Notes under the pieces: model-generated
Told to the model about the DNA's origin: nothing
Databases searched by the model: none
Seen by the model: only the letters and a program-made list of their open reading frames with translations
Assembly: GCA_938005265.1 (NCBI GenBank)
Contig: CALLOA010000008.1
Location: 1 to 64,000 of the forward strand
DNA length: 64,000 nucleotides
Origin: an uncultured Granulosicoccaceae bacterium
GTDB lineage: Bacteria; Pseudomonadota; Gammaproteobacteria; Granulosicoccales; Granulosicoccaceae
Direction: 5' to 3'
Made by a program: the position numbers and the translations under genes
Shown here: in pieces, positions 1 to 64,000 of the stretch
How the letters are laid out: each line of letters starts with the position of its first letter
Position numbering within the stretch: the stretch's first letter is position 1

Positions 1-349
1 AAGTAAGTCCACAATACTTCCTCAGTAAAAGTTCAAGAAAAGGGAGAGTTCACAATAGGAGTGGTGAGTATAGATGATTGTGCACAACCTGCGTTTATTG
101 GAACTCAACCAAAAACAAGCACATAGCTGTCCAACTGACACAATTTAAATAGGGCAAATGTTATTGAATGATGTTTTTACCCGATTGAAATCAGTTCTTC
201 TACAGAATGTAACAATTGCGTCAAGCTAATTAAAGCTTGTAGCAAACGGACACTCCCCACCATCCACGGTAAAGCGTCTGCGTAGAAACGCTTCGTCTGT
301 TGCCGACGCACTTTCTATCCGGTCCATTCTAAAATGTCGAGACTCTGAC
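1..349. other. Intergenic stretch at window start
   Basis: No convincing gene is seen. It holds two small dyads: CAAGCT-N6-AGCTTG at 222-239 and AAGCGT-N10-ACGCTT at 272-293. The second lies about 57 bp downstream of higA on the minus strand and might be a weak transcription end, but it lacks a proper T tract. Confidence 0.5.
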
Positions 350-769
350 CTAGGAGAAGAACAATGCCGGGCTGATATTGAAGCGCTGGCTGAGTGTCTC
401 GATATGCTGTCTGGTGAGCTGCCGCCCCCTTTCGTTCAGAATCTTTGACACCAGCGATTTGCTCCCGATCTCTGGCAGATCGGCCACGCCCAGGTCATGT
501 TGATCCATCAGCACACGCAGCATCGAAACGGCAGGATCCCCGCTACTGATTCGCTCGTTAAATTCAGCGAAATCGACACTCGAATTCTCCCAACGCTCGA
601 TGGATTTGGAGAGCAATTCGATCAGAATCTGCTGGTTGTCGTAGTCCTCGATCAACTCATCCATCAGAGCAAGTGCCTGCTCGTATTCATCGTCGTTGAC
701 GATCTCCACGACGAAGCTCGCCTGCTCACCCAGGCGCTGCGCGGTTTTCTTTAACGCTGAGAAACTCAT
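350..769 (-). CDS. higA: HigA-type antitoxin (XRE-like HTH)
   Basis: This is the antitoxin of a type II toxin-antitoxin pair. It should bind and neutralise the HigB toxin encoded just upstream and repress its own promoter. The 139-aa product has an N-terminal helical part and a C-terminal helix-turn-helix around residues 85-139, with the motif DLPEIGSKSLVSKILNERG followed by ISPALFF, which is typical of HigA proteins of this class. The ORF track gives a longer 189-aa frame. I start at the internal ATG at 769 because a strong ribosome binding site (GGAGGGGAGA) precedes it and because that ATG overlaps the higB stop by 4 nt, the usual coupling of such pairs. The extra 50 residues in the track are higB read in another frame. 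Confidence 0.88.
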   Translation of the reverse strand: MSFSALKKTAQRLGEQASFVVEIVNDDEYEQALALMDELIEDYDNQQILIELLSKSIERWENSSVDFAEFNERISSGDPAVSMLRVLMDQHDLGVADLPEIGSKSLVSKILNERGRQLTRQHIETLSQRFNISPALFFS

Positions 770-1086
770 CGTCTCCCCTCCTTCTCGGATCGGTATTTTG
801 CTGTCAGTTTGTCGTATTCCGCATGTGTCACTATATGTCGCACATACAACCTGTTGTGCTTGAACTCGATGAAGGCCAACAGCCTCAAGTGATTGCCACT
901 GATATCGATTACCCACCAACGGTCGAGGTAACGGAAGTTATCCAGTGACGGGAAGACCTGACGGAGTTCATCGGGAGTGCGAAACCTGCCGTTTCTCAAC
1001 ACCCGATAACAATCCTCTATCGCTTGCCGTAAGTTCGGAAATTGCACGGCTGCATCGCGAAAGGGTTTGCGTGAGATGACATGCAT
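766..1086 (-). CDS. higB: HigB-family mRNA interferase toxin
   Basis: This is a 106-aa toxin of the HigB/RelE superfamily, whose members cleave mRNA in association with the ribosome. The family pattern is visible: MHVISRKPF at the start, WWVIDISGNHLRLLAFI in the middle and the C-terminal YVRHIVTHAEYDKL. Length is normal for the family. It is the first gene of the pair; its stop overlaps the higA start by 4 nt, so the two are translationally coupled. Unlike RelBE or MazEF, the toxin precedes the antitoxin, as is usual for HigBA. Two palindromes lie 16-60 bp upstream and probably carry autoregulation. The pair sits next to broken genes, consistent with horizontal acquisition. Confidence 0.88.
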   Translation of the reverse strand: MHVISRKPFRDAAVQFPNLRQAIEDCYRVLRNGRFRTPDELRQVFPSLDNFRYLDRWWVIDISGNHLRLLAFIEFKHNRLYVRHIVTHAEYDKLTAKYRSEKEGRR

Positions 1087-1101
1087 CAGCTCATTCTATC
1101 G

Positions 1102-1146
1102 GTTGACAATATATCAACTTTAGGCATTAGTTGACAATATGTCAAC
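1102..1146 (-). promoter_or_regulatory. Twin palindromic operator and promoter of higBA
   Basis: Two 17-bp dyads are present. GTTGACAATATGTCAAC at 1130-1146 is perfect apart from its 3-bp centre. GTTGACAATATATCAAC at 1102-1118 has one mismatch. Their centres are 28 bp apart. Read on the minus strand the distal dyad contains TTGACA, a consensus -35 box, with a weak TAAAGT 17 bp on, so repressor binding would cover the promoter. The assignment to HigA as the binder is inference from position. Confidence 0.7.
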
Positions 1147-1440
1147 TTACTTTTGGCTGTATTATTGGAAGGTTGGAGCCAATAGACAATACACCACAGC
1201 CCTTGTGATTGAACCTTGCGATTCAACAGCCGTGCAAGAAATCCTCTGGATTCCAGATCAGCTAACTGCTGGCTTAGAATTTCACGAGCCGACCGCTCAG
1301 CATCACACCGTTCTTTGATCACCCTACTCCTTTCTTGAGCTTTTTATATTTCGCGTTTGCGAGCAGACAGGGATGCTTTCCACATCTCTGCATCTTTATC
1401 ATGTTTCCGCTTCTGGGGCGTTATCGCTTTAAGCTTTGCA
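1147..1440 (-). pseudogene. Degraded fragment of an unidentified coiled-coil protein gene
   Basis: On the minus strand one frame runs from about 1440 to 1147 with a single in-frame TAA near 1345. Before the stop it reads KRKHDKDAEMWKASLSARKR, and after it RCDAERSAREILSQQLADLE and then ARLLNR. The amphipathic helix ending in an aromatic/Leu-Arg tail resembles the C-terminal coiled coils of various plasmid- or phage-borne DNA-binding proteins, but I cannot name the family. The ORF track shows only the part after the stop (1086..1322), where the first Met follows the break. No start or ribosome binding site is convincing, so I treat it as a remnant. Confidence 0.35.
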
Positions 1441-1444
1441 TATT

Positions 1445-1987
1445 CTAATAAGGGTCAGTTAGTCGGTTTGTTCTTTTTCCATTTCTACATTTGTAATTGA
1501 GTTTCATGCGTCTCGACTCCAAAAACCACACTTCGAATGTTTTCAATACATGCTTGCCAATCGTAGCTACCACCGGCAACGGCAATCTCGGGTTTGGTGT
1601 ACCGATATAGACGTTTCTCAATATTCTGCGCATCTGCAACATTCGATCACGAGGTATCGACTGTTCTATTTTCAGTAAAGCAGAATCAGCCAGATCAGCA
1701 AAAGGAATTGAATAAGTTTGTTTCACTACGGCATAGGACAAAAGAAGCGCAAATCCCTCAGAGGTAGTCAGCTTCGGAGTAAGCAGGATTGAAGCCGGGT
1801 CCAGCGACAACCCGCCACCGGGACCAGCAGACGAGTGAATTAGAAACCCCTCCTCTCGTAGAACTGCGATGTCGCGCAATACGGAGCGCTTTGACGTGCC
1901 AACTGACTCAACCAACTCTGAAACGGTTGTTGTGCCACGACGTCGTAATAGCCTGACTAATTCGTCTCGACGGGTGCGTGTATTCAT
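1445..1987 (-). pseudogene. Truncated DeoR-like HTH / WYL-domain regulator
   Basis: The first 60 residues form an HTH_11-type winged helix (RRDELVRLLRRRGTTTVSEL, then RSVLRDIAVLREEGFLI), as in YafY-type WYL regulators. The middle section fits the linker of that family. Family members are usually 220-330 aa and continue through a WYL domain that binds small ligands or nucleic acid. This frame stops at 180 aa just after the first WYL strand (KLNYKCRNGKRTNRLTDPY), exactly where unrelated sequence begins. It is therefore probably a 3'-truncated gene, although a short HTH-only product could still be made. It is divergent from the Rid-family gene, which may once have been its target. Confidence 0.6.
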
Positions 1988-2100
1988 GTAAAGGAGAATA
2001 CTCTAAATTGGTGTCAGAAAATGGCACTGTTTGTTGGCAAACTTCCTAGCAGGAAATAGAACGACCAAAAGCCATACCATAGTACTCAGGAAATGAAACC

Positions 2101-2505
2101 ATGACGCACAAAAATATCAATCCGGATTCGCTTTATAACTCATTACCCATGGGCAATTCACAGGCCGTGAGGTCCGAACTCAGAGTTTCTATACACTGCT
2201 CAGGCCAAATCGCATGGGATATAAATGACACACTGGTTGGAGAAGGTGATATTGACCTACAAGCCAGGCAGGCATTGTCAAATCTTGAAATGATACTGAA
2301 GAAAAACGGTGCAACAATAAGTGGAGGTGTTCAAATACGGACCTATGTGGTCAATCACAATCTGGCATATCTTGAGCCTATTGGACAGGCAATATCAGAA
2401 TTCTACGGCGACATTACTCCAACGGCAGATACACTCATTGGCGTTCAGTCTCTCGCATTACCCGGATTGATGTTAGAAATCGAAGCTATCGCTGAGATTA
2501 TATAA
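2101..2505 (+). CDS. Rid-family (YjgF/YER057c/UK114) protein
   Basis: The 134-aa product is a full-length member of the Rid family. RidA itself hydrolyses reactive enamine/imine intermediates such as 2-aminoacrylate. Family features include the GQIAWD segment, the helix QARQALSNLEMILKKNG, the strand RTYVV and the C-terminal LEIEAIAEI. The arginine that RidA uses for imine hydrolysis, normally in a P-A-R-(S/T) context, is replaced: the local sequence is PTADTLIGV. Deaminase activity is therefore doubtful, as in several other Rid subfamilies. An AGGAAA ribosome binding site precedes the ATG. It is divergent from the truncated WYL regulator and ends before a strong terminator. Confidence 0.8.
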   Translation: MTHKNINPDSLYNSLPMGNSQAVRSELRVSIHCSGQIAWDINDTLVGEGDIDLQARQALSNLEMILKKNGATISGGVQIRTYVVNHNLAYLEPIGQAISEFYGDITPTADTLIGVQSLALPGLMLEIEAIAEII

Positions 2506-2608
2506 AATATCAGCAATTCTTCGTTTGTGGGTTTGGGTAATCACCAGTTGCTTAAAGCGTTCAGCGGCAGACAGATGCCCGGTTAATATTCCCGACAAAC
2601 CAGACATC

Positions 2609-2654
2609 GCTCTGCCAGATGCCAGCTAAAGCTGTCTTTTCTGGCAGAGCTTTT
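2609..2654 (+). terminator. Rho-independent terminator after the Rid gene
   Basis: A perfect 10-bp stem, GCTCTGCCAG / CTGGCAGAGC, with a 22-nt loop is followed by TTTT. It lies between the convergent Rid gene and the lipoprotein gene and may serve both. Confidence 0.65.
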
Positions 2655-2676
2655 ACAACTGAAATGTTTGTATACT

Positions 2677-3327
2677 CTACAGTTGCTCAATTCTAATTAC
2701 TTCATGATCAGCTTCGAGCCCATTACCAGAAGTTCTATTAACGTACTTGACCGCCGCACTGAATTCAGGGCTGAAGTACCAGTATTGGGTTCGTGACCAA
2801 TCACCGTGTTTTTGGACACATCTCACTTTGTAAGCATCTACATTACCAATTGCCACATCGATATTAACTTGACTCATCACGTCACATTTACGTGTTCTTT
2901 TGCCTTGTGCCTGCCCATGAGCATTAGCCTGTACGAATCTAAAGCTGGCAACATTTCCTACTTTAAGCGGCCAGATCTCCCCTTTTTTAGTCAAATTTCT
3001 ATTCTCACCCTTAAACCAGTCTGGATTTTTGTTGCAGTCCCACCATGAAGCAGGCGGAGATATCGGATCTTCAAGACCCTCCCATGAACAACCATTACTG
3101 GCGCGGCCGGTGTGTGTGCCATCTGCATTGATGTTCAAAATTTCATAAAAACGTTCTTCTCCATTCTTTTTATCTAGCTGATGAATCCTACTGGAAGTCA
3201 GAGCAGGCTTTTCCATTGGCTCGAGTTCCACTGAAGACGGATTTTCCTGCACAGTGCTGGTTGTAGCACAACCAGTTAGCAGAGCAATGCCGATAAAGCA
3301 TGTTGTTTTAATCAGTATATTTTTCAT
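2677..3327 (-). CDS. Putative outer-membrane lipoprotein of unknown function
   Basis: I start at the ATG at 3327, preceded by AAAGGAAA, rather than at the longer ORF start. The 216-aa product then opens with a clear lipoprotein signal, MKNILIKTTCFIGIALLTGC, with lipobox LLTGC. The mature part is polar and rich in Trp, Asn and Lys, with four further Cys that could form disulfides. It ends in strand-like segments such as YWYFSPEFSAAVKYVNR. I do not recognise a named domain. It is a single gene, convergent with the Rid gene and upstream of the secreted-protein block on the same strand. Confidence 0.75.
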   Translation of the reverse strand: MKNILIKTTCFIGIALLTGCATTSTVQENPSSVELEPMEKPALTSSRIHQLDKKNGEERFYEILNINADGTHTGRASNGCSWEGLEDPISPPASWWDCNKNPDWFKGENRNLTKKGEIWPLKVGNVASFRFVQANAHGQAQGKRTRKCDVMSQVNIDVAIGNVDAYKVRCVQKHGDWSRTQYWYFSPEFSAAVKYVNRTSGNGLEADHEVIRIEQL

Positions 3328-3510
3328 AATTATTTCCTTTGTCTTGTTTAATTTAAATATATGTTCAGGCCTGTCTGATTTTCTGCATCTCTGTTCCAAT
3401 AAGACTGACATGGACTAACACTTAAGCGCGCTCCAACATTTGCCCGGACCTTAGGTCAGCATTACTAATTGGATGTACGAGCCTTTGGAACAAAGGCCCG
3501 GGAGATCTAA

Positions 3511-5205
3511 TCAATACTTTCGTATCATTGAAAAGTGCGAGGAAGTGATAATCCTCAACAGCAATAGCATCAGCAGAACAAGGCCCGAAGCTCCTGATCC
3601 GCCACTTCCTCCGGTAACAGTCGCGCTCGACTGACTACGCTGTTCTTCTCGTGTTAGCGCATCAGGGTCGTTTCTCAGATTGTCACCAAAGGCGACAACC
3701 GTACCAACACCATTCTCCATTCTTGAGCGAATTGAATTGAATTGTCTATCAGGCCCTTCCTGAAATACTTCAGGTTCAGCGATTTGGTGTACTACACTTT
3801 CATCTCCAATCGTAAATACTACAATTCTTTCGTCTCGATTAGTTTCAATGGATGTAAGGTAGAATTCGTCCAGCAAGGGTACAGTCTGGAAGTTGTTACA
3901 TAACTCACCACTTGCAAGTAAAGGTGTTGAATCAAAATCAGGCGCGCCGGTATCAAAGCGCTGCAGGCAGTATCGAGCTCCCGTACTACGGTCAGGATTC
4001 ATAAATATTTCTATCCGTGCCCATGCCAAACCAACGCCAGTCTCATCTAAACCACCATCAGCAAAAACATCGTACTGACTACCGGAAAGCCGAACCATCG
4101 CCGTTGCAGGTTCAGCATCATTTACCACCTCAAAAACGGTCTCACTTCTAAGGCTCATTAGTGCCTCAAGATAATCGGCTTCTCCTTCAAGGTTCAGCCT
4201 TGATTGCACCACTTCACCATCAACCGAACTAACTGTCATATTCACAGTACCGTCGACTATCGAGGGCCGGCGGTCGCCAATACCTCTAATTATCCGTTGA
4301 TCTTCGTTATTACTCAGTAATGGTGCAAGCGGTGAGCCGTTAACACGAAAATCATCGACAAAACTGTCAGTTTCTACTGCGAAAATGTTTACTACAGACA
4401 CATCTCCTTCGCCTTCTGTTGATACGTCAATAATTGATGGCTGCTCAAACGAACGCAAATTTGTATCCGTAGGAAATTGCACAACCATTGATTCACCATT
4501 AACACTGGCGGTCAAAACAGAGGTTTCACGATTGATAGATAATGCCAGCTCATAAATGCCACCTAATTCGGGAATTGTTAACGGAAAACTGGCACAATCG
4601 TTAGAATTTCCATCCAATATCAAATATTCCTGCAAACGCCCGTCCGCATCACGCTCGTCAAAGCACAGTTGCACCTGACTACCTTCCGGCCTGATTTTTA
4701 TCCTCAAATCTGATCTGACATTCCCCTCTTCTTGCGTAACACCTTCACGATCCGGGAATCCTCCATCAACACGGGAATTATGAAAATAATGCAATAAACG
4801 AATTCTCAGTTCACCCGTTTCGCTGATCGTGCTTGACACATCAGGCTGAACAATTGCACTGAACAACGTATCGATCCCGCTATCAGTATTGTATGGTGAT
4901 TCGAATGTCATGGCGCGATGAGCTGAGTTTGAATCGCCCGCTGCTCTTAGCTGAATTGAATTATCAAGCCTGATTATTTCACTTCCCGCAGATAAGTCAC
5001 CTATTTCATCATCATCCCAATATCCAACAGTCCAGAGATTGGTTTCGTTACTGAAGTCTTCCGCAAACGGATCTGCCATTACAAACGTGGGTAAGGACAG
5101 AATGAAAAGCAAGAATGATTTAGTAGCTCTGTTGGTAAACAGTCGAGCCGATAATCGCAATAAAACAGTGCCGGTAAAGCACTTTTCGGTAGGGAAAAAA
5201 ACCAT
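3511..5205 (-). CDS. Secreted repeat-domain protein A with C-terminal sorting-type tail
   Basis: The 564-aa product has an N-terminal signal (SFLLFILSLPTFVMADP after a long basic n-region). A Gly/Ser linker (TGGSGGSGASG), a hydrophobic stretch (LVLLMLLLL) and a basic end follow at the C-terminus, the layout of GlyGly-CTERM-like sorting signals. Between them lie two related halves, each carrying a spaced Cys pair (LCFDERDADG...NDC and YCLQRF...LC). It ends before the tail with DNLRNDPDALTREE, closely matching DNVRNDPAALTDEE in the adjacent paralogue. I choose ATG 5205 because GGAG lies six bases before it; ATG 5217 is the alternative. The fold is probably beta-rich. Function is unknown. A 20-bp dyad lies about 125 bp upstream. 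Confidence 0.7.
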   Translation of the reverse strand: MVFFPTEKCFTGTVLLRLSARLFTNRATKSFLLFILSLPTFVMADPFAEDFSNETNLWTVGYWDDDEIGDLSAGSEIIRLDNSIQLRAAGDSNSAHRAMTFESPYNTDSGIDTLFSAIVQPDVSSTISETGELRIRLLHYFHNSRVDGGFPDREGVTQEEGNVRSDLRIKIRPEGSQVQLCFDERDADGRLQEYLILDGNSNDCASFPLTIPELGGIYELALSINRETSVLTASVNGESMVVQFPTDTNLRSFEQPSIIDVSTEGEGDVSVVNIFAVETDSFVDDFRVNGSPLAPLLSNNEDQRIIRGIGDRRPSIVDGTVNMTVSSVDGEVVQSRLNLEGEADYLEALMSLRSETVFEVVNDAEPATAMVRLSGSQYDVFADGGLDETGVGLAWARIEIFMNPDRSTGARYCLQRFDTGAPDFDSTPLLASGELCNNFQTVPLLDEFYLTSIETNRDERIVVFTIGDESVVHQIAEPEVFQEGPDRQFNSIRSRMENGVGTVVAFGDNLRNDPDALTREEQRSQSSATVTGGSGGSGASGLVLLMLLLLRIITSSHFSMIRKY

Positions 5206-5320
5206 AGAAAACTCCATTGTTAATAAAACACAATGACTTCCATGTCGTTGAACTTTAATTATTTTGCTTTCGAGTTGATTCGTTCAACTAAAGTCTTATC
5301 GGCATAAATCAAATCACAAC

Positions 5321-5340
5321 CATCACCCTTTCAGGGGAAA
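5321..5340. promoter_or_regulatory. Dyad copy A upstream of secreted protein A
   Basis: CATCACCCTTTCAGGGGAAA is the most diverged of three copies of CATCACCC-N4-RGGGGAWR found only in this block. Its centre is about 125 bp before the chosen start of the gene ending at 3511. This is an inferred operator. Confidence 0.4.
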
Positions 5341-5485
5341 GGAAAAGCAATTTTCCACTTGTTGGAAAGAAATGTGATCTACTCACTATGTCGATTTGTA
5401 CCAACTGCTTTCCTGATATTGCATCAGAAAAACCAACCCCGAGCCAACATCGACCCGGGAGCTGGCATGGCATTTACTGCATACC

Positions 5486-7123
5486 TTAAAATATCTGCCG
5501 TCCGAGAATACGGAGAATTAGAACCAAATTTTTTCTGCGCCGGTAAAATAGATAAGTAGATGCAAACAACACTAAAGCTGGCAAGAGAGGATCGAATACT
5601 GACCTGTCTGCTATCGAACAGCCTCCACCACCCCCAGAGGTTAGGCTCGCTGCAAGTTCCTCGTCAGTGAGCGCTGCAGGATCGTTGCGTACATTATCGA
5701 ACAAACCAATAACGGTTCCTGTCGCGCCTCTCGCTATGCGGGATTGAGCCCGAACCGTTTCGCCGCGTGGAAAAATAGCAGAGTTTATAGGCAGCACCTT
5801 TGTTTCATTTCCAAGGGTAAAGATAAGAGCTCTAGCCTCTTGATCCAGATCAATTGACGCTTTATAAACTGTATCTTCCTCAACCTGCAGATCAAAAGTA
5901 GGACAACGATCATTATCTTCCCCGTCTGCCAAATCTGTAGTAACCGAGAAGTCAGCGGCATCAGAACGAATTGCACAATACTCCCCAACCAGAGCTCCGT
6001 CCGGATTTTTGATTAGCATGACGCTGGACCACACCTCGCCATTGCTGTCTTCCGGATCACTTGAGAATTCGTTATAGAAAACCCCGGAAATCCTAACCGC
6101 CGCAAAGCCTTCGCCCAGATCAACGTCTGAGTCGCTGGAGTAGAGCATTTCGGCCTCAAGGTATTCGGTCGCATTAGCCAATCGAAGAAAAGTATCGTTA
6201 TCAGAATTCGTGTCCGAGTTACTAACACTCAGCAATAGTTGCTCATTTACAATGCGTTTATCCCGTTCGGTATCAGCAGAAAAATCATCGAAGTCCCCGG
6301 TTCTGTAGCGCCCTTCCTCAGATGCCACAGCCAGCTCAATTGAACCCCAATTGGTAGAGATACTGTTTACAGAAAATTCGGCATTGTTGGCACCGTCTCG
6401 AACCCGAGCTCTGGCCAGATAGAATGGCGCTGCCACATCAAACATCTCTGTTGGTGCATCTATACGAATTTCTTCCTCATTTACACGCACAAACATCTGG
6501 CCGGCTTCCTCATCTATGCCCACCATCATGTTGTAGGTTGTATTTAGCTCTGGTACTAGCTCAAGGGTTGAGCAGTCTTCCATTCCCTCGACAGCTGGTT
6601 CGAATCCACCATCGGCCGTACGGTTTTCAAAGCAATACAGGAAGTGATCCTCACTGGGGTCTGCATACAGATAAACCTCAACATAGATGTTGACGTCTCC
6701 ATACCGGCGATCAAGTGATTCGTCGTCCTGTGCGGGACCACCGTCCGTAATGCTGTTATAAAACCTGCCCTGGATTGAATAACCTACCCTACCAGATTCC
6801 GGTCTTGTGGAGCTTGTCGTTACGCTGCTCTCTAACTGTTGCAGTACACCAGAGGGCTGGATATTAAATTCTCCTCTTTCATCATCAGTCGGATCAATAT
6901 CAACAATGGTCAATTGCAATTGACCGTTTGCGAACTTCGCCGGATCGACATTTTCGACAAGATTCCTGGCTTCGGTTCGAAAATTGATATTCACAAAATC
7001 TAGCGAGAAATCATCTGCAAAAACAGTATCTTGAGCTTGTACAGAGGTTACAGCACCTGTCAACAGACATGATGCTATTGCGACACCGGTAATTTTCGAT
7101 TGATATTTTTTTCTGACCTTCAT
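5486..7123 (-). CDS. Secreted repeat-domain protein B with GGGCS-type C-terminal tail
   Basis: The 545-aa product is a paralogue of the preceding protein A. A signal peptide (IASCLLTGAVTSVQA) is followed by two related halves, each with a Cys pair (LYCFENR...DCS and EYCAIRS...RCPTF). A C-terminal module follows: GGGGGCS, DPLLPALVLFA and YRRRK. This Gly-rich/Cys/hydrophobic/Arg arrangement resembles the JDVT-CTERM and related tripartite sorting signals, which membrane proteases process. The processing enzyme is not in this window. The halves are acidic and Asn/Ser-rich, as in surface proteins. The start has an AAAGGGAAAAA ribosome binding site. Function is unknown. It shares a 289-bp divergent region with a LuxR-type regulator. 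Confidence 0.72.
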   Translation of the reverse strand: MKVRKKYQSKITGVAIASCLLTGAVTSVQAQDTVFADDFSLDFVNINFRTEARNLVENVDPAKFANGQLQLTIVDIDPTDDERGEFNIQPSGVLQQLESSVTTSSTRPESGRVGYSIQGRFYNSITDGGPAQDDESLDRRYGDVNIYVEVYLYADPSEDHFLYCFENRTADGGFEPAVEGMEDCSTLELVPELNTTYNMMVGIDEEAGQMFVRVNEEEIRIDAPTEMFDVAAPFYLARARVRDGANNAEFSVNSISTNWGSIELAVASEEGRYRTGDFDDFSADTERDKRIVNEQLLLSVSNSDTNSDNDTFLRLANATEYLEAEMLYSSDSDVDLGEGFAAVRISGVFYNEFSSDPEDSNGEVWSSVMLIKNPDGALVGEYCAIRSDAADFSVTTDLADGEDNDRCPTFDLQVEEDTVYKASIDLDQEARALIFTLGNETKVLPINSAIFPRGETVRAQSRIARGATGTVIGLFDNVRNDPAALTDEELAASLTSGGGGGCSIADRSVFDPLLPALVLFASTYLFYRRRKNLVLILRILGRQIF

Positions 7124-7218
7124 TTTTTTCCCTTTCAGATAATTATTGTTTTCCGTGCTTCCAGCTCATTCATTCATCGGATAAGCGGTCTCAATTTTAA
7201 AAAACACAAAAAACAACG

Positions 7219-7238
7219 CATCACCCGATTGGGGGATG
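7219..7238. promoter_or_regulatory. Dyad copy B between secreted protein B and the first LuxR gene
   Basis: CATCACCCGATTGGGGGATG is the best copy of the dyad; seven of eight arm positions pair. It is centred about 105 bp upstream of secreted protein B and 184 bp upstream of the divergent LuxR-type gene. Role inferred. Confidence 0.5.
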
Positions 7239-7359
7239 AAATCTGAATATGTGCTGCCTATCCTTATATCAGTACCGTTTTGATAGGCATCTGTGACGCA
7301 CCCTGGTTAACAACATTACTTTTTGTGACATTCAACCACAGACATTCTGTGAACAGGTC

Positions 7360-7371
7360 TCTATACAAATC
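7360..7371 (+). promoter_or_regulatory. Single TCTATACAAATC motif before the short LuxR gene
   Basis: The same 12-mer occurs in a three-copy cluster upstream of the paralogous long LuxR gene (8631-8668). Shared occurrence before both paralogues suggests a common regulator site or a duplicated promoter. Confidence 0.35.
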
Positions 7372-7412
7372 ACTAAAATATATAAATTGCAGCAGCTAGT
7401 TAAGGAAAACCA

Positions 7413-8054
7413 TTGCTTGAGAATAACTACCAGGCTATTTTGGCAGTACTTGATCAATTGTATTTGGGTTTGTGTATTACCCGTGTGGATAACGTTGTGA
7501 TAGTGCGCAATGCAATGGCAGAAAGGATTTTGTTTACACACAGCGCTATAAAATTGGCACAGGACAGCAGACTGATCTGCCGTGACGCCGACAAGCAAAG
7601 ATCTCTGGAGGAAGCTTTACTATCCGCTTGCTCTGACGAATCTAGCTCGAATCATTCAAATGAAATTTTGATATCTAATGACCAAAATTGCGAACAACAT
7701 CCGCTACTAATCGAAGTATCTCCACTAAAAGATACATCTGTTGTTCACGAAGATACCACAAGGCTCGCACTGATCTCACTGCTCGACCCACAACAGATTT
7801 TGAAGTCAGACCCTACGAAAACAGCTCTTGTATTTGGTCTTACAGCAGCAGAATCAGCTGTGTGCCAGATGTTGGTTGATGGGAACACCACATCCGATAT
7901 AGCAGACCAACGTGGCGTGAGTACGGAAACAATCAAGAGCCAGATAAAGGCGGTGTTAAGGAAGTGCCACTGTAAAAAACGTTCAGACTTGATCCGGCAG
8001 GTCTGGTCACTTACCAGCCCAATGACATGCCGTATGGTCGCTTCTAAACAATAG
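7413..8054 (+). CDS. Short LuxR-type transcriptional regulator
   Basis: The 213-aa product carries a C-terminal LuxR-type HTH (about residues 145-205), with AESAVCQMLVDGNTTSDIA followed by GVSTETIKSQIKAVLRK. The N-terminal part aligns only with the middle and end of the neighbouring 385-aa regulator: NYQAILAVLDQLYLGLCI matches QYNAVLAALDHVEIGMCI there. It thus lacks the roughly 190-residue sensory N-terminus. The start is TTG at 7413, preceded by AAGGA at suitable spacing; an in-frame TAA just upstream excludes a longer form. Whether it is a natural short form or a relic of a duplication is open. The frame is intact. TCTATACAAATC lies 42 bp upstream of the start. Confidence 0.75.
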   Translation: MLENNYQAILAVLDQLYLGLCITRVDNVVIVRNAMAERILFTHSAIKLAQDSRLICRDADKQRSLEEALLSACSDESSSNHSNEILISNDQNCEQHPLLIEVSPLKDTSVVHEDTTRLALISLLDPQQILKSDPTKTALVFGLTAAESAVCQMLVDGNTTSDIADQRGVSTETIKSQIKAVLRKCHCKKRSDLIRQVWSLTSPMTCRMVASKQ

Positions 8055-8072
8055 AATTAAACTATTTAGAAG

Positions 8073-8177
8073 CTAAAAATGTGTATCTGGTTCAGCCGAT
8101 GTAACCTCAAGAGTAGTTTGGCAGGCTGTACCAACCAGAATGAATGAAACCATAAATCCGAGCATAATTCTTTTCAT
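8073..8177 (-). CDS. Very small putative lipoprotein (34 aa)
   Basis: This frame is too short for the ORF track. The product begins MKRIMLGFMVSFILVGTAC and then a short polar tail ending in DTHF. A Lys/Arg n-region, a hydrophobic core and a Cys at residue 19 give it the look of an entericidin-sized lipoprotein, although the residue at -3 of the lipobox is Gly rather than Leu. A weak GGA precedes the ATG. It is antisense to nothing and lies between the two LuxR genes. It may belong to the same regulated block. Low certainty. Confidence 0.35.
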   Translation of the reverse strand: MKRIMLGFMVSFILVGTACQTTLEVTSAEPDTHF

Positions 8178-8229
8178 TCTGTATCCGCGGTTTCATGTTC
8201 AATCTGAACCATGAATATTTTTCAAAATA

Positions 8230-8299
8230 TTTTGGGGATCACCTGTTTCCCTGACTATGAATAACCTACCATGGCTTGATTCCATGGCAATCCCCAAAA
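8230..8299 (+). terminator. Long inverted repeat, possible terminator of the short LuxR gene
   Basis: TTTTGGGGAT (8230-8239) pairs perfectly with ATCCCCAAAA (8290-8299), and the right arm is followed by TTTTTAT. The 50-nt loop carries two CCATGGC copies that can pair internally. It could be an end of transcription or a structured small RNA. Confidence 0.4.
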
Positions 8300-8377
8300 T
8301 TTTTATAGCAATGCAATGTCTACGACACAGCTGCATGTAGTGTTCTATTTAAATCTAGCTAACTTGGTGTCTGGTTT

Positions 8378-8397
8378 CATCACCCACATGGGGGATA
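8378..8397. promoter_or_regulatory. Dyad copy C between the LuxR genes
   Basis: CATCACCCACATGGGGGATA has the same half-sites and 4-bp spacing as copy B. It lies about 490 bp upstream of the long LuxR gene and 210 bp upstream of the small lipoprotein frame. Confidence 0.45.
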
Positions 8398-8399
8398 TG

Positions 8400-8877
8400 T
8401 TGAAGTAAATTTGTAAAGTAAATCGCAAAAAGCATTTTTAGTTGCAGGGCATGGCTGCAATAGAGGGAACATCCGACAACGAGCAGGGCAAAATTCGTAA
8501 TATTTTTGAAACCAGACAAAGCTAAGCAAGAAATGAGAAATTATTGATCAATAAATCTCAGGGTAATTCAGCTCACCATTAGACGAATGATTTATTCCAT
8601 GGCGCGTCCAAACTTGCTTTCCAAACCTTATCTATACAAAATCTATACAAATCAAAATCTATACAAATTCCGAATTATATACAGTTTGATAATGGTTTAA
8701 AATTGGGACGACAGATATTTGTAGTGTCTATAATATTTAAATAAGATTAGCTCTTGGTGATCAGAAAAGGAAACAGCATGCGTTTTCAGATAACGCATGG
8801 AACAACATAAATGATTAGAGTGGTGATGTAATTGTTGTAGGCCGCCTGTTTTGAATCAGAAAAGTAGGATTTTAACA
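8400..8877. other. Long non-coding leader region of the long LuxR gene
   Basis: No gene is seen. It is AT-rich and holds a perfect 14-bp palindrome TTATTGATCAATAA at 8541-8554 and the TCTATACAAA cluster at 8631-8668. The length of the untranslated region suggests complex control of the downstream regulator. Confidence 0.45.
8631..8668 (+). repeat. Three-copy TCTATACAAA repeat
   Basis: Copies start at 8631, 8642 and 8658 (TCTATACAAAA, TCTATACAAATC, TCTATACAAATT). The unit also occurs once at 7360 before the paralogous gene. Spacings of 11 and 16 bp do not fit simple slippage alone, so an operator array is plausible. Confidence 0.5.
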
Positions 8878-10035
8878 ATGCTCGCCCACGAAGACTCACT
8901 TTCTGTGCTACCCGACATCTATGATTCCGCAGTTGAATCAAGTATTTGGGGAAACACTCTCGAAAAGAGCGCGCATGCCCTAGGGGCTAGAGGCGCAATT
9001 CTCTTAATCATTGATCAGCGCCCTGAGGGACGATATCAGGTTAATCACTTCAGTAGAATCTGGTCTCGGGCACCCGAAAGAGCAGCTATGTACACTGAGA
9101 AATATGGGCACTATGAGAAACCTGTGTGGGACCATTTATTTACCAATCCCAAACAGAATTTAATCCTCGATACGGATTTCTGGGCGAATGAACCAGACTT
9201 GAGGAACAGACCTGACTACCAATATCTGAGTGAAAACGTTGGAATAGTCCATAAGTGTGCTGCACGCTTAAACGACAATATGAGCTGGTGGGACACACTC
9301 GTCGTACATTTTGACCAGAAATTAAAAGCCATCCCAGCCGATAGTGTCGCCGGCATCAAACAATTGCTTCCCCACGTTGCCAAATCAGTCGAACTATCTC
9401 GCACGTTCGATATATTGAAAGAACAATACAATGCAGTTTTAGCTGCTCTGGATCATGTAGAGATTGGTATGTGTATCGCCTTACAAAACGGTGATCTTGT
9501 GGTGCGCAATGCCGAAGCCAATCGTATACTGGGAGAAAAAGACGGGCTTCGCTTGTCGTCTCAGGGCAAGTTGTTCAGCCATCAACCAGAACGAAATGCT
9601 CAACTTCAAAAAGCCATTGAAGAAGCCAGTCAAACTGCTATCGGTAAAAATTTGACACACGAATTTCTGTTTGTAAATGAGAGGAAATCAACAGAGGATC
9701 CCCTACTCATTGAGGTTGCACCTTTGACTGATTATTCCGGTGAACTGGAAAATCAAATGAAAGGAGCCCTTGTTACCTTGATCGATCCGGCCAACACTCA
9801 ACCTTTTTCTGTTGACAGGGCCGTAATCGCTTACCAGCTGACAAAAGCTGAAGGCGAAGTCTGCCAATTGCTCGTTGAAGGGAATGCCACCTCAGTTATA
9901 GCCGAGATCCGGAGTGTGAGTCCGGAAACAATAAAAACACAGGTCAAATCAATTTTCCGCAAGACGGCCTGCACTCGTCGCTCCGATCTGATTCGGCTTG
10001 TACTTAAAACCACGCCACCAATTAGTCAATCATAA
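8878..10035 (+). CDS. LuxR-type transcriptional regulator with sensory N-terminal region
   Basis: The 385-aa product has a roughly 180-aa N-terminal domain of unknown ligand, then a PAS-like middle (VVRNAEANRIL) shared with the short paralogue. A C-terminal LuxR HTH follows (AEGEVCQLLVEGNATSVIA, then VSPETIKTQVKSIFRKTACT). There is no response-regulator receiver domain and no transmembrane segment, so it is probably a cytoplasmic one-component regulator. I start at ATG 8878, which has AGGA eight bases before it, instead of the TTG at 8851 used by the ORF track. A shared middle and HTH show it arose with the gene at 7413 by duplication. Likely target: the local 20-bp dyads (inference). Confidence 0.8.
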   Translation: MLAHEDSLSVLPDIYDSAVESSIWGNTLEKSAHALGARGAILLIIDQRPEGRYQVNHFSRIWSRAPERAAMYTEKYGHYEKPVWDHLFTNPKQNLILDTDFWANEPDLRNRPDYQYLSENVGIVHKCAARLNDNMSWWDTLVVHFDQKLKAIPADSVAGIKQLLPHVAKSVELSRTFDILKEQYNAVLAALDHVEIGMCIALQNGDLVVRNAEANRILGEKDGLRLSSQGKLFSHQPERNAQLQKAIEEASQTAIGKNLTHEFLFVNERKSTEDPLLIEVAPLTDYSGELENQMKGALVTLIDPANTQPFSVDRAVIAYQLTKAEGEVCQLLVEGNATSVIAEIRSVSPETIKTQVKSIFRKTACTRRSDLIRLVLKTTPPISQS

Positions 10036-10164
10036 GACTGTACATATATAAATACTTGTAGGCAAAGATCAGTAGAACCCGAAATTACCATTTTTATCAA
10101 TATGGCGCGGCAATGATTCGCAGCACTGTTTAGATTGCCATCATGTTTGAAGCTGTTTCCCGGT

Positions 10165-10662
10165 TCAATCCGCCTTTTGCAGCGTTTTCCAGTTTTTGTC
10201 CGCCTTTTCTATAATTTGCTCTGCACCTGCTGCTAGCTCGTCCCGCACCTTCTTATCATAGTTAAGGTAGAGTTTGCCCTCAACGATAAGCCAGGCTTCC
10301 GGGTCAATAGGTGCTTTTTGCCCGATCGAAATTCCACCAGCACAGAATCCACCAAATCGCGGTGCATACTGATCTGGACTAGTCTCGAACATCTGCTGGT
10401 GTTTCTTCGATGCAAAGCGCCATCGGGCACCATGCCATCTGAATTCATACTTTGAACTCCCTTTAACTGCCTTGCCTACAGTAAAATATGCAACCGGGTC
10501 ATAGCCCTTTATCGCGATGGAACGCCAGTTCTTGTTAACCGCCAACTCTTCACCTATAGCGATTGAACAAAGCCCAAAATAAATTGCGACGAGCAAAAAA
10601 CCAAACCTTGAGGAACTCGTCCGAGCACTTAACCGATGCGCCAAAGCAAATTTTGCGTTCAT
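10165..10662 (-). CDS. Exported YHS-domain protein
   Basis: The 165-aa product has an N-terminal signal (FGFLLVAIYFGLCSIAIG), which predicts export. The YHS-type domain is plain: IKGYDPVAYF, then EFRWHGARWRFASKKHQQMF and FGGFCAGGISIG, ending DPEAWLIVEGKLYLNYD. YHS domains occur in metal-related and unknown proteins, and the single Cys in FCAGG is conserved in this group. Length matches small standalone YHS proteins. It is followed downstream on the same strand by nothing before the LuxR gene. Its own start lies 58 bp from the end of the TPR gene, so the two may be co-transcribed. Exact role unknown. Confidence 0.75.
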   Translation of the reverse strand: MNAKFALAHRLSARTSSSRFGFLLVAIYFGLCSIAIGEELAVNKNWRSIAIKGYDPVAYFTVGKAVKGSSKYEFRWHGARWRFASKKHQQMFETSPDQYAPRFGGFCAGGISIGQKAPIDPEAWLIVEGKLYLNYDKKVRDELAAGAEQIIEKADKNWKTLQKAD

Positions 10663-10720
10663 TTTGATAAATTCTCCCTGAATTCCCCAGACTTGCGATG
10701 CTCAGAATTATAGCGATTGC

Positions 10721-12100
10721 CTATTCCAAACCGGCCTTGGCCAACGAGTCCCTAAGACGACTTCGCTGCTCTTCGGTGCGAAATAAAGAATAACGGGAGA
10801 ATTCCTGACTGTCAAAAAACGGGGCTATTTGCAATACTCGCTTGGCTGATTTTTTGGCATGCTCAAGCTTGCCAAGTTCCGCGTAACCTGCCGCCAGCAT
10901 CACATGCACGTAGGCCATGTGAGGTATCACCGACAATCCACGCTCAAAGGTAAGAATTGCGTCCTCAACATCACCATTCAGATAATAAAGGCCGCCCAAC
11001 TCGGTCCAGCCAGATTTAATTTCCGGGTCAAATTGCCGTGCATATTCAAGGTGCTCAATAGCTTCTGAAAGCAGACCTTCACGCGACAATAACAACCCCT
11101 TCAATATATACAGATCGGGATTATTGGGATTAAGCAACAGAGCACGATCTACTTCAATAGTTGCAAGATCGAACTTATCGTGCCGAAAGTACACAAGAGC
11201 AAGAAAACCAATAATTTCTGCATTAGTATCATCCAATTTGACAGCCTTGTGCGCAAGTTCCAACGCTTTGGTAAGGGCTTCATCCGGCCACTCGGTATAG
11301 CCGAACATCGCTTCTTCAACATAAGTATCACCCAATCCTGCGTAGGCTTCTGCATAGTCAGGATCCAGCTCAATTGCTTTGTTGAACTGAGCCCGTGCCT
11401 CAAGATTATCATTGCGGTTACGTAGCCTGAATTTACTCCTACCTGTAAGAACATAGTCGTAGGCTTCCATGTTCTCAGTCGGCTGCCTAAATATTCGCTG
11501 CATTTCAATAGCAGAAAGATTAACTGATAAAGCAGTAGCAACATTCCTTGCAATCGTCTGCTGTAGTTCAAAAACATCTGTAAGAACTTCATCATACCGT
11601 TCTGACCACATCAATCTACCATTGTCCGTCTTTGTAAGTTCGATATTCAGACGTACTCGATCAGCTTCCCGCCATACAGAGCCCGTGAGAGCATACTGCG
11701 GATCGAACTCATCAACTATGGCCTGGGAATATTGAGAGCCCACTTGGTATTTCTGGATGATATGAAATGGCAACACCCGAAGATTCGATAATCGATTCAA
11801 AGCGAGAATGATATCTGCAGAAACACCTTCACTAAAATAGTCAGTTCCTTGTTGATTTACACTCTTTAAGGGGTAAACGATAATTGAAGGGCCTATATTA
11901 TGAGCACACTTCAACGAAACGCTGCCTTTATAAGATAAAACTCTTACCGTAGTAACCTCAACAACGAATACTGGCAAGAAGTCACTCGTCAAACGAAACA
12001 ACAAATGGAACCAGGACTGGATTTCAGTCCTGCGCAACACTGCCGAATTCTTCCGAGCATTAATCCGGTTACGCGAGAGGAGTATAAACCTCCTTTTCAC
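10721..12100 (-). CDS. TolB/FlgO-like N-domain plus TPR protein, N-terminus atypical
   Basis: Residues about 70-200 match the TolB/FlgO-like domain of cyclase- and CadC-linked TPR proteins (DYFSEGVSADIILALNRLSN, then YALTGSVWREADRVRLNIEL and GRLMWSERYD). Residues about 220-430 are tetratricopeptide repeats, for example ARAQFNKAIELDPDYAEAYA. Full-length relatives carry an adenylate cyclase or winged-helix domain and a transmembrane helix before these parts. Here they are replaced by about 65 residues with no recognisable domain. The start is a GTG at 12100 without a clear ribosome binding site, and AGGAGG falls inside the frame just after it. The gene may therefore be truncated at the 5' end. 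TPRs usually mediate protein contacts; no partner is evident. Confidence 0.6.
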   Translation of the reverse strand: MKRRFILLSRNRINARKNSAVLRRTEIQSWFHLLFRLTSDFLPVFVVEVTTVRVLSYKGSVSLKCAHNIGPSIIVYPLKSVNQQGTDYFSEGVSADIILALNRLSNLRVLPFHIIQKYQVGSQYSQAIVDEFDPQYALTGSVWREADRVRLNIELTKTDNGRLMWSERYDEVLTDVFELQQTIARNVATALSVNLSAIEMQRIFRQPTENMEAYDYVLTGRSKFRLRNRNDNLEARAQFNKAIELDPDYAEAYAGLGDTYVEEAMFGYTEWPDEALTKALELAHKAVKLDDTNAEIIGFLALVYFRHDKFDLATIEVDRALLLNPNNPDLYILKGLLLSREGLLSEAIEHLEYARQFDPEIKSGWTELGGLYYLNGDVEDAILTFERGLSVIPHMAYVHVMLAAGYAELGKLEHAKKSAKRVLQIAPFFDSQEFSRYSLFRTEEQRSRLRDSLAKAGLE

Positions 12101-12591
12101 TTATAAAAACGTTCCCAATTCTTCTTTTCGTTGCAGGGATAATCTTTTGAGGCTGTGTTCACCAAGTCGTTCCGGCTCATAGCCGACTGACAGGATCTAC
12201 TGGCACCTACCAAGTCATTTGCATACTCGCTGATTCAAACTCCACTGCCAGTAGCCATCCCATTACCTTTCCTGATCATTGAATTTAACGCCCAATCATA
12301 TAAAAGCAGTTGCAGCATTCCAAGGAAAATACAGACAATCAAAGTACTTGTGATTTTGTGAAAATCCCATTCACGATACGTCTGTACAAAAGGCTACTTT
12401 CATTGCATCCTCTCGTTGTGTTAAATAATTGATTTTCAACTTTAAAACGCATAAAGTCGCCACTAATTACGACGCTTAGCTGCTCCTCAGAAGAACCAGA
12501 CGTTTTATAACCTGCATCGCTAAATAGCGGAACCACACATCCTGAAAATAGTAGCTCCTTCACCGCTACGAATTCATAGAAAAATCAAAAA
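12101..12591. other. Intergenic region between divergent genes
   Basis: 491 bp separate the TPR gene from the M24-family operon. No RNA gene or strong terminator is visible. A 74-aa minus-strand frame (12339-12563, GTG start) has an FSGC motif but too short a leader for a lipoprotein, so I do not call it. Confidence 0.45.
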
Positions 12592-13749
12592 ATGGCTCTA
12601 CATTTTACAAAACAGGAATTTCAACAACGACTTGAATCCGCTCAACGTCTAATCCAGAAACGGGATTTTGCGGCGCTGTTGCTGTTTGCACCTGAAAGTC
12701 ACTACTATATCAGTGGTTACGATACCTTCGGTTTTGCCATGTTTCAGTGCATGGTTGTGCCCGCCACAGGCAATCCACATCTTCTTACGCGCGCACCGGA
12801 CCTTCGACAGGCACAGCAAACGTCAACACTGAATGACGACGAAATACACATCTGGCGTGATCGCGAAGGTGTTGAACCGGTAAGTGATCTCGAGGTGCTG
12901 CTGCTTGAGCTGGGTATCAGTAGCGGCCAGCTTGGTATCGAACAGCAAACTGCTGGTTTAAATGCCTGGTATGGTGCTCAAATAAACCAGCAGTTGGGCA
13001 AGAGGTTCTCTCTGGTTGAAGCAACCGATCTGGTAAGAACGCTGCGAAGGGTTAAGAGCCCTGCCGAAATTGAATACTGCCGTCACGCAGCGACCTTGTC
13101 AGACCAGGCACTGGATGCCGGTACGGCGGTTACCAGAGGTGGCGCGTTTGAAGGTGATATTCTAGCCGCCATGCAAGGCGCTGTGTTTGCCGGGGGTGGT
13201 GATTACGCGGGTAATGAATTTATTATCGGTTCCGGCGAAGGCGCTTTACTGTGCCGCTATTTTTCCGGACGGCGTACGCTGGATACAAACGATCAACTGA
13301 CGCTTGAATGGTCCGGTGCATGGCGGCGCTACCATGCAGCCATGATGCGTACACTACTGGTTGGCAAAGTAGCAGAAAAGCAGAAAGAAATGCACCAGGC
13401 TGTTGTTGAAGCACTCTTAGCCTGCGAAGCGGCCATCAAGCCCGGGGCCCCAATGGGCGATGTTTATGCCGCACATGCAAAGGTTTTCGATGAACGTGGT
13501 TTGCAACATGCCAGGCTAAATGCCTGCGGATATGGCATGGGTGCCGTGTACAATCCGATCTGGGTTGAATTCCCGATGTTCTATGAAGGTAATCCCTTGC
13601 CCATGCAAGCTGGCAATGTCTTTTTCCTGCATATGATTCTGCTGGATTCAACGACCGGTCTCGCGATGTGCTGGGGGCATTCGGTATTGGTGACTGAAAC
13701 CGGCGTCGAACGACTGAGCCGCCACCCACAGGATTTGATTGCGCTGTAG
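12592..13749 (+). CDS. Creatinase-like M24-family hydrolase
   Basis: The 385-aa product has the two-domain creatinase/aminopeptidase P architecture: an N-terminal domain (residues 1-140) and a pita-bread C-terminal domain from about 150. The five metal ligands of M24 peptidases are not kept. The Asp pair region reads LTLEWSGAWRRYHAAMMRT, and the two Glu positions read FFLHM and GHSVLVT. This points to a metal-independent C-N hydrolase like creatinase or ectoine hydrolase (DoeA), not a peptidase. It is first in an operon with a complete polar amino-acid ABC transporter, so its substrate is probably the imported compound. No doeB or other ectoine gene is present to confirm ectoine. Confidence 0.75.
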   Translation: MALHFTKQEFQQRLESAQRLIQKRDFAALLLFAPESHYYISGYDTFGFAMFQCMVVPATGNPHLLTRAPDLRQAQQTSTLNDDEIHIWRDREGVEPVSDLEVLLLELGISSGQLGIEQQTAGLNAWYGAQINQQLGKRFSLVEATDLVRTLRRVKSPAEIEYCRHAATLSDQALDAGTAVTRGGAFEGDILAAMQGAVFAGGGDYAGNEFIIGSGEGALLCRYFSGRRTLDTNDQLTLEWSGAWRRYHAAMMRTLLVGKVAEKQKEMHQAVVEALLACEAAIKPGAPMGDVYAAHAKVFDERGLQHARLNACGYGMGAVYNPIWVEFPMFYEGNPLPMQAGNVFFLHMILLDSTTGLAMCWGHSVLVTETGVERLSRHPQDLIAL

Positions 13750-13794
13750 TCAGGCAATATCATTAACTGTCAAGAAAATTGGAGGAGAAAACCG

Positions 13795-14670
13795 ATGAAA
13801 AAGCAGCCAATACAGCTGATCAAGCATAGCAATACAACTAACCAGACCACCCGACTGGCGCTGGCCATAACATTAGCATTCAGCAGCCTGTTTGCAGCTT
13901 CTCATTTGCAAGCTGAAACGTGCGCTACGGGCAAAACACTAAAAGACGGAGTGCTAACAATAGCTACTGGTAACCCGGCTTATTTCCCATGGGTTATGGA
14001 CAACGACCCTGCTTCCGGCAAAGGGTTTGAAGCAGCCATTGCTTATGAAGTGGCTAGCCGCATGGGCTTTGACAAAGATGCCGTTGCATGGACATCAGCC
14101 TCCTTTGATCAATCCATCCAACCGGGTGCCAAGGATTTTGATTTTAACCTGCAACAATTTTCAATTACAAAAGAACGCGAAAAAGTGGTCGATTTTTCCA
14201 CACCCTACTACTCTGCCGCCATGGCGGTGCTGGTTAACAAGGCAGCAGCAGATTCAGGTGCCACTGCAAGTATCGATTCCCTGAAAAAACTCAAATGGGG
14301 GGTTGATGCAAACACAACCGCGCTGCAGATGTTGCAGGAAAATATTGAGCCGGATAGCTCACCATTACTCTATGACGATAACACCAACGTCACCGAAGCA
14401 ATGAAAGCAAACCAGATTGATGCTGCACTGTTTGATTTACCCACAGCGCTGTATCTGGGTGCGGTTGTACTGGAAGATGGTGTTGTTATCGGTCAGTTTC
14501 CGGCCGATCGCACAGCGACACCTGATCAGTTCGGGCTTTTAATGGAAGATGGCAATCCGCTCAAAGCCTGTGTTGACGAGGCATTGGCCGCCATGGCTGA
14601 AGACGGGGCACTGGCTGAAATAGAAGCACAATGGTTACAGGAAACAACCGGGGTGCCGGTAATCCAATAA
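13795..14670 (+). CDS. Polar amino-acid ABC transporter, substrate-binding protein
   Basis: The 291-aa protein is a periplasmic family 3 solute-binding protein. A signal peptide (LALAITLAFSSLFAASHLQA) is followed by GVLTIATGNPAYFPWVMDND and GKGFEAAIAYEVASRMGFD, typical of the PAAT class. FDFNLQQFSITKEREKVVDF is the family's conserved segment. A strong GGAGGAG ribosome binding site precedes the start. It lies 45 bp after the creatinase-like gene and 65 bp before the permease, in the same direction. A 3 x 12-bp repeat sits in the gap to the permease and may form a hairpin that favours expression of this gene over the membrane subunit. Confidence 0.88.
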   Translation: MKKQPIQLIKHSNTTNQTTRLALAITLAFSSLFAASHLQAETCATGKTLKDGVLTIATGNPAYFPWVMDNDPASGKGFEAAIAYEVASRMGFDKDAVAWTSASFDQSIQPGAKDFDFNLQQFSITKEREKVVDFSTPYYSAAMAVLVNKAAADSGATASIDSLKKLKWGVDANTTALQMLQENIEPDSSPLLYDDNTNVTEAMKANQIDAALFDLPTALYLGAVVLEDGVVIGQFPADRTATPDQFGLLMEDGNPLKACVDEALAAMAEDGALAEIEAQWLQETTGVPVIQ

Positions 14671-14688
14671 ACGGGCTGCCGGTGTGCG

Positions 14689-14724
14689 TAAAACCCGGCA
14701 TAAAACCCCGCATACAACCCGGCA
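14689..14724 (+). repeat. Three-copy 12-bp tandem repeat
   Basis: Units are TAAAACCCGGCA, TAAAACCCCGCA and TACAACCCGGCA, placed end to end between the binding-protein and permease genes. The upstream GCCGG at 14678 can pair with a CCGGC in the array. Confidence 0.7.
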
Positions 14725-14735
14725 AACAATAGGGC

Positions 14736-15557
14736 ATGCAAGCACGTAGCGACGAGAGGCAACAATACGAACGCCGCCAGCAACGTAAGGGCTTTGCGAT
14801 AGCGGCTGCCAGTTCACTGGCGGTCGTGGTCGCACTTATTTACTTTGTTCCAAAAACTCCCGGCTGGCAGAAAGTCAGAGCGAGTTTTTTTAACGGCGAA
14901 ATTCTGCTGTCAACGTTCCCGTCGCTGCTCAAGGCGTTTTTGCTCGATATAGCGATTTTTATGTGGTCGTTACCCGCTATTGCTATTATCGGCTTACTGA
15001 TTGCCCTGTGTCGCGACCAGCGCTCAGCCGTTATGTTCCCGCTACGAATATTTGGTGTTTTATATACTGATATTTTTCGCGGCGTTCCGGTAATCCTGAC
15101 GGTATTCCTGATTGGTTTCGGCATCCCCGGACTGGGCTTGCCGCGTCCCTGGAACAGCCCTTACATTTGGGGGTCACTGGCACTGATACTGACCTACTCC
15201 GCCTATGTGGCGGAGATTATTCGAGGTGGCATTAACTCGATTCATGATAGTCAACGCGCAGCCGGCAAGTCGCTAGGCCTTTCCAATACCGACACCATGC
15301 GCTTCATCGTATTACCCCAGGCTTTACGGCGTGTCGTACCAGCCAATATGAATATGCTGGTTGCATTGCAGAAAGATGTCGCCCTGCTGTCCTTTATCGG
15401 CCCCGTGGAGCTACTGCGCCAGGCCGGCGTTCACAAGTCCCTGCTGGCCAATTTCACGCCTTATGTTGGCGCTGCCCTGATTTTTCTGGCTGTCACAGTA
15501 CCTGCAACCCGTTATGCAGATTACTTACTGGCACGGCAACATCGAGAGCGCAGCTAA
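14736..15557 (+). CDS. Polar amino-acid ABC transporter, permease
   Basis: The 273-aa inner-membrane protein belongs to the HisM/GlnP permease family. A cytoplasmic basic start is followed by one extra N-terminal transmembrane helix (AIAAASSLAVVVALIYFV) and a five-helix core. The EAA loop that contacts the ATPase is visible as AAGKSLGLSNTDTMRFIVLP, with QALRRVVP after it. Only one permease gene is present, so it presumably works as a homodimer. Its stop TAA overlaps the ATG of the ATPase (TAATG), which shows tight coupling. The ribosome binding site is poor (AGGG directly before the ATG). Confidence 0.87.
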   Translation: MQARSDERQQYERRQQRKGFAIAAASSLAVVVALIYFVPKTPGWQKVRASFFNGEILLSTFPSLLKAFLLDIAIFMWSLPAIAIIGLLIALCRDQRSAVMFPLRIFGVLYTDIFRGVPVILTVFLIGFGIPGLGLPRPWNSPYIWGSLALILTYSAYVAEIIRGGINSIHDSQRAAGKSLGLSNTDTMRFIVLPQALRRVVPANMNMLVALQKDVALLSFIGPVELLRQAGVHKSLLANFTPYVGAALIFLAVTVPATRYADYLLARQHRERS

Positions 15558-16300
15558 TGCCTAAAGAAAAGTTGCGTCTTAGCGGAGTGCGCAAGGCCTT
15601 CGGTGATGTACCCGTACTGAATGGCATAGACTTGTCAGTCAGCGAAGGTGAAATGGTTTGCCTTATTGGATCATCGGGTTCTGGCAAATCGACATTGCTG
15701 CGTTGCATCAACCTTCTTGAGCCCATCGATAATGGCAAAATTATCTTCAACGACGAAGACATTTCACAACCCGGGCTTGATCCTCAACCGGTGCGCCAAA
15801 GGATAGGTCTGGTATTTCAAAGCTTTAATCTGTTCCCGCATATGACGGCATACGAGAATGTGATATTGGCACCTCGGCGAGTGTTCAAGCGCTCAGGTAC
15901 AGAGTTGCACTCGGAAATCAAAGCATTGTTTGAGCGATTCGGTCTTGCGCAGCGGACGCAACACTACCCTGACCAGCTATCCGGGGGCCAACAGCAACGT
16001 GTGGCAATAATCCGTGCACTGGCTATGGAACCGCAGATCATGCTTTTTGATGAGGTTACTTCGGCGTTGGATCCGGAGCTGATTGGTGAGGTGCTGGATG
16101 TACTTAGGCAACTGCGCATGCAGGGTATGACGATGATACTTGCCACCCACGAAATAGAATTTGCGCGCGAAGCGGCTGACTATGTATGTATGCTGGATGA
16201 AGGTCGAATCATTGAAAAGGCAACACCTGATGTAATTTTTTCCAATCCACGGGAAGAGCGTACAAAACGATTCCTTGCCTCAGTGTTGAACAAAAGTTAA
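15557..16300 (+). CDS. Polar amino-acid ABC transporter, ATP-binding protein
   Basis: The 247-aa ATPase is of the GlnQ/HisP type. Walker A is GSSGSGKST (about residue 38), the signature is LSGGQQQR, Walker B is IMLFDEVTSALD and the switch His lies in ATHEIEFA. It energises the uptake system of the two preceding genes. It overlaps the permease stop by one base and ends the operon; the next gene is convergent. The length and all motifs are intact. Confidence 0.92.
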   Translation: MPKEKLRLSGVRKAFGDVPVLNGIDLSVSEGEMVCLIGSSGSGKSTLLRCINLLEPIDNGKIIFNDEDISQPGLDPQPVRQRIGLVFQSFNLFPHMTAYENVILAPRRVFKRSGTELHSEIKALFERFGLAQRTQHYPDQLSGGQQQRVAIIRALAMEPQIMLFDEVTSALDPELIGEVLDVLRQLRMQGMTMILATHEIEFAREAADYVCMLDEGRIIEKATPDVIFSNPREERTKRFLASVLNKS

Positions 16301-16363
16301 TCAATAACTAACGAGCAAAAAATGAACATCAATGAGCATAAAAGAGAAAAAGGAGTCAACCAC

Positions 16364-16882
16364 TTAACAGGGTAAATGATCTCTTAACCTGGCCATTGCC
16401 AATGAATCAGCGTATTCGCCATTGCGAAAAGCATACTTCTCATGCGTACCTTCGATTCTGAAACCGTTCTTTTCGTAGAGTTTTATAGCTGTTTGATTGT
16501 CTGCAAAAACAGTCAATTCCACGCGCAGTATATTGAGCCAGTTATCGGCTTTATCAAGCGTCGCTTGCAGTAGTGCTGAACCTACACCCTGGCCGTGCCA
16601 GTCGTCATGCACTCCCATACCCAACCACGCGCAATGACGCCGCCTTGCCGAATGCTGATTGAGCAGAAGAGCGCAGTTACCCACAATTTGCCCCTCAACC
16701 AGTGCGACCAGGGAAAAGCCTTTGTCCGGATCAAGCAACAATCGATCTTTCCAAATCTCGGCGGAAGTTAAGGGAAGTTGCAAAGTGCCGGAAATAGCTT
16801 CCGGTTGTTCAAAAATGACGTGAACCGCTTTGTAGTCATCAGGTTCTGCATGACGTATTTTAATGACTTGCCCATTATTCAA
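16364..16882 (-). CDS. yhhY: GNAT acetyltransferase, YhhY-like
   Basis: The 172-aa product matches the E. coli YhhY/AaaT group of GNAT acetyltransferases, which N-acetylate certain amino acids. Conserved stretches are IRHAEPDDYKAV near the start, SGTLQLP, the acetyl-CoA loop GQGVGSALL and the C-terminal NWLNILRVELTVFADN, LYEKNGFRIEGTHEKYA and RNGEYADSLAMAR. It lies downstream of the aromatic-degradation cluster on the same strand, 117 bp after the hydratase, but probably has an unrelated role. It converges with the transporter operon. Confidence 0.8.
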   Translation of the reverse strand: MNNGQVIKIRHAEPDDYKAVHVIFEQPEAISGTLQLPLTSAEIWKDRLLLDPDKGFSLVALVEGQIVGNCALLLNQHSARRRHCAWLGMGVHDDWHGQGVGSALLQATLDKADNWLNILRVELTVFADNQTAIKLYEKNGFRIEGTHEKYAFRNGEYADSLAMARLRDHLPC

Positions 16883-16999
16883 TTTGCTTGCTCCATACTG
16901 TTGTCACAACATAACCGTGCGCTATTTAATATTCGTTGATTTTTATGCTTGAACCATTCCTGATGGTCTACACAGCTGCCAGCCAACTTCCTTGGTGGA

Positions 17000-17794
17000 T
17001 CATGTGATAACAGCAAATGCATCACCAAATGCCGATGACGTAACTTCAACCCGGTGATGATTCTGTACAGGGATTGGCGGGCCCCAGGCACTGGTGAGCA
17101 CGAAATCACCCCGCTTTAAATGCAACCCCTGAGATTCCAGGGATTGTGCAAGCCAGCCCAGCGCTTTGAGTATATCGTGCGGCCATTTTAACTTCTCCCA
17201 GGAATCAACCAACTTTCCGTCGTAAACGAGCTGCAAACTGGTCTCACAGGGTTTTTCAATTGCCGTTACAGCGGCACCTTTGACAACACCACAATTGATG
17301 CAATTATTAGCAATCAGCTCCGGCCCATGTGGCTGTGCGCTGCATAATCGGAGGTTGTGGAGCTCTAATGTCGGATATACCGAACCGACACAGGCAGCTA
17401 ACTGCTGCATACTCATTCCTGGCTTCACTGATTGCGAAAGCTCAATCCCGAATTCAGCCTCCAGCGACAACTCCGCATAAGCCGCGCGATCAAGTCGTAC
17501 ACCGCTGTCATAAAATTCAGATTGCCACAATCTGCCCCAAACCGGTTGCGTCAAACCCAGCATCTGCTGGTTACCGGGTGTTACCGCGCCAATCTTGTAG
17601 CCAGCCACAAGCTCACCCCGTGCCTCCCTCAAGCGTGTGACTGCAGCTTGCAAATGCCATGCATCATCCAGATCAAGGCGTAATCCGTTGGCAAACACAT
17701 CACCCGGGCAAACCGCATCGTAATCAGCCAGCAGGCGCTCTGCCAGATCAGACAGTTCAGATTCATGCAGGGTCAATACGCTTCTCCGCGTCAA
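17000..17794 (-). CDS. 2-keto-4-pentenoate hydratase family protein
   Basis: The 264-aa product belongs to the hydratase/decarboxylase branch of the fumarylacetoacetase superfamily (MhpD/HpaH-like). Members add water to 2-hydroxypenta-2,4-dienoates formed after meta-cleavage. GYKIGAVTPGNQQMLGLTQP, then LEAEFGIEL for the metal-binding Glu region and GDFVLTSAWGPPIPV are the family's conserved parts. Its start overlaps the preceding hydroxylase stop by 4 nt. Genes for an aldolase and an aldehyde dehydrogenase, which usually follow, are absent here. The cluster context supports a role in aromatic ring catabolism, but the exact substrate cannot be read from sequence. Confidence 0.82.
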   Translation of the reverse strand: MTRRSVLTLHESELSDLAERLLADYDAVCPGDVFANGLRLDLDDAWHLQAAVTRLREARGELVAGYKIGAVTPGNQQMLGLTQPVWGRLWQSEFYDSGVRLDRAAYAELSLEAEFGIELSQSVKPGMSMQQLAACVGSVYPTLELHNLRLCSAQPHGPELIANNCINCGVVKGAAVTAIEKPCETSLQLVYDGKLVDSWEKLKWPHDILKALGWLAQSLESQGLHLKRGDFVLTSAWGPPIPVQNHHRVEVTSSAFGDAFAVIT

Positions 17795-19410
17795 CTTACA
17801 GATATTTTTGAAACAAACTGCCTACTGTATTCAAGTAGTTCGCAAAGGCCAGTCAGATTTTTAGCCGTTTTCACAACATAGCGATCAGGGCGAATCAATA
17901 CTGCAATAACGCCATGGTCATCCAGTTGGTTTTGAAGTTTTGAGTGCTCCCGGGTATTCATCACAAACAGGCCGACAGGTGGGGAGCCAGGCAGATCGGT
18001 TTTAGTCAACAGCAAGTACCGATGCCCTACAGCATCGTCAAGACGCTCACCAGTGGATAGCAGCGGTTGCGGGAATTGTCGCCCCGTCAATGGTTCTGAC
18101 GTTTTGATCTGATTATCGGCTGCCTGCACCGTATCAAGGCAGCGGTCAACTGGCATATAACGGCTTGCTCCCAAGCGTGGTCTGATTGACTGCATGCGCC
18201 GGTTATTGGGCATATGCACTTGCTGAGGGTCTGACTGAAGGCTTGTCATTAAACGCCCTAGCTGCATCGCCGTTTCGATATATGCACGCACATGCGGGCT
18301 ACGCTCAGCCTGATAGGAATCGAGCAATGCCGCTTTTGCGTCACTCTCCTGCAAGGCACTATGATCACGGCAACATCGAGCCAGCTTCCAAGCCAGATTG
18401 GCTGCATCACGTATGCCGGCACACAGCCCCTGCCCCATAAAGGGAGGTGTCAAGTGAGCAGCATCACCAGCAATCAGGCAGCGACCGGATCGCCAGTGAC
18501 GCGCGATAGCTGAACGAAAAGTGTACACAGCACTTCGTTCGATAATGGCATCACCCGGATTGAGCCAATCAGCCAGCAATGATTCGATACGCTGCGGTTG
18601 CATCATCACTTCATCCGGCTCGTCATCACGTAGAGCTACTTCCCAACGACGTCGTATACCCGGGTTACGGCAGTAAGTCATTGCACGTTCCGGACTGCAA
18701 ATTTGCAACGTATGGTCACCCAGATCAGGCCGTGGGCGCTCAAGTAAAACATCAATAACCAACCAACGTTGCTTGAAACCCAGATCTTCCATGTCGCCAT
18801 TGATTTGAGTAGCTTGCAGCTCCTGCTGCATGTACATACTCTGCCGCACCACTGACCCGGCACCATCGCAACCCACTACATAATCGCAGCTGATCGATGA
18901 ATTGTTATTTCCTGCTTCGTTGTTGAACTGAATCTCGACGTGGTGTGCTTTTTCACACACCGCTTGCACAAGGCGACCGTTCAGAATATCCACATCGGTC
19001 TGCGATTCCAGTGCGTCGCGCAACAGAGTTTCAAGATCGGGTTGGTGCAAGCGATAGCTCGGGTACCAGCCAGATGCTGCGACTGTGTCGGGGCGTGGCC
19101 AGTCCAGCAACAGTTCGCCATCGGCTCGAACAAAACGCATGCCAGGGTTAACACGCAGCTTGTCACTGAGGCTGTCCGCGATGCCGACCGATTGAAACAC
19201 CCGCATGGTTTCATCATCGATATGAACAGCGCGGGGCAAGGGGTAAATGCCTTGCTCGCGCTCGAGCACAATCACTGAAACACCCTGCTGGGCCAACAAA
19301 AGAGCGAGTGTTGCACCTGTTGGCCCCATACCAACAACAGCGACATCGTAATGCTGCCGTACAACACGATCACCCGCTGCGGGCCTGCCGCTTATTGGCG
19401 ATACAACCAC
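17791..19410 (-). CDS. FAD-dependent aromatic hydroxylase, MhpA-like
   Basis: The 539-aa enzyme is a class A flavin monooxygenase resembling 3-(3-hydroxyphenyl)propionate hydroxylase. Near the N-terminus it has the dinucleotide fold VVGMGPTGATLALLLAQQG, followed by RAVHIDDETMRVFQSVG, the DG motif in DYVVGCDGAGSVVR and the FAD ribityl site AGDAAHLTPPFMGQGLCAG. It would add a hydroxyl to a phenolic acid to make a catechol for the dioxygenase encoded upstream. It overlaps that gene by 19 bp and the hydratase by 4 nt. The start is a GTG at 19410 and may lie slightly downstream. Confidence 0.82.
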   Translation of the reverse strand: MVVSPISGRPAAGDRVVRQHYDVAVVGMGPTGATLALLLAQQGVSVIVLEREQGIYPLPRAVHIDDETMRVFQSVGIADSLSDKLRVNPGMRFVRADGELLLDWPRPDTVAASGWYPSYRLHQPDLETLLRDALESQTDVDILNGRLVQAVCEKAHHVEIQFNNEAGNNNSSISCDYVVGCDGAGSVVRQSMYMQQELQATQINGDMEDLGFKQRWLVIDVLLERPRPDLGDHTLQICSPERAMTYCRNPGIRRRWEVALRDDEPDEVMMQPQRIESLLADWLNPGDAIIERSAVYTFRSAIARHWRSGRCLIAGDAAHLTPPFMGQGLCAGIRDAANLAWKLARCCRDHSALQESDAKAALLDSYQAERSPHVRAYIETAMQLGRLMTSLQSDPQQVHMPNNRRMQSIRPRLGASRYMPVDRCLDTVQAADNQIKTSEPLTGRQFPQPLLSTGERLDDAVGHRYLLLTKTDLPGSPPVGLFVMNTREHSKLQNQLDDHGVIAVLIRPDRYVVKTAKNLTGLCELLEYSRQFVSKISVS

Positions 19411-20351
19411 GGGCAGTTAATCAAATGAGGTGTACGCTGCCCATCTGCCGCTGCTCGCAATCGCATGTCACGAAACCGGACACGCTCCTCTTCATTCAGA
19501 TAAAGACGCTCATGCCCCCAGAAGCTTGGGCCAACAGTTGTTTCATGCGGCTGCCAGCGAGCCGTATCAATAAGCCGCCCACCCCAACCACTTTCTACAA
19601 AAAAATCCGAAGGCGTGCGGGCATAAAAACTGGTCATGTAATCATTGGTATGGCGACCCAGAGTGTAGGCCACTTTGTCCTCTTCTAGCAGTGCAAGATC
19701 ATAGCCCTGACCAACATCATCGAGGTTTTCATACTCCACCATAAAATGGTGAAAACCGCCTTTACCGGAACCAACGATAGCAAAGCTGTGGTGACGTTCG
19801 TTGATGTGAAAGAAATAGAGTGGCACAGGTTTCAGCCCATAATCGGAGACTGAAAAATCCAGAAGATCACAATAGAATGGGGCTATTCGTTCGGCATCCG
19901 CAACATGCAGTACAACATGCCCCATACCCAGCGGCCCGGTTTTGAAACCTTCAATAGCGCGCTGCGGGCTAAACGGTTCCTCAACTTTATGAGGTTTGAA
20001 AACAAGCTCGGTACGGTAACCAGCCGGGTCACGGCAGATCAACAGTTCATCCACAAACCGGCGTTCAGCCAGATCACGATTGCCATAGGTTACCGCATGG
20101 CCCGCCGCCTCAAGTCGCGCCCCATAGTGATTGAGATCAGCAGAAGACTCTACTTCCCAGCCTATGAACGCGATAGTTTCACCAGGTTCATCAGAAACAA
20201 CCAGACGCTGCGCATGATCATCCATACGCATCGCCAGGGTCTTGCCGGCCCGTTCAAGACATTGCATGCCCAATAAGGAACCGGCAAAACTACTCCAATC
20301 GTTTAGATTGGATGATCTGACACCGATGTAGGCCAGCGATGAAATCGCCAT
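19392..20351 (-). CDS. Extradiol (VOC-type) ring-cleavage dioxygenase
   Basis: The 319-aa product has two vicinal-oxygen-chelate modules, as in BphC-type type I extradiol dioxygenases, which open catechols by meta-cleavage using Fe(II). The N-terminal module (1-130) ends in CRDPAGYRTELVF. The catalytic C-terminal module offers the metal ligands His in GMGHVVLHV, His in GFHHFMVEY and Glu in FFVESGWG. I start at ATG 20351 (MAISSLAYIGVRSSNL); the longer ORF start adds 12 residues unlike the family. It shares 19 bp with the hydroxylase gene that follows, placing both in one operon. Confidence 0.85.
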   Translation of the reverse strand: MAISSLAYIGVRSSNLNDWSSFAGSLLGMQCLERAGKTLAMRMDDHAQRLVVSDEPGETIAFIGWEVESSADLNHYGARLEAAGHAVTYGNRDLAERRFVDELLICRDPAGYRTELVFKPHKVEEPFSPQRAIEGFKTGPLGMGHVVLHVADAERIAPFYCDLLDFSVSDYGLKPVPLYFFHINERHHSFAIVGSGKGGFHHFMVEYENLDDVGQGYDLALLEEDKVAYTLGRHTNDYMTSFYARTPSDFFVESGWGGRLIDTARWQPHETTVGPSFWGHERLYLNEEERVRFRDMRLRAAADGQRTPHLINCPWLYRQ

Positions 20352-20422
20352 GTTATAAGCGCCACACACATGGCAGGGCCATGGCAAGAGCCCGCGGCCA
20401 GCATGGCACTACCGACTGCGAA

Positions 20423-21130
20423 CTAGGGTGCGTATACCCAACCACCATCAACATCCAGTGTCGTACCAGTGACATAATCATTTTCTACCAAAAATACGAT
20501 TCCCTGAGCACATTCAGCAGCAGTTCCAGCGCGATTGATCACGTGATTAGCAGTCATTTTGTTATAGAAATCCACCCGCTCCTGACCTTCCAGGGCAACC
20601 ATCGGAGTGTCGATCTGACCAGGTGACATGGCATTTATACGCTTTGGGGTTATCTCGGGAGCAACAGCGCGCACCAGATTTTCAACAGCGCCACCCACCG
20701 AAGATATAGCTACCTGACCTGGCTTGCAGCGCCTGGCCGGAGCACCACTGACCAGAACTATTGCACCGTTATCGCTCAAATGTTGTGTGCCATGCCGCAC
20801 CACATTGGCGTAGCCCCACAGTTTTGCAAATGAGCCTTTGTAGCCTTCCATGTCCATTGATGTGAAGGGACCTACTGCCCGGCTACCACCCGTTGCTGCA
20901 CTGATCAGGATATCAAATGGCGCACACTCTGCCAGCAATTTTTCAACAGCTGACTCATCAGTGGTGTCACATTGTTTTAAGGTGACGCCAGCCGGCACAT
21001 CACCTGCCTTATCCGGTTGACGACTCACAGCGATAACTTCAGCACCCTTTTCTACCAGCTGTAAGCAGGTAGCCAGGCCTATTCCTGAGGTGCCGCCAAA
21101 AACAACAGCTTTTTTTCCTTTAATGTCCAT
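20423..21130 (-). CDS. SDR-fold protein lacking the canonical catalytic Tyr/Lys
   Basis: The 235-aa product has the short-chain dehydrogenase fold with an intact NAD(P) motif FGGTSGIGLATCLQL and the SPGQIDTPM segment. The C-terminal DYVTGTTLDVDGGW is also typical. The active site is unusual: where SDRs have YxxxK, this protein reads GQVAISSVGGAVENL, with neither Tyr nor Lys. The NNAG motif is also replaced by SAATGG. A known SDR subgroup (Lin1944-like) lacks these residues and has no assigned function. It is the first gene of the aromatic cluster, 71 bp before the dioxygenase. A dihydrodiol dehydrogenase role is tempting but not supported by the catalytic residues. Confidence 0.8.
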   Translation of the reverse strand: MDIKGKKAVVFGGTSGIGLATCLQLVEKGAEVIAVSRQPDKAGDVPAGVTLKQCDTTDESAVEKLLAECAPFDILISAATGGSRAVGPFTSMDMEGYKGSFAKLWGYANVVRHGTQHLSDNGAIVLVSGAPARRCKPGQVAISSVGGAVENLVRAVAPEITPKRINAMSPGQIDTPMVALEGQERVDFYNKMTANHVINRAGTAAECAQGIVFLVENDYVTGTTLDVDGGWVYAP

Positions 21131-21264
21131 AAACGTTTCTCATTAGTATTATCAACCCGCTCATCTTAGCAGCAGGATTCGTGGTAGTTACATGATGTGG
21201 CGATTAACCGTCATGCATAAAGCCGTTAGTTCAGCGTCACTGGTTCGCAAAAACACCTGCACAG

Positions 21265-23223
21265 CTAGTTATGACCTTGTGTAAAACCGAGCCAGGCATC
21301 AACCATGGCTGTGTAGTTAGCCGCAACACGACCGACGAGTTCATTATCGTTTATTTTGTTGGCAAGCCAAAGTTCCGCAGCTTCAGCGAACAATGTTCTG
21401 CCCACCGCAAAGCCTTTAACCAAAGGTTCTTGTGCAGCAGCTTCAAGACCTGCCACCACGTTCTCAAAAGGCGCGTTCAATCCCAATATCACAATACCTC
21501 TGCACCAGCTGTCACGCTCGTTTATCAGGTCACACAACTTTTTCGTACTGTCAGTGCTGAGCGCCGGCAGCTTCCACCAATCCGGCCTGATGCCAAGATT
21601 GTAGATATGGTCAACACTCATCCACAATGATTCACTGGCAGGCAAAGCTTCACGTGGTGGAATAATCTCCAGCATTAGCTCGTGCCCACTGTGACAACAA
21701 GCGTCATAAAGTTCAAGTAAGCGGCTATCCTGTTGCTGCAGGATCTCAATATCGTCCGCAGCACTATAGAATAAAAGGCACTTGACGACCTGCTCTTGTG
21801 GCCATGATTCCAATATGCTGCCGATACTGCGGCCACCTTCGAACCGCAAGGGTCTTGACTGGGGTTCTTCCACCGGCCTTGCGACCCACAGACCCTGGCC
21901 GCTAGCATGATTTAATGCTTCCTGCCCGTATTTACCATCGCATAACAGCCCTGCCTGCCCCTTGATATTCCTCTTCTCGATCACTTGAACGGTGGCCTGT
22001 AACAGTAAGAGCTTCAACTGTTCCAAACGCTCAGTCGTGGCTCCAACCTTGGAAGCCATTTTTTCAAATTGCAAGCGATGATCAAACGCATGCACCATTA
22101 ATTGTGGCCACTCAACGCTGCGCGTGGAAACCCGGTGCAGAAAGTTAAGTTCCGGATCGAGATCCGGGCGGGCTATGCGATTGGCATTCGCCAGATAATA
22201 GTCAAGCTCGGGCCGCGTCGGCATGGCTGGCGTACAACCATGGCGGGATACGACCAATGCACCACAGGCGTTGGCATAAGTCAGCGCCTGTTCGTGGCTT
22301 TCACCATTTATCCAACCGCGAAGAAAACCGGAAATAAAACCATCGCCAGCACCCAGTACATTTAATACATCAACACTCACGCCTTTTACTGTAACGCCCT
22401 TGTCCAGATCATCCGGAATCGCACCCTCATAGACACTAGCGCCATACGGTCCGCGCTTCAACACCAGAGTGGCATCACTTAATTCTCGAATACGATTCAA
22501 GGCCTGCAACGTGTCAGTCGTTCCACCGGCAATATGAATTTCCTCTTCTGTACCTACGATCAAATCAAAGTCGGCCACAATCGATTGCAAGTGTTTGCTT
22601 ACATTGTCGTTAGCTACAAAACGGGTTTCACCATCACCCTTGCCGGTAAGCCCCCAAAGCACCGGCCTGTAGTCGATATCCAGTACCGTTTTAACACCCC
22701 GCTCTCTTGCAATAGCCAAGGCATGTTTACAGGTTTTGTAGACGTTGTCTGTTGAGAAATGTGTACCCGTAATCAGCAGTGCCCTGGCACTGGCAATAAA
22801 ACCGGCATCGATATCATCAACACTGATCGCCATGTCAGCGCAATTCTCGCGATAAAAAATGAGCGGAAACGTCTCTCGGTCCTTGATGCCCAGAACCACC
22901 AACGCGGTTAACCGTTCCGGGTCGCTTATTACATAGCTGGTATCAACACCTTCGCGCTTCAATTGTTCACGGATAAATTCACCCATATGCTCATTGCCAA
23001 CACGAGTGATGAGAGCTGTCTTCAATCCCATACGGGATGAACAGGCAGCAATATTGGTTGAGGAGCCGCCGATGTACTTGGCGAAGCTACCAACGTCTTC
23101 CAGCCGGCTACCCACTTGTTCGGCATAAAAATCAACACCAGCACGGCCAATACAAACCAGGTCGAGCGAAGGGTTGCTCACAGCCCCGGGAGCTGCACAC
23201 ACGTGGTTCGAGCTTTCATTCAT
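21265..23223 (-). CDS. iolC: Bifunctional 5-dehydro-2-deoxygluconokinase / DUF2090 aldolase-like protein
   Basis: The 652-aa product fuses a PfkB-family kinase (about residues 15-335) to a C-terminal DUF2090 domain (340-650). The kinase half has the IolC features KYIGGSSTNIAACSSRMGLK and VLGAGDGFISGFLRG, the latter with the anion-hole/catalytic GAGD. IolC phosphorylates a myo-inositol breakdown product, and the DUF2090 half is believed to act as the following phosphate aldolase. I start at ATG 23223 (MNESSN), which overlaps the puuD stop by 8 nt; the longer ORF start lies inside puuD. No other iol genes are in view, so its place in a urate operon is unexplained. Confidence 0.82.
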   Translation of the reverse strand: MNESSNHVCAAPGAVSNPSLDLVCIGRAGVDFYAEQVGSRLEDVGSFAKYIGGSSTNIAACSSRMGLKTALITRVGNEHMGEFIREQLKREGVDTSYVISDPERLTALVVLGIKDRETFPLIFYRENCADMAISVDDIDAGFIASARALLITGTHFSTDNVYKTCKHALAIARERGVKTVLDIDYRPVLWGLTGKGDGETRFVANDNVSKHLQSIVADFDLIVGTEEEIHIAGGTTDTLQALNRIRELSDATLVLKRGPYGASVYEGAIPDDLDKGVTVKGVSVDVLNVLGAGDGFISGFLRGWINGESHEQALTYANACGALVVSRHGCTPAMPTRPELDYYLANANRIARPDLDPELNFLHRVSTRSVEWPQLMVHAFDHRLQFEKMASKVGATTERLEQLKLLLLQATVQVIEKRNIKGQAGLLCDGKYGQEALNHASGQGLWVARPVEEPQSRPLRFEGGRSIGSILESWPQEQVVKCLLFYSAADDIEILQQQDSRLLELYDACCHSGHELMLEIIPPREALPASESLWMSVDHIYNLGIRPDWWKLPALSTDSTKKLCDLINERDSWCRGIVILGLNAPFENVVAGLEAAAQEPLVKGFAVGRTLFAEAAELWLANKINDNELVGRVAANYTAMVDAWLGFTQGHN

Positions 23224-24442
23224 TAGCGCGTGCCCCATACCATGCGGCGACCGACCCACGTTCCTCTTCAGTCATTCCCGAGAGGTTGCCCAGAGGCATG
23301 GCTCGCGTGACCACACTTTGCTGGTGTACCGCATCTGCGTGTCGCTGCAGATCCTCCATAGTTTCAAGCACTATTCCTTTCGGTGCGGCAACAAAACCTT
23401 TTTGGCTGGGGACATTGGCATGACAGGTCGCGCAGCGTGCCAGAACGATGCCATGAACATTTTCTTGTAACGCTTGAAGCTCAGATGAAGAAACTGTTTT
23501 CGTATCGTTTGCTACTGATGAAACGGTTGAGGACGGGCGAGGCACCATTGCTGCTGCCAGTGCCGCCAGCAACAATCCCGCAATCACTATAGGTACCAGG
23601 GATGCCGTCCCACGATGCCTGGCGACAAAATAGACTCGCACCAGCGCGCCGATCAACGATATGACAATCAACACCAACCAATTGTAACGATGACCGTAGG
23701 TCATCGCATAATGGTTGCTGATCATCACAAATAGCACAGGCAAAGTGAAATAAGTATTATGTACTGAACGCTGTTTGCCACGGATGCCGTGTATCGGGTC
23801 GGGAGCACGGCCTTCACTTTTGGCAAGCACCAGATCTTTCTGCCCGGGTATGATCACGAAGGCAACGTTGGCAACCATAATGGTACCGAGCATTGCCCCA
23901 TAGTGAATGAAGGCGCCACGACCACTAAACACCTGACACAACAAAAACGCAGCCAATGATGAAAGAACAAAAATAATGATCGACAACCGTGTTTCGTCCT
24001 CACCCATTTTTGAGCGACAAAGAGCATCGTACCCAAGCCACCCTCCGACAATAGTGGCCAAACCAATCACAATGGCAAGCGGTTTACTCAGCGCCATAAC
24101 AGCCGGATCTATCAGATACAACTCAGCGCTGTACCAGTACATCAACACCAGCATAAACATACCTGATAACCAGGTGCTATAAGCCTCCCATTTGAACCAG
24201 TGTAGTGTCTCGGGAAGTTTTTCAGGGGCTACCTGGTATTTTTGCGAGTTATAAAACCCACCTCCGTGTACGGCCCATAACTCGCCGGCGACCCCCTTTT
24301 GCTTGTCGTGATCAAATTCCGGCTCTTGCAGATGATTATCCAGCCAGATGAAATAAAACGAAGCGCCTATCCAGGCGATGCCGGTTATAACGTGGATCCA
24401 ACGCCCTAGCAGGTTGAGCCACTCAAGAATATACCCTTCCAC
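23216..24442 (-). CDS. puuD: Urate hydroxylase PuuD (membrane, cytochrome c-linked)
   Basis: The 408-aa protein has an N-terminal integral-membrane DUF989/urate-oxidase region with about eight helices, starting LLGRWIHVITGIAWIGASFYF. A C-terminal c-type cytochrome domain follows, with the haem site CATCH and distal Met candidates in RAMPLGNL. PuuD oxidises urate to 5-hydroxyisourate and passes electrons to the respiratory chain instead of oxygen, so no hydrogen peroxide is made. It lies 11 bp after uraH, whose enzyme takes the product, and overlaps iolC by 8 nt. All three genes are co-oriented and likely one operon. Confidence 0.88.
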   Translation of the reverse strand: MEGYILEWLNLLGRWIHVITGIAWIGASFYFIWLDNHLQEPEFDHDKQKGVAGELWAVHGGGFYNSQKYQVAPEKLPETLHWFKWEAYSTWLSGMFMLVLMYWYSAELYLIDPAVMALSKPLAIVIGLATIVGGWLGYDALCRSKMGEDETRLSIIIFVLSSLAAFLLCQVFSGRGAFIHYGAMLGTIMVANVAFVIIPGQKDLVLAKSEGRAPDPIHGIRGKQRSVHNTYFTLPVLFVMISNHYAMTYGHRYNWLVLIVISLIGALVRVYFVARHRGTASLVPIVIAGLLLAALAAAMVPRPSSTVSSVANDTKTVSSSELQALQENVHGIVLARCATCHANVPSQKGFVAAPKGIVLETMEDLQRHADAVHQQSVVTRAMPLGNLSGMTEEERGSVAAWYGARANE

Positions 24443-24453
24443 CAGTGAGCCCC

Positions 24454-24846
24454 TTAGCTGCCGCGATAAGTTGAATAAGCAAACGGGGATACCAGTAACG
24501 GTACGTGGTAGTGCTCCTCCGGGCTACTTATGCCAAAACGGATAAGTACCGTATCCAGAAACCGGGGGCCTGCAGATGTAGAAGCTTCGCCTGTTTTGCC
24601 GAAGTAATCGCCAACCCCGAATTCCAGCTCATACGTGCCAGGGATGAATTGCAAACCTTCCAGTAACGGTGCATCACAACGCCCATCGCTGTTGGTTGAG
24701 GTCACCACCAGCTCTTTGCGAGTAGCACCCTCAACCCTGAACAGTGATAGGGCCATGCCCGCACCGGGCTTGCCGTTAGCGGTATCGAGCACATGAGTGG
24801 TTAATTTGCCTTGTGCGTTTTCAGAAGATACAGGGTTTGCGGCCAT
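24454..24846 (-). CDS. uraH: 5-hydroxyisourate hydrolase (transthyretin-like)
   Basis: The 130-aa product is a transthyretin-related HIU hydrolase. It starts its domain with KLTTHVLDTANGKPGAGMAL, holding the catalytic His, and ends with the diagnostic YRGS tetrapeptide (FAYSTYRGS). The central His in HYHVPLLVSP is also conserved. It opens 5-hydroxyisourate, the product of the next gene, puuD. The OHCU decarboxylase that normally completes the route to allantoin is not in this window. First gene of the operon. Confidence 0.92.
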   Translation of the reverse strand: MAANPVSSENAQGKLTTHVLDTANGKPGAGMALSLFRVEGATRKELVVTSTNSDGRCDAPLLEGLQFIPGTYELEFGVGDYFGKTGEASTSAGPRFLDTVLIRFGISSPEEHYHVPLLVSPFAYSTYRGS

Positions 24847-25047
24847 AGTGGAGCGATGTCTTGGTTGTTTATTTCGTCAGGATGATTAACAACCTGCAGC
24901 ATATTGGTCCATTCTACAAGCAGCTACTTGTAATTGTAGTTTCAGTTTCAGGCTGATGTAATATTATACCGGATTCGCAAGCAATGATTTGATGGTTTGG
25001 TTTAAAATGCCGTCCCCTGACAGCCACTATTCACACTGGAGTCCCTC

Positions 25048-25371
25048 ATGCTGGAAGACGCACAAAATTTATGGGCCCGCTTCGAGGCGCTGGAGTATTC
25101 CTATGAAATACTGATGGGTATCGGCGGCTTGCTCATCATTATTGCCGCCTTAAAAATTATCCGCAGTAGCCTTAAGGTCTTATTCTGGGTCATTCTAGGC
25201 GCCATCGGATTTGCCTCATTCTCCTACGGCATGAATCGAGGCGACAGCCAACTGACGCGTGAGCTGGATGGCAAAATAGACATCGCGGATATTATCCGTG
25301 ATGGTAAAGAAGATGTGCTGCGAGTACTCTGCGAAAAACTTCCCGGTTACCTGCCCCCCGCAGGCGGCTGA
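25048..25371 (+). CDS. Small two-helix membrane protein of unknown function
   Basis: The 107-aa product has two predicted membrane helices, ILMGIGGLLIIIAALKII and VLFWVILGAIGFASFSYG, between a charged N-terminus and a soluble C-terminal tail (about residues 65-107). TGGAG precedes the start at good spacing. It is not a recognised family. It lies 56 bp before an M20-family hydrolase in the same direction and may share its transcript. Confidence 0.65.
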   Translation: MLEDAQNLWARFEALEYSYEILMGIGGLLIIIAALKIIRSSLKVLFWVILGAIGFASFSYGMNRGDSQLTRELDGKIDIADIIRDGKEDVLRVLCEKLPGYLPPAGG

Positions 25372-25427
25372 AAGTTCTTTCGCGTACTTTCATCAGCAAG
25401 ATTTAATTACCAGGATCCCGCAACGAC

Positions 25428-26594
25428 ATGAGCCGAGAAAACTCGATATCGACTGAACTCGTTAACGATATGATCGGCTGGCGGCACGATTTTCACCGTC
25501 ATCCCGAAACTGCGTTCGAAGAAACACGCACCGCTGCAAGTGTCGCGACTTTACTGAAAAGCTGGGGTCTGTCGGTTACCACCGGCGTGGGTGGAACAGG
25601 CGTGGTTGCAACCCTGAGCAAGGGCGATGGCAAGCGCCGCATTGGTTTACGTGCAGACATGGATGCGCTGAATATCGAAGAAGCAAGCAGATTCGAATAT
25701 CGCTCTAACGTTGCAGGAAAGATGCATGCTTGCGGTCATGATGGCCACACCAGCATGTTACTTGGTGCAGCATCCCATTTAGCCCGGCATGGCGACTTCA
25801 ACGGTACGCTCGTATTTATCTTCCAGCCGGCAGAGGAACACGGCGAAGGGGCGCTTGCCATGCTGGAGGATGATCTGCTGGAGCGTTTCCCGCTGGATGA
25901 AGTCTATGCGCTGCATAATCTGCCCGGTCTGCCCGCCGGTGCATTTGGCGGGAACACCGGTTCCATTATGGCCGCTGAGGATAACTTCCAGATTACGCTA
26001 CGCGGCACGGGCTCGCATGCAGCCATGCCACATCGCGGCCGTGACCCGCTGGTCGCTGGAGCTGAACTGGTCATGGCTATGCAGACGCTGGTCGCCAGAA
26101 CCGTCGATCCGCTTCACAATGCCGTAGTCTCCTTCACCGAATTCAATACCAATGGAACGGTCAATGTCATTCCGGGAGAAGTTACGCTTAAAGGCGATAC
26201 CCGCTCCCTGTTACCTGAAGTGCAGGAACACATCGAGGCAACAATGCAACGTATTGCGCAAGGCGTTGCCGCTACTCATGGAATTGAGTGTGAATTCGAG
26301 TACAAACGAAATTTTATACCGACCATCAACACAAAGAATGAAGCACTTGGTGCTTTGGCGGTTGCTAGTAATGTAGCTGGCGACAACAACGTTCAAAATG
26401 ATCGCCCACCGCTAATGGGCTCTGAAGACTTTGGCTACCTGTTAGAAAAAGTACCCGGAGCTTACCTGTTTATCGGTAACGGCTGCGACGGCGCTAATGG
26501 AATGAGTCTGCATAATCCGGAATACGACTTCAACGATTCCATCCTGGAGACCGGCGCCAGATTCTGGGTTGAACTCGCCTACTCGCGCTTGTAG
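25428..26594 (+). CDS. M20-family amidohydrolase (hippurate hydrolase-like)
   Basis: The 388-aa enzyme belongs to the HipO/AbgB aminoacylase group, which remove acyl groups from amino-acid conjugates with two metals. Conserved sites are RHDFHRHPETAFEE, GLRADMDALN, the metal-binding MHACGHDGHTSMLLGAA and PAEEHGEGA, then HAAMPHRGRDP in the dimerisation domain and MGSEDFGY near the end. Length is normal and there is no signal peptide, so it is cytoplasmic. Exact acyl-amino acid cannot be inferred. The downstream gap has a 14-bp tandem duplication. Confidence 0.87.
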   Translation: MSRENSISTELVNDMIGWRHDFHRHPETAFEETRTAASVATLLKSWGLSVTTGVGGTGVVATLSKGDGKRRIGLRADMDALNIEEASRFEYRSNVAGKMHACGHDGHTSMLLGAASHLARHGDFNGTLVFIFQPAEEHGEGALAMLEDDLLERFPLDEVYALHNLPGLPAGAFGGNTGSIMAAEDNFQITLRGTGSHAAMPHRGRDPLVAGAELVMAMQTLVARTVDPLHNAVVSFTEFNTNGTVNVIPGEVTLKGDTRSLLPEVQEHIEATMQRIAQGVAATHGIECEFEYKRNFIPTINTKNEALGALAVASNVAGDNNVQNDRPPLMGSEDFGYLLEKVPGAYLFIGNGCDGANGMSLHNPEYDFNDSILETGARFWVELAYSRL

Positions 26595-26656
26595 CGGATA
26601 GCCTACCTGGCTCTAACAAACACTGCTCTAATGAATACTGCCCACGCACATCTTAT

Positions 26657-26684
26657 TGCAAGTTAGATTCTGCAAGTTAGATTC
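26657..26684 (+). repeat. Perfect 14-bp tandem duplication
   Basis: TGCAAGTTAGATTC is present twice end to end between convergent genes. An inverted repeat TGTGCAGC / GCTGCACA at 26696-26730 lies beside it but lacks a T tract. Confidence 0.85.
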
Positions 26685-26796
26685 GGCCAATTAAATGTGC
26701 AGCAGACACTCCATCACTAACAGCTGCACACCCCCCAACACAAACCGCTCGAAGATAGACCGAAGAAATCACATGTGAGGTGATTGCACGTTGGGT

Positions 26797-27219
26797 TTAA
26801 ATATCTCCGCTGTAAGGGACGATTGCCCAACGTTCGAGGTTAGTAGTGCCCTCTACACCAAACCGTATTACTCCATCTACCGCGTAGATTGATACGCAAG
26901 GGTAAGCACCTTCATTTTCGCGACAGAGTTTATCGCCATCGATTTCCCACTTCTGATCCTTGATTTCCCAAGACCCGTCAAACGCTCTCGCGTGAGCGGT
27001 TCCACGGGCTCCAAACACCCACGTCCATTCACCGCCATGGCTCCTGAATGCGGTGCCACGAAACATCTGCTCAATTTCAGGGCCTGACAGTGGAACCAAC
27101 CCATCAGTCGTGGCACGACTCCTGAAAGCTGCCTTGCCGTCCGGACCTGTACCGGAGGCGGCACAGGCGGCAACGAGCTGTACGAATATAATCAAACCCA
27201 ACAACTTCAACATTCTCAT
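26797..27219 (-). CDS. Small putative lipoprotein
   Basis: The 140-aa product starts at ATG 27219, preceded by GGAG, and has a lipoprotein signal MRMLKLLGLIIFVQLVAAC with lipobox LVAAC. The mature part contains PLSGPEIEQMFRGTAFRS and GSWEIKDQKWEIDGDKLC, then CVSIYAVDG. This pattern, in which a threshold-like G-x-x-F segment is followed by Trp-rich strands, occurs in small periplasmic proteins of unknown role in marine proteobacteria. The two Cys of the domain may be bonded. It is a single gene. Confidence 0.7.
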   Translation of the reverse strand: MRMLKLLGLIIFVQLVAACAASGTGPDGKAAFRSRATTDGLVPLSGPEIEQMFRGTAFRSHGGEWTWVFGARGTAHARAFDGSWEIKDQKWEIDGDKLCRENEGAYPCVSIYAVDGVIRFGVEGTTNLERWAIVPYSGDI

Positions 27220-27446
27220 TGCATCTCCATGTTTCGCTCTAGCAATCATAAATTTTGTTTCGCAACCCGCTGAAAAGTTTCAAACCACAGGTCTCGAGTA
27301 ACTTCCCTGTTTATGCCACTACAAACGCACAGCCACTAGGATAGTGTAGACCAGCCAGCTAAAATAGGTATACAAGCACGGCCTGTTAGACCATTTAACC
27401 CTATTGTGCAGCAGGATTTCTATGTTACTGCACGCATTCCTCACAT

Positions 27447-28706
27447 CTATTCGACCTGTTCTTCAAAATCAACAAAATCCAGTGTTGGAGTATTCCCTGA
27501 CAGGGTTCTGGCATGCCCCAGGCTACTGGCCCGCACCACCGCACCCTGACCGAACTTTTGCGCTGCAGCGTCTATCGTTCTCTCAAGTTCGTTTTGCTGG
27601 CTGTCAAAGCTGAACAGATCGAGCTGGCACGGATCACCCTGCTCCACCAGGCCAAACACTGCCAGACCAACCAGGCGATAAGTCGAATCCTCTCTACGTG
27701 CTTCATGGGCCGACGGTTCATCAAATCGCTGCAGCAAGTTCAACCCGCATTGGTACAACAAATCAGAGCAACAGGTCGGTTCCGGTAAAGAGACCTGCCT
27801 GGTCAACAACTTGAATTCGCTGGTCTTTAATCTTACCCGCACACCACCTGCCAAAAGGCCTTTAGACCTGAGACGGCTACCCAGACGTTCGGCTGACTGA
27901 CGCAAATGCATGGCGATATCCTCTTTTGATGATACATCACCAAGTAAAGTGCGTTCAGACCCCATGCTGCGAGCAGTGCGTCGTCTGGCCACGCGCCGCG
28001 GATCACGAGCGTTCGCCAATGACTGGAAATGCAGACCATAGCTACCCAACATACGCTTTAACCAGTGCGGGCAGGCTTTGCGAACATCACCGATGGTATA
28101 CAGCCCGATACGGTGCAGGCGCAATACAGTCTTGGGACCAGCTCCCCATAGCCGTGATACCGGCATAGGATCCAACCATTTCACAGCATCAGCAGGTTCT
28201 ACAATGGTCAGACCATCCGGCTTGTTAAAATCACTGGCAACCTTGGCTACATATTTGGATGACGCGACGCCTACCGATACCGTCAGCCCACCCGTAGCTT
28301 CTTTAACACTGGACTTCAGCTTGCGGGCTATTTGCAATGGCGTTCCAAATATTCGCTCGGCTCCAGTCATATCCAGAAAGGCTTCATCCAGTGAGATAGC
28401 TTCAACATCAGGCGAAAAATCTGCAAAAACATTCATCATGCAGCAGGACAGTTCCTGGTAGCGATCAAAGCGCGGCGGCACAGTGTGAAGGTTGGGGCAA
28501 CGCTGCAATGCTTCGGCCATTGGCATCGCGCTTTTAATTCCAAAGCGCCTGGCTTCATAACTGGCCGTGAGCACCACACCGCGATTGCTGCGTGGACCGA
28601 CAACTAACGCGCGCCCGCGTAGCGTGGGGTCATCCAACTGTTCCACCTGTGCATAAAATGCATCCATATCAGCGTGTACAATTGTCCTGGGCCATGCAAG
28701 CTTCAT
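27447..28706 (-). CDS. dinB: DNA polymerase IV (Y-family translesion polymerase)
   Basis: The 419-aa enzyme is a DinB-type polymerase. Catalytic acidic residues are in HADMDAFYAQVEQ (about residue 11) and AISLDEAFLDMT (about residue 105), with SYEARRFGIKSAMP between them. The helix-hairpin-helix thumb region and little-finger domain follow. It copies past damaged template at low fidelity. Its C-terminus is longer than that of E. coli DinB (351 aa) by about 65 residues. A LexA-like box lies 13 bp upstream of the start, consistent with SOS control. Confidence 0.92.
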   Translation of the reverse strand: MKLAWPRTIVHADMDAFYAQVEQLDDPTLRGRALVVGPRSNRGVVLTASYEARRFGIKSAMPMAEALQRCPNLHTVPPRFDRYQELSCCMMNVFADFSPDVEAISLDEAFLDMTGAERIFGTPLQIARKLKSSVKEATGGLTVSVGVASSKYVAKVASDFNKPDGLTIVEPADAVKWLDPMPVSRLWGAGPKTVLRLHRIGLYTIGDVRKACPHWLKRMLGSYGLHFQSLANARDPRRVARRRTARSMGSERTLLGDVSSKEDIAMHLRQSAERLGSRLRSKGLLAGGVRVRLKTSEFKLLTRQVSLPEPTCCSDLLYQCGLNLLQRFDEPSAHEARREDSTYRLVGLAVFGLVEQGDPCQLDLFSFDSQQNELERTIDAAAQKFGQGAVVRASSLGHARTLSGNTPTLDFVDFEEQVE

Positions 28707-28718
28707 AAGCTCAGTTTA

Positions 28719-28734
28719 CTATAATTTCATACAG
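28719..28734 (-). promoter_or_regulatory. LexA-like SOS box before dinB
   Basis: On the minus strand the site reads CTGTATGAAATTATAG, which fits CTGT-N8-ACAG with one mismatch. It overlaps a TATAGT -10-like element just before dinB. A second near-match, CTGTATATTAAAACAC, lies further up, closer to the divergent gene. Confidence 0.5.
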
Positions 28735-28821
28735 GTATCATAAAACCCCACTTGTAGAAAAACTACAACGGCCGGTGCAAACAACCTGTATATTAAAACA
28801 CCTGCGAAAAAGGAATCATCC

Positions 28822-29676
28822 ATGAGTCAAGCAGCAAGTGTGGGCATACTCCACCCCGGCATGATGGGCAGTAGTGTTGCGGCCGCGCTTATCAGCAATG
28901 ACCACTCGGTCAGTTGGGCAAGTGAAGGGCGCAGTCAAGCGAGCGCACGTCGAGCCGGTGAACACGGAATCAGTGATGCGGGTAGCTTGCGAGAACTCGG
29001 AGAAGCTTGCGAAATATTGTTCTCTGTGTGCCCGCCTGATCAGGCACTGACACTCGCAACCACCGTTGTACAATCAGGTTTCAGCGGCACGTATGTAGAC
29101 TGCAACGCCATCTCACCGGGCACCGCACAGGCCGTAGCCGGGTTGCTCGATGACAACGAAATAGAAGTAGTTGACGGCGGTATCATCGGCCCGCCAGCCT
29201 GGCAAGAAGGCACGACGAGACTTTATCTTTCAGGTAAGCAGGCATCGTCAGTCGCCACCTTATTTGAGGGGTCCAAAATGGAAGCGATCACTATCGGCGA
29301 TGAGATCGGTGCCGCTTCAGCAATGAAGATGGCCTATGCCGGCTGGACCAAAGGCTCGGCAGCACTGTTACTAAACATGGTTGCTTTGGCACAACACCAC
29401 AATCTGGGCACTCATCTTGAATCGGAGTGGACACTCTCGCAACCACAACTGCACGCTGCTTTGAAGAACGCCAGTACAGGCAACGCTCCTAAGGCCTGGC
29501 GCTTCAGTGGTGAAATGCAAGAGATAGCTGAAACTCTTCGCCAGGCTGGTTTGCCCGCTGGAGCGTTCGACGCAGCAACCAGTACCTACCAGGCATTAAC
29601 ACATTTCAAATCTGTGGAAACGCCACAGACCAAAAATGTTATTGAAGCCTTGTTAGAAGCGGCGTCAGGCAAATAA
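28822..29676 (+). CDS. NAD(P)-binding beta-hydroxyacid dehydrogenase-like protein, DUF1932
   Basis: The 284-aa product has an N-terminal Rossmann fold (VGILHPGMMGSSVAAALISN) and a helical DUF1932 C-terminal domain (about 190-260). The segment VDCNAISPGTA replaces the usual substrate loop, and KMAYAGWTKGSAALLLNM carries the conserved catalytic Lys of the 6-phosphogluconate dehydrogenase-like superfamily. Substrate unknown. It is divergent from dinB across 115 bp. Confidence 0.8.
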   Translation: MSQAASVGILHPGMMGSSVAAALISNDHSVSWASEGRSQASARRAGEHGISDAGSLRELGEACEILFSVCPPDQALTLATTVVQSGFSGTYVDCNAISPGTAQAVAGLLDDNEIEVVDGGIIGPPAWQEGTTRLYLSGKQASSVATLFEGSKMEAITIGDEIGAASAMKMAYAGWTKGSAALLLNMVALAQHHNLGTHLESEWTLSQPQLHAALKNASTGNAPKAWRFSGEMQEIAETLRQAGLPAGAFDAATSTYQALTHFKSVETPQTKNVIEALLEAASGK

Positions 29677-29709
29677 CTGAAATAAATAATAACCGGTACA
29701 GCCAGGAGT

Positions 29710-31674
29710 TCAACCAGCCGGTGAAAACTCACGATTGGCGCGGCGTATGGCCCGCGAGCGGCGATGTCGCAAAATCAGCGCTGCAATGGTGATCAGAAAA
29801 GGCACGAGAACGATATTCAACAACTTGATGCGTCCCCCCAGCTTCTCAATATCCTGGCCAAGCTGGTGCTGAACCTCACGTAACTCACGGCGAATCGTCA
29901 GCTGTTGGGCGCGAAAGTTATCAACTTCCTGCTGCTGTTCAGCACTCAGCGACAGAACATCACCCCCTTCTTTGTTCTGCTGCAATGCAGCTAGTCGCGC
30001 TTCAGTCTCGTTCAACCGCTCCTGTAACTCTCGCTCCTTGTCCTGGAAGCGAGACGCAGCATCACGCTCAAGATCTTCAACCACGTGGAACGGGCGTGCA
30101 TATGTTCCGCGACTGCGTAAGCTCATCAGGTCCGAACTGCCCAGTATATTTTCAGCCGCGTTGATAAAGAAATTACCGTTATCAGCAAATGGCTGTGCAA
30201 TTTCACGACCGAAAAAATTCTGTAACCTGACCCACAAAGGATCATTCAGTACATCTGTATCAGCAACAAGGAATACGTTAATCCCGGACTCCACTGAATC
30301 ACTGACATGTTCCTTTAAAACAGCTTCAGGTGCAGATTCTTCATCGGTGTCGCCTTGTGCAGAATCGGAGTCTGCACCGGCCTCTTCGGCAGATTCCGCT
30401 TCATCTGCAAGTGGACGTCCCTCAGGATAAGCTGTACTGGCCGAGCCAGTAACATGAGCAGCAATTGTGTAACGCTCTCCAGTCGCGGTAAATTGATCAG
30501 CCAATTGTGCCGGGTCAAGCAAATTTTTCAATAATGACGCATCGATGAGCCCGGCACGATCACTGGATTGAATCAATGGTTCAAAGTTGGTTTTCGCATC
30601 TGTTGTGGGCCTGACCACACTGCCACTGGAAAAGATAATATTGTTCAGCTGACTGAGCACTGGATGATCAGTAGCAACAAAATTGGCCTGCCCATAACCA
30701 AACACACCAAGATGCGGCGTCGGGCGTTGCGTAGCGCCTCCGCCTACACGCAATGCATGCGCTTCATCAGCCAATATCTTGTCGGCAACCAATTCAACAC
30801 CCCACTGTTCAAGTACCGGCAAAAACCTTGAAGGAATAGATGTCGTGTCCATTTGCGGCCCCATTGAAAGCAAAGGATCCGTCTGCGCAAATTCATCAAC
30901 AAACGCCATGATACTGCCACCGCGCAAGGCGAACTGATCTATCGCATACAGTGTTTGATCGGATACATTGTCCGGGTGTATCAGGAGCAGAAGATCAATA
31001 TCATCGGGTATTTCTTCGATATCAACGCCCAGGTTGTCTATTTGGTAGAGCTGGCGCAGTTGAGTGTAGGTTTGCCAAGGGGTCACGGCTCGCCGCTGCC
31101 CCTGATCAAAACCACCGGCAACCTGCAAACCTGAAATCAGGCCGATTTTCTGTTCCTCGCTACGCCCTACTTTGGAAAGCATACGCGTTACATCGTATTC
31201 AAGGAATTCCTCACGATCAGGATGCAAAAATTCAATAGTCTCTTCTGCTCCATTGGCAGCAACCGCAACTATCCCGAAAAATATCGGATCTTCACCGAAG
31301 CCCAGACCAACGCGCTGGATACCATGTTCAGACGCTTCGTCCTCCTGCTCGGAAAATGCTTCAGGATCTATCACTTCAAGAGAAAGTTTGCCATCAGAAC
31401 GTAGCACATATTCTTGTAATAAATCCGTTATGCGCCGGGCGTAGTCACGCAAAAATCCAAGTTCAGAAGAATCTTCTTCTGAATAAAAAAACTTCAATCT
31501 GACATTGGATTCCAGACCGGCAACGATATTTTCAGTTCCTGCCGAGATGCTGTAGGTTTTATCTTCAGTCAGGTCTATTCGCGAGCCTTTGAATATAAAA
31601 TTATTGGCGGTTATCAGGCCAAGAGACACCACTGCGAGAAGTATCAACGCCACCTTGGAAGTCAGTTTTTTCAT
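29710..31674 (-). CDS. Gld-family ABC system auxiliary membrane protein (GldG-like)
   Basis: The 654-aa protein has an N-terminal membrane helix (VALILLAVVSLGLITANNF) and a large periplasmic ABC_transp_aux domain with LTEDKTYSISAGTENIVAGL. A Ser/Glu/Asp-rich insert lies near residue 420, a coiled coil near residues 560-620, and a C-terminal helix (VPFLITIAALIL) closes it. It is the third gene of a three-gene ABC export operon. In Bacteroidetes GldG serves gliding; in proteobacteria the trio is of unknown substrate. I use ATG 31674, two bases after the permease stop, rather than the TTG at 31680. Confidence 0.82.
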   Translation of the reverse strand: MKKLTSKVALILLAVVSLGLITANNFIFKGSRIDLTEDKTYSISAGTENIVAGLESNVRLKFFYSEEDSSELGFLRDYARRITDLLQEYVLRSDGKLSLEVIDPEAFSEQEDEASEHGIQRVGLGFGEDPIFFGIVAVAANGAEETIEFLHPDREEFLEYDVTRMLSKVGRSEEQKIGLISGLQVAGGFDQGQRRAVTPWQTYTQLRQLYQIDNLGVDIEEIPDDIDLLLLIHPDNVSDQTLYAIDQFALRGGSIMAFVDEFAQTDPLLSMGPQMDTTSIPSRFLPVLEQWGVELVADKILADEAHALRVGGGATQRPTPHLGVFGYGQANFVATDHPVLSQLNNIIFSSGSVVRPTTDAKTNFEPLIQSSDRAGLIDASLLKNLLDPAQLADQFTATGERYTIAAHVTGSASTAYPEGRPLADEAESAEEAGADSDSAQGDTDEESAPEAVLKEHVSDSVESGINVFLVADTDVLNDPLWVRLQNFFGREIAQPFADNGNFFINAAENILGSSDLMSLRSRGTYARPFHVVEDLERDAASRFQDKERELQERLNETEARLAALQQNKEGGDVLSLSAEQQQEVDNFRAQQLTIRRELREVQHQLGQDIEKLGGRIKLLNIVLVPFLITIAALILRHRRSRAIRRANREFSPAG

Positions 31675-31676
31675 AG

Positions 31677-32411
31677 TCAATCTGCCTTCTTCATATTGAT
31701 TATCAGCACAGTAGCGATCAGCCAGGTGATAATCACCAAAACGAAAAAGAAAATATCGCGTAAATCAAGCACTCCGCGTGATATCGCCAGGTAGTGTGTA
31801 AGGAAACTAAGACTTGAGACAGCATCCAGTACCACATTTGGCGCCCAACTTCGGAATGCCCCCTGCACCAGTGGGAAACCTGCAACAACAAGAATAAAAC
31901 AGACAACAACAGTCAGTATAAAAGCGATCACCTGATTATTGGTTGTGGCTGATATAGCACTACCTACGGCAAGAAAAGCACCCGCCATTAACCAACTACC
32001 CAAGTAGCTTGCAACGATAACCCCATTGTCCGGATCACCCAGATAGTTCACCGTGAGCCAGATGGGAAATGTCAGCAGCAAAGCAAGACCAACAAAAGCC
32101 CAGGAAGCAAAGAACTTTCCGAGTACCGCTTGTGTTGTGGTAACAGGTAGAGTCAGCAACAACTCAATTGTGCCGCTTTTACGCTCTTCAGCCCATAGGC
32201 GCATGGCTATGGCAGGGACCAGAAACAGATACAACCATGGGTGAAAAGAGAAAAACGGTAACAGATCGGCCTGACCGCGCTCGTATAGCCCACCCATATA
32301 AAACGCAAACCCGGCCGACAGCATCAGGAATATGACTATAAAAATATAAGCGAGAGGAGACGCAAAATAGCTATACATTTCCCGCCTGAAAACAGACACG
32401 CAACTATTCAT
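31677..32411 (-). CDS. ABC-2 type permease (GldF-like)
   Basis: The 244-aa integral membrane protein has about six helices. It starts with the amphipathic FRREMYSYFASPLAYIFIVI typical of ABC-2 permeases and contains MRLWAEERKSGTIELLLTLPVT, the family's coupling segment. It pairs with the ATPase encoded upstream. The ATG at 32411 follows a GTG in frame; either could serve. It ends two bases before the GldG-like gene. Confidence 0.85.
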   Translation of the reverse strand: MNSCVSVFRREMYSYFASPLAYIFIVIFLMLSAGFAFYMGGLYERGQADLLPFFSFHPWLYLFLVPAIAMRLWAEERKSGTIELLLTLPVTTTQAVLGKFFASWAFVGLALLLTFPIWLTVNYLGDPDNGVIVASYLGSWLMAGAFLAVGSAISATTNNQVIAFILTVVVCFILVVAGFPLVQGAFRSWAPNVVLDAVSSLSFLTHYLAISRGVLDLRDIFFFVLVIITWLIATVLIINMKKAD

Positions 32412-32462
32412 CACACCCGGCCTTGCATTCGAACTGCTGTATTAACAAATCAAACATGCTAT

Positions 32463-33413
32463 TCACGATCGTTGGCCACCTGTAATATCCATAAACACAT
32501 CATCCAGCCGGCCGGTTTCAACATAAACGGAGGCATTATTCCAACCTTGCATCCCGAGTAAACCCGCTACTTCTTCATGAACCCTGTTTCTGTTTTCAAC
32601 AGACTGCTCTGCGACAGCCGTTATACGGCGGGGTTGATCATGGGCGACTTCGGCAACGCCCACTGATGGCAGTGTCTCAAGCAGGTTTTTTACATTGGCG
32701 ATATCGACGTCTTGCGGAAACTGCACAGTAACGGCCTGGTGGTAGCGTGATTGGGCTTGTAATTCGCTGGGAGAGTTATCTGCAAGCAATTTTCCGTTCG
32801 CGATAACCACAGCACGGTTGCAGACTGTCGAAACTTCTTCGAGAATATGTGTGGACAGTATGACAATCTTGTCGGTTGACAGATTTTTTATCAGCTGCCG
32901 GACCTGATGTTTTTGATTCGGATCCAGACCATCGGTAGGCTCGTCCAATATCAGCACGGCAGGGTCATGCAAAATCGCCTGGGCGATACCCACACGTCTT
33001 TTGAAACCTTTCGAAAGTTCTTCTATACGTTTGTGGGCAACACTTGCCAATTCAAGTTTCTGCATCGCATCGGCAATTGCATCACCGCGTTGCTTTTTTC
33101 CCAGACCACGCATGCGTCCAACAAACTGAAGAAAATCAGGTGGCGTCATATCTGAATACAAAGGCGCACCTTCGGGAAGGTAACCAATTTGTTTGCGCGT
33201 GGCAATTGGCCGCAGCCTGACGTTTTTGCCCATCACCCTGACTTTGCCACTTGTGGGTTTAATGAAGCCGGCTATCATTTTCATGGTTGTGGACTTGCCC
33301 GCACCATTAGGTCCCAGAAACCCGAGAACTTCACCGGGCGAAACTGAAAATGAGATGTCGTCAACCGCCCTGAATCCCGAGAAATCCTTACTCAAATTAC
33401 TTATTTCGATCAT
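32463..33413 (-). CDS. ABC transporter ATPase (GldA-like)
   Basis: The 316-aa ATPase has Walker A GPNGAGKST, signature LSKGFKRRVGIAQ and Walker B VLILDEPTDGLD with ILSTHILEEV following. A C-terminal extension of about 90 residues ends VYVETGRLDDVFMDITGG, as in DrrA/GldA-type exporters. It is the first gene of the Gld-like trio, 51 bp before the permease. Confidence 0.9.
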   Translation of the reverse strand: MIEISNLSKDFSGFRAVDDISFSVSPGEVLGFLGPNGAGKSTTMKMIAGFIKPTSGKVRVMGKNVRLRPIATRKQIGYLPEGAPLYSDMTPPDFLQFVGRMRGLGKKQRGDAIADAMQKLELASVAHKRIEELSKGFKRRVGIAQAILHDPAVLILDEPTDGLDPNQKHQVRQLIKNLSTDKIVILSTHILEEVSTVCNRAVVIANGKLLADNSPSELQAQSRYHQAVTVQFPQDVDIANVKNLLETLPSVGVAEVAHDQPRRITAVAEQSVENRNRVHEEVAGLLGMQGWNNASVYVETGRLDDVFMDITGGQRS

Positions 33414-33790
33414 GGTAGATAGTGTTGCGAATAATTGACGCGAGCAAAAAATAATACGGATACGTATTCCATCAGGCTAGTACCATACGCCGGTTCGACC
33501 ACTTTGACGAATTGAATTTGCCAATTCGCCAAACAACGCCGAATACAACACCGAATACAACGCATCAGGAACGATCAGGCGATCAAAAATTTAATAAAAA
33601 AAAGTGGCTTTTTCAAGCCTTTTACATGACGAATTTTTTAGCTTATCCCGGGCCCCATGAAGAGCTGCTGACTGACGCTTCCCCTGAATTACCCACTGTG
33701 AGGTTTCACTGGAGTATGATTAACCTGAATACATCATACAAAAGCGCAAAATCTGAGCTTTCAACAAAAAGGAGCCTGACGGAGACTTGC

Positions 33791-34705
33791 ATGCAATGGG
33801 AAAAAACCGGATTTATCGGACTCGGGCAGATGGGTCACGGCATGGCGCTGAATCTGCTGAAGACCAATGGTCAACTGGCAGTCCATGATATTGACACAAG
33901 TCGAACCGCGTTGCTTGTTGAGCAGGGTGCGGAGTTAGCCGATACACCGGCTCAGATGGGCAATGAATGTGACTTGTTGTTCCTATGTCTGCCATCCAGC
34001 AAGGAAGTTGATTCACTCTTATTTGGTGATGCGGGGCTTGTGAACGGCGGCAACGCCGCTGGCAAGCTCACCATCGTGGATACCACGACGCTTCCCAGCC
34101 AGGATGCCGTAACATTTGCCGAGCGTGCAAAACAGTACGGCGTGGATTATTTTGACAGCCCTGTTTCGGGTTTGCCAAAACGAGCAGACGAAGGCAGCCT
34201 GACCATCATGTTCGGGGGCACTGAAAACGCTTTTTCCCGGATATCTCCTTATCTGGCAAGCATGGGAAACAATCCGATCTATTGCGGTGTAACCGGCAGC
34301 GGCCAGGCGATGAAATCCATAAATAATATTATCTACAATATCAACATAGCAGCGCTATGCGAAGTCATACCATTAGCTTTGAAGAGCGGGCTCGACAAAG
34401 AAGCCGTCACCCGTGTTGTGCTGGATGGCAGTAGTCGCAGCTTTGCGTCAGAGCACTTTGTGCCAAAAATGAAGCAACGCATCTTCGATGGTGATTTTTC
34501 CCTGCAAAGCGCCTACAAGGATATTGAGAATTTTCGCAGTCTGATTGCTAAAGCGGGTGACGCAGGGGTTAAAGAGGACAGTTTTCCCTTATCAACAGCT
34601 ATGACCTCGGTCTACGAACATGCCCTGCAGGCAGGGCATGGAGAAGAAGCTAAAAGCTCGATGATCAAGCAGTACGAATCTCTGCTCGATGTTGAATATT
34701 CCTGA
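33791..34705 (+). CDS. 3-hydroxyisobutyrate dehydrogenase-family oxidoreductase
   Basis: The 304-aa product is a beta-hydroxyacid dehydrogenase (GarR/MmsB-like). The NAD motif is FIGLGQMGHGMALNLLKTNG, the substrate loop DSPVSGLPKRADEGSLTIM, the catalytic Lys segment GSGQAMKSINNIIYNINIAAL and the C-terminal region KDIENFRSLI. I start at ATG 33791, with GGAG six bases before it; the 93 extra residues in the ORF track show no homology and contain a microduplication. Probable cytoplasmic enzyme on a small hydroxy acid; substrate not determinable. Confidence 0.85.
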   Translation: MQWEKTGFIGLGQMGHGMALNLLKTNGQLAVHDIDTSRTALLVEQGAELADTPAQMGNECDLLFLCLPSSKEVDSLLFGDAGLVNGGNAAGKLTIVDTTTLPSQDAVTFAERAKQYGVDYFDSPVSGLPKRADEGSLTIMFGGTENAFSRISPYLASMGNNPIYCGVTGSGQAMKSINNIIYNINIAALCEVIPLALKSGLDKEAVTRVVLDGSSRSFASEHFVPKMKQRIFDGDFSLQSAYKDIENFRSLIAKAGDAGVKEDSFPLSTAMTSVYEHALQAGHGEEAKSSMIKQYESLLDVEYS

Positions 34706-34806
34706 ACCAAAGGTACTCTGAGAAGAATGGCAGGAAGCTTTCCTGCCAATTTCAGGATCCGGTTAGTACGCGTTGCCTAACCAGACAAGGCTACCCTGCA
34801 GTCAAA

Positions 34807-35529
34807 CTACCTTCGACTCATAAACGCACGTAGCAAGCCACTGCGATGCAGGTAATACAACAGTGTCATGATAGAGGCTATTGCTGAAGCTAAATAGGTC
34901 AGAAAAGCCGCATTTAGAACCTTGGACGCTCCACGTGCTTCCTCGCCGTTAACGATATTGGCAGCAACCATGGCCTTTTTGGCACGAGCACTGGCATCCC
35001 ATTCTACCGGCAGCGTCACTACAGAAAATACAACAGCCGCGGAAAAAAGTGCCACGCCCAGCAGCACGACCGGTGTGCCCAGAGCTGGCGCCAGCGACAT
35101 TAACAACATGCCGCCCATGAGTACCGGCATTGACATCTTACTGGAGATATTTGTTACCGGCACCAGCTTGGAACGCATTTGCAAAAACTTGTATCCCTGT
35201 GCGTGTTGCAACGCGTGCCCTGCTTCGTGACAGGCAACTCCGATGGCAGAAATCGAACGGGCATTGTATACCGGTTCCGATAACCGCAGCGTCTTGTCTC
35301 GCGGATCGTAGTGATCGCTCAGACGACCCGACACAGGCTCGATGCGGCAATCCGTTACACCTTGGCGTTGCAGCATCAGTTGCGCGGCTTCAGCGCCTGT
35401 CATATTGCTGGAGGTTCCCACCGTTTCAAATCGCTTGAAGGTACTTTTCACCAGAAACGAGGCCAGACCCGAGAGAACCATGCCCGGCAACATCACCATA
35501 AGCATATAACTCATATTAAAATAACCCAT
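34807..35529 (-). CDS. Membrane zinc metallopeptidase (YugP-like)
   Basis: The 240-aa protein is of the Zn_peptidase_2 family. HEXXH-like HEAGH occurs in IGVACHEAGHALQHAQGYKF, preceded by YDPRDKTLRLSEPVYN, both conserved. Transmembrane stretches lie at the N-terminus (YMLMVMLPGMVLSGLASFLV), in the middle (MPVLMGGMLLMSLAPALG, then VVLLGVALFSAAVVFSVVT) and near the end. Function in the cell is unknown for the family. Single gene. Confidence 0.85.
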   Translation of the reverse strand: MGYFNMSYMLMVMLPGMVLSGLASFLVKSTFKRFETVGTSSNMTGAEAAQLMLQRQGVTDCRIEPVSGRLSDHYDPRDKTLRLSEPVYNARSISAIGVACHEAGHALQHAQGYKFLQMRSKLVPVTNISSKMSMPVLMGGMLLMSLAPALGTPVVLLGVALFSAAVVFSVVTLPVEWDASARAKKAMVAANIVNGEEARGASKVLNAAFLTYLASAIASIMTLLYYLHRSGLLRAFMSRR

Positions 35530-35714
35530 TTTTGTCTTTTTACTCCCGATAAAGCGTTACACTGCTGGCCACAGCGTCTGGCAGCCAGAAATTTAATGTA
35601 CATACAGGCTATGGTTGTGCCCGCATCGTCACAAATATGGCGACTTGCGTGTAATTCATCAAGGCTGCATAGCCAGTTGTTGACAATCTATTGCGTAATC
35701 TGCAAGAAAAGCCA

Positions 35715-36629
35715 ATGAAAACCGCGATCATGTACATTATGGCCTTCGGATCCGGCATGATCTGGGGCCTGACATTTTCATTGGCCAGAATCGCGACAGA
35801 AGCCGGCAAAGCTCCCTTGGGGCTGGCATGGTGGCAGGTCTTTGGTGGCGGTATTGTACTACTTGTTTACTGCATCCTGAAATCGGAATTTGGCCGCCGA
35901 CAACGCCCTGGTCTGAGCCAAATGTTCGTGGTCGGTACCATTGGCAATGTCATACCGGGTACTTTGTTGTTTTATGCAGCCCTTTACGTGCCTGCCGGCG
36001 TGTTGGCGATCACTATCGCTATTGTGCCCATGCTCACTTATGCCAGTGGCACAGCACTATCGCTTGAACGATTTGCCTGGCCCAGATTCAGTGGCGTTTT
36101 ACTTGGCTTCAGTGCGATTTTGTTGATTATGCTACCCAACGGGGTCATAGGCCTCCAGGCTGCCCAATCAGGCACATTATTGACCGACACCCGGTTCTGG
36201 ATAGGCGCATCTCTTATTGCTTGCTGCTTTTATACCATTGAAAATCTTTTTGTGGAGACTCGCGTATCGTCGGATACATCAATTCCCGTACTTTTAAGCG
36301 GCGGGATGTTACTGGCCGCAACCGTGCTACTGCCTTTGGTAATAATAAACCGGGATTTCGTTACCATCACCTTGCCACTAGACAGAGTTGATTGGTCGAT
36401 CATCGCCATGATGTTTGTCAGCGCAATTGCCTACCTGATGTATCTGTTGCTAATTAAATTGGCCGGGGCAATTTTTGCGAGCATGTCCGGGTATGTCGTC
36501 ACGCTTTCAGGGGTGTTCTGGGGAATGATAATTTTTTCGGAAAAACACTCATTGCTTATATGGGCTGCACTGGCTCTGATGTTACTGGGAATGGCACTGG
36601 TTACTCCGCGCTCGCAACAAGAACAGTAA
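35715..36629 (+). CDS. EamA/DMT-family transporter
   Basis: The 304-aa protein has about ten membrane helices in two EamA repeats; GSGMIWGLTFSLARIATEAG is the typical first helix, and GYVVTLSGVFWGMIIFSEKH marks the second repeat. Such transporters export metabolites or amino acids, but the substrate is not evident. ATG 35715 is chosen over the upstream TTG. Its last 29 bp overlap the convergent S4-protein gene. Confidence 0.82.
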   Translation: MKTAIMYIMAFGSGMIWGLTFSLARIATEAGKAPLGLAWWQVFGGGIVLLVYCILKSEFGRRQRPGLSQMFVVGTIGNVIPGTLLFYAALYVPAGVLAITIAIVPMLTYASGTALSLERFAWPRFSGVLLGFSAILLIMLPNGVIGLQAAQSGTLLTDTRFWIGASLIACCFYTIENLFVETRVSSDTSIPVLLSGGMLLAATVLLPLVIINRDFVTITLPLDRVDWSIIAMMFVSAIAYLMYLLLIKLAGAIFASMSGYVVTLSGVFWGMIIFSEKHSLLIWAALALMLLGMALVTPRSQQEQ

Positions 36630-36843
36630 CAAATTCGTCGCCCTCTTCACCCTGATCGTCCGCTATGGCAATAACATCCCGAGCCATAATTTTTCTGCGC
36701 TTGCGCGTCTCAATATCACCATTGACACGGACAAGTTGATCCTCAATCATTTTTTTTGATTCACCACCGCTGTTTGCAAAACCGGCAAATTTAACCAGTT
36801 TGAATAGCTCCACCGGTTCCTGGTTAATTAGCACTTCACGCAA
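36601..36843 (-). CDS. S4-domain RNA-binding protein (YbcJ-like)
   Basis: The 80-aa protein is a single S4 domain. FKLVKFAGFANSGGESKKMI and DQLVRVNGDIETRKRRKIMA show the alpha-L RNA-binding motif. It resembles YbcJ-type small S4 proteins, which associate with ribosomes or rRNA. The start is a TTG at 36843, as an in-frame TAG lies just above it; the initiation site is therefore unusual. The 3' end overlaps the convergent EamA gene by 29 bp. Confidence 0.78.
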   Translation of the reverse strand: MREVLINQEPVELFKLVKFAGFANSGGESKKMIEDQLVRVNGDIETRKRRKIMARDVIAIADDQGEEGDEFVTVLVASAE

Positions 36844-36892
36844 AATTCTTGTCTACACCCTTTGCAAATCCATTGAACACGCCTGAATGGTA

Positions 36893-37801
36893 CTAGCCAG
36901 CTTTATTGGGGCTTTCTCGCATTATCGACTGTCGTTGGGGAGATTGCCCGATAGCACGCCAAAGCTTCACTTGCCGGTAGTCATTGCGGGCACCACCGGC
37001 GACTACAATTGGTTCCACCGACTTACCCAACTGACTATCAAACCGCTCGGCAATCCAGTCATAAAGTTTTATATCAAGTTTATTCAACTGTTTAAGCCGT
37101 TTTCTCTGGTTGGTATCCAGCTTTTGTTTGCTGCGGCGTTTGTCTGTACCTGTATTGATATGAAATTCGGTTAAATTAACATTGAATGCCAAACGCGCCA
37201 TCTTGATACTTTCCTGATAGCGCTCCTGCATTCCTACCACCGTATAGTAATTTTCAATATTTGCCATGGCTAGCTCCAAAGCGCTGTCAGGACAGGCTTC
37301 AGCTTGCAGGCCAAAACCACTGAAACGCCTGACCATGCCATTATCTAGTTCAGGTGAGGGACATCTCAGAAAACCATTCAACGTTTCAGCAGCTTTAATC
37401 CAGGGCATAAAGTCACGATAAAAGTCTGCGGCCACTCGATTTTCGAATAGCTCATCGGGGGAACAACTGCGACTTTTGCATTCATGGCGAATAAAATCCC
37501 GATACTGAATGGAATAATAGTAAAGCGACATAATACGATCAGCCGGTTTACGCACTATCGCCATATAGCATGACGGCCGGGAAAGCCACTCATGCAAGCC
37601 GAACGGAAAGTGGCCGGCATAAACACATTTATCAGCATCCTTCAGCTCTGCTTCAACCTCATCCCATTCCTCGTAAAAGGCCGACATGTTGTACATATCC
37701 GCCATTTTCATCCCGTGATACTCACACATACTTGCAAACAGGGACATGCCCCCTGTTTTAGGGATATGGGTAAAAATAAGCGGACAGTCTTTTCCGATCA
37801 T
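36893..37801 (-). CDS. Sulfotransferase-family protein
   Basis: The 302-aa product carries the 5'-phosphosulfate loop LIFTHIPKTGGMSLFASM at the N-terminus and the 3'-phosphate site MAIVRKPADRIMSLYYY, which define PAPS-dependent sulfotransferases of the Sulfotransfer_2/heparan type. Bacterial members sulfate cell-surface polysaccharides or small molecules. The acceptor is unknown, and no capsule genes are nearby. The start lies 31 bp beyond the porin terminator, so it has its own transcript or reads through. The Cys-rich central part (HECKSRSC) may bind metal or form disulfides. Confidence 0.8.
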   Translation of the reverse strand: MIGKDCPLIFTHIPKTGGMSLFASMCEYHGMKMADMYNMSAFYEEWDEVEAELKDADKCVYAGHFPFGLHEWLSRPSCYMAIVRKPADRIMSLYYYSIQYRDFIRHECKSRSCSPDELFENRVAADFYRDFMPWIKAAETLNGFLRCPSPELDNGMVRRFSGFGLQAEACPDSALELAMANIENYYTVVGMQERYQESIKMARLAFNVNLTEFHINTGTDKRRSKQKLDTNQRKRLKQLNKLDIKLYDWIAERFDSQLGKSVEPIVVAGGARNDYRQVKLWRAIGQSPQRQSIMRESPNKAG

Positions 37802-37831
37802 ACTTGCGCAAAAATATTAAACGCCAAAAAA

Positions 37832-37860
37832 AAACCCGAATCAGATATTGATTCGGGTTT
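37832..37860 (-). terminator. Strong rho-independent terminator after the porin gene
   Basis: A perfect 12-bp stem, AAACCCGAATCA / TGATTCGGGTTT, with a 5-nt loop. On the minus strand it runs into a long T tract, fitting the end of the highly expressed porin mRNA. Confidence 0.85.
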
Positions 37861-37964
37861 TATTATCCAATAGCAGCATCATTTCTGCCAATGGCATCAG
37901 ACGTTAACCAATGTGGCCGGTCGGACCAAGCGGTCAAATCGGCTCTTAGCCTGCAACAAGGCTG

Positions 37965-38894
37965 TTAACCTCCAACGATTTTGAAATCACGCTTGAGTGT
38001 TGCACGACCAATTGTGGTCTCGTCTCCACCAGAGTCGAGCTGCTGGATTTCGAAATACATTAGCGTACTGTCGGCTATGTTCCAGGTATAACCGAGCGTG
38101 AGGTTTGACGAACCTTCACCTGACGTATCAGCGTTAGTAAGAAGGCCGTAGAAACCCGCGTAGGTACCGGTGAGAGTTAACACTGTATTCTCTTCAGTGT
38201 CGCCAGCAAAATCTTCATCAGCAATCTGTAGAACTGCAGACAGCCCAATACCAGCTACTTTTCCAGATGCGGCCAGTCCAAGAAGCACACCGTCATCCGC
38301 AAGAGCACTTACACCAGCTCCGAAAGACCATCCAGCAACCGAATATCCGATTCCGAGTTCAACGTTATCCAGCGCGTCGTTATCTTCATCACCGCGATTG
38401 GCCTCGATTGATGCAGCATAGGATAGGCCACCGCTACTTCCAGAATATTTCAGTACTGCAGGAACTCGAGAACATTCAAATTCTACAAAACAGCTTCCCC
38501 ACCATGCGATATCGCCTTTGCTGGTGACCGTGTCATAAAAAGCGGCGTACTGAGCTCCAATTTTGATTGTTCCAAAACCACCCGACAGACCACCCCAGGT
38601 CTGGCGTGTTCGGTCAAAACCGCCAAACTCTCTGTTGCCTTGCGTCGTGTTCGCATTTACCCCAACTTCAATTCGACCAATACCGGTCAAACCACCACCG
38701 ATGTCTTCGCTGGTAGACATGATGAATCGCGAACCGAAACTATTAATCCCAAGATCATCTTCACCGCCATCAGGCCCGGTGAAGAGGCCACCGATTCGCA
38801 TACTGCCGGTGATGGAAGTTTCTGCCAAAACCGGGGCCGACATGCCTGCTGTCACAGCCAAAGCGACAGCACTTCTTACCAGAATATTTTTCAT
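37965..38894 (-). CDS. Outer-membrane porin
   Basis: The 309-aa protein has a cleavable signal (AVALAVTAGMSAPVLA) and a repeat of amphipathic strands rich in Gly and aromatic residues (ETSITGSMRIGGLF, then FGSRFIMSTSEDIGGGLTG and GGLSGGFGTIKIGAQYAAFY). This is the general porin (Porin_4/OmpC-like) pattern. The two Cys in GSCFVEFEC may form a loop disulfide. It does not end in the usual C-terminal Phe or Trp: the last residues are KIVGG, which is odd for BamA-dependent assembly. AGGAG precedes the start, and a strong terminator follows. Confidence 0.83.
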   Translation of the reverse strand: MKNILVRSAVALAVTAGMSAPVLAETSITGSMRIGGLFTGPDGGEDDLGINSFGSRFIMSTSEDIGGGLTGIGRIEVGVNANTTQGNREFGGFDRTRQTWGGLSGGFGTIKIGAQYAAFYDTVTSKGDIAWWGSCFVEFECSRVPAVLKYSGSSGGLSYAASIEANRGDEDNDALDNVELGIGYSVAGWSFGAGVSALADDGVLLGLAASGKVAGIGLSAVLQIADEDFAGDTEENTVLTLTGTYAGFYGLLTNADTSGEGSSNLTLGYTWNIADSTLMYFEIQQLDSGGDETTIGRATLKRDFKIVGG

Positions 38895-38955
38895 TGTTTA
38901 TCTGCTCCTAAGAGTGAGAGAGACCGTCGAAATTACGCTTGCCTGCGCAAAAAAA

Positions 38956-38995
38956 ATTCAGTAGCAAAGTAAATCATTCAGTAACGAAGTAAATT
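38956..38995. repeat. 20-bp tandem duplication upstream of the porin
   Basis: ATTCAGTAGCAAAGTAAATC is followed directly by ATTCAGTAACGAAGTAAATT, 17 of 20 identical. It lies 62 bp before the porin start and could be a doubled operator. Confidence 0.7.
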
Positions 38996-39041
38996 GTTCT
39001 TCAGTTTCTTGCAACCGTTTGTCTGAATTGCTGAGACGGTA

Positions 39042-39075
39042 GTTAATACTCCTGTTATGTTAATGCTCCTGCTAT
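39042..39075. repeat. 17-bp tandem duplication in the porin leader region
   Basis: GTTAATACTCCTGTTAT and GTTAATGCTCCTGCTAT are adjacent, 15 of 17 identical. Confidence 0.7.
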
Positions 39076-39658
39076 TCATCTAGGTAATGCACCGGTTTCG
39101 TAAGTTCTTGGTGTGTAAACGGTCAATCACCTTAGGGTAAGTATATGTAAAAGTTGTAACCTTTTGACAACTTTTATTTTTATAAAAATTGGGAAGTCAA
39201 CTTACACGTAAATAAGTTCACTCTTTTTTTCACCTATATACGCCGCTTAATGGTTCGAACGCGTCTTTTTGGTCCAATAAGGCACCAAAAAAAACAGAAA
39301 AAACAGAAAAAAAACAGAAAATTTCTGTATTTCTATTCACGAAAATTGTGTCTTTTTTGCGACACTCGACGAAAACTCCTGAATTTTGTGAGCTTGATCA
39401 TGAGATTGAGGCCCAGAATCGCACGCACTAAACGACAGAAAATTGGCTTTTAAGAGACATTCCACTCAGCTTACACTCGAACATTGCCACTCACATTGTT
39501 TCCCGCGCGAAGAATTTCTTGCGCCCACCAATCAAGCATTCAAACTGATGAGACAATCGGGCGGACAAACGGTGCGCTTTGTGATCACTGATTTAAAGCT
39601 CAACCGTGTTACGCAGCGACCTCCAAACTATAGTCGGCATCAATTGGCGCAGAACAAG

Positions 39659-41401
39659 ATGACTACTTTTTCTACTCTGAAGAAAACAACGAGCTTATCT
39701 TGCGTGAAACAACCGCGCTTTCGCGTATTAAGGTATTTCACCCTCCTCTGCGGACTTTCTTTACTGCAGATAGAGCAGGCTCAATCGCAAACGCTTACCC
39801 AACTGGCTCAGTTTGAACAATGGCCTGCTGTTTCACAGCTCATCGCGTTTAAAAATAAAATCTGGTTTGCCAATAGCCACCCTTTCAAAGACACAAATGT
39901 CGCAGATATATACAGCTACACGCCTGCATCTTCCACGACCCGCTATGAAAGAAGCTTGTTCTCGCAAGACGCTGGCAACCCCGTGGTATTTGAAGGAGCA
40001 CTCTATTGGCCTTTTGAAGATCCGCGAAGAAGTGCCGGAGCGGGTGAATATGTTGTAACCGATGGCAATACGTGGCGCTGGAGAGTTATACAGGACGGCC
40101 GGGCTATGCACGTTCACGCGATGGGAATTTGTAACCATCAACTGGTTGCCGTTACCGGCTCATGGACGGGGGAATTTTTGGCACAGCAAGCTGATAACTC
40201 CTGGCAATCTCAATTCACATACCCGGCAGGCTCTGCTTCTTTCAGTCGCCTTGTCAATGTTGCTCAATATAAAGATCGTTGTATGCTCGGTGCTTCCGCC
40301 AATGGCAAACATGAAGCCAAAGTTTTCAGTCTTAGCAACAACAGCACAAAAGCACTGTCAGATTGGCCCAGCAGCGACAGAGTGGACGAACTCACAGTCC
40401 ACAATAACAGTTTGTTCGCGTTCGTTGACAACGGCAATCAGCGGCAATTACTGCACTACAACGGCCAAACAACACAAGAGATTGAGTTGCCTGCAAGTGA
40501 TCGACCGCGCTCCCTGCATTCAAATGGAGAAACCTTATGGCTTGCCACACAAATACGTAATGACACTAATGACCGGGGGAGACTTTGGCGCTACGACAAC
40601 AAGGGAAACTTTACACAACTGGCCAAGCTAAAACAGACTCCTGTTTCTGTAACGAGTCATGAAGGACAGATTTATATCGGCACATACAATAAAAACGGAG
40701 GTTCGTTGTGGGTTTACAATGAAGAAAAAATTGCCAGTGCTGATACTAAAAGATCAGGTTTGCAAGACCTTTCACGGCAATCTGGTGTACGTAATACAAC
40801 ATCAAGCATACAAAAACCTTCAGTAACACCGGACACCTCAGTAACACCGGACACACTATTAGCCGCCAGAATAGTTGATGAGCTGCTACCGATTATAAGT
40901 CAAGCGGAACGCATAGGAGAATATGCAAGTGCCTTGCGTAATACTCTGGCCCGCCATCCAAACCTGTACACACCAGAATTCGGCTTGGCAATCACACAAC
41001 TACTCGACCATCCTCTACCCGACACAACGGTAACAATGTTTACCAGACAGGCCGTTACTTACAGAGAACTCGTACACTGGTATCTGATAAGCACATTAGC
41101 TATCAACGGTTATGGACGAGTTGACCCGGCGTTGATTAACCGTGAAGACACGAGCAACACAAAAACCGCCTCGACTCACGGTAGCGGCAAAATCTTTGAT
41201 CCATCGATTGCGAGCATTGTAGCGATTGGATGGCTTGGCCAGAATGACAAGGCAAGCGTTAAAGCACTTATCCAACGATTGAACAAGCAGAGCGACCCTC
41301 TTTGGGTGAAAGCTGATGTCATCGGTGCGCTAACCGCTATCACAGGTCAACGCCACGCCTACGACATAAATAAATGGAATCAGTGGTGGAACGCACAATA
41401 G
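39659..41401 (+). CDS. Secreted propeller-like protein with C-terminal HEAT-like region
   Basis: The 580-aa product starts at ATG 39659 and then has an export signal (VLRYFTLLCGLSLLQIEQAQSQ). The N-terminal ~350 residues show repeated strand pairs around short motifs such as AFKNKIWFANSHP, FEGALYWPFEDPR and HEGQIYIGTYNKNGG, suggesting a beta-propeller. A linker holds two SVTPDT copies. The C-terminal ~160 residues have HEAT-like helices and end in DINKWNQWWNAQ, a typical close of periplasmic HEAT modules. I cannot assign a function. The ORF track begins 72 residues earlier at a TTG; that part lacks any signal-peptide logic. Confidence 0.7.
   Translation: MTTFSTLKKTTSLSCVKQPRFRVLRYFTLLCGLSLLQIEQAQSQTLTQLAQFEQWPAVSQLIAFKNKIWFANSHPFKDTNVADIYSYTPASSTTRYERSLFSQDAGNPVVFEGALYWPFEDPRRSAGAGEYVVTDGNTWRWRVIQDGRAMHVHAMGICNHQLVAVTGSWTGEFLAQQADNSWQSQFTYPAGSASFSRLVNVAQYKDRCMLGASANGKHEAKVFSLSNNSTKALSDWPSSDRVDELTVHNNSLFAFVDNGNQRQLLHYNGQTTQEIELPASDRPRSLHSNGETLWLATQIRNDTNDRGRLWRYDNKGNFTQLAKLKQTPVSVTSHEGQIYIGTYNKNGGSLWVYNEEKIASADTKRSGLQDLSRQSGVRNTTSSIQKPSVTPDTSVTPDTLLAARIVDELLPIISQAERIGEYASALRNTLARHPNLYTPEFGLAITQLLDHPLPDTTVTMFTRQAVTYRELVHWYLISTLAINGYGRVDPALINREDTSNTKTASTHGSGKIFDPSIASIVAIGWLGQNDKASVKALIQRLNKQSDPLWVKADVIGALTAITGQRHAYDINKWNQWWNAQ
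40820..40855 (+). repeat. In-frame 18-bp duplication
   Basis: TCAGTAACACCGGACACC occurs twice back to back, nearly identical, and codes for SVTPDT-SVTPDT in the linker of the secreted protein. Confidence 0.8.
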
Positions 41402-41555
41402 AAACCAGGCCGCTATAAGCACCAATTTCTTCTAACACCCGAATCAGTATTAAATCTCCCCGGGAATTAAAATAATACCTGAGCCCCGGCTTGTTGATTC
41501 GTGGTTCTTATTGATCATGCCTCAGCTGCCAAAATAGCTGGTACCAGTAAAATTG

Positions 41556-42404
41556 CTAGTACCAGTAGTAAGCTGTAGGGCGCTCACCGTCAACAGTTAC
41601 TCGATGCATCACCCGACGAACTCCTTGGTAATCATTAACCGGGTAATGCAAAGTGCAGCGATTATCCCAAATCGCGAGTGTGCCCGGGCTCCAGCGAAAA
41701 CGGCATTTAAAATCATCCAGAAGTGCGTGCTGAAATAGCTGCTCCAGCAGCGGCTTACTCTCCTCATCACTCATTCCTCGAATACCGGTCGTGTGTGCCG
41801 GACTGATATAAAGGGAAGGTTTTTGAGTTCGAGGATGTTTCCGAACTATTGGGTGCCAGGCTTCATGCACCTTTTGCATGGCATCTTGTATCGCAGGCAT
41901 CTTGCCGTTATCCAGATGTTCGGCCCGCAACTTGGCCCGGTTTTTATCAGACGAGTGCAAAGCTGATTTTGTTTTTATCGTTTCCTTCAAGTCGTCATCC
42001 AGATTTTCCCAGGCCAGATACATATTGGAGAACAAAGTATCACCGCCCACATCAGGCACTTCCAGCGAATAAAGCACTGATGCAGCTGACGGTTCCTGCA
42101 AATAGGCACTATCTGTATGCCAGATTCCACCAAATACTGTTTTTTGTTCAGGCTCTTTAATTATTGCGATTACTTCCGGATGATCGGGTAACGGTTTGGC
42201 GAAAGGGTAAGCTCCTACAGGGCCGAACAGCTTTGCAAAGCCTACGATATCTTGTGGCTGCAAGGACTGGTTACGAAAGAACAAAACAAGGTGCTGCTTG
42301 AACGCAGTTGAGACGGCTTCAAACTGAGCATCGTTTAATGGCTGCGATAAATCGACACCCTCTATCTCGGCACCAATAGCAGAAGTTAATGGCTTTACAT
42401 TCAA
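41556..42404 (-). CDS. TauD/TfdA-family 2-oxoglutarate dioxygenase
   Basis: The 282-aa enzyme belongs to the alpha-ketoglutarate-dependent taurine/2,4-D dioxygenase family. The N-terminal IGAEIEGVDLSQPL and HLVLFFRNQSL are typical. Fe(II) ligands are His and Asp of WHTDSAY and a distal His in the region LHYPVNDYQGVRRVMHRVTV, whose Arg binds 2-oxoglutarate. The likely activity is oxidative release of sulfite or another leaving group from a small substrate, but taurine itself cannot be claimed. It is a single gene between a secreted protein and the XRE regulator. Confidence 0.87.
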   Translation of the reverse strand: MNVKPLTSAIGAEIEGVDLSQPLNDAQFEAVSTAFKQHLVLFFRNQSLQPQDIVGFAKLFGPVGAYPFAKPLPDHPEVIAIIKEPEQKTVFGGIWHTDSAYLQEPSAASVLYSLEVPDVGGDTLFSNMYLAWENLDDDLKETIKTKSALHSSDKNRAKLRAEHLDNGKMPAIQDAMQKVHEAWHPIVRKHPRTQKPSLYISPAHTTGIRGMSDEESKPLLEQLFQHALLDDFKCRFRWSPGTLAIWDNRCTLHYPVNDYQGVRRVMHRVTVDGERPTAYYWY

Positions 42405-42463
42405 GAAATTTCTTTACTCGCAGATCAATTAGAATTTAAGTTTAGTTGGAGCTTATCACCCGA

Positions 42464-43981
42464 TCATACAGCTAGATGACACTTCGGGTCTCGTGGGCAT
42501 GCACCACTTCGCGGACAAATCAGGCGAACTTCTTTTTCGATACCGCGCAGCATCCAGTCAATATTCAGAATCTTTGCAATAGAAGTCATATCCTTTCGGA
42601 TGGACTCCGGCATCGGCGCCATGCCTCCTGCTTTGCCGCAAGCTTGCTTTAACATCAAAGCGACCTCATTCGCATCAATACCTTGAGCCTCCAACGCGGG
42701 ATTGATATCAATACCCGCACATAGCACCTGTGATGCACCGGCAATATTCTGGGTTTTTAGTGATTCACAGCAATAAATACGGGTGTCGTTGCCACTATCC
42801 AGCAATGAAATCTGCGCCGACGTGCCGGTTTCTGCTGATTCCAGCATTCTGAATACTGCCCAGTGCTGACAAGGGTCCTGCACAAGACGCATATTCCCCC
42901 ATGGCAAGGGAATTCCGTTACCCCTATAAACAGCATTTAAACGACCCGGTGGCAAGGCATCAAAGTAGTGCCAATGCGGATAGGAAGACACCGCTGTCAT
43001 GCGCCGCATCGTCACTGACGGGCTGACATCAATCAGGCTTCCCACTGTGACTTCGTGTGCATTACGCTCGATCAGTCGGCGAAAAGGAACCTTGGGGCAC
43101 AACAAGGCACCGGCGAAAAAACTGCATTCAAAATCACGCCAGGCATTGACAATATCCTGTGCATCCAGTGCATGTTCCTGTTCTATATCCAGCGTTTCGC
43201 TGCGCGTTTTTCCAGGCTGGCGCCGGTCGGCGATCATCGGCGTTTTTATACCATCACCGCTGTGCAACACCATGTGTCCGATGTAGACCGCCAGATCGTA
43301 CTTGTGCCTGACGGGGTGTTCCTGCAGGACCTTGTTGAGATATACCGTTCCCGGTTTTTCAAAATACGAACGCACAAATGTGTTTTCGCGCAGGCCCAGT
43401 TTTTTTGCCTTCGGCTTTGTCAACTTATCAAACCAGACTATCTTGAGGCCGACTTTTTTGGCAAATTCTTCCATCACACCCAGGGTCACCGGCATTTGTT
43501 TTTCACCGATACTTTCAGCAGCACGCTCAAGTTCGGGAAAATTGTTCTGGTGACGCTCCTGGTGAGCCCTGATCAGCAAGTGCGCAAACTGTCTGCCTGT
43601 GACACCAGCCTGTGACAGTAACTCGGGAATGGCTATCTGTAAAATATCCGGGCTGAACAAGAAACCCGGCTCCAACGGCATACCGCGAAGACCACCGCTT
43701 GCACCTTTATCAGGCAGGATGGTGTCGTTATCTGGAATGTCACTCAGGAACCAGTCAGCATCTTTCTGAAAAACAGAGGCAATTACATCCAGCATGTCCG
43801 CGCTGGGATAACGTTTCCCCCGCTCAATCATCGATAAATACGAGACCGACGGCGCATTGTTGGCGTCCATTTTGACACAGCGCGCAGACAAGTCTTCCAT
43901 GGTCAGATTGTTACTTTTTCGCAGATTTCTAACCCGCGGCCCCAGAAAATGGGCGTTTCTTATTAAATTCGGTTTCTTCAT
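42464..43981 (-). CDS. XRE-family regulator with large C-terminal domain, divergent from aceA
   Basis: The 505-aa product has an N-terminal XRE HTH (LGPRVRNLRKSNNLTMEDLS, YLSMIERGKRYPSADML) and a long C-terminal part. An ImmA/IrrE-like segment contains YDLAVYIGHMVLHSGDG, and a C-terminal Cys-rich tail reads LICPRSGACPRDPKCHL. Architecturally it resembles short-chain acyl-CoA sensing regulators of the RamB/MccR group and the DUF3612 proteins found near isocitrate lyase. It lies divergent from aceA across 178 bp and likely controls it. A palindrome GTAAAATTTAC lies 3 bp before its start codon. The four-Cys tail could bind zinc or Fe-S. Confidence 0.8.
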   Translation of the reverse strand: MKKPNLIRNAHFLGPRVRNLRKSNNLTMEDLSARCVKMDANNAPSVSYLSMIERGKRYPSADMLDVIASVFQKDADWFLSDIPDNDTILPDKGASGGLRGMPLEPGFLFSPDILQIAIPELLSQAGVTGRQFAHLLIRAHQERHQNNFPELERAAESIGEKQMPVTLGVMEEFAKKVGLKIVWFDKLTKPKAKKLGLRENTFVRSYFEKPGTVYLNKVLQEHPVRHKYDLAVYIGHMVLHSGDGIKTPMIADRRQPGKTRSETLDIEQEHALDAQDIVNAWRDFECSFFAGALLCPKVPFRRLIERNAHEVTVGSLIDVSPSVTMRRMTAVSSYPHWHYFDALPPGRLNAVYRGNGIPLPWGNMRLVQDPCQHWAVFRMLESAETGTSAQISLLDSGNDTRIYCCESLKTQNIAGASQVLCAGIDINPALEAQGIDANEVALMLKQACGKAGGMAPMPESIRKDMTSIAKILNIDWMLRGIEKEVRLICPRSGACPRDPKCHLAV

Positions 43982-43984
43982 TTT

Positions 43985-43995
43985 GTAAAATTTAC
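43985..43995. promoter_or_regulatory. Palindrome between the XRE regulator and aceA
   Basis: GTAAAATTTAC (arms GTAAA/TTTAC) abuts the regulator start. A second imperfect dyad, ATTGTGCAAT, lies about 25 bp away. Likely autoregulatory site; inferred. Confidence 0.45.
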
Positions 43996-44159
43996 ACTGT
44001 GAAGTTTTTATTGTGCAATTTTAATGAATAAATTTCTACACTTGCCACCAAGTTAGATACAGGCGATGCGTTTGTTTTCCGCAATGAGAACCAGTTCACA
44101 CATCCCTTGCATCTACAGATTTTACTCAATAACTAATTGCAGATAAGAAGATAACAACC

Positions 44160-45761
44160 ATGTTGAACTACCAGAACGAAATTTCATCAGCTGCCGACAG
44201 CATCGCCCTATACAGCGACCAGTGGAAATCCATTGATGCGGAGCGTGTCTCCCGCATGCGCCTGCAAAACCGCTTCAAGACCGGTGTTGATATCGCTCGC
44301 TACACAGCGAAGGTCATGCGCGACGACATGGCAGCTTATGACAAAAACTCCGATGCATATACCCAGTCGCTGGGCGTATGGCACGGATTTGTAGCGCAAC
44401 AGAAAATGATTTCGATCAAAAAGCATTTTGGCGGTTCCACCAAAGGCCGTTACCTGTATTTGTCAGGCTGGATGATTGCAGCCTTGCGCTCAGAATTTGG
44501 CCCCTTGCCTGATCAATCAATCCATGAAAAAACCGCCGTACCGGAATTGATACAGGAAATCTATACGTTTCTGAAGCAAGCTGATGCGCGCGAGCTGCGG
44601 CATCTTTTCACAGCACTGGATGATGCAAGAGCCGAAGGAAACCAGGTTCTGGAACGTTCCATTATCGATAAAATTGATAATTTTGAAACACACGTTGTGC
44701 CTATCATCGCAGACATTGATGCTGGATTCGGAAACGAGGAGGCAACTTATCTGCTCGCCAAAAAAATGATTGAAGCAGGCGCTGGTTGTCTGCAGCTGGA
44801 AAACCAGGTATCCGACGTCAAACAATGCGGTCATCAGGACGGCAAGGTTACTGTGCCCCACGAAGACTTCCTCGCCAAAATCAATGCGGTGCGTTACGCC
44901 TTTCTTGAAATGGGTGTTGATGATGGCGTTATAGTCGCCCGTACTGATTCATTGGGCGCAGGCCTCACACAAAAAATTCCGGTGTCCCAGGAACCGGGAG
45001 ATCTGGCAGACCAATACAATGCCTTTATCGATGGTGAGGAAATCTCATCAGCAGCTGACATCGGCCCGGGTGATCTGGTGATTCGTCAGAACGACAAAAT
45101 GGTCAAGACAACACGCCTGCCAAACGGCTTGATTAGCTTTAAAAAAGATACCGGTGAAGACCGCGTTGTCCTGGATTGTGTTACCGCCCTGCGTAACGGC
45201 GCTGATTTGCTTTGGATAGAAACTGAAAAGCCTCATGTTGGCCAAATCGCCAGTATGGTGGATCGTGTGAAAGCGGAAGTGCCCGACGCCAAACTGGTTT
45301 ATAACAATAGCCCGTCGTTTAACTGGACATTGAACTTCCGCCAGCAGATTTTCGACGCTTGGAAAGAGGAAGGCCGTGATATGGCTCAGTATGATCGTGA
45401 TTCACTGATGGATGCCCAATACGACGATTCGGCTCTGGCCATTGAGGCAGATTCTCGCATCCAGAGTTTCCAGGCAGATGCAGCCAAGCATGCAGGTGTA
45501 TTTCATCACCTGATTACACTACCCACTTATCACACAGCTGCACTGTCAACCGACCTTCTCGCTCGTGATTACTTTGGCGACAAAGGTATGCTGGCCTATG
45601 TCAAAGAGGTTCAGCGACGTGAAATTCGTGAAGGTCTTGACTGCGTCAAGCACCAGGATATGGCTGGCTCAAATATCGGTGATGACCACAAAGAATACTT
45701 CTCAGGAAGCCAGGCTCTGAAGGCATCTGGCAAAGACAACACAATGAATCAATTCGGTTAA
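44160..45761 (+). CDS. aceA: Isocitrate lyase (long form)
   Basis: The 533-aa enzyme splits isocitrate to glyoxylate and succinate, letting the cell grow on acetate and fatty acids. The catalytic loop is VKQCGHQDGKVTVPHEDFLA (the KKCGH motif in its long-form variant). PIIADIDAGFGNEEATYLLA and VYNNSPSFNWT are further conserved parts. Its length of about 530 aa is the form common in gammaproteobacteria with an extra domain, versus about 430 in E. coli. It is divergent from the XRE regulator and followed by a 67-aa gene. Malate synthase is not in this window. Confidence 0.93.
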   Translation: MLNYQNEISSAADSIALYSDQWKSIDAERVSRMRLQNRFKTGVDIARYTAKVMRDDMAAYDKNSDAYTQSLGVWHGFVAQQKMISIKKHFGGSTKGRYLYLSGWMIAALRSEFGPLPDQSIHEKTAVPELIQEIYTFLKQADARELRHLFTALDDARAEGNQVLERSIIDKIDNFETHVVPIIADIDAGFGNEEATYLLAKKMIEAGAGCLQLENQVSDVKQCGHQDGKVTVPHEDFLAKINAVRYAFLEMGVDDGVIVARTDSLGAGLTQKIPVSQEPGDLADQYNAFIDGEEISSAADIGPGDLVIRQNDKMVKTTRLPNGLISFKKDTGEDRVVLDCVTALRNGADLLWIETEKPHVGQIASMVDRVKAEVPDAKLVYNNSPSFNWTLNFRQQIFDAWKEEGRDMAQYDRDSLMDAQYDDSALAIEADSRIQSFQADAAKHAGVFHHLITLPTYHTAALSTDLLARDYFGDKGMLAYVKEVQRREIREGLDCVKHQDMAGSNIGDDHKEYFSGSQALKASGKDNTMNQFG

Positions 45762-45799
45762 GCCGCGATTTAGCAGCATACCAATTGGAGGAGACAGAC

Positions 45800-46003
45800 A
45801 TGACCATGATGATAAAAGCCAAAGATGCGGAATGCCGTAACGGTATGGCCCAAGCCGAGCTTCGCTACCAGGCAATAGCCAAGGCTTTCGCGGCCCCCGG
45901 GCCTGTCGCAACCGTTCATGTGTTGCATAGCTCTGCAACCAAAAAGCCCGTTTGTAACTACAACCCGAATGGGCGTGGCGAACAGCTGGTGGCTGCACGC
46001 TAA
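45800..46003 (+). CDS. Small protein downstream of aceA (67 aa)
   Basis: A strong GGAGGAG ribosome binding site precedes ATG 45800, 39 bp after the aceA stop. The product begins MTMMIKAKDAECRNGMAQAE and is basic and soluble, with no known domain. A strong terminator follows 53 bp later, so it shares the aceA transcript. Function unknown; a modulator of isocitrate lyase is one possibility from position alone. Confidence 0.6.
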   Translation: MTMMIKAKDAECRNGMAQAELRYQAIAKAFAAPGPVATVHVLHSSATKKPVCNYNPNGRGEQLVAAR

Positions 46004-46055
46004 CAGCAGCGATTAGAGGCTCAGAACAGCCGTGTAATAGAAAGGCTACATGCAG

Positions 46056-46084
46056 AAACCGGGGCTCCGCACCCCGGTTTTTTT
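46056..46084 (+). terminator. Strong rho-independent terminator after the aceA operon
   Basis: Stem AAACCGGGG / CCCCGGTTT with a 7-nt loop, followed by a run of Ts. It closes the aceA-small-gene transcript. Confidence 0.9.
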
Positions 46085-46166
46085 GCATGTTCGATAGTTT
46101 TCGTTACTGCCTCCGTGCTTGTATCAGCAACGAGAAATCGAACCATGAGTTCTTGGTTCCTGGAGC

Positions 46167-46646
46167 TTAAGTATCGGCGAGCAACTCAAGGCCTAGTGTT
46201 GTCGTCGAGATAATCTCCTGCATGGAAAGCAAGGAAGTGACATTAAAAATACTGATATCCGAGACCAGCTCCTGGTAAAAGCGATCGTAATCAGCCGGGT
46301 CCTTTACTCGTACTTTCAACAAATAATCCACATCCCCTGCAAGTCGATGCGCTTCCTGAATTTCAGGCCGTTTCTGCAATGCATCCAAGAATTTCTTCTG
46401 CCAGCCTTTGTCATGTTCTGCGGTACGGATAAGTACAAAGAAGCAGGCCGTTAAACCGAGTGCCTGTGGGTCCAGTATCGCAACCTGCCTGGTAATGTAG
46501 CCCAGCTTCTTCAACTTCTTCAAGCGGTTCCAGACAGGCGTTTTCGACGAGCCAAGCTGCTTTGCCAACTCGTCAATAGAGATTTCTGCATCAATCTGGA
46601 CCTGGGAAAGAATTTTCAGATCAAGGGAGTCTAATGACGGCCTCAT
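46167..46646 (-). CDS. Lrp/AsnC-family transcriptional regulator
   Basis: The 159-aa protein has an N-terminal HTH (LDLKILSQVQIDAEISIDEL, KLGYITRQVAILDP) and a C-terminal RAM ligand domain (LTACFFVLIRT, GDVDYLLKVRVKDPADYDRF). It is divergent from the DUF2849-cysI-DUF934 genes and may regulate them. An inverted repeat AATACT-N8-AGTATT lies at 46654-46673 just before it. Ligand unknown; Lrp homologues usually sense amino acids, which fits control of sulfur assimilation. Confidence 0.85.
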   Translation of the reverse strand: MRPSLDSLDLKILSQVQIDAEISIDELAKQLGSSKTPVWNRLKKLKKLGYITRQVAILDPQALGLTACFFVLIRTAEHDKGWQKKFLDALQKRPEIQEAHRLAGDVDYLLKVRVKDPADYDRFYQELVSDISIFNVTSLLSMQEIISTTTLGLELLADT

Positions 46647-46653
46647 ACCTACT

Positions 46654-46673
46654 AATACTCCTAATTTAGTATT
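46654..46673. promoter_or_regulatory. Inverted repeat before the Lrp gene
   Basis: AATACT and AGTATT pair perfectly with an 8-bp spacer. A second dyad GAATA-T-TATTC lies at 46741-46751 nearer the cysI operon. Both are candidate Lrp-family sites. Confidence 0.4.
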
Positions 46674-46837
46674 TTTTCCTATTAAAATTGATTTAGAGCT
46701 AAAAATATACCTATTTTACGATTTATGTTCCATTTTATTGGAATATTATTCTAAAATTGCGATCAACAGGTAACAAGCAGAGGCAGCTTATCAATCCAGC
46801 TGCCAAACATTTGTTTAACGAAGGAACTCAGCAAGCC

Positions 46838-47170
46838 ATGCCAAAAAATGAAAAAAAATCAACGTTCTGGATGATTACTGCTAATGACCTGCGGCAAGGT
46901 AATGTGGTTTATCTAACCAGAGAATCAGGCTGGGAAAACGATATCACTAGAGCCCAACGTCTACCGGACAAGGAAGCAGCAGGACAAAGATTACCCGCCG
47001 CAACAACGCAACAGTTACAAGTTATCGATCCTTACCTGATTGAGGTCGAACAACTTGAGGACGGCAGCATTTTTCCCGTTCACTTCAGAGAACAGTTCCG
47101 GGTCACAGGCCCGACGCACCAGCTAGCAGCAAAGGCTGCAGTTATTGCCAGCGCAAGAGTTGCAGCCTGA
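46838..47170 (+). CDS. DUF2849 protein linked to sulfite reductase
   Basis: The 110-aa product matches DUF2849, small proteins encoded before cysI in many proteobacteria. FWMITANDLRQGNVVYLTRE and HFREQFRVTGPTHQLAA are the conserved parts. Its role is unknown but the genomic link suggests a function in siroheme sulfite/nitrite reduction. I use ATG 46838; the earlier ORF start adds 27 residues unlike the family. It lies 177 bp before cysI with a 15-bp repeat between. Confidence 0.72.
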   Translation: MPKNEKKSTFWMITANDLRQGNVVYLTRESGWENDITRAQRLPDKEAAGQRLPAATTQQLQVIDPYLIEVEQLEDGSIFPVHFREQFRVTGPTHQLAAKAAVIASARVAA

Positions 47171-47234
47171 TAAACAGATGCAATACACAATCGAGACAGC
47201 CAGGCAATAGCCACAACAGGCAGACGCGTCAGCC

Positions 47235-47270
47235 GCCGCAGCGACGGCTGCCGCAGCGACGGCTGCCGCA
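47235..47270. repeat. 15-bp tandem repeat, about 2.4 copies
   Basis: GCCGCAGCGACGGCT occurs at 47235 and 47250 and starts again at 47265. It lies between the DUF2849 gene and cysI and is much more GC-rich than its surroundings. Confidence 0.85.
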
Positions 47271-47347
47271 ACAACTATTGTCTGGCACCCTGGCTTGTAC
47301 AGAGATTGCACCCAGGCTTCTACACCTAAACCGGCAACAATAGACGA

Positions 47348-49036
47348 ATGTACCGATACGACGAATTTGATTCAGCTTATGTTCGTGACCGCGTAACACG
47401 GTTTCGCGGGCAGATTAATCGCCGGCTTGAAGGCGTGTTGACTGAAGATGAATTCAAACCGCTGCGATTACAAAACGGTCTTTACCTGCAACTTCATGCC
47501 TACATGCTGCGCGTTGCTATCCCTTACGGCACGCTCGATAGTCGCCAGATGCGTCAACTGGCACTTATATCGGAGAAATACGACCGTGGTTACGGTCACT
47601 TTACGACTCGGCAGAACATTCAGTACAACTGGCCAACGCTGGACAATATCGCGGACATCCTTGATGCGCTGGCGGATGTTGGCATGCATGCCATCCAGAC
47701 CTCAGGAAATTGCATAAGAAACGTTACTGCCGATCACTTCGCTGGCGCTGCTGCTGATGAAGTCGAAGATCCGCGACCAACCGCTGAACTTTTGCGACAA
47801 TGGTCCACCGATCATCCCGAATTTGCACACTTGCCACGCAAATTCAAAATTGCGATTACCGGCTCACCGAACGATCGCGCAGTAACTAAAGCGCACGATA
47901 TCGGGCTCAGAATCACACATTCTGTCAACGGAGAATCAATCTATGAAGTATTGGTTGGCGGTGGCCTTGGCCGCACACCGCACATAGCAGAAGTGCTTCA
48001 CCCGGGCCTTCCCGCCAGTAAGTTACTTGAATACATTGAAGCGATCATGCGCGTCTACAATTTACACGGGCGGCGTGACAACAAATACAAAGCGCGTATA
48101 AAAATACTGTTGCGCGCAATGGGCGTTGATGCGTTTAGCGATGCTGTAGAGGCCGAATTCAAACGGATTTGCAGCCGCACTGATGAAGCCTCTCCACTAG
48201 TCACAGATGCTGAACGCAGCAGAATTGCCGAGTACTTCCAGCCACCTGCTTTTATCAACGAGCCGGTAGATAATAATCTGATCGATAAGCACAAGGCTGA
48301 CGATCCAGAATTTGCTCGCTGGTGTATTCACAATATTGATAAACATCGGCATGCCGACTATGACATTGCCACTATATCGCTCAAACCGTATGGAAAAGCA
48401 CCGGGGGATGCCACTGCTCAACAAATGCGCGTGGTCGCCGAGCTTGCAGAGCAATACGGGCATGACGAAATTCGCGTAAGTCATGAGCAAAACCTGGTTC
48501 TCCCGCACATTCACCGCTCGCATCTTTATACGGTGTACAAGCAACTGCGAGAGCACGGACTGGCAACTTCCAATGCCGGTTTGATCAGTGACATTATTGC
48601 CTGCCCGGGAATGGACTACTGCAGCCTCGCAACCGCCCGATCAATTCCCATTGCGCAGGAAATTAGCGAACATTTTTCCGATTCAGAACGCGCCAGTGAC
48701 ATTGGCGATATGAAGATCAAGATTTCCGGCTGCATTAATGCCTGCGCTCACCACCATGTGGGCAACATTGGCATTCTGGGCCTGGAAAAAGGTGGCACAG
48801 AATATTACCAGTTTACCTTCGGCGGTGATCACCGCGAAACCATGAAGCTGGGCAAACGCGCCGGGCCAGGCATTGAGGCCGGGCAAGTCGTGCCGGCACT
48901 GGAACGCGTTGTCAGTCTTTACCTTGATAAACGTACCGATAGTGAAGAAACCTTTCTTGATACGTGCAATAGACTCGGCCCGGACACCTATAACGATGCA
49001 TTGTATGACAAGGGCGATCAAGCGCCTGCCACCTGA
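47348..49036 (+). CDS. cysI: Nitrite/sulfite reductase hemoprotein (CysI-like)
   Basis: The 562-aa enzyme is a siroheme/[4Fe-4S] reductase that takes sulfite (or nitrite) to sulfide (or ammonia) with six electrons. Cluster ligands lie in CPGMDYCSLATARS and SGCINACAHHHVGNIGILG. The two ferredoxin-like half domains are present: RLQNGLYLQLHAYMLRVAIP and VRVSHEQNLVLPH regions. Length matches the single-chain COG0155 class used with ferredoxin or NADPH. Between DUF2849 and DUF934 genes, so sulfite is the probable substrate. cysH/cysD are not seen here. Confidence 0.87.
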   Translation: MYRYDEFDSAYVRDRVTRFRGQINRRLEGVLTEDEFKPLRLQNGLYLQLHAYMLRVAIPYGTLDSRQMRQLALISEKYDRGYGHFTTRQNIQYNWPTLDNIADILDALADVGMHAIQTSGNCIRNVTADHFAGAAADEVEDPRPTAELLRQWSTDHPEFAHLPRKFKIAITGSPNDRAVTKAHDIGLRITHSVNGESIYEVLVGGGLGRTPHIAEVLHPGLPASKLLEYIEAIMRVYNLHGRRDNKYKARIKILLRAMGVDAFSDAVEAEFKRICSRTDEASPLVTDAERSRIAEYFQPPAFINEPVDNNLIDKHKADDPEFARWCIHNIDKHRHADYDIATISLKPYGKAPGDATAQQMRVVAELAEQYGHDEIRVSHEQNLVLPHIHRSHLYTVYKQLREHGLATSNAGLISDIIACPGMDYCSLATARSIPIAQEISEHFSDSERASDIGDMKIKISGCINACAHHHVGNIGILGLEKGGTEYYQFTFGGDHRETMKLGKRAGPGIEAGQVVPALERVVSLYLDKRTDSEETFLDTCNRLGPDTYNDALYDKGDQAPAT

Positions 49037-49055
49037 AGCTATAGCGAACTCCACG

Positions 49056-49493
49056 ATGCCACTCATCACTAAAAATGTTCAAAGCGAAGGCTTTCAAGAA
49101 GCCCCTGCCGTAAATTTTATTTCGGTAGACAGTCTGGCTGGCAATACAGAACCTGGAGATTTGCACGTCGAGCTTGAAGTCGAAACTGACGTAAATATTC
49201 TGCGAAAAGATCTGAACAGGATCAGTATCGTAAAGATTCCCTTTGACAAATTTACTGATGGTCGCGGTTACAGCCTGGCTCGCCAGCTACGCGAGCTGGG
49301 ATTTGCAGGCCGTATCAGAGCATCCGGCCATGTGCATAGCGATCAGTTCGCCTTTATTCTGCAAAGTGGTTTTGACGAAGTTGAAATTGATGACGCCATG
49401 GCCAAACGACAACCCGTCAATTTTTGGCAGGAAGCAGCCATTGTAGACTACGGCTACCGAAACAAACTGGCGCAACGTAGCGCAGGCAACTAG
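49056..49493 (+). CDS. DUF934 protein linked to sulfite reductase
   Basis: The 145-aa product is a DUF934 family member (KIPFDKFTDGRGYSLARQLR, FAGRIRASGHVHSDQFAFIL). DUF934 genes usually lie right after cysI, as here at 19 bp. A proposed role is in sulfite reductase assembly or electron supply, unproven. ATG 49056 is used; the ORF track's longer form runs back into cysI. Confidence 0.8.
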   Translation: MPLITKNVQSEGFQEAPAVNFISVDSLAGNTEPGDLHVELEVETDVNILRKDLNRISIVKIPFDKFTDGRGYSLARQLRELGFAGRIRASGHVHSDQFAFILQSGFDEVEIDDAMAKRQPVNFWQEAAIVDYGYRNKLAQRSAGN

Positions 49494-49528
49494 CTCAATC
49501 TGCTGGCAACACGCAGACAGCTGAGCCT

Positions 49529-50803
49529 TTATTCATCCACATTTCGCTCCGCACTACCTTCCTCCGCACTACCTTTTTGAGTGCTATCAAAACGTCTGTT
49601 ACTACCCGCGCCACGCATAAAGGCTAAAGCACTGGCCGTAGCGAGTAAGGCGGCTAGCAAAAACGGCGCACCAGGCAAGTCGAAGTTTCCGCTATCTGCT
49701 GTAAAGGTATAGAAAATCTGAGTCATCAACAATGGACTGATAATCGTGGCCAAGGCGACCAACCCGGCACTGACACCTTGCAACAACCCTTGCTCATCAG
49801 CAGGAACCGCGTTGGATAAAATGCCATCCAGCGCTGGTGTTAGCAAGGCCCCTAATGACACCAAAGGCAGAGTGGCGTAAACCAGCACAGGGTTTCTCAC
49901 CAGACCATAGAAAACCATCGGCAGAATCGTCAGCACAAACGCCAGCACAGCCGTGCGGGTTTCGCCCAGCAGAGGTATGGCCTTTCTGATCAACCACCCC
50001 TGCACGACGGCAAAACCCACACCAACCATAGCCAGTGATATACCGATCTCAAAAGAAGACCATTCAAAAGCGGCGTTACCCCAGTAGGACCACACTGCCG
50101 GATACACCGCATGTGCTATCTGAAATAGGAAAAAAGCCAGAAATATCCAACCCAGAGCCGGGAACCGCGTAATAAGCACAATACCGGAGAATGGATTTGA
50201 TTTACGCCAGGAGAATGAACGACGTTTATCAACAGGTAGCGATTCTGGTAAGACAAAATAGCCGTAGAGAAAATTCAGCGCTGCCAATGCTGCTGCTGTA
50301 AAAAAAGGTGCGCGCGTACCGAATGTACCCAAAAGACCGCCAATGACCGGCCCCAGGATAAATCCGATACCAAACGCGGCACCGATCATACCAAAGCTTG
50401 CAGCTCGTTTATCAGCGGACGATATATCGGCTATGTAAGCTTTGGCTGTGACTATAGTTGCACCCGCAGCGCCTGCCAGTATGCGTCCCAGCAACAGCAA
50501 CACAATGGAACCTGCAAATCCCATGATCAGGTAGTCGACACACAGGGCTGCCAGCCCAACCAGCAGCACGCGCCGCCGTCCGTAACGATCTGACAAAGAA
50601 CCCAAAAACGGCCCCATGACAAATTGCATAATGGCATAAGCCGCAGCCAGCAAACCTCCCCACCGGGCAGCTGCACCTATTCCGCTACCACTGACCTCTT
50701 TGAGTAAATCCGGCAATACCGGAATAATGATACCCAGCCCGATGGCATCAAGACAGACCGTGCCAAATATAAATAACAACGCATTGCCTTTAAAACCTGG
50801 CAT
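49529..50803 (-). CDS. MFS efflux transporter (TetA-like)
   Basis: The 424-aa membrane protein has twelve predicted helices in two halves. GPFLGSLSDRYGRRRVLLVG is the MFS motif between helices 2 and 3; VLPDLLKEV, then RAASFGMIGAAFGIGFILGP resemble the tetracycline-resistance subfamily. The C-terminus carries a GSAEE/GSAER duplication. Substrates are not predictable and resistance should not be assumed. ATG 50803 follows an in-frame TTG. Confidence 0.82.
   Translation of the reverse strand: MPGFKGNALLFIFGTVCLDAIGLGIIIPVLPDLLKEVSGSGIGAAARWGGLLAAAYAIMQFVMGPFLGSLSDRYGRRRVLLVGLAALCVDYLIMGFAGSIVLLLLGRILAGAAGATIVTAKAYIADISSADKRAASFGMIGAAFGIGFILGPVIGGLLGTFGTRAPFFTAAALAALNFLYGYFVLPESLPVDKRRSFSWRKSNPFSGIVLITRFPALGWIFLAFFLFQIAHAVYPAVWSYWGNAAFEWSSFEIGISLAMVGVGFAVVQGWLIRKAIPLLGETRTAVLAFVLTILPMVFYGLVRNPVLVYATLPLVSLGALLTPALDGILSNAVPADEQGLLQGVSAGLVALATIISPLLMTQIFYTFTADSGNFDLPGAPFLLAALLATASALAFMRGAGSNRRFDSTQKGSAEEGSAERNVDE
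49547..49575. repeat. 15-bp duplication in the MFS gene 3' end
   Basis: CTCCGCACTACCTTC is repeated back to back (second copy lacking the last base match), adding five residues (GSAEE/GSAER) near the C-terminus. Confidence 0.75.
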
Positions 50804-50869
50804 CAAAAATTGTCCGGTATTGAAAGTAAATGGTTAGTCAGCCAAGCAAACAATGAGCTGACAAAAAGC

Positions 50870-51691
50870 TCACGAAAACATTAAACGACGAATACTGGAA
50901 GGCTCACCCGCCCGCTCAATCACTGTATCCAATGGCTCAAGACGACAATCCATGCTGTGCGCATTGGCGTGAAGGAGTACATCCGGTTCCTTTAACAAGC
51001 CGACATGACCAGGCCAAAAGACCAGATCCCCCGCCTGACGTGACGCGAAATCAATCACGCAATCGACAGCCTGCTCCTGTGGACCGCTGTCTCGCGGCAA
51101 GGCGATACCAACCAGAGTCGCGGCACTTTGCAGCAAACCGGAACAGTCACAGCCATCCGGCGTACGCCCACCCCAAAGATACGGCGCTCCTGTAAAAAGC
51201 GTCTCTGCCAACTCAAGCAACGTTGAATTATCGACACAGCGAGCCGATGACGGCAAATTCAGGTGGTTTCTTAGCGCATAATACCCACCCTGTGTGCGCA
51301 CAAAACGATCTCGCTCTGCCAGGGGTAATTCGTGATCAGGCGAGTGATGCAACTCAATCTCGGCCAATAAAGGCAATCTCGACACCACAGGGCTTTTAAT
51401 GTCAGGAGCACTGAACAACAGAGTCGCACGGGCAGTCACCCGTATTTTCTCAGGCAGGTTACCACTGACAAACCCGGTCTCTTGCACTTTTAATGATTCC
51501 CTGGCCGATGACAAACCGGCAACAGCAACGTATCCCGGGTACCCGTCAGTCGCTCGCTCGCAATAACAGAACCCATCGATCTGTTCATCGCGAAGAATTA
51601 CATTTTCACCCCACAGACATTCATTGACCTGACAAGCGTCCGGATCAGGCCCTTCGAGCATGGGTAGATGTGGGACGTTTACTATTGGCAT
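50870..51691 (-). CDS. NlpC/P60-family cell-wall hydrolase
   Basis: The 273-aa product has SH3-like N-terminal strands and a C-terminal NlpC/P60 domain. Catalytic Cys is in GAPYLWGGRTPDGCDCSGLL, His in FWPGHVGLL and the third residue in HANAHSM. Such enzymes cut peptide stems of peptidoglycan. No signal peptide is visible, so it may act after cytosolic recycling or the start may be elsewhere. It is divergent from the AGE gene over 75 bp. Confidence 0.83.
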   Translation of the reverse strand: MPIVNVPHLPMLEGPDPDACQVNECLWGENVILRDEQIDGFCYCERATDGYPGYVAVAGLSSARESLKVQETGFVSGNLPEKIRVTARATLLFSAPDIKSPVVSRLPLLAEIELHHSPDHELPLAERDRFVRTQGGYYALRNHLNLPSSARCVDNSTLLELAETLFTGAPYLWGGRTPDGCDCSGLLQSAATLVGIALPRDSGPQEQAVDCVIDFASRQAGDLVFWPGHVGLLKEPDVLLHANAHSMDCRLEPLDTVIERAGEPSSIRRLMFS

Positions 51692-51766
51692 GGGTTACAG
51701 AATCAGACAACTAAAATTATATTCGGCACTTGCATTACAGGTCTCCGGCACTCTACCATCATTGCC

Positions 51767-52975
51767 ATGACAACAGACACCCGCCCCGCTTTCAGAGATC
51801 GTGAGTTTCTGCAGCAACATATCCAATTCATACTGGATTTTTATGATGAACGCGTAGTTTCACCAGAAGGTGGCTTCTACCAATGCTTTCGCGATGATGG
51901 CAGCGTCTACAACAAGAACACCCGCCATCTGGTCAGTTCGACCCGATTTGTCTACAACTATGCCACAGCATACCGCCTCTACGGCGACCCACGCCACAAG
52001 CTATGGGCAGAACAGGGGCTGCAATTTCTGAACACCAGTCACCTGCAGGCGTCCGGGCATTATGCATGGGAGCTCTCCATTGGCAACAATGGCGAAATCA
52101 CAATCAGCGACGGCCGCGCCATGGCCTACGGCCACGCCTTTGTCGTGCTGGCTGCAGCTTCTTGTCTACAGGCCGGAATCACTTCCGCCAACACGACATT
52201 AGCACTTGCCTGGGAATTAATGGAGACCCATTTCTGGGAAGAAAAACATCAGGCATATGCGGACGAGCGCAATACCGACTTGACCGAGCTCGACCCTTAT
52301 CGCGGACAGAACGCCAATATGCATACCTGCGAAGCCTGTATTGCGGCTTTTATTGCGACTGGTGAAACCCGGTACCTGAGCCGTGCTCAGTTACTCGCAG
52401 AACGTTTCACAATCGACCTGGCAGCACAAAGCAAAGGCTTGATCTGGGAACACTACGACAGCAATTGGCAAGTTGATATGGAGTACAACATCGATAAACC
52501 TGATGACCTGTTCAAGCCCTGGGGCTTCCAACCCGGCCACCAGGTGGAATGGAGTAAACTGCTGCTGCAACTCAATGATTTAAGTCCTGATAGTCGCTGG
52601 GTAACTCGGGCTTGCGAGCTGTTTGATACTGCTGTGTTGCATGGCTGGGACAAACGATACGGAGGCCTGGTATACGGATTTGCACCAGACTACTCGTTCT
52701 GCGACAGCCACAAATATTTCTGGGTTCACGCAGAAGCATTTGCGGCTGCCTGGCGCTTGCACGCGGTGACAGGTGACGATAAATACTTGCGTGAATACGA
52801 TCGCATTTGGGACTGGTCATGGCAGCATCTAGTTGACCATAACCATGGCGCCTGGTTTCGCATACGAAATCGCGACGGTTCGGCTTTTGACGACTTGAAA
52901 TCCCCTCCGGGGAAAACCGATTACCATACACTGGGCGCTTGTTGGGATGTTCTCTCAGTAAACACAAACAACTAA
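51767..52975 (+). CDS. AGE-family epimerase/isomerase
   Basis: The 402-aa enzyme is an (alpha/alpha)6-barrel N-acylglucosamine 2-epimerase-family member, similar to aldose-ketose isomerases (YihS). TRHLVSSTRFVYNYATAYRL and the His-containing KYFWVHAEAFAAAWRLH mark the active site. It isomerises a hexose or related sugar; which one is unknown. I start at ATG 51767, since the ORF track's earlier start overlaps the NlpC gene. The class III PLP gene follows at 17 bp, likely one operon. Confidence 0.83.
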   Translation: MTTDTRPAFRDREFLQQHIQFILDFYDERVVSPEGGFYQCFRDDGSVYNKNTRHLVSSTRFVYNYATAYRLYGDPRHKLWAEQGLQFLNTSHLQASGHYAWELSIGNNGEITISDGRAMAYGHAFVVLAAASCLQAGITSANTTLALAWELMETHFWEEKHQAYADERNTDLTELDPYRGQNANMHTCEACIAAFIATGETRYLSRAQLLAERFTIDLAAQSKGLIWEHYDSNWQVDMEYNIDKPDDLFKPWGFQPGHQVEWSKLLLQLNDLSPDSRWVTRACELFDTAVLHGWDKRYGGLVYGFAPDYSFCDSHKYFWVHAEAFAAAWRLHAVTGDDKYLREYDRIWDWSWQHLVDHNHGAWFRIRNRDGSAFDDLKSPPGKTDYHTLGACWDVLSVNTNN

Positions 52976-52992
52976 CAGAATTTTAACTATTG

Positions 52993-54357
52993 ATGGCTAA
53001 ACTGACTCATACGGAAGGCGAAGCCAACACCTCTGATCTGCGCAAACAATGGCAGCAAAACAGTCATCGACCTCAATCTGAAAACTTATTGGCACGAGAC
53101 GCGAAAGCCTTTTTGCATCAAAGCCTTTCAACGCCCTGCCTTTCCACCATTGCAAAAGCCGAAGGCAGCTGGATTGAAGACCATGATGGTAATCGTTACC
53201 TTGATTTCCATGGCAACACAGTACATCACATAGGCTATGCGCATCCGCGCCTGGTTGCAGCACTTAAACAACAACTCGATGACCTGACATTTGCGCCACG
53301 TCGCTATACTGCAGAGCCAGCCATCGAACTGGCTGAGAAACTCGGAGCGTTAGCACCGGGCGGCCTGTCGAAGGTGCTTTTCACCACAGGCGGATCAGAC
53401 GCCAATGAGGTGGCGATACGGTTGGCACGTGCCGCCACCGGCCGATTCAAAACACTGTCATTCTGGGATGCTTTTCATGGCGCTGGATTCGGCTCTTCAA
53501 GCGTTGGTGGTGAAGCCACATTTCGATCACATGTCGCAGGGCCTTTGCTGCCGGGTAGCGAACATGTAGCACCTTTCGCATGTTATCGCTGCCCTTATGG
53601 TCATACAGGTCCTGACGTTTGCGGGCTCGCCTGTGCCAATATGGTTGAGTATGTGCTGGAAAAAGAAGGCGATATTGCTGCTGTGATCGCCGAACCCATG
53701 CGCGCAGTTCCCTATGTACCACCTGCCGGATTCTGGAAACAGGTACGTCAGGCCTGTAACCGTCACGGTGCATTGCTGATTATGGATGAAATACCCACCG
53801 GCCTTGGCAAAACGGGACGTTTCTTCGCATTTGAACATGATGAGATCGTGCCCGACATTGTTACACTGGGCAAAGCTCTGGGGGGCGGCATTTTACCGAT
53901 CGCAGCTTGCCTGGCACATCGCGATCTGGACGTCTGTGGCGATTATGCCATCGGCCATTACACCCACGAAAAGAACCCGGTCAGCGCCCGCGCCGCACTG
54001 ACGACACTGCAAATCATCGAAGAGGAAAATCTGGTTGAACGTGCAGCAATCCTGGGGAAAAGTACCATGGAACGATTGCAGGCATCTTTTCAGCACTCAA
54101 GCATTGTTGGTGATATTCGCGGAAGAGGTCTTATGTTGGGTGTGGAAATTGTCAGTGACAAGAGTCTCAAGACCCGAGGTAATGAGCTGGCAGAAAAAAT
54201 ATTCTATCGCTGTCTTGCCAAAGGTTTGAGCTTCAAACTTTCGCAAGGGTGTGTCATCACCCTGTCACCACCATTAAACATCAGTAAACAGGATTTGGAC
54301 CAGGCGTTAACGGTTGTGGAAACTGTCATACAAGAAGCAGAAAAGAGCACTATATAG
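52993..54357 (+). CDS. Class III PLP-dependent enzyme, PbfA-like
   Basis: The 454-aa product has the class III aminotransferase fold: the PLP-binding LIMDEIPTGLGKTGRFFAFE and the lysine in VTLGKALGGGILP. FLHQSLSTPCLSTIAKAEGS and VHHIGYAHPRLVAALKQQLD, then RCPYGHTG with a Cys-rich insert (YRCPYGHTGPDVCGLACANM), recall (R)-1-hydroxy-2-aminoethylphosphonate ammonia-lyase (PbfA). If right, it would release ammonia and phosphonoacetaldehyde. No phnX, phnW or phosphonate transporter is in the window, so another amine is possible. It follows the AGE gene by 17 bp. Confidence 0.65.
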   Translation: MAKLTHTEGEANTSDLRKQWQQNSHRPQSENLLARDAKAFLHQSLSTPCLSTIAKAEGSWIEDHDGNRYLDFHGNTVHHIGYAHPRLVAALKQQLDDLTFAPRRYTAEPAIELAEKLGALAPGGLSKVLFTTGGSDANEVAIRLARAATGRFKTLSFWDAFHGAGFGSSSVGGEATFRSHVAGPLLPGSEHVAPFACYRCPYGHTGPDVCGLACANMVEYVLEKEGDIAAVIAEPMRAVPYVPPAGFWKQVRQACNRHGALLIMDEIPTGLGKTGRFFAFEHDEIVPDIVTLGKALGGGILPIAACLAHRDLDVCGDYAIGHYTHEKNPVSARAALTTLQIIEEENLVERAAILGKSTMERLQASFQHSSIVGDIRGRGLMLGVEIVSDKSLKTRGNELAEKIFYRCLAKGLSFKLSQGCVITLSPPLNISKQDLDQALTVVETVIQEAEKSTI

Positions 54358-54456
54358 AGGGTTGCACAAAAATAATCACATTAATAGCACGCTATATGGC
54401 CACTTCTTCACCGATAACATCCGACGTAAACTCATAATCATACAAAAGGGCACAAA

Positions 54457-54798
54457 ATGACCGGAAGCATGCTGATAAAAGAAAATGACGCAGAAAAAAT
54501 AAAACAATTTGATGCGGAGAATTCTGGCGAATTTTTAACACTGCAACTCGCATCATTACTAACACTGGATTTCGTTGTGATAGCCGGAGATGCCAATCTG
54601 GAATGGACTTCAAAGCAACCTGTATTCAGGGATGTGGACAAAGGCTGCTGCCTGTTTGAAATCGACCCGGCTGGTTTAGCCCATATTACGTCAGAAGATT
54701 GCAAACTGAACGCTAAGCAGCAAAGCGATCAAAACCTCATTAGAAAATTTATTGAAGAAAATGGCTCGGACAACATCTACGAGTACGCAACTTTCTAG
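54457..54798 (+). CDS. Hypothetical 113-aa cytosolic protein
   Basis: AAGGGC precedes the ATG at suitable distance. The product starts MTGSMLIKENDAEKIKQFDA and is acidic and soluble, with Cys at two sites (GCCLFEID, EDCKLNA). A C-terminal helix ends NIYEYATF. No family is recognised. It is a lone gene between the PLP enzyme and the convergent CobW gene. Confidence 0.55.
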   Translation: MTGSMLIKENDAEKIKQFDAENSGEFLTLQLASLLTLDFVVIAGDANLEWTSKQPVFRDVDKGCCLFEIDPAGLAHITSEDCKLNAKQQSDQNLIRKFIEENGSDNIYEYATF

Positions 54799-54855
54799 AA
54801 CGGAAATTCGCCAGAAAACCGGATTAAATCCGGTAAAAAACGCCAGGCGGAACTA

Positions 54856-55818
54856 TCAACGTTCCAACACTGACGAGCTAATGCAGTCGCGAATTGTTTC
54901 AGCCGATATCTCGCCGATTCTGCCTATACAGACCAAGCCAGCCGTCGCGTCTCGTGGCGCTTGCGACACTGCCCATCTGGATCCGACAATCTGCAATGTC
55001 TCAAGCTGACCATTTTCCCCGGGAACAAAGCCCTTGGCACGTACAAGTCCGGAATTAGCATCAGCTAGAACAGTAGCCAATTTTTCAACATGGAAACGTT
55101 GTGCCATCGTGAACTCGATGGCATCAAACACGGCCGGCCCATGCACACTTGGTCCTGTGACTAGCTGATCCTGGCTTTCTTTCTCAACAGCATACCCGGA
55201 TGCCGAAAATCCGCTGCAGTGCGACCCATCGCTATCCAGAATGATTGCCGGAGTGACCTGCGCCTGAACAGTTTCCAGTTGACGTGCTGCCGCATTTTTT
55301 GTTGCTATCCACTGCTGAGCAGCAAGGCAATGCTCTTCATCAACCAGATCCACTTTGTTAAGTAATATCAGATCTGCATCTGCCAATTGGCGATTAATCG
55401 TATCGCTAAGATACCTGTCAGCTTCGTGTTGCCTGATCGTTTCAACATCAACCAATACCGCAATACAATGTAAAGTGAAGTCACGTAACAAGCTAAGCGA
55501 TGAGCCAATTGCACCCGGTAGTGCGACCCCGCTTGATTCTACGATCACTTGATCAATCGGCGTCTCACCCACTTGCAGACTGACAAGCGCATCACCCAGG
55601 TCATTGCCGTAACTACAGCAGATACAGCCACCTGCTAGACTGATAACGTCACCTTGTTGTGACTCAATCAGATCGGCATCTATCGGCAAGGCACCAAAGT
55701 CGTTGACCAACACCGCCAGCCGCATGCCTTCGCTGTTACGTAACAGGTGATTGACTAATGTGGTTTTTCCACAACCGAGGTAGCCACCTATCACGGTAAC
55801 CGGCAGAGGCTTGGTCAT
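54856..55818 (-). CDS. CobW/COG0523-family GTPase
   Basis: The 320-aa protein is a metal-related G3E GTPase. P-loop VIGGYLGCGKTTLVNHLLRN, the CxCC metal-binding motif SLAGGCICCSYGNDL and the base-recognition LLNKVDLVD are intact. These proteins insert Zn or other metals into client enzymes. Its ATG overlaps the stop of the amidohydrolase gene by one base, so the amidohydrolase, a metalloenzyme family, is the natural client candidate. The ORF track adds 16 residues before the true start. Confidence 0.87.
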   Translation of the reverse strand: MTKPLPVTVIGGYLGCGKTTLVNHLLRNSEGMRLAVLVNDFGALPIDADLIESQQGDVISLAGGCICCSYGNDLGDALVSLQVGETPIDQVIVESSGVALPGAIGSSLSLLRDFTLHCIAVLVDVETIRQHEADRYLSDTINRQLADADLILLNKVDLVDEEHCLAAQQWIATKNAAARQLETVQAQVTPAIILDSDGSHCSGFSASGYAVEKESQDQLVTGPSVHGPAVFDAIEFTMAQRFHVEKLATVLADANSGLVRAKGFVPGENGQLETLQIVGSRWAVSQAPRDATAGLVCIGRIGEISAETIRDCISSSVLER

Positions 55819-57455
55819 TAAATTTCTGCCGCAGCAAAAATACGACCATCCTGTATCGTACCCCACACGGATATATCCTTTATGGCCAGCGGTTCAACAC
55901 TGTAGGGGTCATCCTCCAGTACAGCAAAGTCAGCTCGTTTACCCGCTTCGACAGAGCCAATTTCACCGTCCATGTGCAGTGTGTAGGCAGCACCAAGCGT
56001 AATAGCTCGCAAGGCCTCATCGACTGTAATCTTTTCGTATTCACCCTGTGTTCGCCCACTTACCGTCAGACGATTAACTGCACACCAGGCGGTAAACAGT
56101 GGTCCCAACGGTGTAACCGGTGCATCGGAATGTATCGCCAAGGGTATATTGTTATCAAGCGCTGTTCTGCAAGCGTTCATCCGCTCGGCACGCTCCGGCC
56201 CCACAGTCATATTGTAGTGTTCATCGCCCCAGTAAAAATGATGATTGGCAAAATGATTGATGCACATGCCAAGCCGTGCGATGCGCTTGTACTGTGCCGC
56301 ATTGACCATCTGGCCATGCTGGATAGTGAAGCGATGATCTGATCTAGGATATTTTTTTAATGCCTGTTCCAGCATATCCAGCGCCAGATCGGTTGCTTCA
56401 TCGCCATTGGTATGAGTATGTACCAAAATGTCATTAGCCAGCGCCAGTTCGTAGATTTCAAGCATCTGAGGTGGTGCGATATACCATAAGCCGTTGTCAG
56501 CACCGTTGTAATAACCGGGTGGATTCAGACGGGCCGAAAAACCCTGAATACTGCCATCTGCAACCACTTTTATACTGCCCAGACGTAAACGGTCGGTGGA
56601 TTGCCCGGCTAGCTTTATCACGCGCTCGACCAACTCTTTCGGCCCTATCCCGTGATGCATCCGCAGCGGAACTATCCTTGCCGGAAATTGTTCGTTAGCA
56701 GTAACACGCAGGCCGATATCCACAACATCGTCATCCAGACGTGCAGCCAGATCAGTTGCAGTAGTCACTCCCGTTCTGACGCATAAGCGTGCAAAATCAA
56801 TCAGACCGTTTTCATCAAAATCGAATAGATTCTGGTCAAAACCAGCAAAGCGCCCAACCGGCATCATCGCATCCGGGCCTTTCAACTCTCCTGTGGGCAA
56901 GCCATCTTCACCCAGTGGTACACCGTCATGTTCAATACCCTGGCGCATAAAGTCGGCAAGCTCCAGAGCTTTGGTATTTACGTTCAATATGTGCCCTGAT
57001 GCGTGCATCACCGCGACCGGGCGCGTGATCGAAACACGATCCAGGTGATGACGGGAAATCACTTTGTCCTCATAGTAAATAGGGTCGATCGCCCATGCAG
57101 TCAGTGGTTGAGAATCATCGGCAAGACTTTTTTCAGCCTCACACAGGCGTTCAATGACCTGATCAATATTTTTCAATCCTGACCACACTTTTCCGTGCGG
57201 GTCCATACGGTCGAAATAGCCACAGTAAACATAACGCCACCATTTACCTTCAACTGCATGACAATGGCCTTCAACAAACCCCGGCATTAACACCTTGTCA
57301 GCAAACTGCTCATTCAGTGTGTATTCACCGAAGCCACTTAGTTCTTTCAATGACCCGGCGGCCAGGATAAATCCGTCTTTCACCGCGACGTGTGTCACCG
57401 CGGGGCGAGCCGGATTCATCGTGATGATCTTCTTGCAACGGTAAATAACAGTCAT
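55818..57455 (-). CDS. YtcJ-like amidohydrolase (Amidohydro_3)
   Basis: The 545-aa metal-dependent hydrolase has MPGFVEGHCHAVEG with the first His pair, VHTHTNGDEATDLALD and HSDAPVTPLGPL, plus the C-terminal GSVEAGKRADFAVLEDDP. It resembles YtcJ-type hydrolases of amides or related bonds; substrate unknown. It lies directly before the CobW GTPase with TAATG overlap and 33 bp after the 2OG-type oxygenase gene. Confidence 0.83.
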   Translation of the reverse strand: MTVIYRCKKIITMNPARPAVTHVAVKDGFILAAGSLKELSGFGEYTLNEQFADKVLMPGFVEGHCHAVEGKWWRYVYCGYFDRMDPHGKVWSGLKNIDQVIERLCEAEKSLADDSQPLTAWAIDPIYYEDKVISRHHLDRVSITRPVAVMHASGHILNVNTKALELADFMRQGIEHDGVPLGEDGLPTGELKGPDAMMPVGRFAGFDQNLFDFDENGLIDFARLCVRTGVTTATDLAARLDDDVVDIGLRVTANEQFPARIVPLRMHHGIGPKELVERVIKLAGQSTDRLRLGSIKVVADGSIQGFSARLNPPGYYNGADNGLWYIAPPQMLEIYELALANDILVHTHTNGDEATDLALDMLEQALKKYPRSDHRFTIQHGQMVNAAQYKRIARLGMCINHFANHHFYWGDEHYNMTVGPERAERMNACRTALDNNIPLAIHSDAPVTPLGPLFTAWCAVNRLTVSGRTQGEYEKITVDEALRAITLGAAYTLHMDGEIGSVEAGKRADFAVLEDDPYSVEPLAIKDISVWGTIQDGRIFAAAEI

Positions 57456-57488
57456 GGGTATTCCTGAATCACTTGTTGTTGTGCATAA

Positions 57489-58220
57489 CTATTCTGTGAC
57501 AGGCGGATAAGCAAGGGCTGCAACTATATGCACACGCTGCGTTTCCCCACCATTCAGGGCAGTATGATAGCCACGAGTGTCGGTAAAATAGACCGAGCCA
57601 TCAGCTGGCAAGTGTGTAACATGATGGTTAACAACGAACAGAGAACCCGGGTTTGATAACACCGGAATGTGTAAACGAGGCTCTGGATCGCGGTGCCAGG
57701 AATTACAATTGTAGAGGCCTTTAGCCAATACACGGGTTCGACCGATAGGAAAACGCTGGCTTAGCTCTCGATGTACCTGTTCAAAATAGGTACCCTTGAA
57801 CGCAGGATTAAATTCAGAAAAAGCCGATTCATCAACCAGTTCTTCACGAGGCTCTTCTGTGTAGCTTTGCGCGTTACGCAGCCAATACCTACCGGACAGA
57901 TCATTCTCGGTCCACTTGGTTTGCCCGGGTCGTTGTGTCAAAGGCAGTGCGGCAAAACCCTGTTCCTGCATCCCACCTTTGAATTCTTCACGGCTCAGAC
58001 ATTCCGCTAGCGCCTCTTGCAGTTTGTTGATATCAAACGTCAGGGATAATCGAAATATTCCAGGCCCGGGGGTAAAATGCGCGACAGAGCTTGTGTCCGG
58101 CTTTTCCCGGAGGGCCTGCAGTACCGCTTCTACATCAGCGTCAACGCAGCTCTGGCGAGTATCGTCAGGGTAGTTTTCGGAGCGGCTGTGTGGGCGGCTG
58201 TCGGAGTAACTCGTAGTCAT
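57489..58220 (-). CDS. Aspartyl/asparaginyl beta-hydroxylase-fold 2OG oxygenase
   Basis: The 243-aa product shows the motif NSWHRDPEPRLHIPVLSNPG and RVHIVAALAYP. The His-Asp/Glu and distal His pattern fits 2-oxoglutarate/Fe(II) oxygenases of the Asp/Arg-hydroxylase type. N-terminal ~60 residues are low-complexity and polar. Substrate unknown. It is first in the amidohydrolase-CobW run on the minus strand. Confidence 0.7.
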   Translation of the reverse strand: MTTSYSDSRPHSRSENYPDDTRQSCVDADVEAVLQALREKPDTSSVAHFTPGPGIFRLSLTFDINKLQEALAECLSREEFKGGMQEQGFAALPLTQRPGQTKWTENDLSGRYWLRNAQSYTEEPREELVDESAFSEFNPAFKGTYFEQVHRELSQRFPIGRTRVLAKGLYNCNSWHRDPEPRLHIPVLSNPGSLFVVNHHVTHLPADGSVYFTDTRGYHTALNGGETQRVHIVAALAYPPVTE

Positions 58221-58288
58221 ACCTGGCGTAATATTTGAGAGTTCTTCCCTGAATTATCCCAGAAATCAATGCCGTGTGGAGCACTAAT

Positions 58289-58310
58289 GCAGCACTGGGG
58301 CAGCACTGAG
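58289..58310. repeat. 11-bp tandem duplication
   Basis: GCAGCACTGGG is followed by GCAGCACTGAG in the gap between two minus-strand genes. Confidence 0.7.
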
Positions 58311-58419
58311 CGGTCAGATAAAGAAATGCCCGACTGTGAGGAGCAGGAATGACAGCTAATTACAGTTGAGCCAGGACAGCAAAACCGACGACAGGACTAA
58401 AAAAGATGGGCAGACCTGC

Positions 58420-59280
58420 TTAAGCAATCGACTGTTTGTCGGTTGCCAACGCTACAAAAGCTGCTTTTCTTTTCCGAAATCCAAACAAACCGAAAGCAAT
58501 CAAAAGCGCAGGTAAGACCCATTTCATCACATAGCTGGCTCGCTCAAAATAGTAGCGGGTCGTCATATAGCCTACTGTGCCTTCGTAGATATCCCTACCG
58601 GTTTTCAAGGCATAGGTGTCAATAATACTGGCGGTCTCCCCAGTCATAACATACCCGGCCTGCACATAGGCATCTGATACCCTATCCAGACTACCACGCA
58701 ATTCATCCAGACTTACTCCAAGGTCAACACCAAAATCCGGATCCAGCAAATGAGATTGGCCATTCTCATCGAACATTTCGACAATAACGTGCCCGTTCAT
58801 GGCGATGATATTGTTTTCGATGGAATATTCGGTCAACAAGCTACTGAGTGCCACCGATGCATCACCACACATGCCTATCCCCCGCTCAAGCGAACGACGA
58901 TAGTCTGTAAAGTGATACCGATTAAACTGCGGCATTGATGTGTACTTGCCAATAGCATAGAGAAAGAAATTTTCCCAAACAGGTACCAGTTGCCGGTAAC
59001 GAGACGGGTCAACCCGTGTCCACTGCACATGTGTGATGGCACTATTGACAAGCTTATTCAGCTTACGAGCTGTATCGAGTTCACTGGATTCAGGCTCGAA
59101 TTCATCGAGTGCCTGCAAGGCTTCGTCAAAGGTAAAGTTGCCTTCAGTCGGAAATCGCAATAGTTCTTCTTCTGTCTGAAAAAGACCCGGGTAGCGTAAT
59201 GGCTGAGTCAAACCATAGAGATTCAACCCCATCAATAACAATCCGGGAATCAGAAACAAAAGTGTAAAAATGGTTCGCAT
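58420..59280 (-). CDS. Membrane-anchored transglutaminase-like protein
   Basis: The 286-aa protein has an N-terminal helix (FTLLFLIPGLLLMGLNLYG), a periplasmic transglutaminase-like domain and a C-terminal helix (VLPALLIAFGLFGF). A Cys-His-Asp triad is offered by GIGMCGDASVALSSLL, NGHVIVEMF and HLLDPDFGVD. Bacterial members act as proteases or peptide cross-linkers at the envelope. It is a single gene with 340 bp of empty DNA upstream. Confidence 0.75.
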   Translation of the reverse strand: MRTIFTLLFLIPGLLLMGLNLYGLTQPLRYPGLFQTEEELLRFPTEGNFTFDEALQALDEFEPESSELDTARKLNKLVNSAITHVQWTRVDPSRYRQLVPVWENFFLYAIGKYTSMPQFNRYHFTDYRRSLERGIGMCGDASVALSSLLTEYSIENNIIAMNGHVIVEMFDENGQSHLLDPDFGVDLGVSLDELRGSLDRVSDAYVQAGYVMTGETASIIDTYALKTGRDIYEGTVGYMTTRYYFERASYVMKWVLPALLIAFGLFGFRKRKAAFVALATDKQSIA

Positions 59281-59620
59281 AGTAGCAGTTCAAATCAGCA
59301 GCAAGCTGTTCAATGTTTTTATATTTTTGGAACAACCGCCGCCTGCGCAACCGACTAATTTGTTTAGCAATCAGGAAGAGATTTTAAAACGTCAACGTAC
59401 TCTTCAAAAAAATATAGAACAGTGATACTCCGCAAAGTTCCAGAATTTTCTTCCGATTCCAGCAGCTTACTTAGAACTTACTTTATAAATTATCTAAGTT
59501 GATGCAACGCAGACAATCAGCATGTCACAGCCAAATAACACAAATAGTAGCTCTAGCAACCGCTATGTTACGTTAAATAAACTCAATAACGTCATATGCT
59601 ACACACTAGTTAACATAAAT
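59281..59620. other. AT-rich intergenic region
   Basis: 340 bp with no gene, RNA or strong hairpin that I can support. It carries only a weak dyad (ACGTTA / TAACGT) near 59572-59593. Confidence 0.5.
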
Positions 59621-60376
59621 TTATAACGCTGCCAGAGCAGTAGCAGTTAACTCACTGAGCCGGGATTTTTGCTGGCCGTCGGCATCAAAATTTTGTGGGC
59701 TAAGCCACTGCTTGTAAACGGGCTTCAGCACGACCCAATCGTCATCGATCATGGAAAACCAGCTGGTATCCCTGTTACGCCCGTGCACCACGCCAGCACG
59801 ACGAAAATGCCCCTCATATGAGAACCCCAACCGAGACGCCGCTTGTCGTGATGGTTGATTCAGGGCGTTGCATTTCCATTCAAATCGTCGATAACCCCAG
59901 TGGTCAAAAGCCATTTCTGCGAACAGGTAATTGGCTTCGGTTGAGACTCTGGAGCCAGCAATAGCAGGCCCCCAATAGATATGCCCGATTTCAATACTCC
60001 GTTGTCCCGGTGAAATATTCAGGAAGGACTGGCGCCCGGCCACACGACCCGTGGCGAGATCTATTACAGCATAGAAGCGTGGATCTTCCAGAGCGGATAC
60101 ATGATCGACCCATTCTTGCATTTGCTCGATCGATTGCGGTGCTTTATCTGGCAAATAGAGAAAACGTCGCACGGCATCAGCAGGCGTTGATGCTATGAAA
60201 AGATCGTTAGTATGAACTCTTGCCAGCGGTTCTAATCGACAGTAACTGCCCTCGATAACTTCTCTATTTGGCAGCAAAGCGGGTTCCGGCTTTGAAACCA
60301 GCGGGCCAATCGGCAGACCGGTTACAGGATCTGCTTCAACTGGAATCCTTGGTTCCACAAAGGTTGTTTCACTCAC
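59621..60376 (-). CDS. GNAT acetyltransferase (RimJ/RimL-like)
   Basis: The 251-aa product has a RimJ/L-type GNAT domain: SYCRLEPLARVHTNDLF, IEIGHIYWGPAIAGSRVSTE, the acetyl-CoA segment and NALNQPSRQAASRLGFSYEG. It likely acetylates an amine of a protein N-terminus or small molecule. I choose GTG 60376, which overlaps the glycosyltransferase stop by 8 nt, over the ORF start at 60433. The adjacent GT2 gene may define its substrate (inference). Confidence 0.7.
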   Translation of the reverse strand: MSETTFVEPRIPVEADPVTGLPIGPLVSKPEPALLPNREVIEGSYCRLEPLARVHTNDLFIASTPADAVRRFLYLPDKAPQSIEQMQEWVDHVSALEDPRFYAVIDLATGRVAGRQSFLNISPGQRSIEIGHIYWGPAIAGSRVSTEANYLFAEMAFDHWGYRRFEWKCNALNQPSRQAASRLGFSYEGHFRRAGVVHGRNRDTSWFSMIDDDWVVLKPVYKQWLSPQNFDADGQQKSRLSELTATALAAL

Positions 60377-61577
60377 GTATATGGTCCCACATGGCGTAAC
60401 GCTCACCGGTAAAGTTCTGGATGATACCTGCAAGGGCCGCTACCGCTGCGAGATAAAAATAATAGGCCGGAGATAATATCCCGGGTATTTCTTTACCCTG
60501 CCTTGCCATAGCATGCGCCACTACTGCGGCGACTATCGATGCCAGTATTGCCAGCAGCGAAAGTATATAGAAAACACTACCTGTTTTAGCCACGATATAT
60601 AGATTGGCAATTAATGCGAGAATGATAAACAACAAAGTGTGCCAACGAATAAACTTATGAGAGATCAGCATAAAAATAAACTTCAGGTTACGCTTGAAAC
60701 CGAGCAGTTTTCGATGCTTGACGACAGCTCGCCAAGACTGATTAACAATTCGACGTTTGCGGCCATACTCTTCACCAAAGGTGTCACCCGCGCTCTCGTA
60801 ACACTCGGCTTCCGGTACAAAAACACCGCGGTAACCCTTGGCAACAATCTGTATTGGATTGACAAAATCGCTGACGTCGGCAGGATCCATTCGCTCATAT
60901 AAATGAGTTCGAATGGCATATATAGCACCATCACCACCCACGACCGAGTCAAAATCAGACTCGCTCTGTTTTATACCCAACTCGAGATCCCAGTAAGCAG
61001 TTTCATTTTTCGAAGCATCTGTCGATGCATCTTCGTAGTAACGCGCAGCCCCAACAGCATAACCCACTTCTTCATTTCTGAATGCCTGAACAAGATGCAG
61101 TATTGCATCAGGTTTGTACATCGCGTTGGCATCAGAAAAAACAGTGATATCTGTTTGAACTGAGGACATCACTTTGTTCAGCGCATCGGTTTTACCTGAA
61201 CGTTCATTAACCCGTACAAGTTTGATACGTGGATTTTTTTCAGCGAAGGTTTTAACCAGTTCATCCGTACCATCGTCACTGGCATCAGATGCAATCACAA
61301 CATCCAGACTATCACTGCAGTATTTAATGGCAGCAGAATTTTCCATCTTTGCCTGTATCACCGGTGCTTCATTGAATGCCGATACTATCTGAGTTACGGA
61401 AGGACAATAGTCGTCATCCAGATTGGCTTCTGACCCGCGATGCACCGGATTGCGCGGAAAAAACTTTGCCAGCGCCTTCACCAGCAGTGGATAAATAACA
61501 TAAGGGTAGATCGTAAGAAACGATGCAACCCAGAAAATAACAATGGCAGTGCCAGGCGAATTAACTGTTTCGTTCAT
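60369..61577 (-). CDS. Membrane glycosyltransferase family 2
   Basis: The 402-aa enzyme has an N-terminal helix (TAIVIFWVASFLTIYPYVIY), a GT2 catalytic domain and three to four C-terminal helices. Sites include VTQIVSAFNEAPVI, DASDDGTDELV, the DxD-type FSDANAM, GGDGAIYAIR and RKRRIVNQSWRA (Q/RxxRW-like). It would polymerise or transfer a sugar at the membrane. The product is not clear because no other capsule genes are present. It overlaps the GNAT gene and lies 26 bp after hyuB. Confidence 0.83.
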   Translation of the reverse strand: MNETVNSPGTAIVIFWVASFLTIYPYVIYPLLVKALAKFFPRNPVHRGSEANLDDDYCPSVTQIVSAFNEAPVIQAKMENSAAIKYCSDSLDVVIASDASDDGTDELVKTFAEKNPRIKLVRVNERSGKTDALNKVMSSVQTDITVFSDANAMYKPDAILHLVQAFRNEEVGYAVGAARYYEDASTDASKNETAYWDLELGIKQSESDFDSVVGGDGAIYAIRTHLYERMDPADVSDFVNPIQIVAKGYRGVFVPEAECYESAGDTFGEEYGRKRRIVNQSWRAVVKHRKLLGFKRNLKFIFMLISHKFIRWHTLLFIILALIANLYIVAKTGSVFYILSLLAILASIVAAVVAHAMARQGKEIPGILSPAYYFYLAAVAALAGIIQNFTGERYAMWDHIRE

Positions 61578-61603
61578 AGTGTGTGCTGTTCGGTGCTTGC
61601 GAT

Positions 61604-63313
61604 TTAGAAGGAGCTACCTGTTCGGACAATTTCTCTTGCTTCGGTGATTTTATCCTCAGCCAGGCCATAGGTGTCTCGCGCCTGCGATTCGGATATATAG
61701 CCCAGTACAAGATCACGCTTGACCAATTCCGGGTCGCGCTCAGCGGGGTCACCGTAACCGGCACCACCCGGGAAAGCCATCAATACCTTACGCCCATGGG
61801 GTACGAACTGCTTACCCTTGCCCTGCATTTTGCTTCCATCATCCTGCTCTATGGTGGTTTTAGCGCCATCATGGCCGCCGCGTCGCCCTCTAGCCGGGTA
61901 CTTACCGCGATCAAACATTGCCGAGATATCAAATTCATGCCCTCCCAAGGCACCAATGTCCATAAACTGCCCCAGCCCGCCTCGCTGACGACCCGCCCCG
62001 CCACTATCCGGCCGCAACTCTTTGCGCCAGATGATAATGGGCCCGGTATGTTCGGTTGCCTCGGCCGGCATAGTCATAACACCTGAGGGAAAGGCCGTCG
62101 CGCTCAGGCCATCCAGGTCAGGGCGCGCACCGGCACCTCCGGAATTAAAGGTGAGCACCTCGGCCCGTACCGCATCGTCTGGTGCTTTTTCATCGGTACG
62201 AGGACGAAGTGACACCTGAAAATTGCACAGACTGCCCGCACCTTCGGCCGGCACCAAACCGGGTAATAACTCGTCCAGTGCGCCGTATACCGTATCCGGC
62301 ACCAGATGGCCCATCACATGGCGCAGCGCGACCGGCGCTGGATGCAAAGCATTGAGAACACAATTTTCGGGTGCAGTAGTTTCGAACGGTTGCAGTGATG
62401 CGGCATTGTTAGGAATTTCAGGCGCGATAGCACACTTCAAGGCATAGCAGGCATAGGCTTTGGTATACACCAATGGACAATTAATACCCTTTTTATCGAC
62501 AGGTGATGTGCCATCAAAATCGCAAACAATCTTTTCATCTTCAATCGCCAGACTGACTTTCAGCGTGATGGGTGTTGCGAAACCATCGACCGTCATCTCG
62601 GCATTGGCAGTACCATTTTTTAATGCAGCAATACGCTCAACAGTTGCACGCTTTGAATTTTCCAGTATGAATTGACCTATGGCATCCAGATCCCCAATTC
62701 CATATTCATTCATCATATCTACCAGACGTCGCTGGCCGATTTCATTGCAAGTTGCCAGCGCATAAATATCGCCCACCACCTGTTGCGGCTCGCGAACATT
62801 ACCGCGAACGATATGCACCAGCGACTGATTAACTTCACCGCGTTCGGCAAACTTCATAATGGGTATATAAAGCCCTTCTTCGTAGACACTGGCAGCATCT
62901 GCTCCAAAACCACGACCACCGATATCTACAATATGCGCGGTACAGGCAAAAAACCCAACGCGATTACCATTATGGTATGTGGGTGACACTACGGTGATGT
63001 CGTGCAAATGTCCCGTGCCTTCCCAGGGGTCATTAGTGATATAGACATCACCCTCGAACATGTTGTCTTCACCGATGCGGCGGATAAAGTGACTGACAGC
63101 ATCAGCCATAGCATTGACATGTCCTGGTGTACCCGTGACAGCCTGTGCAAGCATGCGACCCTGAACATCATAGACACCCGCAGATAAATCGCCCGCCTCC
63201 CTGACCGATGTGGAAAAGGCTGTACGTACCAGAGCCTGGGCTTGCTCCTCAACCACTGAGATCAGCCTGTTCCACATGACCTGGTTTGCTACATCTGAAA
63301 ATTGCTTTGACAT
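61604..63313 (-). CDS. Hydantoinase B / oxoprolinase subunit B
   Basis: The 569-aa product matches the HyuB/oxoprolinase-B family (SVVEEQAQALVRTAFSTSVRE, GDVYITNDPWEGTGHLHDIT, DPAERDPELVKRDLVLGYIS). With subunit A it opens 5-oxoproline or hydantoin-type rings with ATP. The ORF track's start is 24 residues upstream; ATG 63313 fits the family better. The partner gene ends 68 bp upstream. Confidence 0.87.
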   Translation of the reverse strand: MSKQFSDVANQVMWNRLISVVEEQAQALVRTAFSTSVREAGDLSAGVYDVQGRMLAQAVTGTPGHVNAMADAVSHFIRRIGEDNMFEGDVYITNDPWEGTGHLHDITVVSPTYHNGNRVGFFACTAHIVDIGGRGFGADAASVYEEGLYIPIMKFAERGEVNQSLVHIVRGNVREPQQVVGDIYALATCNEIGQRRLVDMMNEYGIGDLDAIGQFILENSKRATVERIAALKNGTANAEMTVDGFATPITLKVSLAIEDEKIVCDFDGTSPVDKKGINCPLVYTKAYACYALKCAIAPEIPNNAASLQPFETTAPENCVLNALHPAPVALRHVMGHLVPDTVYGALDELLPGLVPAEGAGSLCNFQVSLRPRTDEKAPDDAVRAEVLTFNSGGAGARPDLDGLSATAFPSGVMTMPAEATEHTGPIIIWRKELRPDSGGAGRQRGGLGQFMDIGALGGHEFDISAMFDRGKYPARGRRGGHDGAKTTIEQDDGSKMQGKGKQFVPHGRKVLMAFPGGAGYGDPAERDPELVKRDLVLGYISESQARDTYGLAEDKITEAREIVRTGSSF

Positions 63314-63381
63314 GTTGGTGTTCTCTGGATGATCACATTGCTTTTGAACCAGGGTTTGATCAGTCAATTGCGAATATAGAT

Positions 63382-64000
63382 TCAACGTTCACGACGCAGA
63401 TCCATACAGCCGTCACTTTGACTGACCCCATTAAAGCCCGCAGGCAGGATTATCGTTGTCTCATCTTCTGTAATTACCGCTGGACCGCTAACCTGGTTAC
63501 CCGATTTGATCGCATTTCGCTCGACCACCACAGCCTCATCCATATTACCTGTTGCCGGATTATGCAGTCGTCTAGTACCAGTGACTGTTGCTGCATCAGC
63601 GCCTGCATGTTCGGCCAGGCGCTCAACCGCTTGAGGCGGTGTGGTCGCGTTAACAGACCATACTGTTATTTCCACATCAATTCCTTCCACGGGGCGGCCG
63701 AATAATTTTGTGTATTCGGTATCGAACAATTGCTGGAATAGTTCTGCATCAGGATTTTTTGCCTGTTGCGGCGTCAGGCTGACCGGGATTTCCCAACCTT
63801 GACCGCTGTAGCGCATGTACATTTTTGTATCAGTGAGTATGTTGGCATTGCTGTCACAGCTCCTGACAAACCGTGTGGCCTCAACCTCCAGTTCCTGCAG
63901 AATCTTTTTGATCAACGGTGCATCAAAATCTGACAGCTTCATATAAACAGAGCGCGTTGCTTCAAAACTAAAAGGTGCACGCAGAAACCCGATTGCCGAG
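63382..64000 (-). CDS. Hydantoinase A / oxoprolinase subunit A (partial, 3' end)
   Basis: The frame stays open to the window edge, with AIGFLRAPFSFEATRSVYMK before the ORF-track Met, so the gene starts beyond 64000. The visible ~206 residues are the C-terminal part of HyuA: RYSGQGWEIPVSLTP, FGRPVEGIDVEITVWSVNA and SGPAVITEDETTIILPAGF. It carries the ATP-dependent partner function of HyuB. Confidence 0.87.
   Translation of the reverse strand, partial: SAIGFLRAPFSFEATRSVYMKLSDFDAPLIKKILQELEVEATRFVRSCDSNANILTDTKMYMRYSGQGWEIPVSLTPQQAKNPDAELFQQLFDTEYTKLFGRPVEGIDVEITVWSVNATTPPQAVERLAEHAGADAATVTGTRRLHNPATGNMDEAVVVERNAIKSGNQVSGPAVITEDETTIILPAGFNGVSQSDGCMDLRRER

Follow-up and report, generated by a model that had tools for sequence, protein, structure and literature searches.

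The question raised by this locus is whether two secreted-protein genes and two LuxR-type regulator genes sharing a 20-bp dyad form, as a preliminary description of the sequence proposed, a self-contained system, or whether they take part in a wider transcriptional network. We consider it probable that the block is the local representative of a small cell-surface regulon extending across the family, in which a one-component LuxR-type activator acts at the dyad on genes for surface proteins. The window analyzed here, that is, the whole stretch of 64,000 nucleotides, contains the following genes and dyad copies:

2677-3327, minus strand: lipoprotein of about 216 aa with lipobox LLTGC, encoded downstream of the 3511-5217 gene in the same direction
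3511-5217, minus strand: secreted protein of up to 568 aa with two lectin-like modules
5321-5340, no strand assigned: dyad copy 1, asymmetric and weaker, upstream of the 3511-5217 gene
5486-7123, minus strand: secreted protein of 545 aa with two lectin-like modules and a JDVT-CTERM signal at residues 497-531
7219-7238, no strand assigned: dyad copy 2, perfect, flanked by the divergently oriented genes for the 545-aa secreted protein and the 213-aa LuxR protein
7413-8054, plus strand: short LuxR-type protein of 213 aa, limited to the PAS-like and HTH portion of the family architecture
8378-8397, no strand assigned: dyad copy 3, perfect, in the interval that separates the two LuxR genes, of which the larger has its first possible start codon 454 bp away
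8851-10035, plus strand: one-component LuxR-type regulator of full length, with 394 aa if started at TTG and 385 aa if started at the ATG at 8878

The three dyads initially reported, CATCACCC-N4-RGGGGAWR, are present without mismatches at exactly 5321, 7219 and 8378. With up to three mismatches the window holds seven matches against 2.3 expected, a count reached by none of 100 shuffles. Confinement of the dyad to the block was borne out in the 4.9-Mb assembly, where a search allowing up to two mismatches returned no fourth exact copy; the runner-up, with one mismatch (C162), lies within a coding ORF, and the near-miss sites examined elsewhere in the genome (C14, C33 and C162) all overlap coding ORFs. 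The symmetrised motif ATCMCCCNNNNGGGKGAT is exact in this genome only at 7220 and 8379, and the 5321 copy still attains a PWM score of 13.7, as compared with 8.4 for the 99.9% background quantile. Together with the family motif counts given below, the shuffles and the assembly scan rule out chance or a genome-wide repeat as the origin of the dyad. The 7219 and 5321 dyads precede the first possible start codons of their secreted genes by about 95 and 103 bp, respectively; such distances depend on the choice of start codon, and on that basis they agree with the 105 and 125 bp given previously. The 7219 copy is shared with the 213-aa LuxR gene on its divergent side, at a distance of 174 bp.

When sought in relatives, the link between LuxR genes, dyad and secreted proteins was found to recur in other genera of the family. 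Across 48 Granulosicoccaceae genomes, ATCMCCCNNNNGGGKGAT occurs exactly 29 times and its reversed control once, and the roughly 14 motif sites in some 365 other Gammaproteobacteria have no homologue of any component in the 1.5-kb flanks examined. Most family sites are located 60-125 bp upstream of genes encoding GAF-like/PAS/LuxR-HTH regulators, members of the secreted family or lipoproteins. Sites with a leave-one-out PWM score of at least 13 precede 11 LuxR, 10 secreted and 6 lipoprotein genes, and are found in none of 2905 background windows. In genome G005 a dyad precedes both the LuxR gene and the secreted gene, in G058 a single divergent dyad is shared, and G068 presents the order dyad-lipoprotein-secreted; sites L125, L143 and L154 have no obvious target. 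The linkage is partial in a way that had been named beforehand as counting against it, namely the presence in relatives of secreted genes without dyads or LuxR genes: of the 19 secreted-family genes whose 5' end is intact, about 7 are dyadless, and G014 and G068 possess dyads and targets while lacking a LuxR gene of this clade. The conservation of a dyad, at the position where LuxR-type activators bind, before sensor-regulator, lectin-like and lipoprotein genes points to an undescribed programme of cell-surface remodelling.

The system is not, however, self-contained as first supposed. The 2677-3327 lipoprotein gene has to be counted in the block as well, because its homologues adjoin the secreted gene or carry a dyad of their own, and dyads of relatives precede further lipoprotein genes too. 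Homologues of this lipoprotein are found in 16 of the 48 family genomes, beside secreted genes, beside LuxR genes or behind their own dyad, with dyads upstream of six of them.

The two secreted proteins are indeed paralogous (28% identity, E=2e-27), and their modules are predicted to fold as tandem concanavalin-A-like (lectin-like) beta-sandwiches (pLDDT 88). The module, of about 180 aa, is present in 13 of the 48 family genomes and in one of about 365 other Gammaproteobacteria. It matches no Pfam family and has no sequence relative in the PDB, and its likeness to L-type lectins, GH16 and PL36 is one of fold only, with Foldseek retrieving jelly-roll beta-sandwiches at E-values of 1.8e-6 to 8e-5, TM-scores of 0.28-0.55 and identities of 7-14%. 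In keeping with its description as a surface protein, the 545-aa product carries a JDVT-CTERM signal (NF033191, 47 bits against a cut-off of 27), and MrtJ is encoded elsewhere in the genome (C6; NF033192, 102.8 bits against 75). The 3511-5217 protein ends in a glycine-rich hydrophobic stretch resembling a sorting tail that matches none of the sorting-signal models, and the tails of several homologues are weak or of other kinds. It may be argued that these proteins are algal-polysaccharide enzymes (lyases or GH16-like hydrolases) rather than binders, which would be compatible with the regulon: the Foldseek matches include the alginate lyases Aly36B and PyAly, xyloglucanases and carrageenases, and kelp harbours members of the genus (PMC9238374). 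Nonetheless, we deem this unlikely in view of the low TM-scores and identities, of the lack of a conserved catalytic residue set among 25 aligned modules, in which only one Gly and one Asp reach 90% conservation, and of the occurrence of the same fold in lectins, CBM66 and the SraP and Aap adhesin modules, likewise among the matches.

The products of the two LuxR genes are homologous over their last 205 or so residues (39% identity), and the GerE HTH (PF00196) is above cut-off in both and matched in each of the 25 homologues aligned. The 394-aa regulator is predicted to combine a GAF-like, a PAS-like and a LuxR HTH domain, and its N-terminal fold resembles that of CepR2 (TMt 0.68); the 213-aa protein is missing the N-terminal sensor domain. 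Neither the window proteins nor the 25 homologues contain the receiver domain of NarL/FixJ-type regulators, which agrees with their designation as one-component regulators, and Autoind_bind has no match in the 25 homologues at E 0.1. As neither domain was detected, identification as an AHL receptor or a response regulator was rejected. Regulator and target were also thought to have been duplicated together. The trees do not support this, since the 545-aa protein is separated from its local paralogue and groups with proteins of G011 and G064 (100/100), while the 394-aa regulator groups with a protein of G033 (96/99), not with the 213-aa one; a recent joint duplication is hence rejected.

Alignment of the promoters uncovers a common -10-like hexamer 20 bp past the dyad. 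Its mean score at this offset is +1.2, every other offset yielding -2.5 or less, and the best hexamer falls exactly there in 9 of 31 non-redundant promoters (p=1.4e-9; the independence behind this and the later p-value is weakened because the genomes are related). The corresponding elements in the window, and a small ORF near the third dyad, are:

5295-5300, minus strand: -10-like hexamer GATAAG, 20 bp after the 5321 dyad; weak, score -0.5
7194-7199, minus strand: -10-like hexamer TAAAAT facing the 545-aa gene, 19 bp past the 7219 dyad; score 8.0
7259-7264, plus strand: -10-like hexamer TATCCT facing the 213-aa LuxR gene, 20 bp past the 7219 dyad; score 3.2
8073-8177, minus strand: 34-aa ORF, in translation barely more than a lipoprotein signal sequence (MKRIMLGFMVSFILVGTACQTT...)
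8352-8357, minus strand: -10-like hexamer TAGATT, 20 bp after the 8378 dyad; score 5.9

No -35 consensus is found at its expected place, where the first letters of the hexamer are the ATG or ATA conserved in the dyad arm. A -10 element 20 bp past the dyad sets the dyad centre near -42, which is the lux-box position; lux boxes of class II geometry occupy an ambidextrous position near -42.5. The class II arrangement, with a dyad near -42 at fixed spacing from the -10, is thus present, the spacing being predicted from sequence, and this placement makes direct activation by the LuxR proteins the best explanation. The 8378 dyad does lie between the two LuxR genes, as described, but seems to face away from the 394-aa gene, because a correctly spaced -10 is found on the minus strand only; its role as promoter of that gene was discarded for lack of such an element on the plus strand. 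The 34-aa ORF is possibly, by conjecture, the remnant of a target gene of this dyad.

The dyad might still be an activator site read by another regulator, the linked LuxR genes being merely further targets. Dyads and targets without a detectable LuxR gene of this clade occur in G014 (97% complete) and in G018 and G068 (99%), G003 has a dyad with neither target nor clade LuxR, and recognition-helix residues differ among the LuxR homologues that carry dyads. Also counting against the LuxR-activated reading, roughly one in two LuxR homologues, the 394-aa regulator among them, lacks a dyad within 400 bp, and the genome-level co-occurrence of exact sites with the LuxR clade is modest (11/17 vs 10/31, p=0.04). 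We nevertheless judge a different reader rather improbable, for dyads precede LuxR genes more often than any other class, these genes frequently neighbour other targets, the lux-box geometry is that used by a LuxR-type HTH, and MAG incompleteness and regulator loss can account for some of the absences. That the dyad is a repression operator, at which a LuxR protein occludes the promoter until a signal frees it, appears very unlikely: some LuxR-type proteins act as repressors, and a palindrome by the -10 overlaps the RNA polymerase footprint, so that at -42 it could in principle serve one, but repressor sites usually vary in position instead of keeping a single fixed phase to the -10, and a promoter devoid of a -35 usually needs an activator.

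Under the preferred reading of a LuxR-activated surface regulon, the activator, with its GAF-like and PAS sensor, would bind YATCMCCC-N4-GGGKGATR as a dimer, and the 20-bp dyad, centred near -42, would replace the -35 element and recruit RNA polymerase as LuxR does at the lux box. The targets would include the regulator genes themselves in many relatives, amounting to a positive-feedback switch, as well as lectin-like beta-sandwich secreted proteins and lipoproteins. The 545-aa protein would be a Sec substrate whose JDVT-CTERM is processed by MrtJ, an intramembrane protease, before display on the cell surface, where it would probably bind a polysaccharide. Granulosicoccaceae are marine bacteria, often dwelling on seaweed. 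Full-text literature searches returned no described LuxR regulon for Granulosicoccus or its family, and nothing relevant on the motif. On bull kelp blades, Granulosicoccus recruited on average 40% of metagenomic reads (PMC9238374). Speculatively, the GAF-PAS-LuxR sensors might read a small molecule of the algal host or community and switch on, through positive feedback, a coat of tandem lectins and lipoproteins for host-surface colonisation, constituting an undescribed, family-specific regulon. More generally, with a binding site, a regulator family and a few surface targets defined, attachment or host recognition would become directly testable in this group, the G/C-rich dyad suggests an additional binding specificity for LuxR-type regulators, and the module represents a lectin-like domain that Pfam lacks and that hardly occurs outside the family.

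Several known systems resemble parts of this one. With ConA-like folds (L-type lectins, GH16, PL36, SraP/Aap modules) the jelly roll is shared, without sequence-level membership. JDVT-CTERM/MrtJ sorting, related to MYXO-CTERM and GlyGly-CTERM, is matched by the above-cut-off signal and the genomic MrtJ; it has been described as a two-gene neighbourhood (PMC11980579), whereas here MrtJ resides on another contig. EpsA (TIGR03020), of XrtB/PEP-CTERM systems, is likewise a LuxR-type regulator tied to C-terminally sorted surface proteins, but the sorting system differs and the matches are weak (21 bits against a cut-off of 170) and restricted to the C-terminal region including the HTH. VqmA of Vibrio cholerae, the DPO receptor, shares the PAS and HTH of the 213-aa protein and of the C-terminal part of the long one (Foldseek matches 6ugl, 6ide and 7dwm), and its site is a G-run palindrome, AGGGGGGATTTCCCCCCT, akin to the dyad (PMC8284805). 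In contrast to VqmA, the arm order is reversed, with the C-run first, an extra N-terminal domain is present, and VqmA controls a small RNA, not surface proteins. LuxR at the lux box is a parallel in layout: here the G/C-rich CATCMCCC-N4-GGGKGATG takes the place of the lux box, predicted GAF-like and PAS sensors are found where Autoind_bind is not detected by sequence, and no LuxI partner is apparent nearby, but both systems combine a palindrome of about 20 bp near -42, a fixed distance to the -10, no -35, a GerE-family HTH and, by prediction here, autoregulation.

The 20-bp dyad ending in -N4-RGGGGAWR that the preliminary description had noticed at 5321, 7219 and 8378 is present at all three positions without a mismatch, and the observation is stronger than could be known from the window: these are the only exact matches in the 4.9-Mb assembly (212 contigs, 91% complete), where the next-best match carries one mismatch and lies inside a coding ORF. 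Apart from the same sites read in reverse, nothing else in the window comes closer than three mismatches. The symmetrised motif ATCMCCC-N4-GGGKGAT has two exact sites genome-wide, both in the block, the site at 5321 being asymmetric and the weak one of the three. The genes of the block are as follows.

Genes of the block
2677-3327, minus strand: lipoprotein, after the two secreted genes; left out of the preliminary description
3511-5217, minus strand: secreted protein of up to 568 aa, 28% identical to the next
5486-7123, minus strand: 545-aa secreted protein
7413-8054, plus strand: 213-aa LuxR protein, C-terminal half only
8851-10035, plus strand: full-length 394-aa LuxR protein (385 aa from ATG)

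Pfam searches return GerE in both LuxR proteins, which share 39% identity across 205 residues, and no match for the secreted proteins or the lipoprotein. The 545-aa protein ends in a JDVT-CTERM signal (NCBIfam, 47 bits against a cut-off of 27), the partner of the MrtJ protease (PMC11980579), and the same genome encodes MrtJ (102.8 bits against a cut-off of 75). A toxin-antitoxin pair (350-1086, minus strand; HigB-type toxin, PF09907, 87 bits, then a probable antitoxin-like ORF) adjoins the block; a DeoR/HTH_11-type regulator of 180 aa with an apparently truncated C-terminus lies at 1445-1987 (minus strand), and TCTATACAAATC-like words recur 5' of both LuxR genes (8610-8720 and 7362-7376).

The 48 Granulosicoccaceae genomes contain 29 exact copies of the 18-bp motif, spread over 17 of them, against a single copy of the reversed control. 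About 365 other Gammaproteobacteria hold some 14 occurrences of the 20-bp form, roughly one per 25 genomes, with no homologues of the system in the 1.5-kb flanks examined. Downstream of the 29 sites lie mainly LuxR homologues, secreted proteins with several modules, relatives of the window's lipoprotein and other small lipoproteins, as well as a few more exported proteins. A leave-one-out position matrix scores at least 13 upstream of 11 LuxR genes (excluding the 131-aa LuxR protein of L095, where the dyad belongs to a divergent secreted gene), 10 secreted and 6 lipoprotein genes, and in none of 2905 background windows. Layouts vary: G005 has adjacent LuxR and secreted genes with one perfect dyad apiece, G058 a LuxR gene and a secreted gene that diverge from one shared dyad, like the pair at window position 7219, and G068 the order dyad, lipoprotein, secreted protein. 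The exported proteins mentioned last, three of which are listed here, are possible targets.

Possible further targets
L122, 4715-6097: TSP3/peptidoglycan-binding lipoprotein behind a dyad
L144, 6069-8849: trypsin-like protein behind a dyad
L153, 1951-2451: PepSY-domain gene, with the dyad lying between it and a LuxR gene

Small lipoproteins of about 130 aa near dyads (L145-L149), one with a sub-threshold DUF995 match, possibly form a fourth target class.

In promoters oriented towards the gene, a -10-like hexamer (TATAGT, TAGACT, TATACT and similar) begins 20 bp past the dyad, with a mean score of +1.2 at that offset against -2.5 or lower at all others from 0 to 59. Once near-identical promoters were taken out, the best hexamer fell at exactly 20 in 9 of 31 (p = 1.4e-9), and 13 of 31 had it within 19-21 (p = 1.1e-9); these p-values are optimistic because the genomes remain related. 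With this spacing the centre of the dyad falls near -42, where a -35 element would otherwise lie and where lux boxes are found. The site at 7219 has such a hexamer on each strand, TAAAAT (offset 19) facing the 545-aa gene and TATCCT (offset 20) facing the 213-aa LuxR gene. At 5321 the hexamer is weak, and at 8378 there is one, TAGATT, on the minus strand only; it faces a 34-aa ORF that has a lipoprotein signal sequence and may be a remnant.

The regulator itself was modelled with AlphaFold (pLDDT 86; pTM 0.56, which leaves the domain arrangement uncertain). Foldseek assigns it an N-terminal GAF- or autoinducer-binding-like fold (CepR2, TMt 0.68), followed by PAS-like and LuxR HTH domains, the latter two resembling VqmA and EL222. 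Since PAS models match several LuxR homologues and none matches Autoind_bind or a receiver domain, these are one-component regulators. Their nearest named homologues come from Granulosicoccaceae/Granulosicoccus MAGs, within the window's own family. Homologues with in-frame stops (G006:C126:5804-6934, one TGA; G004:C145:10279-11175, four TAA), together with the sensor-less 213-aa copy, suggest that some regulator copies decay.

The secreted proteins are built from a repeat of about 180 aa (two copies in the window's proteins, four in many relatives), modelled as a ConA-like beta-sandwich (pLDDT 88) and found in 13 of 48 family genomes against one of about 365 other Gammaproteobacteria. The repeat belongs to no Pfam family and has no sequence relative in the PDB; its nearest structures, all at low TM, are alginate lyases, GH16 enzymes, legume lectins and CBM66, along with the staphylococcal adhesins SraP and Aap. 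Glycan binding is favoured over catalysis, since the modules share no conserved set of catalytic residues. The link to seaweed derives from literature on the family.

The proposal that regulator and target pairs were duplicated together does not hold in this lineage, since the 545-aa protein is sister to proteins of G011 and G064, rather than to its neighbouring paralogue, and the 394-aa LuxR protein to one of G033. Neither family turned up, at the thresholds applied, in the two other genomes of the genus; the block is thus patchily distributed, through loss or transfer. Some results sit awkwardly with the regulon. Exact sites and the LuxR clade co-occur only modestly per genome (11/17 against 10/31, p = 0.04). 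No dyad accompanies several of the LuxR subclades or about seven secreted genes whose 5' ends are intact, and three genomes (G014, G018, G068) carry dyads and targets with no LuxR protein of this clade. The explanation would be that a different regulator recognises the site in some genomes, that the assemblies lack some genes, or that the regulator has been lost.

The preliminary reading, a self-contained surface-protein system under its own regulators, was correct in its main lines but mistaken on three points. The proposed regulon, its predicted binding site and the lectin-like module are new; the type of regulation, a LuxR-type activator with its box, is a known one.
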